Below the pieces are notes generated by a model that had not been told where the DNA came from, searched no databases, and saw nothing but the letters and a program-made list of their open reading frames with translations. A program made the translations under genes and the position numbers. DNA of 45,000 nt from positions 1 through 45,000 of the forward strand of contig JAQXPH010000011.1 of the NCBI GenBank assembly GCA_029100545.1. The letters are read 5' to 3'. Positions 1 to 45,000 of the stretch are shown here, in pieces. Within the stretch, counting starts at the first letter, position 1; each line of letters begins with the position of its first letter. The stretch comes from a bacterium (GTDB lineage: Bacteria > Bacillota_I > Bacilli_A > RF39 > UBA660).

Positions 1-1
1 T

Positions 2-97
2 TATATTGAATATTATAATAATTATAGATATCAATGGAATCTAAAAAAAATGACTCCAGTACAATACCGAAATCATCTTTTCGAATCCCTTGCTTAA
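2..97 (+). CDS. IS3-family transposase OrfB, C-terminal end (partial)
   Basis: Only the last 31 codons are present, in the frame starting at base 2 and ending at TAA 95-97. The protein ends with the tail typical of IS3/IS150-group integrase-domain transposases: a tyrosine- and asparagine-rich YIEYYNNYRYQWNLKK followed by MTPVQYRNH. This segment follows the DDE catalytic core, so no catalytic residue is visible here. It would act with OrfA in cut-and-paste transposition through a circular intermediate. The 5' part is cut off by the window edge; whether the gene is intact is unknown. Confidence 0.8.
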   Translation, partial: YIEYYNNYRYQWNLKKMTPVQYRNHLFESLA

Positions 98-117
98 AAT
101 CTCTCTTTTTTATTTAG

Positions 118-135
118 TCCTTGACAAGGGGTACA
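118..135 (-). repeat. Right terminal inverted repeat of the IS3-family element
   Basis: On the minus strand the sequence TGTACCCCTTGTCAAGGA begins with TG at base 135 and runs inward, 20 bases after the transposase stop codon. This is the expected position and form of an IS3-family terminal repeat. The matching left repeat is not in the window. Confidence 0.65.
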
Positions 136-154
136 TTTTAAAAAATATAATCTT

Positions 155-820
155 TTATTTAACTACATAATTATTTTTTTTAAGTGGTTTAAAACCAATT
201 TGAATAAGTTCATCTATTGTTACTATTTTATTATTTAAAGCATAACTAATTGTAAATTCATTATTATTAACAATTACAAAGACATTTTGACTTTTAATAC
301 AAGTAAAATAATAATCTTGATAATAAAAATCTAATGCTTGTGCACAATATCCTGTAGTTCTATCTTCAATAGAAATTTCTTTATTATTTACTATACCAAA
401 AATTATATTACCTTTTTTAGAAATAATTTGGTTATTAGATATAATACTATTTTGTATATCTTCTTGTAAAACTTCAATATTTTGATTAATATTATTATCT
501 TGTGATAAATAATTTTCTTCAATAATACTATCTTGTTTATTTTTATTTTCTTCAGTATTATTTTTATCATTTATAACTTCTATAACATCATTATAATTTT
601 GATAAATAATATCTTCGTTTGTGGTATTTAAATCTTCTTGTGTAGACTCTTCATGATATTTTGCTGGAAAACTATATAATAATATATTATTTTTTTGGGT
701 ATATTCCTTTGTAATAACAATATGATTATTAAAACTTTTATTTACTAAGAAAAATATACTTGTAATTAAAAATGCACAAATAGTAGTAATAAATGCTATA
801 TTAATAATTTTATTTTTCAT
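155..820 (-). CDS. Membrane-anchored protein of unknown function
   Basis: A 221-residue protein that I do not recognise. Residues 5-26 form one hydrophobic segment after a short basic N-terminus, so it is probably a signal-anchor protein with its C-terminus outside. Residues about 55-130 are an acidic, Asn/Gln-rich low-complexity linker. A compact C-terminal part (about 136-221) has two cysteines (TGYC and FTC) that could form a disulfide. The start is supported by a strong ribosome site (AAAGGGGGA) ending six bases before ATG. It is transcribed alone, divergent from the P-type ATPase, and its 3' end abuts the insertion sequence. The reading frame looks intact. Confidence 0.6.
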   Translation of the reverse strand: MKNKIINIAFITTICAFLITSIFFLVNKSFNNHIVITKEYTQKNNILLYSFPAKYHEESTQEDLNTTNEDIIYQNYNDVIEVINDKNNTEENKNKQDSIIEENYLSQDNNINQNIEVLQEDIQNSIISNNQIISKKGNIIFGIVNNKEISIEDRTTGYCAQALDFYYQDYYFTCIKSQNVFVIVNNNEFTISYALNNKIVTIDELIQIGFKPLKKNNYVVK

Positions 821-843
821 TAAATCCCCCTTTGATGACTAAT

Positions 844-872
844 ATATTAGCATATTAATTTAATTTTGTAAA
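844..872 (-). promoter_or_regulatory. Sigma-A-type promoter of the membrane-protein gene
   Basis: On the minus strand TTTACA (867-872), a 17-base spacer and TAATAT (844-849) with TGC immediately upstream of the -10 give a good extended -10 promoter. It lies 24 bases upstream of the ATG at 820. Confidence 0.55.
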
Positions 873-952
873 TAAAGTTAGTGAATAAAAAAATGATATG
901 TTTTTAATAAAATATGTTTTAAAGTAATATACTTAAATGGAGGTATATAACT

Positions 953-3514
953 TTGGGACTAACTGAAAAAGAAGTTGTTGAATCAAGAAAAAAATATGGA
1001 AGTAATGAAATAACAAAAAAAAATAATAATTCATTTTTTAAACTATTAATTGAGTCATTATCTGATCCAATTATAAAAATTTTATTAATAGCTCTTGCTA
1101 TAAAAGTTGTTTTTTTATTTAAAAATTTTGATTGGTATGAAACATTAGGCATTGTAATTGCTATTTTTTTAGCTTCATTTATTTCATCGATTAGTGAATA
1201 TGGTTCAAATAAGGCTTTTGAACGCCTGCAAGAGGAAAGTCAAAGAACATATGCTAAAGTAATTAGATCAGGAAAACTTCAAAAAATATTATCTAAAGAT
1301 GTAGTAGTAAAAGATTTAGTTGTTCTTGAAAGTGGCGATAAAGTTCCAGCAGATGGTTATATAAAAGAAGGATTTTTATCAATTGATGAATCTTTTATAA
1401 CAGGTGAAGCTAAAGAAGTTAATAAAAAATATAGTGACAATCATAATGAAGTTTATAGTGGTAGTACTATATATAAAGGTAGTGCAAAAGTAATTATTAC
1501 TAATGTTGGAGATAAAACTTTTATAGGTGGAATATCTAGTGATATTCAAACTAAAGGTGGAGAAAGTCCTTTAAAAGGAAGACTTAGAACACTTGCAAAA
1601 AGCATTAGTAAACTAGGATATATTGGCGCAATACTAGCAAGTATATCTTATCTTTTTATGCAAATTGTTGTTAAAAATAATTATAATTTAGATTTAATTG
1701 TAGATACTTTAAAAAATATTCCACTTATGACCAATTATTTAATTTATACTTTAACTTTAACTGTAACTATTATTATAGTGGCAGTTCCTGAAGGGCTTCC
1801 TATGATGATTACTTTAGTACTATCATCTAATATGAAAAAAATGCTTAAAGATAATGTTTTAGTTAGAAAACTTGTTGGTATTGAAACAAGTGGTTCACTA
1901 AATACACTTCTTTGTGATAAAACTGGTACACTTACTCTTGGTAAATTAAATGTAAAATATATCGTCACAAAAGATAATAAAATTTTTAAAAATAAAAATG
2001 AAATTAAAATATATAAAAAATATTATGATGTATTAATTAAATCATTATATCTTAATAATGAAACAATTTTATCAAGTGGCAATTTAATTGGTGGTAACAC
2101 TACAGATAGGGCAATCAAAAATTTTATTGGAGAAGATATTATTAATGATAAGATAATTCAAAAAAAATTATTTTCTTCCGAAGATAAATATAGTATGGTA
2201 CAAACTAATGAATATTATTTTTATAAAGGTGCTAGTGAAGTAATATTAAATAAATGTAAAAATTATTTGGATATTAATGGCAATATAAAAAAAATAGAAA
2301 GTAAAAGTTATATAGAAAATATGATTAAAACATACATGGAAAAAGGATATCGTGTACTAGTTAATGCTTATGGAAAAGATGAAAATAATTTAATTTTTAT
2401 TAATTTAATTATTATTTCTGATACAATTAGACCAGAAGCAAAACACAGTCTTGAACTTATTAAAAGTGCTGGAATTAAAGTTATTATGATTACAGGTGAT
2501 GCTAAACAAACTGCAATAAATATTGCAAAAGAATTAAATTTACATGAAAGTAATTCAATTGCTCTTACGCATGATGAACTTGAAAAACTTTCGGATGATG
2601 AAATTGTTAAAATATATCCCAAACTTTCAGTTATTGCTAGAGCGCTTCCCCAAGATAAAAGTAGACTTGTATCAATTTTTCAAACTTATGGTCTTGTTGT
2701 AGGGATGACTGGTGATGGGGTAAATGATGCACTTGCCCTTAAAAAAAGCGATGTTGGTTTTGCTCTTGGAAGTGGCTCAGAAGTTAGTAAAGATGCTAGT
2801 GATATTGTTATACTTGATAATAATATATTTTCTATTTGTAAAGCTATTTTATATGGCCGTACTATTTTTAAAAGTATAAGAAAATTTATTATTTATCAAT
2901 TAACTGTTAATATATGCGCTCTTATTTTATCAATTGTTGGTGTTTGGGTTGGAATTTCAACACCAATTACAATTATTCAAATGCTTTGGCTTAATATGAT
3001 TATGGATACTTTTGCTGGTCTTGCATTTTCTTATGAACCACCATTAAAAGAATATTTATATGAAAAACCTAAAAGTAAGAATGAACCAATTATGAATAAA
3101 TATATGTTTAATCAAATATTAGTAAATGGTTCATATTCAGCATTACTTTGCTTACTTTTTTTAAAACTTCCAATTATAAGTCATTTTATTAGGTTTAGTG
3201 AGGGAAATAAATTTTTATATACGGCGTATTTTGCTTTATTTATTTTTTTAGGAATTTGTAATTCATTTGCCTCAAGAACACATAGATTAAATATTTTTGC
3301 TAATATTTTAAAAAATAAAGTATTTTTATTAATTAACATTTTTATATTTTTTGCACAAATTTATATTATTTATTTTGGTGGAAATTTATTTAGAACTTAT
3401 GGTTTAACTTCAAAAGAATTAATATTTGTATTTATTTTGTCACTTACTATTTTTCCTATAGATTTTATAAGAAAAAAGATTTTAAAGAAAAAGAATATTC
3501 AAATTGGCGTATAA
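953..3514 (+). CDS. P-type Ca2+-transporting ATPase (type II)
   Basis: An 853-residue cation pump of the type II family, probably exporting Ca2+ across the cell membrane at the expense of ATP. Visible in order: an N-terminal cation-ATPase segment (1-60), the actuator TGE motif in DESFITGEA, a PEGLP motif in TM4 as in Ca2+ pumps, the phosphorylation motif DKTGT with Asp322, a nucleotide-binding domain, the hinge MITGD, GDGVNDALALKKSDVG, and four or more C-terminal membrane helices. Length fits bacterial PMCA/LMCA1-like pumps. The start is TTG, chosen because GGAGG lies nine bases upstream and because the family N-terminus begins there. It is monocistronic. Ion specificity is inferred from the family and not proven. 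Confidence 0.88.
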   Translation: MGLTEKEVVESRKKYGSNEITKKNNNSFFKLLIESLSDPIIKILLIALAIKVVFLFKNFDWYETLGIVIAIFLASFISSISEYGSNKAFERLQEESQRTYAKVIRSGKLQKILSKDVVVKDLVVLESGDKVPADGYIKEGFLSIDESFITGEAKEVNKKYSDNHNEVYSGSTIYKGSAKVIITNVGDKTFIGGISSDIQTKGGESPLKGRLRTLAKSISKLGYIGAILASISYLFMQIVVKNNYNLDLIVDTLKNIPLMTNYLIYTLTLTVTIIIVAVPEGLPMMITLVLSSNMKKMLKDNVLVRKLVGIETSGSLNTLLCDKTGTLTLGKLNVKYIVTKDNKIFKNKNEIKIYKKYYDVLIKSLYLNNETILSSGNLIGGNTTDRAIKNFIGEDIINDKIIQKKLFSSEDKYSMVQTNEYYFYKGASEVILNKCKNYLDINGNIKKIESKSYIENMIKTYMEKGYRVLVNAYGKDENNLIFINLIIISDTIRPEAKHSLELIKSAGIKVIMITGDAKQTAINIAKELNLHESNSIALTHDELEKLSDDEIVKIYPKLSVIARALPQDKSRLVSIFQTYGLVVGMTGDGVNDALALKKSDVGFALGSGSEVSKDASDIVILDNNIFSICKAILYGRTIFKSIRKFIIYQLTVNICALILSIVGVWVGISTPITIIQMLWLNMIMDTFAGLAFSYEPPLKEYLYEKPKSKNEPIMNKYMFNQILVNGSYSALLCLLFLKLPIISHFIRFSEGNKFLYTAYFALFIFLGICNSFASRTHRLNIFANILKNKVFLLINIFIFFAQIYIIYFGGNLFRTYGLTSKELIFVFILSLTIFPIDFIRKKILKKKNIQIGV

Positions 3515-3535
3515 AAATTGTCTTATTTTGACACC

Positions 3536-3545
3536 TTTTGTCGAA
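3536..3545 (+). promoter_or_regulatory. Candidate Spo0A box
   Basis: TTTTGTCGAA contains the full TTTGTCGAA form of the B. subtilis Spo0A box. It lies in the 83-base gap before the endonuclease gene, just after a TTGACA hexamer (3528-3533). By my rough estimate one such nine-base match could occur by chance in 45 kb, so the assignment is tentative. No other gene could be its target. Confidence 0.35.
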
Positions 3546-3597
3546 GTTGTTGATATTTAATAAATGATATTATAAACTTTTCTCATCAGGAGGAATT

Positions 3598-4365
3598 ATG
3601 TGTCAAGAATTTAATAATATTATAAAAAAATTTAAAGAAATAAAAAAACTTAATTATGTTGAAAGTATAAATAATGATTTTAATGGAATAGGTCTAACAT
3701 TTGAAAAACTAATTGGTAAAGAGGTAGATACTTTTTCATATCCCGATTATGAAGGAATAGAAATAAAAACAACTTTAAAGATAACTGAATATCCAATTGC
3801 TTTATTTAGTTTAGCTCCATGGTCAAGTCATTTTCCTGCTCTAGATTATTTAAGAAGAAAATATGGATATTTGCAAACAGAAATCGAAGATAATAGAAAA
3901 CTTAATGCAGTTTTTTATTATGATAAAAATGAATTGATTTCAAATAGGTATTTTTTTAATTTAAAGTGTGATGATAAAGAAGAAAAACTTTATTTACTTA
4001 TTTATGATATAAACTTTAATTTAATTGATGATGGTACTTATTGGTATTATAGTGACTTAAAAGAAAAACTTGAAGTAAAGTTAAAATATTTAGCATTAAT
4101 ATATGCAAGCGCTAAAAATATTAATAATAAAAAATATTATTATTATCGAGAAATATATTGTTATAAATTAAAAGGTTTTAATATATTTTTAGATCTTATA
4201 AAAAGAAATATTATTTGTATTAATATTACAAGTAGAATTTCAAAAACAAAGGATAATATTGATAAAATGAAATGTGGTTGTTATTTTAAAATTAATAAAT
4301 TTGATGTTAATAAATTATTTGATTTAGTTTATGCCGAAGGAAACAAAGAAGATAGATTTTTATAA
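3598..4365 (+). CDS. MvaI/BcnI-family (MutH-like fold) endonuclease
   Basis: A 255-residue protein whose N-terminal part has the PD-(D/E)XK layout of the MvaI/BcnI and MutH-related nucleases: GIGLTFEKLIG (helix with Glu), then PDYEGIEIKT, giving a D...E-x-K catalytic set around residues 47-56. The rest (YLRRKYGY, WYYSDLKEKLEVKLKYLA, YKLKGFNIFLDLI) is like other clostridial and bacillar proteins annotated in this family. It would cut double-stranded DNA. No methyltransferase or specificity gene is next to it, so it is either a solitary nuclease or a nicking/repair enzyme. A strong AGGAGG site precedes ATG. A Spo0A-like box lies upstream. The exact activity is inferred. Confidence 0.6.
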   Translation: MCQEFNNIIKKFKEIKKLNYVESINNDFNGIGLTFEKLIGKEVDTFSYPDYEGIEIKTTLKITEYPIALFSLAPWSSHFPALDYLRRKYGYLQTEIEDNRKLNAVFYYDKNELISNRYFFNLKCDDKEEKLYLLIYDINFNLIDDGTYWYYSDLKEKLEVKLKYLALIYASAKNINNKKYYYYREIYCYKLKGFNIFLDLIKRNIICINITSRISKTKDNIDKMKCGCYFKINKFDVNKLFDLVYAEGNKEDRFL

Positions 4366-4427
4366 TAATATATTGTTTTTAATATATATAATTTTATTAT
4401 GATATATGTTGGGACCATGATTATAAT

Positions 4428-4451
4428 AAAAAAACTAGGTTTTATCCTAGT
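4428..4451 (-). terminator. Rho-independent terminator after tRNA-Pro
   Basis: On the minus strand ACTAGG and CCTAGT form a six-pair stem with a six-base loop, followed by seven T residues. It lies ten bases past the CCA end of tRNA-Pro. Confidence 0.75.
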
Positions 4452-4460
4452 AATTTATTC

Positions 4461-4537
4461 TGGTCGAGAAGACAGGATTCGAACCTGCGACCCCATGGTC
4501 CCAAACCATGTGCACTACCAAACTGTGCTACTTCTCG
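4461..4537 (-). tRNA. tRNA-Pro (UGG)
   Basis: On the minus strand the acceptor arms CGAGAAG and CTTCTCG pair, the T arm has GTTCGAATC, and the anticodon loop TTTGGGA in the stem CATGG/CCATG gives anticodon UGG. The 3' CCA is encoded (77 bases with CCA). It is followed by a terminator and preceded by tRNA-Arg on the same strand. Confidence 0.95.
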
Positions 4538-4569
4538 GAAACAAACTTATTATATCACAATAATTCAAC

Positions 4570-4619
4570 TTTGCAAATATAAACTGCACATGGTTTTGTA
4601 AATATAAACTATACATTGT
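4570..4619. repeat. Two tandem 25-base imperfect repeats between tRNA genes
   Basis: Units 4570-4594 and 4595-4619 match at 21 of 25 positions (core AAATATAAACT...ACAT.GT). A degenerate third copy (ATGCACATAGTTTAAAA) follows near 4637-4652. No gene or stem is apparent in this spacer between tRNA-Arg and tRNA-Pro. Confidence 0.5.
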
Positions 4620-4673
4620 TTAAAATTCACAATAAAATGCACATAGTTTAAAAGCAACAATAGCATTTAATTT

Positions 4674-4750
4674 TGGTACGCCCAAAGGGATTCGAACCCC
4701 CAACCTTTTGATCCGTAGTCAAACACTCTATCCAGTTGAGCTATGGGCGC
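4674..4750 (-). tRNA. tRNA-Arg (ACG)
   Basis: On the minus strand GCGCCCA pairs with TGGGCGT (first pair G-U), the T arm has GGTTCGAATCC, and the anticodon loop CTACGGA in the stem TTTGA/TCAAA gives ACG, normally edited to ICG. CCA is encoded. Confidence 0.95.
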
Positions 4751-4873
4751 ATACTTACTTTTATCACATGTAAAAGCAAATTTATTATAATATAAAAGTT
4801 TTAAAAAATCAATAAAATCATATTCTTTTTTTTCTTTATTTATGATAGAATTAAATACGAAGGAAGAAGATGG

Positions 4874-6592
4874 ATGACTAGAGAGATTTTTATATTATGT
4901 GCTGTTGGTTATTATTTTATTGCAATGATTGTAATTGCGGTTGTTTTGATTGTGATAAATAATAAAACAAAAAAGAAATATCAAGGTCAAATTACAGAAT
5001 TAGAAAGGCAAAAAAATTTAGTCATATCATCAAATATATTAACTGAACTTAATAAGGTTGAGCCTCTTATAAATAATGATGATTTACGTAAAAGATATAA
5101 TAATTGGCAAGATAGATTCAATGAAATTAAAACAGTTGATATACCTAAAATAACTGATTTAATTAATGAAGTACAAATATTTTTTGAAGAAAAAGATTAT
5201 CAAAATTTAAAAACTTCTATAATAAAAACTGAAATGGATTTAAATTATTTACAAACTAAATCATCTTTTTTACTTGATGAAATTAAAGAAATAACTTTAA
5301 GTGAAGAAAGAAATCGTGAAAAGATTACAAAACTTAAAACAGAATATCGTGAAGTTGTAACAACATATAAAGACGATTTGGAGGGCTATAGTAAAATAAA
5401 AGTACCTATTGAACTTCAATTTGAAAATGTTGATAAGTTATTTGTTAGTTTTGAAAATGCTATGGATAAAAATGAATATACTGAAGTAGGTAAAATAGTT
5501 AAGGCAATTGATGATATTGTTTCAAATTTAAAAGAAATAATTAAAGATACAAAAACTATTGTACTTTATGGTGAAAATCTAATTCCTAAAAAAATTGAAG
5601 ATATTTTACAAATATATAGTAAAATGGTTAAAAATGGTTACAATTTAGAATATTTAAATATTGAATATAATATTGAAGAAGCAAATAAAAAAATTATTGA
5701 TATTTTTCAAAGATTAAATGTTTTAGATGTAGAAGACTCGATTTTTGAACTTAAAACAATGCATGATTATTTTGATTCATTATATCAAGATTTTGATAAA
5801 GAAAAACTTAGCAAAAAACTTTTCGAAGATTATTCACGATCAATTGCTATTAAAGTAACAAAACTTGAAAAAATAGTTAATGAACTTTATAAAAAAATTG
5901 GAGAATTAAAATATAGTTATGATTTAACTGATGATGAAGTTGCAGTTATTACTGAAATTAAAGATGAAATAATTGATATACATAATAGTTATGATCATAT
6001 AATGGATATTTATCGTAATAAAACTCTTGCATATTCAAAATTAAGTAGTGAAATGGAATTAATTAATAATAGATTACTTAAAAATGAAGAAAAGTTAAAT
6101 CATACTTTACAAACATTAAGTAGTTTAAAAGATGATGAATTAAGAGCAAGAGAACAATTAACTGAAATTGAAGAAATCTTAAAAAATAGTAAAAACAAAA
6201 CAAAAGAGTATAATTTGCCTGTTATACCAAAAAAATATTATGTTGAATTTGCAGAAGCATCGCTTGCAATAAAAGATATGGTTAATGAACTTGAAAAAAG
6301 ACCAATTTCAATTAAAAATTTAAATATGCGAGTTGATACTGCACGTGATTTAGTTTTAAAGGTATATAATACAATTAATGAAACTACCAAGACAGCGAAA
6401 ATGGCTGAAATGGCAATTGTTTATGGTAATAGATATCGAACTGTAAATAAAGATGTCGATTTTGGACTTACAAAAGCTGAAAACTCATTTTATAAAGGTA
6501 ATTATAAAATATGTTTAGAACAAGCAATTAGTGCAATTAATATCGTTGAACCTGGTATATATAACAAATTGCTAGAAAATTTTAAAGATTAG
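4874..6592 (+). CDS. ezrA: Septation ring formation regulator EzrA
   Basis: A 572-residue protein with one N-terminal membrane helix (residues about 5-27, outside to inside) followed by a long cytoplasmic, almost wholly helical spectrin-like coiled coil rich in Lys/Glu. Length and layout match EzrA (about 560-570 residues), which binds FtsZ, limits extra Z-rings and links division to cell-wall synthesis. The gene is followed by a cysteine desulfurase gene and thiI, as in B. subtilis, which supports the name. The ATG at 4870 runs into a stop at once, so 4874 (MTREIF) is used, behind GAAGGAAGAAG. A TGATAGAAT extended -10 lies at 4843-4851. Confidence 0.85.
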   Translation: MTREIFILCAVGYYFIAMIVIAVVLIVINNKTKKKYQGQITELERQKNLVISSNILTELNKVEPLINNDDLRKRYNNWQDRFNEIKTVDIPKITDLINEVQIFFEEKDYQNLKTSIIKTEMDLNYLQTKSSFLLDEIKEITLSEERNREKITKLKTEYREVVTTYKDDLEGYSKIKVPIELQFENVDKLFVSFENAMDKNEYTEVGKIVKAIDDIVSNLKEIIKDTKTIVLYGENLIPKKIEDILQIYSKMVKNGYNLEYLNIEYNIEEANKKIIDIFQRLNVLDVEDSIFELKTMHDYFDSLYQDFDKEKLSKKLFEDYSRSIAIKVTKLEKIVNELYKKIGELKYSYDLTDDEVAVITEIKDEIIDIHNSYDHIMDIYRNKTLAYSKLSSEMELINNRLLKNEEKLNHTLQTLSSLKDDELRAREQLTEIEEILKNSKNKTKEYNLPVIPKKYYVEFAEASLAIKDMVNELEKRPISIKNLNMRVDTARDLVLKVYNTINETTKTAKMAEMAIVYGNRYRTVNKDVDFGLTKAENSFYKGNYKICLEQAISAINIVEPGIYNKLLENFKD

Positions 6593-6601
6593 GGGGATAA
6601 T

Positions 6602-7738
6602 ATGATATATTTAGATTATAGTGCTACAACTCCAGTTTCTTTAGAAGTACAAGATACTATAAATAAAGTTACAAGAGAATTTATTGGTAATGCTAATTCA
6701 ATTAACGGATTAGGAATAAAAAGTAAAAATTTACTTAATAGTGCTACGAAACAAATTGCAGAAGAATTTAATATATTAGAAAGTGAAATTACATATACTT
6801 CTTCAGCTACAGAAAGTAATAATCTAGCACTTATTGGAGTAAGTATTGCAAATTTTAAAAGAGGAAAACATATTATTGTTTCTAAGTTAGAGCATCCGTC
6901 AATTTATAGCATATGTTCATACCTTGAAACAATGGGCTTTGAAATAAGTTATGTTAATACAGATGAAGATGGTCTTATTGACTTTGAACATTTAAAAAAA
7001 TTAATTAGGGAAGATACAATTTTAGTAAGTATTTGTGCTGTAAATAGTGAACTTGGAATAAGACAACCACTTAAAATGATTAGACAAACTATTAAAAAAA
7101 TAAATCCAAATATATATTTTCATAGTGATATGACTCAAGCAATAGGTAAAATAGCAATTTCACTTCACGATGTTGATTTAGCCACTATATCATCACATAA
7201 AATATATGGTCCGAAGGGAATTGCAATGCTTTATTGTAATAGTACAGTTAAAATTAAACCAATTATATATGGAAGTGGAAAATCAAATGATTTAAATCCT
7301 GGAACTCCTGCACTTCCTTTAATTGCGGGTTTTTCTAAAGCAATTAGACTTGCATTAACCGATTTAGAAAAAAAAGAAAAATATATAAATTTATTAAATG
7401 AAAGATTATGTTTACATTTTAAAAGTTATCCTGATATTTTAATTAATAAAACTAAGTATTCAATTCCACATATTTTAAATATTTCAATTATGAATATTAA
7501 ACCAGAAACATTTATACATGCCTTAGATAGTGATGAGGTTTATATTTCTACGAATACTGCATGTTCTTCAGGTGAACTTTCAAGTGGTGCAATGGTAATT
7601 TATAATGATGTAAAAAGGGCTTCTCATACAATTAGGATTAGTTTATCTAGCATGACTACAAGTGAAGAAATTGATAAATTTATTAAAATATTTGATAAAA
7701 ACTATAAATCACTTAATAGTCTAGTAAAGAAGGATTAA
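6602..7738 (+). CDS. Cysteine desulfurase, NifS/IscS type (NifZ-like)
   Basis: A 378-residue class V PLP-dependent aminotransferase-fold enzyme. It removes sulfur from cysteine as a persulfide. Visible features are the N-terminal YLDYSATTP, the PLP-lysine motif SSHKIYGPKG with Lys200, and the active-site Cys321 in NTACSSGE. Its neighbour thiI begins on the base after its stop codon, so the two are co-translated, and the likely job is to charge ThiI with sulfur for 4-thiouridine in tRNA and possibly thiazole synthesis, as NifZ does in B. subtilis. GGGGGA precedes ATG. The link to ThiI is inference from context; a wider role in Fe-S assembly is possible. Confidence 0.88.
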   Translation: MIYLDYSATTPVSLEVQDTINKVTREFIGNANSINGLGIKSKNLLNSATKQIAEEFNILESEITYTSSATESNNLALIGVSIANFKRGKHIIVSKLEHPSIYSICSYLETMGFEISYVNTDEDGLIDFEHLKKLIREDTILVSICAVNSELGIRQPLKMIRQTIKKINPNIYFHSDMTQAIGKIAISLHDVDLATISSHKIYGPKGIAMLYCNSTVKIKPIIYGSGKSNDLNPGTPALPLIAGFSKAIRLALTDLEKKEKYINLLNERLCLHFKSYPDILINKTKYSIPHILNISIMNIKPETFIHALDSDEVYISTNTACSSGELSSGAMVIYNDVKRASHTIRISLSSMTTSEEIDKFIKIFDKNYKSLNSLVKKD

Positions 7739-8923
7739 ATGGAAAAAGTAATAATTATTAAATATGGTGAATTATCTACGAAAAGTGATAATATTAATTT
7801 TTTTATAAAAACACTTAAAAATAATATTGAAAAAAAATTAAGTGGAATATCATTTAAAATAAGTTATGATATTGGAAGAATGATTATATATACTGACAAT
7901 ATTGATATGGTTTTAAATAAACTTAAAGAAGTTTTTGGTATTCATGAAATAATGGTAGGCTATATTTTTAAAGATAAAAGCATTGAAAAAATTGAAGAAA
8001 ATATTCTTGCTTTAATTAAAAATATAGATTTTAATACTTTTAGAGTTACTACTAAAAGAAGTGATAAGCATTATGAAATAAATAGTATTGATTTTTCAAA
8101 AATAGTTGGTGCATATATTTTAAAAAACACTGATAATAAAAAAGTTAAAATTGAAGGTGCTGATTTAGAAATATTTGTTGAAATTAGAATTAATGAGATT
8201 TTAGTCTATTTTGATGGTATAAAAGGTCTTGGTGGTTATCCTGTTTCAACTTTAGGAAAAGGTTTACTAATGCTTTCAGGAGGAATTGATTCTCCAGTAG
8301 CAGGTTTTCTTGCTATAAAAAGAGGAATAAGACTTGAAGCAATTTATTTTGATTCACCACCTCATACTAGTAAAATGGCTTTAGAAAAAGTTAAAGATTT
8401 AGCCAAAGTTCTTGCAAAATATAATAATAATGAAGTTAAGATACATATTATTAATTTTACCCATATCCAAGAAGAAATAATTAAAAACATTCCAAATTAT
8501 TATCTAATTACTATTATGAGAAGATTTATGTATCAAATATCTGCTGTTATTGCAAGTAGAATAAATGCTCATGTTATAATTAATGGTGAAAGTGTTGGTC
8601 AAGTAGCTAGTCAAACATTACAAAGTATGGAAGTAATTAATGAAAGCATTAAAAAACCAGTTTTAAGGCCAGTATGCTGTTTAGATAAACTGGAAATAAT
8701 TGATATTGCTAAAAAAATTGGTACATATGATATAAGTATTTTACCATATGAAGACTGTTGCACAATTTTTGTACCAAAACATCCAGTAATTCATCCTAAT
8801 TTAAAAACTGCACTTGAATATGAAAAATTAATTGATAAAAATGAATTAATATATAATGCAATAAAAAATGAAACAATAATAAATATAAATTCTAATAATA
8901 AAGAATATCAAGATTTGTTATAA
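7739..8923 (+). CDS. thiI: tRNA 4-thiouridine synthetase ThiI
   Basis: A 394-residue protein with a ferredoxin-like plus THUMP RNA-binding region (about 1-165) and a PP-loop adenylation domain starting at LMLSGGIDSPVAG. The enzyme adenylates U8 of tRNA and replaces its oxygen with sulfur. The conserved cysteine region PYEDCCTIFVPKHP is present. There is no C-terminal rhodanese domain, the usual state in Bacilli, where the partner desulfurase supplies persulfide directly. ATG follows the desulfurase stop codon with no gap; the ribosome site AAGAAGGA lies in the end of that gene. The next plus-strand feature is a doubtful small ORF. Confidence 0.93.
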   Translation: MEKVIIIKYGELSTKSDNINFFIKTLKNNIEKKLSGISFKISYDIGRMIIYTDNIDMVLNKLKEVFGIHEIMVGYIFKDKSIEKIEENILALIKNIDFNTFRVTTKRSDKHYEINSIDFSKIVGAYILKNTDNKKVKIEGADLEIFVEIRINEILVYFDGIKGLGGYPVSTLGKGLLMLSGGIDSPVAGFLAIKRGIRLEAIYFDSPPHTSKMALEKVKDLAKVLAKYNNNEVKIHIINFTHIQEEIIKNIPNYYLITIMRRFMYQISAVIASRINAHVIINGESVGQVASQTLQSMEVINESIKKPVLRPVCCLDKLEIIDIAKKIGTYDISILPYEDCCTIFVPKHPVIHPNLKTALEYEKLIDKNELIYNAIKNETIININSNNKEYQDLL

Positions 8924-8937
8924 AATTTATTTTTTTT

Positions 8938-8956
8938 ATCATACTATTAGTATGAT
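8938..8956. repeat. Perfect inverted repeat over the start of a small ORF
   Basis: ATCATACT (8938-8945) and AGTATGAT (8949-8956) are exact complements with a three-base loop. The right arm contains the ATG of the 62-codon ORF. No T-run follows on either strand, so it is not a terminator; it may be an operator or an RNA hairpin hiding the start. Confidence 0.5.
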
Positions 8957-9140
8957 AAAGAAAAATTATTATAGAAATGTTGAATTATTTATAGAAAGTA
9001 AAAGAGAAAAACTTACAAATGAATATTTTAATGATTATGGATATAATTTATGTTCATCAAGAAAAAATAAAATAAATAGTTTTGAAAATTATGCAAAAAC
9101 TAATCAATATAATTTAAATAAAATAACCAAAGATAAGTAA
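8952..9140 (+). CDS. Small basic protein of unknown function
   Basis: A 62-codon frame for a hydrophilic, basic, Asn/Lys/Tyr-rich peptide with one cysteine and no membrane segment. I do not recognise it. Evidence for being real is its position between thiI and a good terminator and the lack of another frame. Evidence against is the absence of a ribosome site, and an eight-pair inverted repeat that covers the ATG. A CATACT hexamer ends six bases before the ATG, so a leaderless transcript is conceivable. Confidence 0.35.
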   Translation: MIKKNYYRNVELFIESKREKLTNEYFNDYGYNLCSSRKNKINSFENYAKTNQYNLNKITKDK

Positions 9141-9168
9141 AAAAGGTAGTAAATTACCTTTTTTTTTT
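9139..9168 (+). terminator. Rho-independent terminator before ackA
   Basis: AAAAAAGGTA, a six-base loop and TACC followed by ten T residues form a classic hairpin and T-tract. It ends the thiI/small-ORF transcript 25 bases before ackA. Confidence 0.75.
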
Positions 9169-9192
9169 GTATAATAAAAAAGAGGTGAAAAA

Positions 9193-10383
9193 ATGAAAAT
9201 ATTATCAATAAACGCTGGTAGTTCATCATTAAAATTTACTTTATTTGAATTACCAAAAACTGATGCCATTGCTAGTGGTGTATTTGAAAAAATCGGATTA
9301 AAAGATAGTTTTTATACTATTAAATATGATGGCGAGAAAACTAGAAAGGAAGTATATTTAAAAGATCATTCAGTTGCAGTTGAATGTTTAATGAAAGATT
9401 TAGTTGATATGCATATAGTTTCTTCTTTAGCAGAAATTGAAGGTGTAGGACATAGAATACTTCACGGTGGTGCAGAATTTACTAAACCTGTTGTTCTTTC
9501 TGAAGATGTTATTGAAAGAATTTCTAAGTATAATGAATTAGGACCACTTCATAATCCTGCGAATTTATTGGGAGTTAAAGCATTTATGAAAGCTTTACCT
9601 GGTGTAATTAATGTAGGTGTATTTGATACTGGATTTCATCAAACTATGGATGAAGAACATTTTCTTTATCCCGTTCCATATGAATGGTATACAAATTATG
9701 GCGTAAGAAAATATGGATTTCATGGAACAAGTCATAGATTTGTATATGGTGAAATTTGTAAAAAACTTGAAAATGAAGAATTAAAAGTTATTACTTGTCA
9801 TATTGGTAATGGTGCATCACTTTGTGCAATTGATGAAGGAAAAGTAATAGATACTTCAATGGGATTTACTCCTCTTGCTGGTGTTATGATGGGTACAAGA
9901 TGTGGTGATATAGATCCAAGTATTTTAGAGTATGTATGTAATAAAACAGGTAAAACTATTTCTGAAGTTACAAATGACTTAAATAAGAAAAGTGGTTTTT
10001 TAGGAATAAGTGAAATATCATCAGATGCTCGTGATGTTGAAAATGCCGCAATGGAAGGAAATAAAATGGCTATTTTAGCAGAAAATATGTATGCTCAAAA
10101 AATAGCTAATTATATAGCAGTATATAATAATATGCTTAATGGTGCCGACGCTATAGTATTTACGGCTGGTGTAGGTGAAAATAGTGCTAGAATGCGTAAA
10201 ATGGTTATTGATAGAGTTAAATCTTTAGGCGTAAAACTTGATGATAATTTAAATAATGTAAGAGGTGAATATCAAAAGATTTCTTCAGAAGATTCAACAA
10301 TTGCAGTATATGTACTTCCTACTAATGAAGAACTATTAATTGCTCAAGATACTTTACAATTAAAACGTGAAATGGGTGATTAA
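9193..10383 (+). CDS. ackA: Acetate kinase
   Basis: A 396-residue acetate kinase of the ASKHA superfamily, interconverting acetyl phosphate + ADP and acetate + ATP. Family signatures are in place: INAGSSSLKF at the N-terminus, GHRILHGGAEF, FDTGFHQTM, HIGNGASLCAI and FTAGVGENSA. Length is normal (about 395-400). AGAGGTG precedes ATG, and TATAAT lies at 9170-9175 without a good -35. Substrate-level ATP formation fits a fermentative organism. The 3' end overlaps the next gene (nrnA), so the two are probably cotranscribed. No pta gene is in the window. Confidence 0.97.
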   Translation: MKILSINAGSSSLKFTLFELPKTDAIASGVFEKIGLKDSFYTIKYDGEKTRKEVYLKDHSVAVECLMKDLVDMHIVSSLAEIEGVGHRILHGGAEFTKPVVLSEDVIERISKYNELGPLHNPANLLGVKAFMKALPGVINVGVFDTGFHQTMDEEHFLYPVPYEWYTNYGVRKYGFHGTSHRFVYGEICKKLENEELKVITCHIGNGASLCAIDEGKVIDTSMGFTPLAGVMMGTRCGDIDPSILEYVCNKTGKTISEVTNDLNKKSGFLGISEISSDARDVENAAMEGNKMAILAENMYAQKIANYIAVYNNMLNGADAIVFTAGVGENSARMRKMVIDRVKSLGVKLDDNLNNVRGEYQKISSEDSTIAVYVLPTNEELLIAQDTLQLKREMGD

Positions 10384-11353
10384 AATAAATAAAGATATTT
10401 ATAAGAAAATTTTTCGTTTAATAAAAAAATATGATGAAATTGTAATAGCTAGACATATCGGTCCTGATCCAGACGCTATTGCAAGTCAAATTGCTTTTCG
10501 TGATTCAATTAAAAATACTTTTCCAAATAAAAGAGTATATGCAATTGGGGCCGGAGTAAGTAAATTTAAATATTTAGGCTTTTTAGATAAACCAGATTTT
10601 AATAGTTTAACTAATGCTTTACTTATTGTATTAGATGTTCCAAATTTTTATCGTGTTGATGGTATTGATGATTTAGATTATAAAGAAATAATTAAAATAG
10701 ATCATCATCCAAAAGAAGATATTGTCGGTACTGTTGATTTTACATCTGATGAATTTTCTTCAACATGTGAAATGGTTGCAAATATTCTTTATGAAACAAA
10801 GTTAATGATTGATAAGGATATTGCTGAAAAATTATTTTTAGGAATTGTATCAGATAGTGAAAGATTTTTATTTAAGAATACTACAGTTGGTACTTTTGAA
10901 ATATGTGCAAAATTAATTAAAGATTATAAATTAGATTTTGTTTCTCTTTATGATAATTTATATCAAAAAAGTTTTAATGAATGTAAATTTGAGGCATATA
11001 TAATAAATAATTTAAAAGTTTCTGAAAATAAATTTGGCTATATTATTATTGATAACAAGATAATTGAAGAGTATAAAGTTGATATATCAACTCCATCAGT
11101 ATTAATTAATAATTTTAACTTTATTGATGAATTAAATTTATGGTGTTTTATTACTTATGATGAGAGAAATGAAATATATAAAGTAAATATTCGTTCAAGA
11201 GGTCCTATTATTAATGAAGTAGCTTCTAAATACAATGGGGGAGGTCATAAATATGCTTCTGGAGCAAGAATATCTAAAAAAGAAGATGTGAATCATTTAT
11301 TAAAAGATTTAGAAAATGTCGCTGAAGAGTATCTTGCAAAAGAGGAAGAGTAA
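10376..11353 (+). CDS. nrnA: DHH-family nanoRNase / pAp phosphatase NrnA
   Basis: About 325 residues, DHH plus DHHA1 domains. Metal-binding motifs are HIGPDPDAIAS, DVP, the eponymous DHH in KIDHHPKED and GIVSDSERF; the C-terminal DHHA1 domain carries the substrate motif GGGHKYASGA. This layout and length match NrnA, which degrades 2-5-mer RNAs and hydrolyses pAp to AMP in the cytoplasm; cyclic-dinucleotide-derived pApA hydrolysis is another activity in the family. Two GTG codons (10367 and 10376) can start it; 10376 gives MIKINKD and an 8-base overlap with ackA. Neither has a strong ribosome site, so translational coupling is likely. RecX follows with a one-base overlap. Confidence 0.85.
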   Translation: MIKINKDIYKKIFRLIKKYDEIVIARHIGPDPDAIASQIAFRDSIKNTFPNKRVYAIGAGVSKFKYLGFLDKPDFNSLTNALLIVLDVPNFYRVDGIDDLDYKEIIKIDHHPKEDIVGTVDFTSDEFSSTCEMVANILYETKLMIDKDIAEKLFLGIVSDSERFLFKNTTVGTFEICAKLIKDYKLDFVSLYDNLYQKSFNECKFEAYIINNLKVSENKFGYIIIDNKIIEEYKVDISTPSVLINNFNFIDELNLWCFITYDERNEIYKVNIRSRGPIINEVASKYNGGGHKYASGARISKKEDVNHLLKDLENVAEEYLAKEEE

Positions 11354-12090
11354 TGAAAATTTCTAAAATAAAATTAAATAAAAATGGTAAGTATGAAGTT
11401 ACTATTGATAATACAAAATATATTTTATATCAAGATGTAATTATTAAATACTTACTTTTTTCAAAAAAAGAAATAGATAATAATATGCTAAATGATATTA
11501 TTAAAGATAATATCTATTATGAAGCATATGATAAAATAATTAAATTCATAAATATTAAATTAAGAACAAAAAATGAAATTAGAAATAAACTTAATTTATT
11601 AAATGTTTCTACTGAAGATCAAGATAAAATAATCAATGTATTAGAAAATCAAGGATATTTAAATGATGAAGTATATATAAAAGCATTTATTAATGATAAA
11701 ATTAATCTTTCTTTAGAGGGACCTAATAAAATAAAAAATGAACTTTTAAAAAATAATTTTAGTGAAGAAAAAATATTAAATTATTTAGATAATTATAATG
11801 ATTTATGGGAAAAAAGAATAGAAAAAATTATTAATAAAAGGGTTAAAATTAATAAAAATTATTCTAAAAAAATGTTAATAAAAAAAATAAATAATGAATT
11901 AATTAATTTAGGATATTCAAAAGAAATGTTTTCAAATAGTTTAAATAATATAATAATTGATGATAGTTTAATTTATGAAAAAGAATATCAAAAATTATAT
12001 AATAAACTTATTAAAAAATATGATGAAGATAAAGCTAAAATACTTGCAAAACAAAAATTATATATAAAGGGTTTTAATGAGAATAAATAG
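11353..12090 (+). CDS. recX: Regulatory protein RecX
   Basis: A 245-residue, all-helical, very basic protein with repeated three-helix units. The RecX signature is visible in IKFINIKLRTKNEIRNKL followed by GYLNDEVYIKAFINDK and GPNKIKNELL. RecX binds the groove of the RecA filament and modulates recombination and SOS induction. Its ATG overlaps the nrnA stop codon (TAATG), so it is coupled. It is followed by a bidirectional terminator. recA is not in the window; lexA is 20 kb away. Confidence 0.85.
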   Translation: MKISKIKLNKNGKYEVTIDNTKYILYQDVIIKYLLFSKKEIDNNMLNDIIKDNIYYEAYDKIIKFINIKLRTKNEIRNKLNLLNVSTEDQDKIINVLENQGYLNDEVYIKAFINDKINLSLEGPNKIKNELLKNNFSEEKILNYLDNYNDLWEKRIEKIINKRVKINKNYSKKMLIKKINNELINLGYSKEMFSNSLNNIIIDDSLIYEKEYQKLYNKLIKKYDEDKAKILAKQKLYIKGFNENK

Positions 12091-12095
12091 TATAT

Positions 12096-12125
12096 AAAAA
12101 AATATCAGTAAATCTGATATTTTTT
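12096..12125. terminator. Bidirectional terminator between recX and the PrsA-like gene
   Basis: AAAAAAATATCAG and CTGATATTTTTT pair around the loop TAAAT, giving a T-tract on both strands. It serves the convergent genes recX and prsA-like. Confidence 0.8.
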
Positions 12126-13149
12126 ATTTATCTTGTGAAGTTAAAGATGCAAGTGAATTTGTAATATAATTAGAGTATTGAGTAGCAAGTGTGCTGTCTT
12201 CAATATTAACACCCATTTGTTTACGATAATGTTGTAATGCATTAATAGATAATGTGTTATCTTCTTTAGTTATATCATTTGCTAGGATTTCAATTATTTC
12301 ATCTTTAAGTTCATCTAACGATTTTTTTTCATATGTTTGATTACGCATTATAATATGGTATCCTAAACTTGTTTTAATTACTTTAGTATAGTAATTATCG
12401 TCTTTTAATGTATAGGCTTTTTCAACTATTTCAGTATAAGTATCACCTAAAGTAGTTTTATTAACTTGACCAAGTGATCCACCTTTATCTTTAGTTGCAT
12501 CATCTTCAGAATATTTTTTTGCAAGTTCACTAAATGCTTCGCTTACTTTTTTACCATTTTTAACATAATTTTTAAGTTCTGATATTATGTCTTCTGCTTT
12601 TTTTTCTGCATCAGTTTCTGCTTGCTTAATTTCATCTTTATTCATTTTATCAGTAACCTCTGGTGTAATCAATATATGGCTTATTTCAATATCATTATCA
12701 ATTTCGTTTTTATAATACTTTTCAATATCATTATCAGTTACTTTCTCTTTAGCATATTCATTCATTGCATAAGATTGCATATAACCTAAATAAATTTGAT
12801 TTTGATATTCTTCAATAGTGATATAACCATAATATTGTTGAATTGCACTAAGAAGTTCTTCTTCTGAATTATAATTTTCTTTCAATGATTCAATGTAACT
12901 TTCACTAGATTTTTTTGCTTTTTCAATATTATCTGGGAAAGTTTCTTCCAAGACCTTTTTGTCAATCATATTTAATAGGGTAGATAAAGCATATTTATCT
13001 TTAAGTTCATTATATAAATCATCTACACTTATCATATCACCATTTTTAAAACTAACAACAGCATCTTGTCCATTTTCAAGTTGTGGAATTTTACCACATC
13101 CTGTTAATAAAATTAATCCTAACATTAAACATAAAATTTTCTTTTTCAT
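12124..13149 (-). CDS. PrsA-like foldase lipoprotein (parvulin-type PPIase)
   Basis: About 341 residues. A short signal peptide ends in the lipobox LLTGC (Cys18 with start MKKK), so the mature protein is lipid-anchored outside the membrane. A helical SurA/PrsA-like N-terminal region is followed by a parvulin PpiC domain (about 148-255: EISHILITPE, DKGGSLGQV, KTSLGYHIIM) and a helical C-terminal tail. It should help secreted proteins fold after Sec export. ATG at 13149 was chosen because GGAGG sits six bases upstream; an in-frame ATG twelve bases earlier lies within that ribosome site. The promoter is excellent. It is monocistronic. Confidence 0.88.
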   Translation of the reverse strand: MKKKILCLMLGLILLTGCGKIPQLENGQDAVVSFKNGDMISVDDLYNELKDKYALSTLLNMIDKKVLEETFPDNIEKAKKSSESYIESLKENYNSEEELLSAIQQYYGYITIEEYQNQIYLGYMQSYAMNEYAKEKVTDNDIEKYYKNEIDNDIEISHILITPEVTDKMNKDEIKQAETDAEKKAEDIISELKNYVKNGKKVSEAFSELAKKYSEDDATKDKGGSLGQVNKTTLGDTYTEIVEKAYTLKDDNYYTKVIKTSLGYHIIMRNQTYEKKSLDELKDEIIEILANDITKEDNTLSINALQHYRKQMGVNIEDSTLATQYSNYITNSLASLTSQDK

Positions 13150-13167
13150 TATTACCTCCATAAATTA

Positions 13168-13196
13168 ATTATAGCAATATGATTAAAAAATTACAA
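13168..13196 (-). promoter_or_regulatory. Extended -10 promoter of the PrsA-like gene
   Basis: On the minus strand TTGTAA (13191-13196), 17 bases, and TATAAT (13168-13173) preceded by TGC. It lies 18 bases upstream of the chosen start. Confidence 0.7.
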
Positions 13197-13263
13197 TTAA
13201 AACACGCACAATTTGATATATTTGGCATTTAATATTATGAAAAGACAAAAAGGAGGAATTTAT

Positions 13264-13353
13264 ATGAATCATTGTTGTGGTAACAACCTTGGGGCTGCGA
13301 TTATATTAGTATTATTCATCTTACTTATAATCATAGTCGGTGCCTATATATAG
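13264..13353 (+). CDS. YjcZ-family sporulation peptide
   Basis: A 29-residue peptide, MNHCCGNNL... followed by one hydrophobic helix (AAIILVLFILLIIIVGA). The short Cys/Gly/Asn head and the LVLFILLIIIVGA core match the YjcZ/YjoB-like sporulation peptides found in Bacillus and clostridial spore formers, whose function is unknown. The ribosome site AAGGAGG is very strong and well spaced. A second tiny membrane peptide gene starts nine bases later. A CACA...GCATTTAATA pair upstream (13207-13234) loosely resembles a mother-cell sigma promoter, but the spacing is short. Nearby cotE and sigK fit a sporulation role. Confidence 0.7.
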   Translation: MNHCCGNNLGAAIILVLFILLIIIVGAYI

Positions 13354-13362
13354 GAGGAAAAT

Positions 13363-13485
13363 ATGAGTTGTTGCAAAAAAAATCCACCTGAACATGATAA
13401 ATGTTCAAATGGAATATCAAATTACTTTTTTATAATACTTATCCTATACATATTACTTGCTATAATAATAGGACCCATTTGCTAA
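13363..13485 (+). CDS. Small cysteine-containing membrane peptide, probably sporulation-related
   Basis: Forty residues: a polar head with MSCCKK and a further Cys at position 14, then one membrane helix (about 21-37) ending in GPIC. It overlaps nothing, starts nine bases after the YjcZ-like gene with its own AGGAGG (which includes the previous stop codon), and is followed by a terminator, so both peptides share one transcript. I know of no named family for it; the CC-head plus helix design resembles its neighbour. Role inferred from context only. Confidence 0.6.
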   Translation: MSCCKKNPPEHDKCSNGISNYFFIILILYILLAIIIGPIC

Positions 13486-13513
13486 AGGAAAAGCCAAATG
13501 CTTTTCTTTTTTA
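13484..13513. terminator. Terminator after the small sporulation peptides
   Basis: AAGGAAAAGC and GCTTTTCTTT pair (one G-U) around the loop CAAAT, then T residues on the plus strand. It also lies at the 3' end of the convergent CapA-like gene. Confidence 0.7.
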
Positions 13514-14746
13514 ATTTATTTCTTTAACCTTTATATTTTGATTTAAAGAGGTAAGTATATTTTTATATTCTTCATAAATTTGTTTATAATTTTCATTATA
13601 ACTTTCATTCATTTTACTAAATGGAATAACTAAATAATTCTTGTGATTTTTATTATATGTATAGGTAAGATCAGCACCTAAATTATCTATTTTTATTTCA
13701 CTTGTTCCATCTTCATAAATTGTTTTAGTAATATCCATTGAAGCAAGAACACCAACAATGCCTTTATAACCAATACTACTTATTAAATCTCCTTGATTAG
13801 AAATAAAATTACCAAGTGAATAAAAAACTACAGTATTATCAATAATATCAAATGGTTGAAGGCAGTGTGAATATGTTCCTAAAACTATATCTACACCTAA
13901 GGATGCTAAATAATTTGCTATTTGAATATTACTTTGTGTGGGTTTTGTTTCATATTCAGCAGAATTTTTGTGCCAGTGCATTGCAACAATTACAACATCA
14001 ACTTTTTGCTTTAAATCTTCAACTTCCTTTTTTACAGTTTCTTCATCATATATATCAATTTTATATTTAATATTTGAAACTGTTCCATCAAGTCCATTTA
14101 AAGTATTAGTATAAGCTAAAAAACCATATGTAATATCATTAATTTTTCCAATATTATATTTATTTTCCTTACTTTCATCTTCATTAAACCCATCAAATAT
14201 AATATTTTTACTTTTCCAATAATTATATGAATTTGTTATACATTCATCGCTAGCATATGTACAATCAGCACTATGATTTGAGGCAAGTCCTACTAAATTA
14301 AAACCAGCTTCAACCATTGCATCACCAAATTCTGATGGACTATTAAAATAAGGGTAAGAGCAATATCCGGGTAAGTTATGTTGACAATTAAATCTGCTTG
14401 TAAGTTTTCCTCCGAAAACAGTTTCTTGATTATAATAAGCAATATCATAATTACTAATAATATCTTTTACCATGCTAAGTTGTGGAGAAAAATCAAAAGT
14501 ATCAGTTTCTTTATCATAAGCATCTAAATAAACGACATTATGAAGTAAGCCATCTCCAGTAGCTACTAAAGATATTTTTTTTGTAATAGGGTATTTTATT
14601 TTTTCTTTTTCATTTATTAATTTACTAAATTCAAAATCTTCATTATTGTTAATTTTATTAGCAATTATATAAGAAAAAATACCTATTAAAGTAATTATAA
14701 TTAATAAAATAATAATCTTAATTTTCTTCTTTAATCTTCTTTTCAT
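13511..14746 (-). CDS. CapA-family (poly-gamma-glutamate synthesis type) metallophosphoesterase-fold protein
   Basis: About 411 residues, one N-terminal membrane helix (about 9-30), then the CapA/PgsA domain. Visible metal-site motifs: TGDGLLH, NQETVFGG, LASNHSADC, MHWHKN, GTYSHCLQP and FYSLGNF. Members assist poly-gamma-glutamate export or have other calcineurin-like hydrolytic roles at the cell surface. No capB/capC genes are nearby, so a capsule role cannot be claimed. An alternative GTG start (14752) exists; ATG 14746 has GGAAGG at the right spacing. It overlaps the end of the HIT gene by 29 bases, so the two are coupled. Confidence 0.85.
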   Translation of the reverse strand: MKRRLKKKIKIIILLIIITLIGIFSYIIANKINNNEDFEFSKLINEKEKIKYPITKKISLVATGDGLLHNVVYLDAYDKETDTFDFSPQLSMVKDIISNYDIAYYNQETVFGGKLTSRFNCQHNLPGYCSYPYFNSPSEFGDAMVEAGFNLVGLASNHSADCTYASDECITNSYNYWKSKNIIFDGFNEDESKENKYNIGKINDITYGFLAYTNTLNGLDGTVSNIKYKIDIYDEETVKKEVEDLKQKVDVVIVAMHWHKNSAEYETKPTQSNIQIANYLASLGVDIVLGTYSHCLQPFDIIDNTVVFYSLGNFISNQGDLISSIGYKGIVGVLASMDITKTIYEDGTSEIKIDNLGADLTYTYNKNHKNYLVIPFSKMNESYNENYKQIYEEYKNILTSLNQNIKVKEIN

Positions 14747-15113
14747 TAACACCTTCCATTACTAATTTATATACATCTTCCACTTTTTTAGAAGGTTTTT
14801 TATTAAAATCTGGCATAATATGTAAATGTAAATGTTTTATTTCTTGTTTACTTCCATAATTAATTGAAAATGTACATCCTTCTTCATTAATAGTATCCAT
14901 AATAATTTTTGCATATTTTTTAGCTATATTAAACATATGAGAAAATGTATTTTCAGGAACATCATAAATTGATTCATAATGATTTTTAGGAATAACTAAT
15001 AAGTGTCCATCACATATTGGATATTTATCCATTAAAACAATTATTAAATCATCTTCATAGATAGTTAATCTTTTATTTTTATCTTTTGCAATATCACAAA
15101 ACAAACAATTCAT
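14718..15113 (-). CDS. HIT-family nucleotide hydrolase
   Basis: A 131-residue histidine-triad protein. The active-site triad is HLHLHIMP; the N-terminal CLFCDI is the zinc-binding half-site common in Hint/HIT hydrolases, and the domain has the usual YPICDGHLLVIPKNH. Such enzymes hydrolyse adenylated substrates (AMP-lysine or dinucleoside polyphosphates). The tail after the triad is longer than in minimal HIT proteins and basic. ATG at 15113 was chosen over a GTG at 15125 because GAGGTG lies nine bases before it. Its gene leads a two-gene transcript with the CapA-like gene. Confidence 0.9.
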   Translation of the reverse strand: MNCLFCDIAKDKNKRLTIYEDDLIIVLMDKYPICDGHLLVIPKNHYESIYDVPENTFSHMFNIAKKYAKIIMDTINEEGCTFSINYGSKQEIKHLHLHIMPDFNKKPSKKVEDVYKLVMEGVNEKKIKEEN

Positions 15114-15134
15114 ACCAAAATTCACCTCATAAAA

Positions 15135-15143
15135 ATTATATCA
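15135..15143 (-). promoter_or_regulatory. Extended -10 element of the HIT gene
   Basis: TGATATAAT on the minus strand, 21 bases before the ATG. No good -35 hexamer is present at 17 bases, so this is an extended -10 promoter by inference. Confidence 0.5.
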
Positions 15144-15144
15144 T

Positions 15145-16884
15145 TTAGTTAAACCAAATTCTACCTAAATTACAATTTTCACTTCTTGGAGCTGGATCTG
15201 GATAATCAAACTTAATTAAAAGTGGCATTTTAAATGCAGTACCAAATGCAATTGCATTTCCAGGAAGAACTGATTTCATTTTATCTACGCTTTCATCAGT
15301 AATAAAAGGAACTACATTTTTAATATAATTAACATCTTTTGGATGTGTCATTTTAAAAATTAAAAAATTATTACATTGACTTAGTGTTGTTTCAGATATC
15401 TCGCTTGGTCTTTGAGATATAAGTCCAAGGAGAATACCATATTTTCTTCCTTCTTTAGCAATTCTTTCAAATATATTATAACCTAAAACATTATTATCAA
15501 TATCATCATTTACATATCTATGCGCTTCTTCAATAATTAAATTAAATGGATTTGAACCACGATTTTTAAGAGAAGTAGTGTAATTAAATATCATCTTCGC
15601 ATAAATTTTTACAATTGTTTTAGCAAGATGATCATTTATATAATTTATATTAAAATTAATTATTTGCGCTTTTTTATCATTTTGATGAACAATTTTATTA
15701 ATATATGAATCAAGACTTATATATTCAGGATAATTAAAAAATTCTTTACTATCACTATTTAATATAGCATCCATTCTTACTTTTAAAATATTTAATTTAT
15801 TAAATACACTATCATTTTTCCATATACCTTCATCAATTAAAGCAAAATCTAGTGCATTTGAGACATCTTGCAATGTAAATGGAGTTTGGCCATCTGGTAA
15901 AGCAAATGAAACTTCTTCAGCTATAAATCCTTGTAAGAAATCTGTTACTTGTTCTATCGCATTAATTTTATTATGATCATCAACTCTTAAACATTGTCTT
16001 AATGTACGATAATATCCAGGTTCACTAATAGAACTATCAAGATTTATTTCTGGTGTATTAGTTTTAGTAAGAACACCTACAATTTGATCTCTTATTTGAG
16101 GTCCAGGTCTACCACTAATTAATATATCTAAAAGTGCTTTTGCTAAAATTGTATTTTTGTATGCTTGTACTTTAACGTCATTATTTATAAAAAGGTTAAC
16201 ATATCTTAAAGTTTTTTCAATTAAATTTAATTGACTTTTATCAGTTACATCGAGTAGTAATGCATATTCATCAATTCCTAAAAGCCATGGTGGTATTGTT
16301 AATTTTTCTTCATCACTAGTTAAATCAGTTGTATATGTTTTATAGGCAAAGCTTCCTTCAATATTTAAATAATTAAAAGCACTAGCATATTCACCATAAG
16401 CATCAAATATTATTATATTTGGATTATTATTTATATTTTTACTAGCCATTAAATTTTGAATTATTTTTGTAAATGAGCAACTTTTACCACTACCAGAGGA
16501 ACCAAATATTGCAAAATGGGAGCCAAAAAAATTATTAATATCAGCGTTAATTGTTACATTATCATAATATGGACTCTTTCCCATTAATAAATAGTTTGAT
16601 TTAAATCCAACAATATTTTGAACATAATCGTAATTTAATAAATAAACAAGTGATGAAAAAGATGGTTTTTGATCAAATCCATATAAAAAGTTATTTTGTT
16701 CAATTTTTCCTAGAATATTAATTTTACAGTGAGTTAAACTTACCTCAATAACCTCTCCAATAAAAGATTTTTGATTATCTTTTATTAAAACATATAAATT
16801 AATTAAACTTGGTGCTTTTTTAATATCTATTGTTAATTTAACATTAATAATATTATTTGAAATTTCTTCAATTGTACCTAACAT
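15145..16884 (-). CDS. HerA-like (DUF87) hexameric ATPase
   Basis: About 579 residues of the HerA/FtsK superfamily. An N-terminal beta-rich HAS-barrel-like region (1-100) precedes Walker A (GSSGSGKSC), then a DAYGEY segment, Walker B (NLIIEEAHRYV), a sensor-like SQRPSE and the family's C-terminal FGTAFKMPLLIKFD. HerA proteins are DNA translocases; in archaea they pair with NurA nuclease in end resection, and in bacteria some pair with Sir2 or other effectors in phage defence. No such partner is adjacent here: neighbours are the HIT gene and cotE. ATG 16884 is preferred to TTG 16890 because GAGG lies at correct spacing. Role unknown. Confidence 0.8.
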   Translation of the reverse strand: MLGTIEEISNNIINVKLTIDIKKAPSLINLYVLIKDNQKSFIGEVIEVSLTHCKINILGKIEQNNFLYGFDQKPSFSSLVYLLNYDYVQNIVGFKSNYLLMGKSPYYDNVTINADINNFFGSHFAIFGSSGSGKSCSFTKIIQNLMASKNINNNPNIIIFDAYGEYASAFNYLNIEGSFAYKTYTTDLTSDEEKLTIPPWLLGIDEYALLLDVTDKSQLNLIEKTLRYVNLFINNDVKVQAYKNTILAKALLDILISGRPGPQIRDQIVGVLTKTNTPEINLDSSISEPGYYRTLRQCLRVDDHNKINAIEQVTDFLQGFIAEEVSFALPDGQTPFTLQDVSNALDFALIDEGIWKNDSVFNKLNILKVRMDAILNSDSKEFFNYPEYISLDSYINKIVHQNDKKAQIINFNINYINDHLAKTIVKIYAKMIFNYTTSLKNRGSNPFNLIIEEAHRYVNDDIDNNVLGYNIFERIAKEGRKYGILLGLISQRPSEISETTLSQCNNFLIFKMTHPKDVNYIKNVVPFITDESVDKMKSVLPGNAIAFGTAFKMPLLIKFDYPDPAPRSENCNLGRIWFN

Positions 16885-16906
16885 ATTCAACCTCTATTCT
16901 AAAATT

Positions 16907-16935
16907 ATTATATCATTAAAAATAGTCATTTACAA
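16907..16935 (-). promoter_or_regulatory. Extended -10 promoter of the HerA-like gene
   Basis: On the minus strand TTGTAA (16930-16935), 17 bases, TATAAT (16907-16912) preceded by TGA. A vegetative sigma-A type promoter, divergent from the putative sporulation promoter of cotE. Confidence 0.65.
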
Positions 16936-16966
16936 CTTTAAAAACTTATGATAAACATTATGCGAA

Positions 16967-16992
16967 ACTTTTGCCTATATTTGCATAAATTA
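16967..16992 (+). promoter_or_regulatory. Possible mother-cell (SigK/SigE-type) promoter of cotE
   Basis: GCATAAATTA (16983-16992) fits the SigK -10 pattern GCATANNNTA, with an AC dinucleotide (16967-16968) about 15 bases upstream as in SigK -35 elements. It ends 20 bases before the cotE start. cotE is transcribed by mother-cell sigma factors in B. subtilis. The match is short, so confidence is moderate. Confidence 0.4.
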
Positions 16993-17011
16993 AATTAGGA
17001 AGGTGATATAA

Positions 17012-17563
17012 GTGTCTAACTTTAAAGAAATAATTACAAAGGCTATAATTGGAAAATGTAAGAAAAAAATTACAAGCAATTATGAAATAGAATGTGAAGA
17101 AAAGCCTAATACTATATTAGGATGTTGGGTTATAAATCACTCTTTTAGGGGAGTAAATAATTTAGGTAAAGTAAACATTAATGGTTCTTTTGATGTAAAT
17201 GTTTGGTATTCATATGATAATGATACTAAAACAGCAGTATGTACGAGAAAATTTACATATTCAGATGTAATTAATGTACCTTTAAAAGAAAATACAAAAT
17301 TAACAAATAGTAGTGAAATAATTGTTAATGCTCTAAAACAGCCTACTGTTACAGATGTAAAAATAAAAAATGGCTTAGTTGATTTAAAAATAGAAAAAGA
17401 ATTAGGTGTAGAAGTAATTGATAACACTACAATTAAAGTTGCTATTGAAGATGATGCTGATGAATATGAAGAAATATATGATAACGAAAATGAAAATGAG
17501 TTAAATATAAATGTAGATGATTTAGATGATAATTATTTAGAAACGTCAACAAATAATGGTTGA
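17012..17563 (+). CDS. cotE: Outer spore coat morphogenetic protein CotE
   Basis: A 183-residue homologue of CotE. The N-terminus FKEIITKAIIGK, the segment ILGCWVINH, the highly typical DVNVWYSYDNDTKTAV and the late LKQPTVTDV correspond to B. subtilis CotE, and the C-terminal 40 residues are strongly acidic (Asp/Glu-rich), also a CotE trait. CotE is made in the mother cell, forms a ring around the forespore and anchors the outer coat. Start is GTG behind GGAAGGTGAT. It is followed directly by rpsP, whose promoter overlaps the cotE stop codon. Its presence indicates a Bacillus-like coat in this lineage. Confidence 0.9.
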   Translation: MSNFKEIITKAIIGKCKKKITSNYEIECEEKPNTILGCWVINHSFRGVNNLGKVNINGSFDVNVWYSYDNDTKTAVCTRKFTYSDVINVPLKENTKLTNSSEIIVNALKQPTVTDVKIKNGLVDLKIEKELGVEVIDNTTIKVAIEDDADEYEEIYDNENENELNINVDDLDDNYLETSTNNG

Positions 17564-17588
17564 CAGTTAAAATATTTTATGTTATATT
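17560..17588 (+). promoter_or_regulatory. Sigma-A promoter of rpsP-khpA
   Basis: TTGACA (17560-17565), 17 bases, TATATT (17583-17588). The -35 contains the TGA stop of cotE, so the ribosomal gene has its own vegetative promoter separate from the sporulation gene upstream. Confidence 0.75.
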
Positions 17589-17614
17589 AACTTTGAAATT
17601 TGAAAGGAGTAATT

Positions 17615-17911
17615 ATGGCAGTAAAATTAAGACTAAAAAGAATGGGTGGAAAACAAAAACCATTTTATCGTATAGTTGCGGCTGATAGTCGTAGCCCTAG
17701 AGATGGACGTTTTATCGAAACAGTAGGAACTTATAATCCAATTAAAGGAAAAGAAGTAGTTACTATTGATGAAGAAAAAGCATTACGTTGGCTTAATAAT
17801 GGGGCAATACCTACTGAAACAGTAAGAAATATATTTTCTATGCAAGGCATTATGAAAAAATATGCAGATAGTAAAGTTAAAACTTCAAAGAAAAATGTAA
17901 AGAAGGATTAA
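17615..17911 (+). CDS. rpsP: 30S ribosomal protein bS16
   Basis: A 98-residue bS16: [32 protein letters not shown] and VGTYNP are the family signatures, ending in a short lysine-rich tail. The true start is the ATG at 17615, six bases after AAGGAG; an upstream in-frame TTG lies within the ribosome site. The protein binds 16S rRNA in the 30S body and aids assembly. It is cotranscribed with khpA, the ancient bS16-KH arrangement. Confidence 0.97.
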
Positions 17912-17913
17912 TT

Positions 17914-18159
17914 ATGGACATAAAAGAATATACTTCATTTTTAGTTAAAAGTATTACAAATAATCCAGATATGGTTAAAGTTGAAATATTTGAAAGTGAA
18001 GGGGAAGATCCAATTATTGAAATTATAGTTCATCACGATGATTATGGCACAGTAATAGGAAAAGGTGGCAAAATGGCTACTTCTTTAAAAACTATAATAC
18101 AAGCTTATGCATTTTTAAATAATATGCCTAAAGTAAAAATCAATATTGATTCATTTTAA
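17914..18159 (+). CDS. khpA: KH-domain RNA-binding protein KhpA
   Basis: An 81-residue single-KH protein with the GxxG loop in VIGKGGKMATSLKTII. It matches KhpA/YlqC, which forms a dimer with KhpB and binds many RNAs, affecting cell size and division in Gram-positive bacteria. It begins two bases after the rpsP stop, behind AAGGATTAATT. Normally rimM and trmD follow; here a terminator ends the unit and the next genes are on the other strand. Confidence 0.92.
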   Translation: MDIKEYTSFLVKSITNNPDMVKVEIFESEGEDPIIEIIVHHDDYGTVIGKGGKMATSLKTIIQAYAFLNNMPKVKINIDSF

Positions 18160-18187
18160 AAAAAATACTTTAAAAAAAGTATTTTTT
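18160..18187. terminator. Bidirectional terminator after khpA
   Basis: AAAAAATACTTT and AAAGTATTTTTT form a twelve-pair stem around AAAA. T-runs on both strands serve khpA and the convergent 73-codon gene. Confidence 0.75.
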
Positions 18188-18407
18188 ATTTGTGATGTTT
18201 TTCATTAAATAATTGAAAGGCTTCATTTAATTCACTATAATTAAGCTCCTCTAAAAAAAATTCATCACCATCTGCGGCTTTATATATTTTAAAATCATCA
18301 GGATTTTCCTCGTTTCCATAGTAATAATATGTATTAGTTTTACCTTTAATATTTTCGATTTCAAAATACTCTTTACCATTAATATTTATAACATTTAATT
18401 CAACCAT
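18186..18407 (-). CDS. Small acidic protein, DUF1292-like
   Basis: Seventy-three residues, acidic and soluble, with a predicted beta-strand start (VININGKEYFEIENI) and an EEL...AFQLF end. Composition and pattern resemble DUF1292 (YrzB-like) proteins of Firmicutes, function unknown, but the match is by eye and weak. It is the last gene of a minus-strand set after sigK and the 280-residue membrane protein, nine bases behind the latter, with AAGGAGT as ribosome site. Confidence 0.5.
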   Translation of the reverse strand: MVELNVININGKEYFEIENIKGKTNTYYYYGNEENPDDFKIYKAADGDEFFLEELNYSELNEAFQLFNEKHHK

Positions 18408-18416
18408 TTTAACTCC

Positions 18417-19259
18417 TTATCTATTATAATTTAAACTTTCATATGTTAAAACATAATCAAGTTTTTCACTAAATGATGAACTAGTACTTAATGAATCCAT
18501 ATAATTTGATGGAATAAGTGATGATAAACAAATTACTGCTTCTTCATTTGTATAGCCTTGTGATATAAGTACTTCATATAATGAATTTAAACTTTCTGTA
18601 GTTATTTCTTGGTAATCCGGATTAACACTTCCATATAATTTATTATGGTCATTTATTGCTACATAAGTTTTACCATGTTCAACATCATTTTTTATATAAC
18701 AATGTTCAGAAGTTAAAACATCATAAGTATTATGCGATATTTTATCTATGTTTATTGCATATTTTACACTAACAGCACTAATTGCACTCATTGCCGCTAA
18801 AACACTTGCAATAGCGACTTTTTTCATCGTTTTTCTTCTTTGAATAGTTTTTTGAATTTTTTCTCTTCTTGCTTCAGTAGTTCTATCTAAATGGTGTATT
18901 TCAACAACTTCAGTACTACTTTCATATTTTCCTAGGGTATTTAATGAATATTTTCTAACAATTTCATCAAGTTCATCTTTACGGATTTGTGTTTTACCAA
19001 CATAACCTTTTTTTACTTGCTCATTATGTAAATTTACAATATCCGTAAATACATCATTAACATCTTCTTTTGGAATAACTGAAGTAATTTTTTGTACATC
19101 ATTAACATTTTCAATTTTACCATCTTTAATATGCAAAGTTTGATTTTTATTAACTACTCCAATACTTCCACGAGGAGCTACAAAACCATATAAAATTCCA
19201 CTAAGTTCTTTTTTACTTAAAATTTCTCCAGTTTCTACATAATAGAATATTGTTTCCAT
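18417..19259 (-). CDS. Single-pass membrane protein of unknown function, downstream of sigK
   Basis: A 280-residue protein that I do not recognise. Residues 1-140 are soluble (beta-rich at first, then charged and helical, ending in the basic EARREKIQKTIQRRK); residues about 146-168 form one Ala/Ser-rich membrane helix; residues 169-280 are polar with two cysteines. The basic stretch before the helix predicts an N-terminal part inside and a C-terminal part outside. It lies 48 bases downstream of sigK on the same strand, with AGGTG before ATG. Context suggests, but does not show, a mother-cell role. Confidence 0.55.
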   Translation of the reverse strand: METIFYYVETGEILSKKELSGILYGFVAPRGSIGVVNKNQTLHIKDGKIENVNDVQKITSVIPKEDVNDVFTDIVNLHNEQVKKGYVGKTQIRKDELDEIVRKYSLNTLGKYESSTEVVEIHHLDRTTEARREKIQKTIQRRKTMKKVAIASVLAAMSAISAVSVKYAINIDKISHNTYDVLTSEHCYIKNDVEHGKTYVAINDHNKLYGSVNPDYQEITTESLNSLYEVLISQGYTNEEAVICLSSLIPSNYMDSLSTSSSFSEKLDYVLTYESLNYNR

Positions 19260-19307
19260 ATTTTCACCTACTATAAAAAGTATAGCATTATTATTCTATT
19301 AAATCAA

Positions 19308-20003
19308 TTATAAAGTCTTTTTGCTTTTTATAAATTCTTTTAATATTTTAGTTAATGCTCTTTTTTCAATACGCGATACGTAGCTTCTTGAAATATTTAG
19401 TTCTTTAGCAATTTCTTTTTGGGTTTTTTCCTTTTCATTATTTAAACCATATCTTTTAATAATAATCTCTTTTTCTCTAGAATTTAATTTTAGTAAATAT
19501 TTTTTTAAAAGATTAATATTATCTTTTTTAGTTAAATAGTCAATAATATCAATTTCTTTATCTTGAATTACGTCAATTAAACTAACTTCATTTCCTTCTT
19601 TATCATATCCAATTGAATCTGATAAGTATACATCATTATTACTTTTTTTATTTCCCCGAAAATACATTAAAATCTCATTTTGAATACATCTAGCAGCATA
19701 TGTAGTAATTTTAGTTTTTTTATTATCTTTATAAGTATCAATCCCTTTAATTAAACCTATTGTTCCAATAGAAATTAAATCATCTGTCATATTTTCTTTT
19801 GTATCAAATTTTTTTACAATATGAGCAACAAGTCTTAAGTTATGTTCAATAAGTTTATTTCTTGCATCATTATTACCTTCGAGCATCAATTTAACATATT
19901 TTTCTTCATCTTCAGGACTTAAAGGTTCCAAAAAAACATTATTTGAATAACTTCCTGTAAAAAATAACATATCTTTAATGATATTTATAAGTTGTATTAA
20001 CAT
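19308..20003 (-). CDS. sigK: RNA polymerase sporulation sigma factor SigK (pro-SigK)
   Basis: A 231-residue sigma-70 family factor closely like B. subtilis SigK: PLSPEDEEKYVKLM, the region-2 block LIEHNLRLVAHIVKKF, DLISIGTIGLIKGI and TYAARCIQNEILM, and the region-4 block EKTQKEIAKELNISRSYVSRIEKRA. SigK drives late mother-cell genes such as coat genes. A hydrophobic N-terminal pro-sequence (residues 1 to about 18) precedes SYSNNVF, aligning with the B. subtilis processing site, so the factor is probably membrane-held until cleaved by a SpoIVFB-type protease. The gene is continuous: no skin-like element interrupts it. The start has GGAAGTG upstream. Confidence 0.93.
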   Translation of the reverse strand: MLIQLINIIKDMLFFTGSYSNNVFLEPLSPEDEEKYVKLMLEGNNDARNKLIEHNLRLVAHIVKKFDTKENMTDDLISIGTIGLIKGIDTYKDNKKTKITTYAARCIQNEILMYFRGNKKSNNDVYLSDSIGYDKEGNEVSLIDVIQDKEIDIIDYLTKKDNINLLKKYLLKLNSREKEIIIKRYGLNNEKEKTQKEIAKELNISRSYVSRIEKRALTKILKEFIKSKKTL

Positions 20004-20028
20004 TTTTCACTTCCTATAGTAAATTATA

Positions 20029-20057
20029 TCGATAAATAAAAAACTATATGCTATAAT
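20029..20057 (+). promoter_or_regulatory. Promoter of the RNHCP gene, probably giving a leaderless transcript
   Basis: TCGATA (20029-20034), 17 bases, TATAAT (20052-20057) preceded by TGC. Only six bases separate the -10 from the ATG at 20064, which is where transcription would begin. No ribosome site exists. Confidence 0.6.
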
Positions 20058-20063
20058 TATTTT

Positions 20064-20369
20064 ATGAAAAAAAAATTTACAATGATTGATGAAAAATTTA
20101 TATGTGATAATTGTCATAATAATGTAGATATTTTAGGTTATACAGCAAGAGATCATTGCCCAAATTGTCTTTATAGTAAACATGTAGATATTTTTCCAGG
20201 CGATAGAGAAAATGAATGTAAAGGATTATTAAAACCTATTGGGATAGAAAAATTTAAAGATACTTATAAAATAATTTATAAGTGTCAAAAATGTGGAGAA
20301 ATAAAGAAAAATATTATGGCAAAAGATGATAATTTTGAGTTAATAATTGAACTTTCTAAAAATAATTAG
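20064..20369 (+). CDS. RNHCP-domain zinc-ribbon protein
   Basis: A 101-residue protein of the RNHCP family: FICDNCHNNV, ARDHCPNCLYSKHVD (the eponymous motif with D for N), FPGDREN and a second CxxC pair in YKCQKCGE. Four Cys pairs or Cys-His pairs suggest a bound zinc. Function is unknown in the family. It is divergent from sigK. No Shine-Dalgarno sequence precedes the ATG and the -10 box is six bases away, so a leaderless message is likely. The end lies 65 bases before the DUF975 gene. Confidence 0.8.
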   Translation: MKKKFTMIDEKFICDNCHNNVDILGYTARDHCPNCLYSKHVDIFPGDRENECKGLLKPIGIEKFKDTYKIIYKCQKCGEIKKNIMAKDDNFELIIELSKNN

Positions 20370-20433
20370 AAATAAAAAATTATTCTTTTTTTTTTACAAA
20401 ATTTATATTATTATAATATCAAGAGGTGTATAT

Positions 20434-21045
20434 ATGAATAGGGTAGAAATAAAAAAATTTGCGAAAGAAAAAATTAAGGGACGTTTATGGGAATTTTGGA
20501 AAATACTTTTAGTAGCATTTGCAGCAACACTAGGTCTTGGATTTATTTTTGGATTATTTTTTCTTAATTCTAAAACTGATTTTATTGGATATTTGTTAGA
20601 TATTTTATTATTACCATTAGGTATTGGAATAGTAAGCTTTTTAATTAGTTTTATTAACAATGAAAACTTTACTATAAATGATTTATTTAATCATTATAAA
20701 AATTTTTTGAAGGTTACTGGCACACTTTTACTTGAGAGTATTATTGTTTGCTTAGGTTTCATATTATTAATTGTTCCTGGTATTTATCTTGCTTTTTCTT
20801 ATTTGTTAGTTCCATATTTACTTGCTCAAAGAGATGATTTAAGTATTACTGATACTTTACGTTTAAGCAGAAAAATGATGAATGGTCATAAAATTGATGC
20901 ATTTGTATTAGGTTTAAGCTTTATAGGATGGGCAATTTTAGGAACATTTACATTAGGATTATTATATATATGGCTTTATCCTTATATGATGACTACTTAT
21001 ACTAAATTTTGTTTAGATATAATTGAAAATTATAAAGAAGACTAA
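20434..21045 (+). CDS. DUF975-family integral membrane protein
   Basis: About 203 residues. The N-terminus RVEIKKFAKEKIKGRLWEFW and the IPGIY-like segment IVPGIYLAFSYLLVPYLLA followed by LRLSRKMMNGHK identify the DUF975 family, with about five membrane helices. Function unknown; family members are common in Firmicutes and often near cell-envelope genes. The start is the ATG at 20434 behind AGAGGTG; a longer in-frame extension upstream has no ribosome site. A terminator follows at once. Confidence 0.8.
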   Translation: MNRVEIKKFAKEKIKGRLWEFWKILLVAFAATLGLGFIFGLFFLNSKTDFIGYLLDILLLPLGIGIVSFLISFINNENFTINDLFNHYKNFLKVTGTLLLESIIVCLGFILLIVPGIYLAFSYLLVPYLLAQRDDLSITDTLRLSRKMMNGHKIDAFVLGLSFIGWAILGTFTLGLLYIWLYPYMMTTYTKFCLDIIENYKED

Positions 21046-21061
21046 AAAAAGTCTTTTTTTT
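21038..21061. terminator. Terminator after the DUF975 gene
   Basis: AAGACT and AGTCTT pair around a six-base A-rich loop, followed by eight T residues. The stem includes the last codons of the DUF975 gene and the T-run touches the 3' end of the convergent helicase gene. Confidence 0.75.
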
Positions 21062-22442
21062 AAAGCATTTTTTTAATTTCTTTAACAAAAATTGAAGGAT
21101 TTTCTTTGGGTACCATTAAAAAAGTTTTATATTTGCATCTTGTTAGAGCTACAAAGAAAACTCTTCTTTCTTCAGCATAAGGGAAGTTATCTACTTTACT
21201 ACTTACATACGAAAGAATTTTATGATTTTCAATTTTATTTTGAATACCTAAAGTTTTATTTGATACATTTAACACTATTACATAATCAGCTTCTAGTCCT
21301 TTTGCACTATGAATAGTTAAATACTTAAATTTTTTATCCTTATAAATTAATTCATCTTTATTTAATAAATAATCTTTATCAATATATTCATAAATATCTT
21401 TTTGATTTCTACCAAGTATTAATAAATCTTTATCATAAAGTTTTTCTATTAATTTTTTAAATTTAATTTTAGGTTTTAAATAATAAATTATTTCAATTGG
21501 ATTTTTTTTATTAAAATTTCCATGCATATTTTTATCAAGTTGATAAGGATTTTTATTAATAAAACTAGCGGTTATATCAATAAGTTCTTGACTAAATCGA
21601 TATGTATTTACAAGTTTTAATGTTTTAATATTACTAATATAATTATTTAAATTTAAAAAAATGAATAAATCACAACCTGAAAAATGATAAATACTTTGAG
21701 CATCATCTCCAACTGCTGTAAGAATAGCATTAGTATTATCTATTATTGTTTTTACTAGATTAAATCTAATAAGTGAAGTATCTTGAAATTCATCAATTAT
21801 AATGTGTTTAAATTCTTTATATTTATAATTTTTTTTTAATAATGTAGTAGCATAAATGATTAAATCATCAAAATCAAGTGAATTAGTACTATTTTTTTCT
21901 TCTTCATATATATAAAATATATCTAAAATTATTTTAATCAAATATTTATCATGATACTCAGTGATTATATTTTTTAAATCATTTATATTATGATTATTTG
22001 TTTTGTATAAATTAATAAAAGTTTTAATTAATTTTTTAAGTGAAATATATTCATTTTTATTTTTATTAAGACTAATAATATTTAAATATCTACATAATTT
22101 TTCTTTATCTTTAATAGTTTCTAAATATTCATCAATTATATAATCTAAAAGATTATCATCACAAATTTGATATTCAATATTATTATATTTTAAAATATCA
22201 ATTGCTAAACAATGAAAAGTTGTAATAAATAAATTATTTCCTAGTTTCTTTTTTAAGTCATCAACACTTTTATTTGTAAATGAGATAAGAAGTATTTCAC
22301 TTTCACTAACATCGTTATCTAATAAATTTAGGACTTTTTGCGAAATAGTTGTACTTTTTCCACTGCCAGGTCCCGCAATTACTAGGGTATGACTTTTTTC
22401 ATTTACTACTTTTAATTGGTATTCATCTAAGTTTGTTGACAT
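21060..22442 (-). CDS. UvrD/Rep-like superfamily 1 DNA helicase (short form)
   Basis: A 460-residue SF1A helicase, shorter than UvrD/PcrA (about 720). Motifs in order: Q-motif region NLDEYQLKVV, Walker A AGPGSGKST, motif Ia SFTNKSVDDL, DEFQDTS (motif II), VGDDAQSIYHFSG (III), NTYRFS (IV), TIHSAKGLEADYV (V) and FVALTRCK (VI). All ATPase motifs are intact; the 1B/2B insertions are reduced. It should be an ATP-dependent 3'-5' translocase in DNA repair or plasmid/phage-type roles. Start has AAAGGAAC upstream. It is divergent from the Nudix gene. Confidence 0.85.
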   Translation of the reverse strand: MSTNLDEYQLKVVNEKSHTLVIAGPGSGKSTTISQKVLNLLDNDVSESEILLISFTNKSVDDLKKKLGNNLFITTFHCLAIDILKYNNIEYQICDDNLLDYIIDEYLETIKDKEKLCRYLNIISLNKNKNEYISLKKLIKTFINLYKTNNHNINDLKNIITEYHDKYLIKIILDIFYIYEEEKNSTNSLDFDDLIIYATTLLKKNYKYKEFKHIIIDEFQDTSLIRFNLVKTIIDNTNAILTAVGDDAQSIYHFSGCDLFIFLNLNNYISNIKTLKLVNTYRFSQELIDITASFINKNPYQLDKNMHGNFNKKNPIEIIYYLKPKIKFKKLIEKLYDKDLLILGRNQKDIYEYIDKDYLLNKDELIYKDKKFKYLTIHSAKGLEADYVIVLNVSNKTLGIQNKIENHKILSYVSSKVDNFPYAEERRVFFVALTRCKYKTFLMVPKENPSIFVKEIKKML

Positions 22443-22474
22443 AAGGTTCCTTTCCTCATATCATGCATAAAATT

Positions 22475-22503
22475 AATATACCAAATTTACATTTTTATGT
22501 AAA
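22475..22503 (-). promoter_or_regulatory. Helicase promoter with a palindrome over its -35
   Basis: On the minus strand TTTACA (22498-22503), 17 bases, TATATT (22475-22480). The -35 is the outer part of a perfect inverted repeat, TTTACAT-N4-ATGTAAA (22486-22503), a possible operator site in this divergent intergenic region. Confidence 0.5.
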
Positions 22504-22564
22504 TAAACAATTGATAACTTTATTAAAAAATAAATTAATAGTATACTAAAATAGTGGTGTAAAG

Positions 22565-22990
22565 ATGAATAAAATAAAAAAAGTAGTAGGTGTAGCTTTT
22601 ATTGAAAATGGAAAATTATTAATTGTAAAAAGCGTAAGAAGTAGTAAAAGTAATATATGGACTTTAATAGGCGGTGGAGTTGAAAGTGGTGAAACAGAAG
22701 TAGAAGCTGCTATTAGGGAAGTAAAAGAAGAGTTTCATAATGGTTTTGAAATATATGAAGAAGATTTAAAACCAGTATTTTGTTTTAAAGAATGTGCCGC
22801 TAGTGATCCAGAACTTGATATAATAATGACAATATTTTTATGTAATAAAAAAATTGACCAAGCATTATTTAGAAATGAAGAAATACTAGAATATCATTTT
22901 TATAAATTAGGGGAAGTTAAATATAATTTATCATCAGCAATTAGAGATCATTTTTTGCCTTTTGCTATTTCTGAAGGACTTTTATATTAA
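22565..22990 (+). CDS. Nudix hydrolase
   Basis: A 141-residue Nudix-fold protein. The Nudix box runs from GGGVESGE through REVKEEF, with the metal-binding REVKEE intact at residues 51-56; the Gly normally following EEx is His58, which is tolerated in some members. The substrate would be a nucleoside diphosphate derivative; specificity cannot be read from the sequence. Start ATG follows AGTGGTG. TATACT lies at 22542-22547. It is monocistronic, divergent from a DNA helicase. Confidence 0.88.
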   Translation: MNKIKKVVGVAFIENGKLLIVKSVRSSKSNIWTLIGGGVESGETEVEAAIREVKEEFHNGFEIYEEDLKPVFCFKECAASDPELDIIMTIFLCNKKIDQALFRNEEILEYHFYKLGEVKYNLSSAIRDHFLPFAISEGLLY

Positions 22991-23016
22991 AAAAATAAAA
23001 AATAATATTTTTTTAC

Positions 23017-23045
23017 TTGCAAGAGTTCATTTTATATAGTATAAT
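23017..23045 (+). promoter_or_regulatory. Promoter of the tRNA-Val/tRNA-Thr unit
   Basis: TTGCAA (23017-23022), 17 bases, TATAAT (23040-23045), 28 bases before tRNA-Val. Confidence 0.75.
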
Positions 23046-23073
23046 CAATATTGTCAAACGAAAAAGGCATAAT

Positions 23074-23150
23074 GGGCGATTAGCTCAGTTGGTTAGAGCA
23101 TCTGCCTTACAAGCAGGGGGTCATAGGTTCGAGTCCTATATCGCCCACCA
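23074..23150 (+). tRNA. tRNA-Val (UAC)
   Basis: Acceptor GGGCGAT/ATCGCCC, D arm GCTC...GAGC, anticodon loop CTTACAA giving UAC, T arm AGGTTCGAGTCCT, encoded CCA. First of a two-tRNA unit. Confidence 0.97.
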
Positions 23151-23155
23151 TTTTT

Positions 23156-23231
23156 GCCGACATAGCGTAACTGGTAGCGCAACTGACTTGTAATCAGTAG
23201 GTTGGGGGTTCGACTCCCTCTGTCGGCACCA
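23156..23231 (+). tRNA. tRNA-Thr (UGU)
   Basis: Acceptor GCCGACA/TGTCGGC, anticodon loop CTTGTAA giving UGU, T arm GGGGGTTCGACTCCC, encoded CCA. Five bases after tRNA-Val and followed by a terminator. Confidence 0.96.
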
Positions 23232-23241
23232 TAAAAAAATT

Positions 23242-23269
23242 AATGACTTGTAATAAAAGTCATTTTTTT
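23242..23269 (+). terminator. Terminator of the tRNA-Val/tRNA-Thr unit
   Basis: AATGACTT and AAGTCATT pair around GTAATAA, followed by a run of seven T residues. Confidence 0.8.
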
Positions 23270-23322
23270 GTTTTTTATATAAAGAATATTTTGTATAATA
23301 ATATATAGGAAGGTAATTTAAA

Positions 23323-24504
23323 ATGAATAAAAAAATAACAATAGGTATATTTAATGATTCTTTTTTTCCAATGGCAGATGGTGTTACAATGGTTGTTGAT
23401 AATTATGCAATAAGGCTTACAAAATACGCTAATGTTATTGTATTTGTCCCTGAATACAGCAATAAAAAATTTAATGATAAAACCCTTTCATACAAAGTAG
23501 TACGTTGTAATTCTTTAAAAGTGCCATTTTTAGATTATTCTCTTGCAATTCCTAAATATGATAAACATTTTTCTAAAATATTAGATCAATATAAACTTGA
23601 TATTGTTCATGTTCATTCACCATTTACAATTGGAAAAGCAGGTTTAGATTATGCAAAAAAGCATGATATACCATGTGTTGCAACAATGCATAGTCAATTT
23701 AAATTAGATTTTTTAAGGGCAGTAAAATCAGAAAAAATAGCAACAATTTTAACTAATAGATTAATAAAATTATTTAATGAATGTGATGAGTGTTGGGCAG
23801 TAAATAGTGAGGTAGCAAGAATATATTATGAAGATTATCATTATAAACAAATGCCAAAAGTTATGAATAATGCTACAGAAATGCTTCCTGTTAATGATAA
23901 AAAAATTGCAGAAGATTATATTAATAAAAAGTATAATATTGAACCGAATGAAAAAGTTTTCTTGTTTGTTGGTAGAATTAATAAATTAAAAAATATATTT
24001 TTTATTGTAGATTCACTTAAAATATTAAAAGAAAAACATCCAAATTTTAATTTTAAAATGCTTTTCGTAGGCTCTGGTCAAGATGAAAAAAAATTAAAAA
24101 AATATATAAATGAAAATAATCTTCAAAAAAGTATAATTATGTGTGGTAAAATTACAGACAGAAAAATTTTAGCTTATTATTACCATCGAGCAGATTTGTT
24201 TTTATTTCCATCAGTATATGATGCATCATCAATAGTTCAAATAGAGGCAGCATCTCAAAAAACACCAACAATTTTTATTGAAAATACTGCTACAAGTGCA
24301 ACTGTAACTAATAATATTAATGGTTTTATATCAGCTCCTACAAAAGAGGATTTTTCTTCTAAAATATATGAAGTAATTAATGATAAAAAATTATATAATA
24401 AAGTTAAAGAAAATGCCTATAAAGATTTATATAAAACGTGGGATGATACTATAGAAAAAGTATATAATTCTTATATACAAATTATAAAAAATAAAAAAAA
24501 GTGA
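23323..24504 (+). CDS. GT4-family glycosyltransferase, likely diacylglycerol glucosyltransferase type
   Basis: A 393-residue GT-B glycosyltransferase. The N-terminal FNDSFFPMADGVTMVVDNYA and HVHSPFTIGKAGLDYA, then FLFVGRINKLKN and the nucleotide-sugar site SVYDASSIVQIEAAS place it in family GT4, closest in pattern to the Gram-positive enzymes that add glucose to diacylglycerol (anchor of lipoteichoic acid or membrane glycolipid). The acceptor is inferred from that similarity. GGAAGG precedes ATG. It sits alone between two tRNA clusters and ends with TGA. Confidence 0.8.
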   Translation: MNKKITIGIFNDSFFPMADGVTMVVDNYAIRLTKYANVIVFVPEYSNKKFNDKTLSYKVVRCNSLKVPFLDYSLAIPKYDKHFSKILDQYKLDIVHVHSPFTIGKAGLDYAKKHDIPCVATMHSQFKLDFLRAVKSEKIATILTNRLIKLFNECDECWAVNSEVARIYYEDYHYKQMPKVMNNATEMLPVNDKKIAEDYINKKYNIEPNEKVFLFVGRINKLKNIFFIVDSLKILKEKHPNFNFKMLFVGSGQDEKKLKKYINENNLQKSIIMCGKITDRKILAYYYHRADLFLFPSVYDASSIVQIEAASQKTPTIFIENTATSATVTNNINGFISAPTKEDFSSKIYEVINDKKLYNKVKENAYKDLYKTWDDTIEKVYNSYIQIIKNKKK

Positions 24505-24602
24505 CAAATTTATTAAAAAAGTGCAAAAAAAGTGTTCACAAAACATATTTTTTGTGATAAAATCAATTATGTCTTTCGAGAAAGAATATTTTCTTAGTGA
24601 CT

Positions 24603-24686
24603 GGAAGGATAGCGAAGTGGCCAAACGCGGCAGACTGTAAATCTGTTCCTTCGGGTTCGATGGTTCAAATCCATCTCCTTCCACCA
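24603..24686 (+). tRNA. tRNA-Tyr (GUA)
   Basis: Class II tRNA of 84 bases with a long variable arm; acceptor GGAAGGA/TCCTTCC, anticodon loop CTGTAAA giving GUA, T arm ATGGTTCAAATCCAT, encoded CCA. Confidence 0.97.
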
Positions 24687-24692
24687 TTTCAT

Positions 24693-24768
24693 TGCCTCGT
24701 AGCCAAGTGGCAAGGCATCAGACTTTGACTCTGACATTCCGATGGTTCGAATCCATCCGAGGCAGCCA
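24693..24768 (+). tRNA. tRNA-Gln (UUG)
   Basis: Acceptor TGCCTCG/CGAGGCA, anticodon loop CTTTGAC giving UUG, T arm ATGGTTCGAATCCAT, discriminator G, encoded CCA. Confidence 0.97.
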
Positions 24769-24778
24769 TTTCAATTAC

Positions 24779-24854
24779 GTCCTGTTAGCTCAGTCGGTAG
24801 AGCATTTGACTTTTAATCAAAGGGTCTGGAGTTCGAATCTCCAACAGGACACCA
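24779..24854 (+). tRNA. tRNA-Lys (UUU)
   Basis: Acceptor GTCCTGT/ACAGGAC, anticodon loop CTTTTAA giving UUU, T arm GGAGTTCGAATCTCC, encoded CCA. Last of the Tyr-Gln-Lys cluster. Confidence 0.97.
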
Positions 24855-24866
24855 AATTAGTTTATT

Positions 24867-24889
24867 ACCTTCGATAATGAAGGTTTTTT
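24867..24889 (+). terminator. Terminator of the tRNA-Tyr-Gln-Lys cluster
   Basis: ACCTTC and GAAGGT pair around GATAAT, followed by six T residues. Confidence 0.8.
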
Positions 24890-24959
24890 AATGCTTAAAA
24901 GCCAAATTTCTCTTTTTTTTTGTAGTAACTTATTGTATAATTTTTATAAGGAGAATATT

Positions 24960-25883
24960 ATGAAACAAACTAAAGTTATTTTTATGGGTACGCCTAATTT
25001 TTCAGTTCCAATCTTAGAATATTTAGTAGAAAATACAAACGTTGTTCTAGTAGTTACAAAACCAGATACTTTTGAAGGAAGAAAAAAAGAATTAACTTAT
25101 TCTCCAATTAAAGAAGTAGCTTTAAAAAATAATATTGATGTTATAACACCAAATAAAATAATTGATGCGTTTGAAATAATTAGTGAAATAAATCCTGATA
25201 TAATAATAACTTGTGCTTATGGTAAAATAGTGCCAGAAAGTATCTTAAATATTCCAAAACTTGGCTCAATTAATGTTCATGCTTCAATTCTTCCTCAATA
25301 TCGTGGAGCATCTCCAATACAAAGTGCTATTCTTAATGGTGATAAAAAAACTGGAATAACTATAATGTACATGGATAAAGGTATGGATACAGGAGATATT
25401 ATTTCTTATGAAGAAATTAACATAGATATTGATGATAATTATCAAACTTTAAGTAGTAAATTATCATTATTAGGAACAAATTTACTTGCTAAAACTTTAC
25501 CAGATATTATTAATCATAAAAATAATAGAATTAAACAAGATGATAGTAAGGCTACTTATACAAGATTAATTACAAGAGAAGATGAAAAAATAAATTTTTC
25601 TCAAAATGGAAAAGATATAATTAATCAAATTAGAACTTTTTCGCCAAATCCAGGAGCATACTTTAAATTAAATGATAAGGAAATAAAAATAATTAAGGCA
25701 TCTTTTATAGCACAAAAAATAGCAAAATCTAATGAAGTAGTCTTAACAAAAAATACTTTTGGAATAACTTGTAATGATGGAATAATTAATTTAGAAATAG
25801 TAAAACCATTTGGTAAAAATGAAATGAACATAAAAGCATTTTTAAATGGAATAGATAAAGGGAAAAAATATGTTGTTGATTAA
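24960..25883 (+). CDS. fmt: Methionyl-tRNA formyltransferase
   Basis: A 307-residue formyltransferase that formylates initiator Met-tRNA with 10-formyl-tetrahydrofolate. The N-terminal VIFMGTPNFSVPIL, the catalytic NVHASILPQYRGASPIQ (His and Asn of the active site) and DTGDI are present, followed by the C-terminal tRNA-binding barrel. The start ATG 24960 follows AAGGAG; an in-frame extension upstream would run through the terminator region and is rejected. TATAAT lies at 24936-24941. No def gene is adjacent. The 3' end overlaps the next gene by 14 bases. Confidence 0.95.
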   Translation: MKQTKVIFMGTPNFSVPILEYLVENTNVVLVVTKPDTFEGRKKELTYSPIKEVALKNNIDVITPNKIIDAFEIISEINPDIIITCAYGKIVPESILNIPKLGSINVHASILPQYRGASPIQSAILNGDKKTGITIMYMDKGMDTGDIISYEEINIDIDDNYQTLSSKLSLLGTNLLAKTLPDIINHKNNRIKQDDSKATYTRLITREDEKINFSQNGKDIINQIRTFSPNPGAYFKLNDKEIKIIKASFIAQKIAKSNEVVLTKNTFGITCNDGIINLEIVKPFGKNEMNIKAFLNGIDKGKKYVVD

Positions 25884-26496
25884 TAAATTAAAAGAAAAAG
25901 ATTCTGATAATGCACTAGTTAAATTGTGGGAAAATAAAAGAACCCATGCATTAATTTGTTTAGTATTATGGATAATATTTTTATTATTGGTTGCTTTGCT
26001 AATTTCTTTTTCATCAGAAGATGTTCAAAATAATAGTGTTACTAATGAAAGTGCCAATGATGTTATAACAATTTCTGATATGAAAGACAAATTGTTAAAT
26101 TATAATTTTGAATATAAGTATAGTATATTAGTAAACGGTGAAAAAATTATTTATACAGGAAAATATCAAAATAATGAAAATAACGGATATAAAGAAGATA
26201 GTTTAGGCTTAACAAAATATTTAATAAATAGTGAAGGAATATATCAAATAAATTTTGATGAAAAAATTGAAATCGTAAATTTATTTGACAAAATTAATCA
26301 AAATTATTTATCAATTGAGTATATATTTAATATTATTAATGGTATTGAGCCGACAATAAATGAAGAAACAAATGAATTATATTATAATTTAGAAAATGAA
26401 AAAATAATTATAACAACCAATGAAAATAATATTAAATCAATTAATATTAAAAGTAATAATAATGATTATTTATTAGAGTTTTATAATATTTTATGA
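25870..26496 (+). CDS. Membrane-anchored protein of unknown function between fmt and pgsA-like
   Basis: A 208-residue protein not recognised. A basic cytoplasmic head (1-27), one membrane helix (about 28-48), then an extracellular part rich in Asn, Tyr and charged residues with repeated beta-strand-like stretches (YSILVNGEKIIYTGKY). The C-terminal part is reminiscent of small lipoprotein/PepSY-type folds but this is not a claim of homology. It overlaps the end of fmt by 14 bases and the next gene starts six bases after its stop, so it belongs to the fmt transcript. Confidence 0.55.
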   Translation: MLLINKLKEKDSDNALVKLWENKRTHALICLVLWIIFLLLVALLISFSSEDVQNNSVTNESANDVITISDMKDKLLNYNFEYKYSILVNGEKIIYTGKYQNNENNGYKEDSLGLTKYLINSEGIYQINFDEKIEIVNLFDKINQNYLSIEYIFNIINGIEPTINEETNELYYNLENEKIIITTNENNIKSINIKSNNNDYLLEFYNIL

Positions 26497-26503
26497 GGTG
26501 TTT

Positions 26504-27256
26504 ATGAAAAAATTTATGCTACTATTTGTTAATTTACTTACAACTATAAGAATAATTGGCGTATTTATGATTGTTCCAGTATTTTTAAAATATGGTGGAA
26601 TATATGCTGCATTAATTTCAATTGCATGTTATTTAACAGATAGTATTGATGGCTTTTTAGCAAGAAAATATCATGTTTCAACGTTTTTTGGTAGTTTTTT
26701 TGATGGCGTAGCAGATAAACTATTTTCATGTAGTAATTTAATAATATTATTTTCAGTAACAAAGTATTCATTAATAGCAATATTTTTTGAATTATTAATT
26801 GTTTTAATTCAAATTGTAAAATTTGAAAAAAATATAAATATCCAATCCTCTAAAATAGGTAAAATTAAAACAATAGTAATGAGTATAACAGTAATAATTA
26901 TATATATAGTTACTGATATTAATAAACTTTCATTTTTAGGAAATAATATTATTGATTTTATAAATAATATTAATTCAAATATACTTTATGGTATTATTTT
27001 TATACCACTATATATTTTTGAAGTTTTATCTCTTTATTCTTATTTAAAATTTTTAAAAACATACGACTCTAAAAAAGATGTAAAAGTGCCTAATATAAAT
27101 ATAAATTTAAAACCAAAAACAACACTTAAAAATAAATTTGATAATTTTTGTACAATTTGGTTAGATAATGAATTCTATGAAAAATATAAAGATTCACAAG
27201 GACTAAAAGCAATACGTAAAGAAATAAAAAATAATAAACGAGAAATAAGTAAATAA
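26504..27256 (+). CDS. CDP-alcohol phosphatidyltransferase (PgsA-like)
   Basis: About 250 residues, with about six membrane helices. The family signature DG-x2-AR-x8-G-x3-D-x3-D is complete in DGFLARKYHV through FFDGVAD. The likely reaction is CDP-diacylglycerol plus glycerol-3-phosphate to phosphatidylglycerol phosphate, as for PgsA; cardiolipin or other head groups cannot be excluded. The C-terminal 55 residues are an extra charged, cytoplasmic tail, longer than in typical PgsA (about 190). ATG 26504 has GAGG upstream; a GTG six bases earlier is less likely. It closes the fmt transcript. Confidence 0.82.
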   Translation: MKKFMLLFVNLLTTIRIIGVFMIVPVFLKYGGIYAALISIACYLTDSIDGFLARKYHVSTFFGSFFDGVADKLFSCSNLIILFSVTKYSLIAIFFELLIVLIQIVKFEKNINIQSSKIGKIKTIVMSITVIIIYIVTDINKLSFLGNNIIDFINNINSNILYGIIFIPLYIFEVLSLYSYLKFLKTYDSKKDVKVPNININLKPKTTLKNKFDNFCTIWLDNEFYEKYKDSQGLKAIRKEIKNNKREISK

Positions 27257-27271
27257 ATACTTATTTTTTTT
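27247..27271 (+). terminator. Weak terminator after the pgsA-like gene
   Basis: AAGTA and TACTT pair around AATAAA and are followed by A then about eight T residues. The stem is only five pairs and includes the stop codon of the gene. Confidence 0.45.
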
Positions 27272-27277
27272 AAAGTA

Positions 27278-27286
27278 TGATATAAT
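27278..27286 (+). promoter_or_regulatory. Extended -10 promoter of rlmN, probably leaderless
   Basis: TGATATAAT with the -10 hexamer at 27281-27286, six bases before the ATG at 27293. The geometry puts the start of transcription on the start codon. No clear -35 is visible. Confidence 0.6.
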
Positions 27287-27292
27287 TTTAAT

Positions 27293-28309
27293 ATGACAAA
27301 TATTTTTGGAATAACAAAAGAAGATTTAGAATTGATTTTAGTTAATGATGGCAAAAAAAAGTTTATGGCTACTCAAATTTTTGAGTGGATTTATAATAAA
27401 CATGAATATAATGTAGACAATTTTTCTAATATAAATAATGATAATAAAAAATATTTAAAAGAAAAATTTGATTTTGATTTTATAACGTTAGAAAAGGTTG
27501 AAGAAGACATTGATGTAAAGAAATTTTTATTTAGATTAAAAGATAATCAAAAAATAGAGTCGGTTATAATGATACATAATTACGGAATTAGTATATGTGT
27601 TTCGAGTCAAGTTGGCTGTAATATGGGTTGTAAGTTTTGTGAAAGTGGAAGACTTAAAAAAGTACGAAATCTTGAAACTTATGAAATTGTAGAACAACTT
27701 ATTTTAGCAAGTAATTATATTAATAAAAAGATTGATAGTTGCGTTATAATGGGCATTGGAGAGCCATTTGACAATTATGATAATATTATAAATTTTATTA
27801 AACTAATAAATGATCCTAAGGCCTTAAATATTGGGGCTAGACATATAACTGTTTCAACATGTGGTGTAGTACCAAAAATAATAGAATTTGCATCACTTCC
27901 TTTTCAAGTAAATTTAGCTATTTCACTTCATGCGCCAAATGATACAATTAGAAATAAAATAATGCCTATTTCAAAAGCATATAGTATAGATGAACTTATG
28001 AATGCACTTGATTATTATTATAAAAAAACTAATCGAAGAGTTACTATTGAGTATGTATTACTTAAAGATATAAATGATTCTAAAGACTGTGCTATAGAAC
28101 TTGCAAATTTACTTAAAGGAAAAAATGTATATGTTAATTTAATCGGATACAATGAAACAAATAATATATCATTTAAAGCAAGTAGCAAAGAAAATATTGA
28201 TTTGTTTTATGATACATTAAAAAAATGCGGAATTAATGTAACTGTACGAAGAAAATTTGGAAATAAAATATCTGCAGCATGTGGACAACTCCGTAGTAAA
28301 GAAGTATAG
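27293..28309 (+). CDS. rlmN: Dual-specificity rRNA/tRNA adenine-C2 methyltransferase RlmN
   Basis: A 338-residue radical-SAM enzyme that methylates C2 of A2503 in 23S rRNA and A37 in some tRNAs. The [4Fe-4S] motif is CNMGCKFC (Cys109, 113, 116), followed by ESG instead of the usual ATG; MGIGEPFDNYDN, SLHAPND and the C-terminal catalytic Cys330 (SAACGQLR) are present. The substitution near the cluster is notable but found in other Firmicute RlmN-like proteins. There is no ribosome site and TATAAT ends six bases before ATG, so the message is probably leaderless. In B. subtilis rlmN also precedes prpC-prkC. Confidence 0.9.
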   Translation: MTNIFGITKEDLELILVNDGKKKFMATQIFEWIYNKHEYNVDNFSNINNDNKKYLKEKFDFDFITLEKVEEDIDVKKFLFRLKDNQKIESVIMIHNYGISICVSSQVGCNMGCKFCESGRLKKVRNLETYEIVEQLILASNYINKKIDSCVIMGIGEPFDNYDNIINFIKLINDPKALNIGARHITVSTCGVVPKIIEFASLPFQVNLAISLHAPNDTIRNKIMPISKAYSIDELMNALDYYYKKTNRRVTIEYVLLKDINDSKDCAIELANLLKGKNVYVNLIGYNETNNISFKASSKENIDLFYDTLKKCGINVTVRRKFGNKISAACGQLRSKEV

Positions 28310-28326
28310 TATTAATATAAAAATAA

Positions 28327-28335
28327 TGATATAAT
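28327..28335 (+). promoter_or_regulatory. Extended -10 element upstream of prpC
   Basis: TGATATAAT (-10 at 28330-28335), 22 bases before the GTG start. No convincing -35. Confidence 0.5.
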
Positions 28336-28357
28336 TACAAAGAAGATAGGTGATAAT

Positions 28358-29101
28358 GTGAAAACATTTTATTTAACTGATGCAGGAAGAGTTCGAAGCC
28401 ATAATGAAGATAGTGTAACAATTTTAAAAAACAAAAGTAATGAATATTTATTAATGGTAGCGGATGGAATGGGTGGTCATAGAAAAGGTGAAGTGGCCTC
28501 TGCAATAGCAATAACTCACTTAGGAAAAAGATTTATGGATATTGCTAGTATTGGTACAAAACTTGATGCAGTAAATTGGCTTAATGATAATGTTAATGAA
28601 ATAAATAAAAATATATTAGATTACGCAAATGAGCATGAAGATTCAGTTGGTATGGGTTCAACTTTAGTAGTAGCAATTCAAACAAAAGATTATTTAATAT
28701 TTGGTAATATTGGTGATTCTTCAGGATATGTTATGAAAAATCATAAAATTCATAAAGTTACAAAAGACCATACTTTAGTAAATTTACTTGTTGAAGCAGG
28801 AAATTTAACTGAAGAAGAAGCAAAATATCATCCAAAGAAAAATGTTTTAATGAGAGCTCTTGGAGCTACAGAAAAAATTGAAATTGATATATTTGATGTA
28901 GATATGAATAATGAAGGAATATTACTTTGTTCAGATGGTTTAACAACAATGCTTGCGGACGATCAAATAGAAAAAGTCTTAAATGATGATGAATTAACTG
29001 CTGAAGAAAAAGTTACTAAATTAATTCAAAAATGTAATGCAAGAGGTGGTTTTGATAATATATCAATCGCCTATTTAGAAAGAAAGGAGGTTAATGATTA
29101 G
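28358..29101 (+). CDS. prpC: PP2C-type Ser/Thr protein phosphatase PrpC/Stp
   Basis: A 247-residue PPM-family phosphatase. Metal-binding motifs MVADGMGGHRKG, GNIGDSSGY, KDHTLV, CSDGLTTML and GGFDNISIA are all present. It reverses phosphorylation by the PASTA kinase encoded next; the two form the standard pair controlling cell-wall growth and division. The start is GTG behind AGGTGATAAT. The stop codon TAG overlaps the kinase start by one base, so the pair is cotranslated. Confidence 0.95.
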   Translation: MKTFYLTDAGRVRSHNEDSVTILKNKSNEYLLMVADGMGGHRKGEVASAIAITHLGKRFMDIASIGTKLDAVNWLNDNVNEINKNILDYANEHEDSVGMGSTLVVAIQTKDYLIFGNIGDSSGYVMKNHKIHKVTKDHTLVNLLVEAGNLTEEEAKYHPKKNVLMRALGATEKIEIDIFDVDMNNEGILLCSDGLTTMLADDQIEKVLNDDELTAEEKVTKLIQKCNARGGFDNISIAYLERKEVND

Positions 29102-30870
29102 TGATTGCAAAAGGTCAAAAAATTTCTGACCGTTATCAAATTATAAAATCAATTGGTGAAGGTGGTATGGCAAATGTTTTTCTTGCTTATGATACCATTT
29201 TAGAAAGAAATGTTGCAGTTAAAGTTTTAAGAGGAGATCTTGCAAATGATGAAAAATTTGTTCGAAGATTTCAAAGAGAAGCTTTACAAGCCTCAAGTTT
29301 ATCCCATCCAAACATAGTAGAAGTTTATGATGTTGGTGAAGATAATGGCGAATATTATATTGTAATGGAATATGTTGAAGGAAAACATTTGAAAAATTTA
29401 TTAAAAAAACGTGGGAAACTTACTATTCCAGAGGTAATTGATATAATGCTTCAAGTGACAAGTGGTCTTTCTATAGCCCACGATAGTTATATTATTCACA
29501 GGGATATAAAACCACAAAATATTATGATACTTGATAATGGTCTTGTAAAACTTACTGATTTTGGTATAGCTCTTGCGATGAATTCAACTCAACTTACGCA
29601 AACTAATTCAGTAATGGGTTCTGTTCATTATTTACCTCCAGAACAAGCAAGTGGTAAAGGTGCTACATTACAAAGCGATATATATTCACTTGGAATATTA
29701 ATGTATGAACTATTAACAGGTAAACTTCCTTTCAGAGGAGAAAATGCTGTTGAAATAGCTTTAAAGCATTTAAAAGAAACAATACCAAGTATTCGAAAAG
29801 AAATACCTGATATACCTCAATCAATTGAAAATATAATTTTAAAAGCGACTGCTAAAAATCCTAAAAATAGATATGCAGATGCAAGAGAAATGCATGAAGA
29901 TTTAAAAACCTGCTTAGATGAATCAAGAAAAAATGAAATAAAAATAAGTTATAAATATCCAGAAGTTGATCTTGATGATGGAAAAATGTTAAAAATTAAA
30001 AATGAAAAAGAAAATCTTACAAAGAAGGAAAGTGATGAGATTATAGCAAAGAAAATAACTAAAAATGATTTACATGGTCAAAATAAAACTTTAGTAATAT
30101 TAATATCAATTTTTACAGGTATTGTTGTATTAATTACTACTATTGTTGTACTACTACCAAAAATTACTAATTCAGCCCAAATAACTATACCAGATGTTAC
30201 AAATATGACAGTAGTAAAGGCAATTGAAACCTTACAAGAAGAAGGATTTACAGTTTCTTCTGAACAAATTGAAAAATCTTCGACAGTTGTTGAAGAAGGA
30301 AAAATAATATCAACATCTCCAGCTGGTGGTACAAAACACAAGAAAGGATACGAAGTAACACTTTATGTTTCAACAGGTAATAAATCAATAGAGGTAGAGG
30401 ATTATACCGGAAAAAATTATCTTGAGGTAAAAGGTAAACTTGAGGCTTATGGAATTAATGTATTTATTGAAGAAAAAGAAATTGAAGCAGATGCTGATGA
30501 TAGCTATGAAAAAGACATTATTATGGATCAATCAATAAAGAAAGGTGAAAGTCTATCAAAAGGTGATAATATAACATTATATATACCTGATATAAAAAAT
30601 GTTTATCCAGATTTTACGGACGGAACATATATTGTATCTGATATAATTGCTTTTGCTAAAGAATATAAAATATCTGTAAAATTTATTGATTCTGAAGGAA
30701 AAACTATTTCAATTAATAGTGAAAATGCTTATGAATATGATGATTATCAAATATTAAATCAAAATAGAAAAGCTGGTTCTGTAGTTACAAGTGGTGTTTC
30801 TATAATAATTAAACTTGATACATCTTCAACTGGTAGTGAAAATACATGTGAGGAAGGCGGTTTATGCTAG
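29101..30870 (+). CDS. prkC: PASTA-domain Ser/Thr protein kinase PrkC/StkP
   Basis: A 589-residue Hanks-type kinase: glycine loop GEGGMANV, Lys41 in VAVKVL, HRDIKPQN with catalytic Asp135, DFG at 153-155, then a juxtamembrane linker, one membrane helix (about 329-350) and an extracellular PASTA region. Two clear PASTA repeats (about 361-428 and 429-498) and a diverged third (499-580) are seen. Such kinases sense muropeptides or lipid II and regulate peptidoglycan synthesis, and in B. subtilis spore germination. GTG start behind AAGGAGG ten bases away. The extracellular end holds two Cys (CEEGGLC). Confidence 0.95.
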   Translation: MIAKGQKISDRYQIIKSIGEGGMANVFLAYDTILERNVAVKVLRGDLANDEKFVRRFQREALQASSLSHPNIVEVYDVGEDNGEYYIVMEYVEGKHLKNLLKKRGKLTIPEVIDIMLQVTSGLSIAHDSYIIHRDIKPQNIMILDNGLVKLTDFGIALAMNSTQLTQTNSVMGSVHYLPPEQASGKGATLQSDIYSLGILMYELLTGKLPFRGENAVEIALKHLKETIPSIRKEIPDIPQSIENIILKATAKNPKNRYADAREMHEDLKTCLDESRKNEIKISYKYPEVDLDDGKMLKIKNEKENLTKKESDEIIAKKITKNDLHGQNKTLVILISIFTGIVVLITTIVVLLPKITNSAQITIPDVTNMTVVKAIETLQEEGFTVSSEQIEKSSTVVEEGKIISTSPAGGTKHKKGYEVTLYVSTGNKSIEVEDYTGKNYLEVKGKLEAYGINVFIEEKEIEADADDSYEKDIIMDQSIKKGESLSKGDNITLYIPDIKNVYPDFTDGTYIVSDIIAFAKEYKISVKFIDSEGKTISINSENAYEYDDYQILNQNRKAGSVVTSGVSIIIKLDTSSTGSENTCEEGGLC

Positions 30871-31709
30871 AGGGCCAAATAATCAATATAAATTCTAATA
30901 GATATAAAGTATTATGTAATGATAAAGAATTTATATGTTCAGCAAGGGGTAAATTTAGAAATGATAAAGTTACCCCAATGGTTGGTGATTATGTACTGAT
31001 AGATAAACAAAATAATCAAATTATAAAAATTTTACCAAGAAAAAATTTCTTATTAAGGCCAAATGTAGCAAACGTAGATATTGCCTTAATAATAACAAGT
31101 GTAAAAAAGCCAAATTTAGATTTATATTTATTAGATAAATTACTTACATTAGTAACATTTAATAAAATAAAACCTATAATATGTTTTACAAAAATAGATT
31201 TATTAAACGATGAACAGTTAATTAATTTTAAAAAAATAAGAAATTATTATGAAAAAATATATGATGTAATTGATAATAATCAAATAGAAATATTCAAGCA
31301 AAAAGTTCAAAATAAAATAGTAGTTTTATGTGGACAAACGGGTTCAGGTAAATCTACATTTATTAATAAAATTGATCCTAGTTTAAATTTAAAAACAAAT
31401 GAAATATCATCTTCACTGGGAAGAGGTATTCATACAACAAGAATGACAACGCTTTATAAAGAAGATAGTTTTTATATATGTGATACACCTGGATTTAGTA
31501 GTTTAGATTTAGTTAATATTGAACTAGAGGATTTAAAAAAATCATTTTTAGAATTTAATAACTATAATTGTAAATTTAAAGATTGTAATCATATAAATAC
31601 ATTTGGTTGTCAAATAGAAAATAATGATAATATATTAAAAAGTAGATATGAAAATTACACTCTATTTTTAAAGGAGATAAATGAAAATCGCAGTAAGTTA
31701 TTTAAGTAG
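30864..31709 (+). CDS. rsgA: Small ribosomal subunit biogenesis GTPase RsgA
   Basis: A 281-residue circularly permuted GTPase: an OB-fold, then G4 (CFTKIDLL), G1 (GQTGSGKSTF) and G3 (DTPGFSS) in permuted order, and a C-terminal zinc motif (CKFKDCNHINTFGC). It checks 30S maturation and is inactivated by (p)ppGpp in some Firmicutes. The ATG overlaps the kinase end by seven bases with GAGGAAGG upstream. It overlaps rpe by 29 bases. The order prpC-prkC-rsgA-rpe equals that of B. subtilis. The N-terminal OB part is slightly short. Confidence 0.93.
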   Translation: MLEGQIININSNRYKVLCNDKEFICSARGKFRNDKVTPMVGDYVLIDKQNNQIIKILPRKNFLLRPNVANVDIALIITSVKKPNLDLYLLDKLLTLVTFNKIKPIICFTKIDLLNDEQLINFKKIRNYYEKIYDVIDNNQIEIFKQKVQNKIVVLCGQTGSGKSTFINKIDPSLNLKTNEISSSLGRGIHTTRMTTLYKEDSFYICDTPGFSSLDLVNIELEDLKKSFLEFNNYNCKFKDCNHINTFGCQIENNDNILKSRYENYTLFLKEINENRSKLFK

Positions 31710-32307
31710 TAATAATTATTTGGATTGTATAAAAAAAATAAATGAATCTAATGCTGATTTTATTCATGTTGATTTATGTGATGGAAAATATGTAAATACT
31801 AAAAACTTTGAAATAAAAGATACAATTAAGTTACTTAAAAATTCTCAAAAACCACTTAATATTCATTTAATGGTAGCAAATCCTAAAAAAATAATTAAAT
31901 ATTTTAAAAATTTAAATGTTGAATCAATTACAATTCATAATTTAAGTAATTCAAAAAAAATATTAAATTATATAAAGAAGAAAGGATATAAATGTGGTAT
32001 TGCATTAAATCCAAATGAAAATATTGATTTAATAAAAGATTATTTAAATTTAATTGATGAATTACTTATAATGAGTGTAGTACCTGGAAAAGGTGGTCAA
32101 AGTTTTATTAATAATACATTAGAAAAAATTGATAATATTAATAGTATTAAAAATAGTTATCATTTTATTACTGCTATAGATGGTGGAATAAATAATGAAA
32201 CAATTAAATTATTGAAAGACAAAAATATTGATTTAGTTATAAGTGGATCATACATAACTAATTCAAAAGATTATAATGAAACTATTAATAAGTTAAAAAA
32301 AATATAA
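31681..32307 (+). CDS. rpe: Ribulose-phosphate 3-epimerase
   Basis: A 208-residue TIM-barrel epimerase that interconverts ribulose-5-P and xylulose-5-P in the pentose phosphate pathway. Signatures: FIHVDLCDGKYV (metal His/Asp), IHLMV, SVVPGKGGQSFI and AIDGGINNET. The start at 31681 lies inside rsgA (29-base overlap), supported by AAAGGAGATAA just upstream and the canonical MKIAVSYLSS start. The transketolase in this window acts on the same sugar phosphates. Confidence 0.93.
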   Translation: MKIAVSYLSSNNYLDCIKKINESNADFIHVDLCDGKYVNTKNFEIKDTIKLLKNSQKPLNIHLMVANPKKIIKYFKNLNVESITIHNLSNSKKILNYIKKKGYKCGIALNPNENIDLIKDYLNLIDELLIMSVVPGKGGQSFINNTLEKIDNINSIKNSYHFITAIDGGINNETIKLLKDKNIDLVISGSYITNSKDYNETINKLKKI

Positions 32308-32333
32308 GATTTTCTTTTTCTTATATTTTTTTT
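32295..32333. terminator. Bidirectional terminator between rpe and lexA
   Basis: AAAAAAAATATAAG and CTTATATTTTTTTT pair around an eleven-base T-rich loop. It contains the rpe stop codon and reaches the lexA stop codon. Confidence 0.75.
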
Positions 32334-32950
32334 TATAATTTACGATATAAACCTATAGCAATTCCAAGTATTTTACAATCTGGTAGTATAATAGGAGCCA
32401 TTGTATCATTTTCAGGCTGTAATCTTATATAACCAGTTTCTTTATAAAATCTTTTTAAAGTTACTTCATTTTCATTAGTCATGGCTACAACAATTTGTCC
32501 ATTATGAGCGGTATTTGCTCTTTTTAAAATAACATAGTCATTATCATATATTCCTGCATTTATCATACTTTCTCCGGATACATGTAAAGTAAAAACTTCT
32601 TCATTTTTAGGAACTAGGCTTGCTGGTAAATCAAAAAATTCATTAGGTGTTTCAATTGCTGTTATTGGAGAACCTGCTGTTACTTTACCAAGAAGTGGTA
32701 CTTTAATAACATCTTCATTTTTTTCTAAATATTCATTATCAACAAGTAAAGATATAGTTCTAAACTTATTATTTGTTGTTTCAATATAACCATTTTTTTC
32801 AAGATTTTTTATATGTACAAATACAGTAGCTGGACTTGATAAATTTACTCCTTGACATATTTCTCTTATAGTAGGAGAATAGCCATATTTTGCAGTATAT
32901 TTTTTTATATATTCTAATATATCTTTTTGTCTTTTAGTTAAATTTTCCAT
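32333..32950 (-). CDS. lexA: SOS repressor LexA
   Basis: A 205-residue repressor: winged helix (SPTIREICQGVNLSSPATVFVHI), then the S24 self-cleaving domain with the Ala92-Gly93 cleavage site in VTAGSPI, catalytic Ser128 in SGESM and Lys166 in VTLKRF. RecA filaments trigger cleavage and derepress SOS genes. The ATG is preceded by AAGGATTATTTA. A LexA-like box abuts the -35 of its own promoter, consistent with autoregulation. It is divergent from a tiny membrane-protein gene with a second box, as in the lexA-yneA pair of B. subtilis. Confidence 0.95.
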   Translation of the reverse strand: MENLTKRQKDILEYIKKYTAKYGYSPTIREICQGVNLSSPATVFVHIKNLEKNGYIETTNNKFRTISLLVDNEYLEKNEDVIKVPLLGKVTAGSPITAIETPNEFFDLPASLVPKNEEVFTLHVSGESMINAGIYDNDYVILKRANTAHNGQIVVAMTNENEVTLKRFYKETGYIRLQPENDTMAPIILPDCKILGIAIGLYRKL

Positions 32951-32977
32951 TAAATAATCCTTTCCTAAGATAATTAA

Positions 32978-33006
32978 ATTTTACAATAATTTTTGTAAAA
33001 TGTCAA
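32978..33006 (-). promoter_or_regulatory. lexA promoter
   Basis: On the minus strand TTGACA (33001-33006), 17 bases, TAAAAT (32978-32983), 27 bases before the ATG. The LexA-like box 33005-33016 overlaps the first two bases of the -35. Confidence 0.75.
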
Positions 33007-33016
33007 ACAAATGTTT
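33005..33016. promoter_or_regulatory. LexA-like box at the lexA promoter
   Basis: AAACAAATGTTT is a perfect hyphenated palindrome matching the Gram-positive pattern GAAC-N4-GTTC/T at the inner bases of both half-sites. It touches the lexA -35, the expected place for self-repression. Confidence 0.6.
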
Positions 33017-33025
33017 TTATTTTAA

Positions 33026-33054
33026 TTGACACGAACAAATATTTGCTTTATGAT
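33026..33054 (+). promoter_or_regulatory. Promoter with a LexA-like box in its spacer, for the 36-codon gene
   Basis: TTGACA (33026-33031), 17 bases, TATGAT (33049-33054). CGAACAAATATTTG (33032-33045) fills the spacer; its left half CGAAC is consensus and its right half is degenerate. A bound LexA dimer would block RNA polymerase. The ATG of the small gene is 23 bases downstream. Confidence 0.6.
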
Positions 33055-33076
33055 GTTATTGAAAGAAGTGATTAAT

Positions 33077-33187
33077 ATGTTAAAAAAATTGTTTAAAGAT
33101 TATGGTTTAATTTTATTATTTTATTTATTTTTAATTTTTTGTATTTTAATATTAAATGCTAGGTTTTCTTATTTAAATGTTAATTAG
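33077..33187 (+). CDS. 36-residue single-pass membrane peptide, putative SOS-induced division inhibitor
   Basis: Starts at ATG 33077 with an AAAGAAGTGATTAAT ribosome site and ends at TAG 33185-33187. The peptide has a basic head (MLKKLFKDYG), one Leu/Phe/Ile-rich helix (about 11-27) and a short polar tail (NARFSYLNVN). I see no named family. It lies between divergent lexA and tkt, exactly where B. subtilis has yneA, and its promoter carries a LexA-like box. YneA, SosA and Caulobacter SidA are small SOS-induced membrane proteins that stop division; the same role is inferred here. YneA's LysM domain is absent. Confidence 0.6.
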   Translation: MLKKLFKDYGLILLFYLFLIFCILILNARFSYLNVN

Positions 33188-33209
33188 AAAAAAATTGTTT
33201 GGCAATAAT

Positions 33210-33238
33210 TGAGTTTATTTTAATTTATATTTATGTTA
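33210..33238 (+). promoter_or_regulatory. Possible promoter of tkt
   Basis: TTGAGT (33210-33215), 17 bases, TATGTT (33233-33238), 23 bases before the tkt ATG. It would let tkt be expressed independently of the SOS promoter upstream. Confidence 0.45.
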
Positions 33239-33261
33239 AACTAATAATAGGAAGTGAAATT

Positions 33262-35244
33262 ATGGCAGTAAAAAATAATGATGTAGTAAATAATATAAAA
33301 ATGCTTGCAATTGATATGATAAATGATGCAAGTGAAGGACATCCAGGCGTTGTAATGAGTAGTGCACCAATTATTTATGCACTTTATAATAATATATTAA
33401 ATGTTATACCAAATAATCCAAATTGGATAAATCGTGATAGATTTGTTCTTTCATGTGGGCATGCATCAGCACTTTTATATTCAATGCTATATTTCGCTGG
33501 GTTTGATTATTCGATTGAAGATTTAAAAAGGTATCGTGATGTTGATTCTTATGCTCCAGGTCATCCTGAATTAAATATTTTAATGGGAGTAGAGTGTTCT
33601 ACTGGTCTTTTAGGCCAAGGAATAGCTAATGCGGTAGGTATGGCTCTTGCAGAGCGTTATTATGAAAATATTGCTAAAAATATAGATAATAAATTAAATT
33701 TAATAGATTATTATACTTATGTATTATGTTCTGATGGTGATCTTGAAGAAGGAATAAGTTATGAAGCATTATCTTTTGCAAGTAAACAAAAATTAAATAA
33801 ACTAATTGTAATATATGATGCCAATAAAATATCAATTGATGGAAGTATTCAAAAAACATTTACTGAAGATATTGAAACTCGATTTGATGCCCTTGATTTT
33901 AATATTATTAATGTAAAAAATGGTAATAATGTTTCAAGTATAACAGATGCACTAAAAGAAGCTAAAAAAAGTGATATGCCTAGTTTAATAATAGTAAATA
34001 CAATTTTGGGAGATGGACTTGAAAATGCTGGAACAAATAAAGTTCACTCAGGTGTAGTAGATAAAGAAGAAGTCTTGATATTAAAACAAAAATATAATAT
34101 TTCTTTAGAACCATTTAATTATGATGATAATATAAGAAAATTTGTAAATGGTAATATTTTAGAAAGAGTTAATAAAAAATATAGTAAATGGCAAATTGAA
34201 TATGATAAAGCTTTAGCTACAAAAAATAGTACTATTATAAATATGATTAATTTAATTGGAAAAGGTGATTTTTTAATAGATTTTGATTCAACAAATTATC
34301 AAATAAATGATAAATATTCTGAAGAAGGTAGAATATCAAATGAAAAAGTAATTAATTTTATTGCTCCGAAAACTAAATTTTTCGTTGGTGGTAGTGCTGA
34401 TTTATTTAGATCTACTAGAACTATTATTGAAAAAGATAGTTTAATGACTGATGAAGATCCTTTAGGAAGAAATATAGAGTTTGGGGTAAGAGAAGGTGCC
34501 ATGGGCGGTATATTAAATGGCCTTGCTATTTCAGGGCTTAGATGCTTTGGCTCAACATTTTTAGCTTTTGCAGACTATCTAAAAGCCTCAATGAGAATGA
34601 GTGCAATGATGAATTTGCCAGTAACTTATATTTTTACTCATGATAGTGTAAGAGTTGGTGGCGATGGTCCTACTCATGAACCAATTGAACAACTATCAAT
34701 GCTTAGAACTATTCCAAATATGATAACTTTTAGACCTGCTGATATTAATGAAATAATAGGTTGTTGGGAATATATTTTAAAAAATAAAAAAACTGTAAGT
34801 CTAGTTTTAAATAAAGAAAATACAAAAATATTAAAACATACTAATGGTAAATATGTTAAATATGGAGCGTATATTGTAAGAAAAGAAAAATATCATTTAG
34901 ATGCTACAATAATTGCTACGGGTTATGAAGTAACAACAGCACTTAAAATAGCAGATGAATTATTTAATGAAGGAATAGATTTAAGAGTAGTTTCTATGCC
35001 TTCAATAGAATTATTTTTACTTCAAAATCCAGTGTATGAAGAAAAATTATTGCCAAAAGATGTATTAACTTTTACTTTAGAAGCAGGTTCAACACTTTTA
35101 TGGAATAGATTTGCAAGTAATCCAAAATGTGCTTTAGGTATTGATACTTTTGGTGTTTCAGGCAAAAAAGAAGACGTTTTAAAATTTGTTGGCTTTGATT
35201 ATAATGTATTAATAATGAAAATAAAAAATATGTTAGGAAAGTAG
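33262..35244 (+). CDS. tkt: Transketolase
   Basis: A 660-residue thiamine-diphosphate enzyme transferring two-carbon units in the pentose phosphate pathway. Three domains are visible: the TPP-binding part with LSCGHASALLYSML, GHPE, STGLLGQGIANAVGMALAE and CSDGDLEEG; the pyrimidine domain with EFGVREGAMGGILNG and THDSVRVGGDGPTHEP; and the C-terminal domain. The ATG at 33262 (MAVKNND) is preceded by GGAAGTGAAATT; a longer in-frame N-terminus from TTG 33199 has no ribosome site. Located after lexA as in B. subtilis and followed by sirA. Confidence 0.95.
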   Translation: MAVKNNDVVNNIKMLAIDMINDASEGHPGVVMSSAPIIYALYNNILNVIPNNPNWINRDRFVLSCGHASALLYSMLYFAGFDYSIEDLKRYRDVDSYAPGHPELNILMGVECSTGLLGQGIANAVGMALAERYYENIAKNIDNKLNLIDYYTYVLCSDGDLEEGISYEALSFASKQKLNKLIVIYDANKISIDGSIQKTFTEDIETRFDALDFNIINVKNGNNVSSITDALKEAKKSDMPSLIIVNTILGDGLENAGTNKVHSGVVDKEEVLILKQKYNISLEPFNYDDNIRKFVNGNILERVNKKYSKWQIEYDKALATKNSTIINMINLIGKGDFLIDFDSTNYQINDKYSEEGRISNEKVINFIAPKTKFFVGGSADLFRSTRTIIEKDSLMTDEDPLGRNIEFGVREGAMGGILNGLAISGLRCFGSTFLAFADYLKASMRMSAMMNLPVTYIFTHDSVRVGGDGPTHEPIEQLSMLRTIPNMITFRPADINEIIGCWEYILKNKKTVSLVLNKENTKILKHTNGKYVKYGAYIVRKEKYHLDATIIATGYEVTTALKIADELFNEGIDLRVVSMPSIELFLLQNPVYEEKLLPKDVLTFTLEAGSTLLWNRFASNPKCALGIDTFGVSGKKEDVLKFVGFDYNVLIMKIKNMLGK

Positions 35245-35248
35245 TTTT

Positions 35249-35255
35249 TTCGACA
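35249..35255 (+). promoter_or_regulatory. Candidate Spo0A box upstream of sirA
   Basis: TTCGACA is the complement of TGTCGAA, the core of the Spo0A box. It lies 49 bases before the sirA ATG in a 59-base gap. In B. subtilis sirA is activated by phosphorylated Spo0A, which makes this match more credible than its seven bases alone would. Confidence 0.5.
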
Positions 35256-35303
35256 TATTTTTTTAATATTAAATGATATCATCTTTTTGAAATGAGGGAT
35301 GAT

Positions 35304-35720
35304 ATGAGAAAATATTATGTATTTAATGTTAATAAAGAAATGAGTATACTTGCTAAAGATTCACCATATATGCTTTATAAAAGTTTTGAAACTATTTATA
35401 ATTCAAATAAAAAAGAAATAAATATTGCTCAAAATTTATATGAACAACTTGCAATGAGATTAAATCAAAATGTTATTAATCAAAAAATATATGCAGAATA
35501 TAAAGATAATGATTATTACTATTTAGTTAATAATTCTCATAATTATTATAATAAATATAAAGGAGAAGAAGAAAAAGTAATAGTAAAAAATACTTATTTA
35601 TATTGCACAAGTAATACAACTAATTTAAAATTATTAAAACCACTTACAAATTATAATTTTTTTGTTTGTGACTTTGAAAATAAAGACTATTTTTGGATAG
35701 ATGAAATATATTCAAGGTAG
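35304..35720 (+). CDS. sirA: SirA-family sporulation inhibitor of replication
   Basis: A 138-residue protein assigned from gene order and pattern. B. subtilis has sirA (yneE) between tkt and yneF, as here. The start MRKYYVFNVNKEM, the mid-region Leu/Gln-rich helices, and the ending NFFVCDFENKDYFWIDEI correspond to the SirA ends YYTYLIK and the MDF...RYGWL motif. SirA binds domain I of DnaA and blocks new rounds of replication in cells entering sporulation. ATG 35304 is chosen (GAGGG at proper spacing; aligns with known SirA starts) over ATG 35292. A Spo0A-like box lies upstream. Overall identity is low, so this is a probable rather than sure call. Confidence 0.7.
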   Translation: MRKYYVFNVNKEMSILAKDSPYMLYKSFETIYNSNKKEINIAQNLYEQLAMRLNQNVINQKIYAEYKDNDYYYLVNNSHNYYNKYKGEEEKVIVKNTYLYCTSNTTNLKLLKPLTNYNFFVCDFENKDYFWIDEIYSR

Positions 35721-35762
35721 ACAAAAATTAATATATTTAGTAAAATTATTAAAGGAGGTAAT

Positions 35763-35972
35763 ATGTTAGAACAAATTATCTGGGGATTAATTGGACTTGT
35801 AGTAGGAATAATAATAGGTTTTTTAATAGCTCGTATTGTTACTAAAAAAACTTTAGAGAAAAATCCTCCAATTAATGAAAAAATGATTGAAGCTATGATG
35901 AGTAGTATGGGTAGAAAACCTAGTCAAAAACAAGTTAAACAAGTAATGAACCAAATGAATAGATATAAGTAA
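35763..35972 (+). CDS. yneF: YneF-family membrane protein (UPF0154)
   Basis: A 69-residue protein: one N-terminal membrane helix (about 5-25, glycine-rich [13 protein letters not shown]) followed by the family motif [32 protein letters not shown]. Function unknown; it is conserved across Bacilli and linked to tkt/sirA. AAAGGAGG precedes the ATG. A terminator overlaps its last codons. Confidence 0.93.
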
Positions 35973-35989
35973 TTTATATCTTTTTTTTA
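35962..35989 (+). terminator. Terminator after yneF
   Basis: AGATATAA and TTATATCT form an eight-pair stem around GTAAT, followed by eight T residues; the left arm is inside the yneF end. Confidence 0.75.
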
Positions 35990-36039
35990 GTATAAAATTG
36001 TGATATTATTTTATTATAGATAATTAAGGGTTAGATATT

Positions 36040-37821
36040 ATGATAGATAAAAAGAAAAAAATAAAATCGATTATTGCTATTATTATTTTGATTGTGATTG
36101 TATCAACAGCAACTTTTGCTTATTTTGGTGCTTTTTCAGCAAATTTAACAAATAATGTTTCTATAAATATTTCTTCAAGTGCTCCTGGAGATACAACTTT
36201 TACTACAAGTAGTGCAGTATTAGAGTTAAATGTTCCTTCAGAAAGTATGTTTGAAACAAATGCTAATGATAATGAGGCGGTTGCCTCAAATAGTGCTGTT
36301 TTAAATGTTAGTTTAATAGGTGCGCAGAGTAATGTTAGTACAATTTGTACATATGATATTGTTTTTGAATATGATACTTCATCAAATGTTTATGGCATCT
36401 CACCCACAACGAAAACAAGCGGTATAGATAAAGAGATTACTTTTAAAGTTTCAAGTCCAAGTGGAACAAACCATTTTCAAACAGAAAAAAATATAGATTA
36501 TAATACTTCAAATGGGTGGACAGCAGCTACGAGTACCACTGGCGCAAAAATAACACTTGTAAGTGATGCAACTATTTCAATACAAAAAGGCTTAACAAAA
36601 ACACAAAGTTATACAGTAACTGCAAGATATTATAATTTGAGTGCTTTTCAAGGACAACTTGCGGGAAAGTCTTTTATTGGTAAAATATATGTTTCTAATT
36701 ATGATTGTTCGTCAAAAGAATTAATATTAGATTATGGTTATGAAACAATTCTTACTCAAAATGGAGGTAGAGAAGCAATAGAAGCAAAAGGTACACCTGA
36801 CTTTTCAACGATTGCCACAACAAATGAAGGAATGTATGCATATACTGAAGGAAGTAATAAAACATATTACTTTAGAGGAGCAGTAGATAATAACTGGGTA
36901 AAATATGGTAAATTTAAAGAAGATTTTGTAGTTTATAGGGGATATTATTCAGAAACTACAGATACAAATACAGATGTATTTTTTGATGGTTCTAATGCTT
37001 ACTATATAGATTATAATTCACTTTCAGAATGTAATGCAGGGGTAGATGAAAATCTTTACGGAAGTACATATAATTATAATTGTAATGCAATAACATTAGC
37101 AGAAACAGGAGATGATATGTACTGGCGAATAATAAGAATAGATGGAAGTAATCAAATAAGAATGATTTATTCAGGAAACACTCCTCCAAGTGAAAGCACA
37201 AGTGTAGTAATGACAGGAGCCAAAACAATGATGGGAATGAGTGCCTATAATCCAGAAAATGATCATGCAGAATATGTAGGATTTAAGTATACAAGTGGTT
37301 CACAAAGAGGAACAAGTACAGATAGCACAATAAGAACATATTTAAATAGTTGGTATGTAAAATATTTTCAAGATAATACAATATCTGAAAAAGTAAATAC
37401 AACATTTTGTAATGATAGAAATACCTCAAGTACATGGGCATCAACTGGTTCGGATGTTTTTTATGCAGCGTATGAAAGACTTTATCCAACACCACCAGTA
37501 CCAACATTTGATTGTAATACAAATGATTTATTTACCGAAAATTTAGGATTAATAACCGCAGATGAAATGGTACTGGCAGGAGCAAAATATGTAGAACTTA
37601 ACGCTAATTTTTATTTAAATAATGAAATGGCATATTGGTCTGCTTCGCCTGCTGCATTTAGTGGTGATGTTTATATGAATATTTTGTATCCCATTTATGG
37701 TCTTTACATTAATCCTGTTAGTTTTGTTTTTGGTGGCGTTCGTGGCGTAGTAACACTTTCCTCTAATACCAAGTTATCAGGATCAGGAACATATGATGAC
37801 GTTTATGTTGTTGTTGAATAA
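36040..37821 (+). CDS. Secreted surface protein with a variable-looking C-terminal tract
   Basis: A 593-residue extracellular protein. The N-terminus (basic MIDKKKKIK, helix 10-30 ending in TATFAYFGAF) resembles the class of signal/anchor seen on TasA-like surface proteins. Residues 31-225 are beta-rich with Ser/Thr and few Cys; 226-400 contain a segment (NNWVKYG, MYWRIIRIDGSNQIRMIYSG) common to uncharacterised surface proteins of gut Firmicutes; the C-terminus (about 515-593) contains YWSASP, GVRGVVTLSSN and SGSGTYDDVYVVV. That end pattern looks like a formylglycine-enzyme/C-type-lectin-like fold. Codon use changes sharply at 541-570. It may bind host or environmental ligands. AAGGG lies upstream. 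Function is not known. Confidence 0.6.
   Translation: MIDKKKKIKSIIAIIILIVIVSTATFAYFGAFSANLTNNVSINISSSAPGDTTFTTSSAVLELNVPSESMFETNANDNEAVASNSAVLNVSLIGAQSNVSTICTYDIVFEYDTSSNVYGISPTTKTSGIDKEITFKVSSPSGTNHFQTEKNIDYNTSNGWTAATSTTGAKITLVSDATISIQKGLTKTQSYTVTARYYNLSAFQGQLAGKSFIGKIYVSNYDCSSKELILDYGYETILTQNGGREAIEAKGTPDFSTIATTNEGMYAYTEGSNKTYYFRGAVDNNWVKYGKFKEDFVVYRGYYSETTDTNTDVFFDGSNAYYIDYNSLSECNAGVDENLYGSTYNYNCNAITLAETGDDMYWRIIRIDGSNQIRMIYSGNTPPSESTSVVMTGAKTMMGMSAYNPENDHAEYVGFKYTSGSQRGTSTDSTIRTYLNSWYVKYFQDNTISEKVNTTFCNDRNTSSTWASTGSDVFYAAYERLYPTPPVPTFDCNTNDLFTENLGLITADEMVLAGAKYVELNANFYLNNEMAYWSASPAAFSGDVYMNILYPIYGLYINPVSFVFGGVRGVVTLSSNTKLSGSGTYDDVYVVVE
37660..37749 (+). other. NNY-codon, A-poor tract resembling a DGR variable region
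   Basis: Codons 541-570 end in T or C at 27 of 30 positions, and the surrounding 132 bases have about 17% A on the coding strand, far below the neighbouring sequence. Variable regions made by diversity-generating retroelements have this form because the template's AAY codons become NNY. The flanks (YWSASP before, GVR.VV.LSSN after) are the conserved frame of this protein type. No template repeat or reverse transcriptase gene is visible in the window. Confidence 0.4.
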
Positions 37822-37846
37822 AAAGTCATATTTTTGACTTTTTTTG
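37820..37846 (+). terminator. Terminator after the surface-protein gene
   Basis: AAAAAGTCA and TGACTTTTT pair around a six-base loop, then T residues. It starts at the stop codon. Confidence 0.75.
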
Positions 37847-37856
37847 TTTACATTTT

Positions 37857-37885
37857 TTGACAATATAATATAATTATGCTATAAT
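37857..37885 (+). promoter_or_regulatory. Perfect consensus promoter of the amidoligase-like gene
   Basis: TTGACA (37857-37862), exactly 17 bases, TATAAT (37880-37885), with TGC before the -10. All twelve consensus bases match and the -10 is extended. It is the strongest-looking promoter in the window and is 21 bases before the ATG. Confidence 0.85.
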
Positions 37886-37906
37886 TTAAGCATTAATGGG
37901 GGAAAT

Positions 37907-39769
37907 ATGAGGGGTTTATTAATTAATAAATATAATAATTTAGTATATAATAATCAAAATATATTTAATTTAGAAATAAATAATTTAATTAATTATATTT
38001 TTAATAATAATTTAGAATATTTATTTTCTGATGACTTAGTATGTGAATATATATCTAATTTTTTAAAAAATAATAAAATATATAATAACATCTATAATTT
38101 ACTTTCTTATGAAAATATAACAAAATATTTTAAATCTAATGAATTAATAGAAATAATATATTTATTAAATGATGAAGAAAAAATAAATATATTTAATTTA
38201 AATCATATAAAAAAACAATATTTTAATAATAATTATTTGATTTTTAGAAATCTTGATTTAAGATTTAACGATTTTAATAATTATGAAAAAATACTTTCTA
38301 ATTTAGATGAAAAAGAAAAAATTATTATTTTAAGAGGAATAAGTAATGAAGACTACATAAGTTCTTATTTAAATAATTTTAAAATAGCAAATGAATTATA
38401 TTTATTTATTATTGTATCAAAATTTAAAAAAGATGAAAATTTAATAAAGTTTGTAGACAATTTTAAAAGTAAAAATTATAAATCTCAAATAATATATTTA
38501 ATAAAAGATGAAAAATATAAATTTAAATATTTTAATGAAATGAATAAATATCATCAAATAGAATTTTTAAAAACTCAAAGTGACGAAATTAAAATTAAAT
38601 ATATTGAAAGAGGTATTTATCCTAAAATATTAATTGCAAATTTAAAAAATTTAGATTTATTATTTTCATATTTTTTAAAATATAAAACTTATGAATCCCA
38701 AGTTATAATTCTTAAAAATGTATCAAATGATATTATAAAATTTGAATTATTTAAATTAATGAACTTAGAGGGTCATTATATGGATGTGCTTGTATATTTA
38801 TTAAGAAGTGTTAAAGATAAAAATGTTAAAAAAAGTATTTCTTTATTACTTGATGATAAAGGAATTGAAAAAGTAATTAAAAGTAATGAAAATAAAGAAG
38901 AAATTTTAGATAATATTAATACATCAATAGATTATATTGTTGATCCTTCAATAACATTTGGAATAGAACTTGAATGTTCAACATTTTATAATGAAGCATA
39001 TATTTCAATTGGTCAAATTTTATCTAAATGGATAATTAAAGAAGAAAGGACAGTTAATAATGGCCTTGAAATTACTTCACCTGTTCTTAGTTATACAGAA
39101 AAAGATTTAAAGGAACTAAAATATATATGTGATTTTTTATGTTCAAATAATTTTGAAGAAACACCTGATTGTGGTGGTCATATTCATATTGGTTTTGATT
39201 ATTTTAAATCTGTTAATGAAATAAAAATGCTTTATTATTTATTTATTCATTGTGAAGAAATATTATATTTAATTTGTAATAAATGTAATAGTTTAATAAG
39301 ACCAGGTGTAAAGATAAATGCACGAAAAATAAAAGAAACCATTGTATCACAATTTGGTAAATATATTGGCTTTAAAGTAGATAAAATTAATGATTTTGTA
39401 AATATTATAAGTAGCATTCAAACTGATAGATATTATTCAATAAATATTTTAAATGCTCTTTCTTTAAACAAAAATACAATTGAATTTAGAATGCCTAATG
39501 GTGAAATTAATTTTGAAGAACTTAAATTAAATATTATTTTATTTGCAAGACTTGTTAGTAAAGCTAAAGAACTTTCTCATATTTCTACAGATGATAGAAA
39601 ATATAATGATATTTTACTTTTAAGTGAAGATATTTTAATTGAACATAAAAAAGATATTTTTCTTGATTTAATGTTTGATGAAGTTGATTTGAAAAATATT
39701 TTTTATGATAGATTTGAAAGTAATTATGAATTAAATAAAGAAAATTATTTACAAAGAGTAAAAAAATAA
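37907..39769 (+). CDS. Amidoligase-domain protein with a long helical N-terminus
   Basis: A 620-residue protein. Residues 1 to about 340 are Asn/Lys/Leu-rich, helical, possibly HEAT-like repeats; not recognised. Residues about 349-570 look like the amidoligase (glutamine-synthetase/GCS-like) fold: FGIELEC with Glu354 and Glu356, TVNNGLEITSPVL, CGGHIHIGFD with His425 and His427, and NTIEFRMPNG. Such enzymes form amide bonds with ATP and are proposed to make peptide tags or surface polymers. GGGGGA precedes ATG. A similar-sized unknown gene follows in the same direction 67 bases later. Target unknown; call is by motif reading. Confidence 0.6.
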   Translation: MRGLLINKYNNLVYNNQNIFNLEINNLINYIFNNNLEYLFSDDLVCEYISNFLKNNKIYNNIYNLLSYENITKYFKSNELIEIIYLLNDEEKINIFNLNHIKKQYFNNNYLIFRNLDLRFNDFNNYEKILSNLDEKEKIIILRGISNEDYISSYLNNFKIANELYLFIIVSKFKKDENLIKFVDNFKSKNYKSQIIYLIKDEKYKFKYFNEMNKYHQIEFLKTQSDEIKIKYIERGIYPKILIANLKNLDLLFSYFLKYKTYESQVIILKNVSNDIIKFELFKLMNLEGHYMDVLVYLLRSVKDKNVKKSISLLLDDKGIEKVIKSNENKEEILDNINTSIDYIVDPSITFGIELECSTFYNEAYISIGQILSKWIIKEERTVNNGLEITSPVLSYTEKDLKELKYICDFLCSNNFEETPDCGGHIHIGFDYFKSVNEIKMLYYLFIHCEEILYLICNKCNSLIRPGVKINARKIKETIVSQFGKYIGFKVDKINDFVNIISSIQTDRYYSINILNALSLNKNTIEFRMPNGEINFEELKLNIILFARLVSKAKELSHISTDDRKYNDILLLSEDILIEHKKDIFLDLMFDEVDLKNIFYDRFESNYELNKENYLQRVKK

Positions 39770-39836
39770 ATTTTTTCTTAAAAATTATTTACTTTCCTTA
39801 AATAATGTTATATTATTTATTTAAGGTAGTGAAAAT

Positions 39837-40196
39837 ATGAATGATAATAAAAAGATTTTAACCTATTGTCCAAATTTTTATAAAATAATAAATTTTAAAC
39901 CAATATCTTATGATGAACTAACAGATAAACTTATTCGTATGTATAAAGAATATATCTTTAGAGTTGATTTGAATAATGAATTAGATATTGAGAAAATAAA
40001 AAATCTTGATGAAGCATTATCAAAATATATTGATGATTATATATTTAGAAAAGAACTTAAAAAAGAGATTTTACTTGTTAAAGTAAAAAATGATTGTAAA
40101 GATATTTTAAAATTTTTTATAGACAAAATAATATCAATATTTAATAAATATAAAGAAAGTAGTACAAGAGTTATTTATATATCAAGATGGATATAA
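39837..40196 (+). CDS. Unknown small helical protein next to the amidoligase-like gene
   Basis: A 119-residue basic, helical, soluble protein with two cysteines (TYCPN and NDCKD). I do not recognise it and see no motif. TTTACT (39788-39793), 17 bases and TATTAT (39811-39816) could be its own promoter; AAGGTAGTG precedes ATG. It lies between the amidoligase-like gene and the convergent gerA operon and ends in a terminator hairpin. Confidence 0.5.
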   Translation: MNDNKKILTYCPNFYKIINFKPISYDELTDKLIRMYKEYIFRVDLNNELDIEKIKNLDEALSKYIDDYIFRKELKKEILLVKVKNDCKDILKFFIDKIISIFNKYKESSTRVIYISRWI

Positions 40197-40211
40197 TTAA
40201 CTCTTTTTTTT
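40166..40211 (+). terminator. Terminator at the end of the unknown small gene
   Basis: AAGAGTTA (40166-40173) pairs with TTAACTCTT (40198-40206) and the inner bases also pair mostly, followed by a run of T residues. The left arm is within the gene; the hairpin also lies at the 3' end of the gerAB-like gene. Confidence 0.6.
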
Positions 40212-41159
40212 ATCCGATAACAATATAATTATAAACAATAATATAAATATTACATAATAAAAATTATTATAAAGGATGAGAGTTGAACTAAAATTATCAT
40301 TAATAATAAATGAATTAATAATAGCAATAATTATTACAATAAGATAACTAATACTTTTTTTCTTTACAATATTAATTATTTTTTTAATAGATAGAACTAT
40401 TATAAAAAATAAATCAAAATACCAAACTGATGAAACAATATTTTCTACATTTTCTACAAACGAGCCAATACTTATTTTTTTTAAAATCATATATTCTGGA
40501 AAACTATATATTTTAATTAAGTTTTGTCCTAAAACACCTATAGTAAAAAATAAAACTAATAATACAATAATATTTGGAAAAATGTATGAAATAATATATT
40601 CTTTAGAACTTATGTTTTCTTCATTATTTAAAAGTATTAAAGGACTAGTTGTTATAACTGAATATAAAAATATAGCCTGAATCATTTTTTTATTTTTAAA
40701 ATTAAATAAAGGTAATATATTACTTATTTCTAAATACTTTATTAATGATAATAAAATAAAAATAATTATTAATAAACTTAAAAATGTTAATATAGGAGAT
40801 AAATTTTTTAAAACTTCAGTTTTTTTATTACTTGCATAAATACATAGTAAAATAGTAGGTATAGTTATTATTATTTTTGGTGTTCTAGTTAGAAAAAAAG
40901 AACTAACAAAATTTGTAAGAATTATAAAAGCTATTTCAATAAAAACAATATATAATAATAATTCAAAAAATTTAGTTTTATTATTTAATTTAATTTTAGA
41001 AAAAATATAAATAAAAAATACTCCTATAAGAGTGCCTAGTAATCCCGCAATAATAGCATTTTGACCTACTAAAGCAAAAAGTTTTGAATAAACTATTCCT
41101 AATATTAATGATCTTGATAATAAATAAGAACTTGTTAAAAATTTTTTATTTGTCAACAT
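40197..41159 (-). CDS. Spore germination receptor subunit GerAB type
   Basis: A 320-residue integral membrane protein with about ten helices, of the GerAB/amino acid permease (APC-like) family; the usual length is about 360. The loop YSFPEYMILKKISIG...VENVENIVSSVWYFDLF is typical for GerAB. It would be the germinant-binding transporter-like subunit in the spore inner membrane. It overlaps the end of the GerAC-type gene by 14 bases, so the operon order is A-C-B. No good ribosome site is needed with that overlap. Confidence 0.85.
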   Translation of the reverse strand: MLTNKKFLTSSYLLSRSLILGIVYSKLFALVGQNAIIAGLLGTLIGVFFIYIFSKIKLNNKTKFFELLLYIVFIEIAFIILTNFVSSFFLTRTPKIIITIPTILLCIYASNKKTEVLKNLSPILTFLSLLIIIFILLSLIKYLEISNILPLFNFKNKKMIQAIFLYSVITTSPLILLNNEENISSKEYIISYIFPNIIVLLVLFFTIGVLGQNLIKIYSFPEYMILKKISIGSFVENVENIVSSVWYFDLFFIIVLSIKKIINIVKKKSISYLIVIIIAIINSFIINDNFSSTLILYNNFYYVIFILLFIIILLSDKKKS

Positions 41160-42222
41160 TAAAAATCAGTCCTTTCTTATCAATTTGTACATTACTATTT
41201 ATTTTAATATCATATAAATTAAAAATATTATATTTTTTACCTGTTTTTTGATAATATGTTTCATTAACTTTTAATAAGTCTATATCTTCTTTTTTTAACT
41301 CATCAATAAAATAAGTTAATTTTTTATTCAAATTATTACTAAAATCTATATTTAGTTTTTTATATACTTCCTCATCTATTAAATCAAAATTAGTGGTATT
41401 ATTTTTTATTTCACCTAAAGCAGTAACATTTAAAATAATTTCATTATTTTTAATTTTAATATCAGTATTACTTTCATAAATATTTATTGTTAATAAGTCA
41501 TTATCATAATAATTTGTTAATAATAAATTACAATCTTTTTGATTAATTAAATTAAAAAGTGCACTTTCTTCTTCAGTAAATATTTTTTGTAATTTATAGC
41601 CTTTAAATGCCGCTACTCCAGCTTGAATTATATTATCATCCTTTATTTTAAAAGTATTTAATAAAGCAGATAAATTATCATTTAAAAAATATTTTAATGT
41701 TGTTTCAAAATTTTGATCTATTGTAATATTATTTTGATATTTATTATTTTTAATCATTTGAAATAATTTTTTTCCAATATCAGGATCTTTTTCAGTAGTT
41801 TTATTAATTAAATCAATAGCTTTTGTATTTTGAGTTATACATAAGAAAAATTCATTTTTAACATCTGGATTTCTTAATATATAATCAAGTAATTCTTTAA
41901 TATAATTATTAGCTATTTCTTTCGATATAACAATTATTTTTAAATGATAAAAATATGGCACATTATCTACTTTTAAAGATGCATTATCAAAAGCATTAGA
42001 AATATTTTTACCTTTAGCACTTATAATATTTGATTTTTCATTTTTTACAGCGCCACCTTCTTTTGTGGCTTTTAATACTTCATAAGAAACAAGAAAATTT
42101 TCATTTTCAATATCATAATCAACTGCAATAGAGGATATAAATGATAAATTATCTACTTCAATATAATCATAGCAACCTGTTAAAAGAGAGATTATACTAA
42201 TTAAAATAAGTATTTTTTTCAT
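41146..42222 (-). CDS. Spore germination lipoprotein GerAC type (Ger(x)C)
   Basis: A 358-residue lipoprotein: signal peptide ending in the lipobox LLTGC with Cys17, then the Ger(x)C fold (CYDYIEVDNLSFISSIAVDYD, KVDNVPYFYHLKIIVISKEIA, and a C-terminal domain with FSNNLNKKLTYFIDELKKEDIDLL). The subunit is anchored on the outer face of the spore inner membrane. Its ATG overlaps the GerAA stop codon by four bases (ATGA), so it is translationally coupled. Confidence 0.92.
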   Translation of the reverse strand: MKKILILISIISLLTGCYDYIEVDNLSFISSIAVDYDIENENFLVSYEVLKATKEGGAVKNEKSNIISAKGKNISNAFDNASLKVDNVPYFYHLKIIVISKEIANNYIKELLDYILRNPDVKNEFFLCITQNTKAIDLINKTTEKDPDIGKKLFQMIKNNKYQNNITIDQNFETTLKYFLNDNLSALLNTFKIKDDNIIQAGVAAFKGYKLQKIFTEEESALFNLINQKDCNLLLTNYYDNDLLTINIYESNTDIKIKNNEIILNVTALGEIKNNTTNFDLIDEEVYKKLNIDFSNNLNKKLTYFIDELKKEDIDLLKVNETYYQKTGKKYNIFNLYDIKINSNVQIDKKGLIFNVDK

Positions 42223-43604
42223 ATAGTTTTCTCCTTAATAATGTTATTTGAAAGCATTTTACTTCTTTTTTTATTTTTTAATTTTAATATACTTTCTTTT
42301 ATATAAGTAAAATCGAAAGGCGTAACTGGAAATGAATACATTATACCAACACTTTCTGTACTATATAAATTAAGTAAAAATAATAAAAACATTAAAAGAA
42401 AACCGTATAAACCAAAAAAACTACTTCCTAAAAGAAAAGCAAATCGATAAACTCTTAAAGTATTTGTTATTTCAATTTCAGGAAAAACTAATGATGTTAT
42501 AAATGTAAAAGATGTAACAATTATCATAATTGGGGTTATTAGACCAGCACTTACGGCTGATTCTCCTAAAACAAGGGCTCCTAAAATAGATATTGCTGAA
42601 CCATATTTATTAGGAAAACGTAAATCACTTTCTCTTAATATTTCACATAAAAGAAGCATTATAGAGCATTCTATAACAGCAGGAAAGGGCACTCCAGTTC
42701 TTTGAATAGCAAAATTAAGGATAAGTTTAGTAGGAACTGCCTCTTGGTTAAAACTAATGATTGCAATATAAAAAGCAGGAACAATCATAGAAAGAAAAAA
42801 ACATGAAAATCGAAGTATTTTAGTCATACTTATTGTAAAATCTTTAGTATAATAATCAGAAAAAGGATTCATGAAATCTATAAGAAAAGCAGGCAAAATA
42901 AGAGCAGTAGGACTTTCTTGAGCAATAATGACAACTTTACCACTACTTAATGATTTTGCACAACGATCTGGTCTTTCAGTAGCTATAATTGTTGGAAAAA
43001 CATAGGTATTAGTTAAATATTTTTTTAAATCTTCACTATCATTAATCATGTCAATATCAACATTTTCAAGTTTACTTTTAATTTTTTGAACTAAATCCAT
43101 TTTAGTTATACCTTCAATATACATAATAGCAATTTTACTTTTACTAAGTCTTCCTATATTTAGTTCGCATATTTTTAATTTATTTGTTTTAAGTCTTCTT
43201 TTAATTAGACCAATATTTGATTGATAATTTTCATTAAAAGCATTTTTAGGCCCTTTTAAAGCAATTTCTACTTCATTACTTGCAATACTTCGATCTAGAT
43301 TTGCTTTTGTTTCAACAGCATATAATTTATTTTTATTAACAATAATAGTAAAACCATTATATAAATAATATTCTATTTCTTCAAAACTTTTTAATTTTAT
43401 AAAATTTGAACCAGGTATTAAACTTTCTAAATTATCAGTATTATTTAAATTAGTTAATTTTTTTAAAATATATTCATTTATTTTATCTTGATTTGCTAGA
43501 GTATCAAAAAAAATTACATATATTTTATGTAATATATTTATTTTTACTTTTCTAATTACTAAATCAGGGTTTTCTCCAAATATCTTTTTTATTTTTTCAA
43601 TCAT
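42219..43604 (-). CDS. Spore germination receptor subunit GerAA type
   Basis: About 461 residues: a soluble N-terminal half (FGENPDLVIRKVKI, IAIMYIEGITKMDLV, RPDRCAKSLSSGKVVIIAQESP) followed by five or six membrane helices with the family blocks NPFSDYY, PFPAVIECSIMLLLCEILRESDLRFP and ISILGALVLGESAVSAGLITP. It is the ion-channel-like subunit of nutrient germinant receptors. ATG 43604 fits the family N-terminus; a longer in-frame extension would run into the divergent methyltransferase gene and is rejected. No ribosome site is visible; AATAAT sits six bases before the ATG, so it may be leaderless. Confidence 0.9.
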   Translation of the reverse strand: MIEKIKKIFGENPDLVIRKVKINILHKIYVIFFDTLANQDKINEYILKKLTNLNNTDNLESLIPGSNFIKLKSFEEIEYYLYNGFTIIVNKNKLYAVETKANLDRSIASNEVEIALKGPKNAFNENYQSNIGLIKRRLKTNKLKICELNIGRLSKSKIAIMYIEGITKMDLVQKIKSKLENVDIDMINDSEDLKKYLTNTYVFPTIIATERPDRCAKSLSSGKVVIIAQESPTALILPAFLIDFMNPFSDYYTKDFTISMTKILRFSCFFLSMIVPAFYIAIISFNQEAVPTKLILNFAIQRTGVPFPAVIECSIMLLLCEILRESDLRFPNKYGSAISILGALVLGESAVSAGLITPIMIIVTSFTFITSLVFPEIEITNTLRVYRFAFLLGSSFFGLYGFLLMFLLFLLNLYSTESVGIMYSFPVTPFDFTYIKESILKLKNKKRSKMLSNNIIKEKTI

Positions 43605-43680
43605 GTTTATATTATTTACATTTTTTAAATAAATATAATTATTTATTATTTTATGATAAAATATTAATGAAGGTGTTATT

Positions 43681-44865
43681 ATGCTAGTCAAAATTGAAAG
43701 AATGGATCATTTAGGAAATGGAATAGGCTATATAAATAATAAAATAATTTTTGTAAAAGGTGCTTTAATTGGTGAAACAGTAGATGTTGATATAACAAAA
43801 GAAAAAAGAAGTTTTTATGAAGGAAAACTTAGAAGCATAATTGTTAAATCAAGTAAAAGAATAGAGCCTTTTTGCCCATATTTTGGATTATGTGGAGGAT
43901 GTAATTTACAACATTTAAATTATTTAGATACTTTAGATTATAAAAAAAATAGAGTACTTAATATTTTAAATAGATTTGATTTACCAAACCCTGTAATAAT
44001 TCAAAATAAAAATAATTTATATTATCGAAATAAAATAGAACTAAAAATAGTAAATAAAAAGATAGGTTTTTATGAAAAAAATACTAATAAACTTATTGAA
44101 ATAAATGAATGTAAAATTACTAAAAAATCAATTAATAAAGTTATTAGTTTAATTAAATCTTTTAATTTAAATTATGCAAATATTATTATAAGAAGTAATT
44201 ATAATGATGAAGTATTAATTATTATTAATTCTAAAGAAAATATTTCTATTAATGATGATTTATCTAAATATAAAATATTAGGAATTATTTTAAATGATAA
44301 AACTATTTATGGTGAAAATCATTTTATGGAAAAAATAGATAATTTATATTTTGATGTAACTTATGATGCTTTTTTTCAAGTTAATAATTTTATTAATAAT
44401 AAATTATTTGAAATAATTAAAGAAAACGTAAGTGGAGAAAATATTTTAGATTTATATTCTGGAGTAGGAACTTTATCTATAATGGCTAGTCAAAATGCTA
44501 GTATTGTTTATGCTATTGAAGTTAATGAGAATGCCGTAAAAAATGCATTACTAAATGCAAAAATAAATAAAATAAAAAATGTAAATTTTATTCTAGGTAA
44601 AGTAGAAGATAAAATAAATCTAATTAATGATAAAATAGATACAGTTATTGTAGATCCTCCAAGAAGTGGTCTTGATAAAAAAACAATAGATTATTTAAAA
44701 AAAATTAATGCTAGTAAAATAATTTATATTTCATGTGATACACAAAGTCTTGCAAATAATTTAAATGATTTAATTAATGATTATACAGTAGAAAAACTTT
44801 ATTTATTAGATATGTTTAGTTATACATATCATGTTGAATGTGTATGTATTCTAAAAAGAAAGTAA
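43681..44865 (+). CDS. 23S rRNA (uracil-C5)-methyltransferase, RlmCD/TrmA family
   Basis: A 394-residue SAM-dependent m5U methyltransferase. It has an N-terminal TRAM domain (1-55), the iron-sulfur cysteines CPYFGLCGGCNLQH, the SAM motif ILDLYSGVGTLS, DPPRSGLD and the catalytic cysteine in YISCDTQSLANNL. In Firmicutes this family includes RlmCD (U747 and U1939 of 23S rRNA) and folate-independent relatives; the exact target cannot be read here. GAAGGTG precedes ATG. It is divergent from the gerA operon. Confidence 0.9.
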   Translation: MLVKIERMDHLGNGIGYINNKIIFVKGALIGETVDVDITKEKRSFYEGKLRSIIVKSSKRIEPFCPYFGLCGGCNLQHLNYLDTLDYKKNRVLNILNRFDLPNPVIIQNKNNLYYRNKIELKIVNKKIGFYEKNTNKLIEINECKITKKSINKVISLIKSFNLNYANIIIRSNYNDEVLIIINSKENISINDDLSKYKILGIILNDKTIYGENHFMEKIDNLYFDVTYDAFFQVNNFINNKLFEIIKENVSGENILDLYSGVGTLSIMASQNASIVYAIEVNENAVKNALLNAKINKIKNVNFILGKVEDKINLINDKIDTVIVDPPRSGLDKKTIDYLKKINASKIIYISCDTQSLANNLNDLINDYTVEKLYLLDMFSYTYHVECVCILKRK

Positions 44866-44895
44866 ATTAAATATATAGAAAAGGAGATGATAAAA

Positions 44896-45000
44896 ATGAG
44901 TAAAGATTTAATGATAAGAAGCAGTGCACAAGAATTTATAACCTTTAAAGTACAGGAAAAAGATAAAGGAATTCAAGTAAGATATGAGAATGAAAATTTA
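44896..45000 (+). CDS. RhuM-family protein, N-terminal part (partial)
   Basis: Only the first 35 codons are in the window. The start MSKDLMIRSSAQEFITFKVQ followed by GIQVRYENENL resembles the N-terminus of RhuM/Fic-associated proteins (RSSxxEFLxF...VRYEDE). These are found in pathogenicity islands, near restriction systems and as toxin-like proteins; their function is unclear. AAGGAGATG precedes ATG and the gene lies 30 bases after the methyltransferase gene. The rest is outside the window, so the call is tentative. Confidence 0.5.
   Translation, partial: MSKDLMIRSSAQEFITFKVQEKDKGIQVRYENENL

Follow-up and report, generated by a model that had tools for sequence, protein, structure and literature searches.

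The characterized Gram positive genes listed as lying beside lexA in PMC6851548 (yneA, sosA, chiZ and divS) encode division inhibitors that have one membrane segment each. YneA of B. subtilis and Listeria is divergent from lexA and LexA-controlled, and has an N-terminal membrane helix with the remainder of the protein outside. Through this helix YneA binds TM7 of FtsW; in B. subtilis the helix alone reaches the divisome without blocking division, and the LysM domain is essential (PMC13396833). SosA of Staphylococcus is also divergent from lexA and LexA-controlled, with one helix and an outer tail that lacks LysM; this 77-aa protein becomes hyperactive after a 10-residue truncation (PMC6851548). 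DivS of Corynebacterium and ChiZ of Mycobacterium are lexA-adjacent proteins with one membrane segment as well (PMC6851548). SidA of Caulobacter, only 29 aa long, is SOS-induced, acts on FtsW and FtsN, and binds FtsW (PMC4211646).

Here we describe a 36-aa peptide encoded divergently from lexA in the window, the whole 45,000-nucleotide stretch of DNA that was analyzed. The peptide and its relatives resemble YneA in gene position, LexA-type control and membrane helix, but where YneA has its LysM domain they have no more than some 10-25 polar residues as a tail. With SosA the family shares these features, a LysM-less tail that is predicted to lie outside, and some conservation at the extreme C-terminus. 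However, the two are set apart by the description of SosA, a 77-aa protein whose membrane-proximal stretch (residues 37-45) is needed for activity (PMC6851548), whereas the peptide family spans 30-54 aa with the conserved pattern GG, Y, G, N-x-R-F-x-x-L-N and V/I-A-M/L-N. SidA is similar in its very small size, single helix and lack of LysM, and in the SOS induction that is predicted for the peptide, but belongs to an unrelated lineage. DivS and ChiZ differ in being actinobacterial, ChiZ has a LysM domain, and no family model common to them and the peptide was found.

A short gene paired with lexA

The gap between lexA and tkt holds a 36-codon ATG ORF with its stop (TAG) at 33185-33187 (Table 1), and the product of the window copy is MLKKLFKDYGLILLFYLFLIFCILILNARFSYLNVN. 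A mechanically called ORF of 53 aa opens with the TTG inside the -35 box at 33026, which is why the earlier finding starts at that position. AlphaFold2 models the peptide as a lone helix of residues 2-35 (mean pLDDT 89.6). The helix core is uncharged and the basic residues lie outside it, with a net flank charge of +2.3 on the N-terminal side versus -0.5 on the C-terminal side. Because the residues ahead of the helix are basic and those in the tail behind it neutral to acidic, we predict an N-in, C-out topology.

Table 1. Features of the lexA-peptide locus and the regions of the predicted LexA regulon
Feature	Position	Strand	Details
lexA, 205 aa	32333..32950	-	DNA-binding domain (PF01726, E 4e-21) and S24 peptidase (PF00717, E 2e-32)
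lexA promoter	32978..33006 (-35 33006-33001)	-	TTGACA-N17-TAAAAT, 11/12 matches
Second LexA-type box	33004..33017	+	CAAACAAATGTTTT; overlaps the lexA -35; exact match to the genome motif
Peptide gene promoter	33026..33054 (-35 33026-33031; -10 33049-33054)	+	TTGACA-N17-TATGAT, 11/12 matches
LexA-type box of the peptide gene	33032..33045	+	CGAACAAATATTTG; fills most of the promoter spacer
Ribosome-binding site	33061..33072	+	GAAAGAAGTGAT; from the window sequence; purine-rich site conserved in relatives
Peptide gene	33077..33187	+	One membrane helix; based on ORF, homologs, held-out profile score and AlphaFold2
In-frame stretch past the TAG	33188..33208	+	KKIVWQ, then TAA; probable tail remnant, judged from sequence and family lengths
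tkt (transketolase)	33262..35244	+	Downstream neighbor; not needed for the lexA-peptide association
Predicted regulon region L156 (G000:C21)	2062-3661		Exact box
Predicted regulon region L157 (G000:C33)	2078-3251		Exact box

We compared the surroundings of lexA in 30 genomes of the same genus or family and at 80 public-genome loci, which together gave 104 distinct upstream regions. The titles of the public genomes name uncultured Bacilli, Bacillales, Erysipelotrichaceae, Tenericutes and Candidatus Ventrenecus, several of them from rumen samples. A homologous or equivalent small hydrophobic ORF with a ribosome-binding site occupies the same position at 97 of the 104 loci, ranging from 30 to 54 aa in length (mostly 44-50). 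Such an ORF is absent at four loci (L010, L024, L029 and L030). At another three the contig breaks off; two of these (L036 and L108) show the 5' part of the ORF. A 31-aa ORF without a box at L010, from the same genus, was not counted as a member, and a few divergent members (e.g. L016) are tied to the family mainly by position. In a sample across genera, the peptide was present in 27 of 35 genomes of the family and in 9 of 10 within the genus; the remaining eight family genomes possess lexA with no peptide adjoining. A class-wide sample gave convincing sequence matches in this bacterial family only. Two weak matches (about 5e-5) were not counted, one being a 19-residue partial match and the other lying within a 401-aa frame.

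The family consensus reads MKKxLKKYGGxILFYxVIxxGVxLLNxRFxxLN, followed by a polar stretch and then V/I-A-M/L-N-K/E; Y15 is conserved in 86% of members and R28 in 77%. Conservation along the helix was tried for a one-sided periodicity that would mark one binding face, and this was not significant (p=0.30). The window peptide scored 43.2 bits against a profile built without it, versus 7.9 bits or less for 500 of its own shuffles. Substitutions at codon positions 1, 2 and 3 numbered 276, 156 and 404, respectively. An unconserved frame with dN/dS near 1 had been named beforehand as evidence against the gene, and comparison of the lexA-tkt gap across relatives as a check. The comparison showed both the ORF and the boxes described below to be conserved, and dN was below dS in all 28 independent close pairs (ratio 0.06-0.97). 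On these sequence comparisons, the ORF is a real, constrained protein gene. The opposite reading, in which the ORF arose by chance or the interval serves tkt as its leader or untranslated region, draws on the location of the window ORF directly upstream of tkt. However, codon-level conservation and retention of the ORF where another gene than tkt follows make this most improbable, and at the family level these two findings already refute it. A leader peptide for tkt was likewise rejected, as the gene remains with lexA in loci without tkt.

The peptide still adjoins lexA at eight loci where tkt is not next (L011, L013, L014, L016, L018, L022, L027 and L028), the pair being followed there by rpsB, polA or other genes; the unit is the lexA-peptide pair. 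In the window the downstream order is tkt, a SirA-like gene and YneF, which is also the order downstream of B. subtilis yneA. The sequence-only reading had placed in this gap an ATG gene with a ribosome-binding site, a basic head and one helix, in the position of yneA divergent from lexA. All of these elements are present and the gene order agrees. Its size of 36 residues holds for the window copy, but members of the family are typically longer and carry a C-terminal tail.

The SirA-like gene (35292-35720 in the window) is conserved between tkt and YneF and was also seen at L031, L063, L175, L176 and L183. The Pfam SirA cut-off is passed by four relatives and narrowly missed by the window copy. 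SirA in B. subtilis is an inhibitor of replication initiation. At L175, L176 and L183, which lack tkt, the SirA-like gene directly follows the LexA-box peptide, and for this reason a SirA-like replication brake might share an SOS transcript with the peptide.

LexA-type boxes and predicted SOS control

The promoters of the peptide gene and lexA are the two best promoter-like sites in the gap, and in most relatives the peptide gene has a TTGAC-type -35 at an unchanged place. The strict B. subtilis box, CGAAC-N4-GTTYG, has no match in the genome to which the window belongs; the motif of this lineage is about CRAACAAATGTTYN. The exact motif CRAACAWWTGTTY occurs at three places only in the 1.13-Mb genome (93% complete), upstream of lexA, of recA, and of a Y-family polymerase-YolD pair. 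The recA gene (PF00154, E 4e-141) has the site about 110 bases upstream, and the polymerase site lies just before the Y-family polymerase ORF (PF00817, E 1e-30), which is followed by the YolD protein (E 1e-13). The lexA, recA and Y-family polymerase genes are textbook SOS genes. Because its carriers are of this kind, CRAACAWWTGTTY is, by sequence, the SOS box of the lineage. The minimal LexA regulon predicted from exact boxes in this 1.1-Mb genome would comprise lexA, the Y-family polymerase with YolD, and recA (Table 1).

The box of the peptide gene differs from the strict motif at one position, with the CGAAC half-site intact, and is placed between the -35 and -10. Two box-like sites (a score of at least 8 of 10 against CRAAC-N4-GTTYG) lie between lexA and the candidate ORF in 98 of 98 regions from relatives, versus 0.5% of mononucleotide-shuffled regions. 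L010, L024 and L030, which have no family peptide, keep a single canonical box, that of lexA. Shuffles of the 45 kb contained a mean of 1.13 matches to the lineage-type pattern at one mismatch or fewer, and two boxes per 45 kb are not unusual by count; the two stand out by where they lie, by being conserved and by the other carriers of the motif. The sequence-only reading had reported a LexA box within the spacer of the TTGACA-N17-TATGAT promoter. That box is indeed there, is conserved, and has a motif common to the recA, lexA and Y-family polymerase promoters, but the second box, at the lexA -35, had been missed. With a LexA box in its promoter, the peptide gene is very likely induced by DNA damage.

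In one genome group (L084-L096 and L101) an ending in GTTYG has given way to one in GTATT or GTATA in both boxes of the gap at once, which suggests that LexA and its sites have drifted jointly.

A candidate division inhibitor without LysM

Searches of Pfam, NCBIfam and PHROGs gave no family match for the peptide. Matches to FAM210, SecE and DUF entries of the family libraries were at chance level, and a match of one member to the FtsL model (E 0.11) was taken as chance. Among 24 members we found no LysM match, in line with what had been supposed for the window peptide, and the sequence is too short to hold such a domain; no YneA-named NCBIfam model matched these members at E<=1. Our search of the open-access literature found no published description of the family, and a literature search found none of the SOS response of this uncultured Bacilli lineage. 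The sequence-only reading had suggested that the peptide may be an undescribed minimal SOS division inhibitor; the word undescribed stands for the family but not for the kind, since the LysM-less SosA and DivS occupy the same position. Within the reach of our searches this sequence family is new, as are its size and the lineage that carries it, whereas lexA-linked SOS membrane division inhibitors are a known kind.

We consider it probable that the peptides form a family of minimal SOS-induced division inhibitors, similar to YneA, SosA and SidA but without LysM, although no sequence kinship with the known inhibitor families was detectable, which counts against this reading. Inhibition of division is our best guess for the function because the characterized Gram positive lexA neighbors and SidA are division inhibitors. 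As the YneA helix alone does not inhibit, a peptide with so short a tail would have to act differently, more as SosA or SidA does. From the computed features (a real gene under constraint, its box, promoter geometry, linkage to lexA and predicted helix) we infer a course for damage induction, topology, division arrest, target and turnover. LexA would occupy the spacer box and keep the peptide gene off, while the second box would serve to repress lexA itself. Upon DNA damage, RecA would prompt the self-cleavage of LexA and the peptide would be made. It would insert with its basic N-terminus inside and the short polar tail outside, and the helix would most likely dock on FtsW or PBP2B (a SEDS and class-B PBP pair), keeping the septal wall-synthesis complex inactive and division held back until repair. 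A CtpA-type protease would probably clear the peptide of most species by way of its conserved hydrophobic C-terminus (about V/I-A-M/L-N-K/E). The genome encodes three intact FtsW/RodA-type proteins and an S41 (CtpA-type) protease. An apparent premature stop within an FtsW match was rejected, as it is the natural terminal stop of the protein.

The peptide might instead be an SOS-induced hydrophobic membrane toxin that lowers the proton motive force and leads to dormancy, with no specific block of division. It is like TisB of E. coli, a LexA-controlled type I toxin of about 30 aa with one helix, in its size, its lone helix and its control by LexA. TisB, which is reportedly a dormancy-inducing membrane toxin, is not encoded beside lexA, is controlled by an antisense RNA and depolarizes the membrane. 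Type I toxins are patchy and duplicated, whereas the peptide is a single gene locked beside lexA in many genera. The interval has no Rfam match (a known RNA family). On the minus strand, only weak promoter-like sites (9/12) lie over the ORF, and shuffles of this region average 4.5 sites. The outlying basic residues speak against a toxin, as do the uncharged helix core and the conserved Y15 and R28, which suggest a protein partner; overall, we regard a toxin of this type as unlikely.

Many one-helix bacterial peptides of 30-50 aa tune transporters or proteases, and the SOS-induced peptide could similarly regulate some other membrane protein (a transporter, a protease or a Sec component) with no direct effect on division. 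However, the retained gene order downstream of B. subtilis yneA and the division-inhibitor function of the characterized Gram positive lexA neighbors YneA, SosA, ChiZ and DivS (PMC6851548) leave this only a slim chance. As a division inhibitor, the family would provide a large, uncultured group of Bacilli from gut and rumen with an undescribed family-wide SOS effector, and offers dozens of natural sequences of the would-be smallest division brake in Gram positive bacteria. If a LysM-less helix works, binding of the SEDS-PBP pair within the membrane can suffice, which would bear on FtsW inhibition and be informative because YneA needs its LysM domain.

The C-terminal tail and copies elsewhere

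Most relatives, at 43-53 aa, have a C-terminal tail, whereas the window copy ends without one after NARFSYLNVN. Read through to the TAA, the window frame has 43 codons, which is within the family length range, and a single in-frame TAG has probably removed the tail. It could be argued that the family is functional but the window copy a relic in decay: relatives of 43-54 aa share the conserved C-terminus, KKIVWQ remains in frame past the TAG that took the tail, and one mismatch sets the box apart from the strict motif. However, the start, ribosome-binding site, promoter, box and helix all remain undamaged, and the score of the core is 43 bits. Two further tail-less members, L105 (30 aa) and L179 (34 aa), keep intact cores, so the peptide may be able to do without its tail, and we doubt that the window gene is a relic.

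SosA that lacks its 10 C-terminal residues accumulates and inhibits more, but removal of 30-40 residues abolishes activity (PMC6851548). Because SosA truncations give either outcome, the window peptide may be longer-lived without its tail or, should activity depend on the tail, weaker. A more elaborate proposal, which we find tentative and rather unlikely, is that a bare helix of about 30 residues, without LysM or sometimes even a tail, arrests septal synthesis via FtsW, that the tail is a protease tag timing recovery, and that the window species lost it and so stabilized its version. With the natural tail-less copies at hand, members with and without a tail can be compared to see what it does in turnover.

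A homolog of 55 aa (37.9 bits) was found away from lexA at L172 (G030:C24, reverse strand 1291-1458), among phage genes that include one for an Erf-like annealing protein, and no box was found upstream of it. It is apparently a prophage-borne copy; none was confirmed in viral contigs. Finally, at L111 (G057), from another family of Bacilli with a LexA 49% identical, a different membrane ORF of 57 aa is divergent from lexA. This ORF, which the family profile does not recognize, lies behind lineage-type LexA boxes and is followed by a YnzC-like gene and tkt. With a different membrane ORF in the same place, it looks as if the slot beside lexA is often filled by a small membrane protein.
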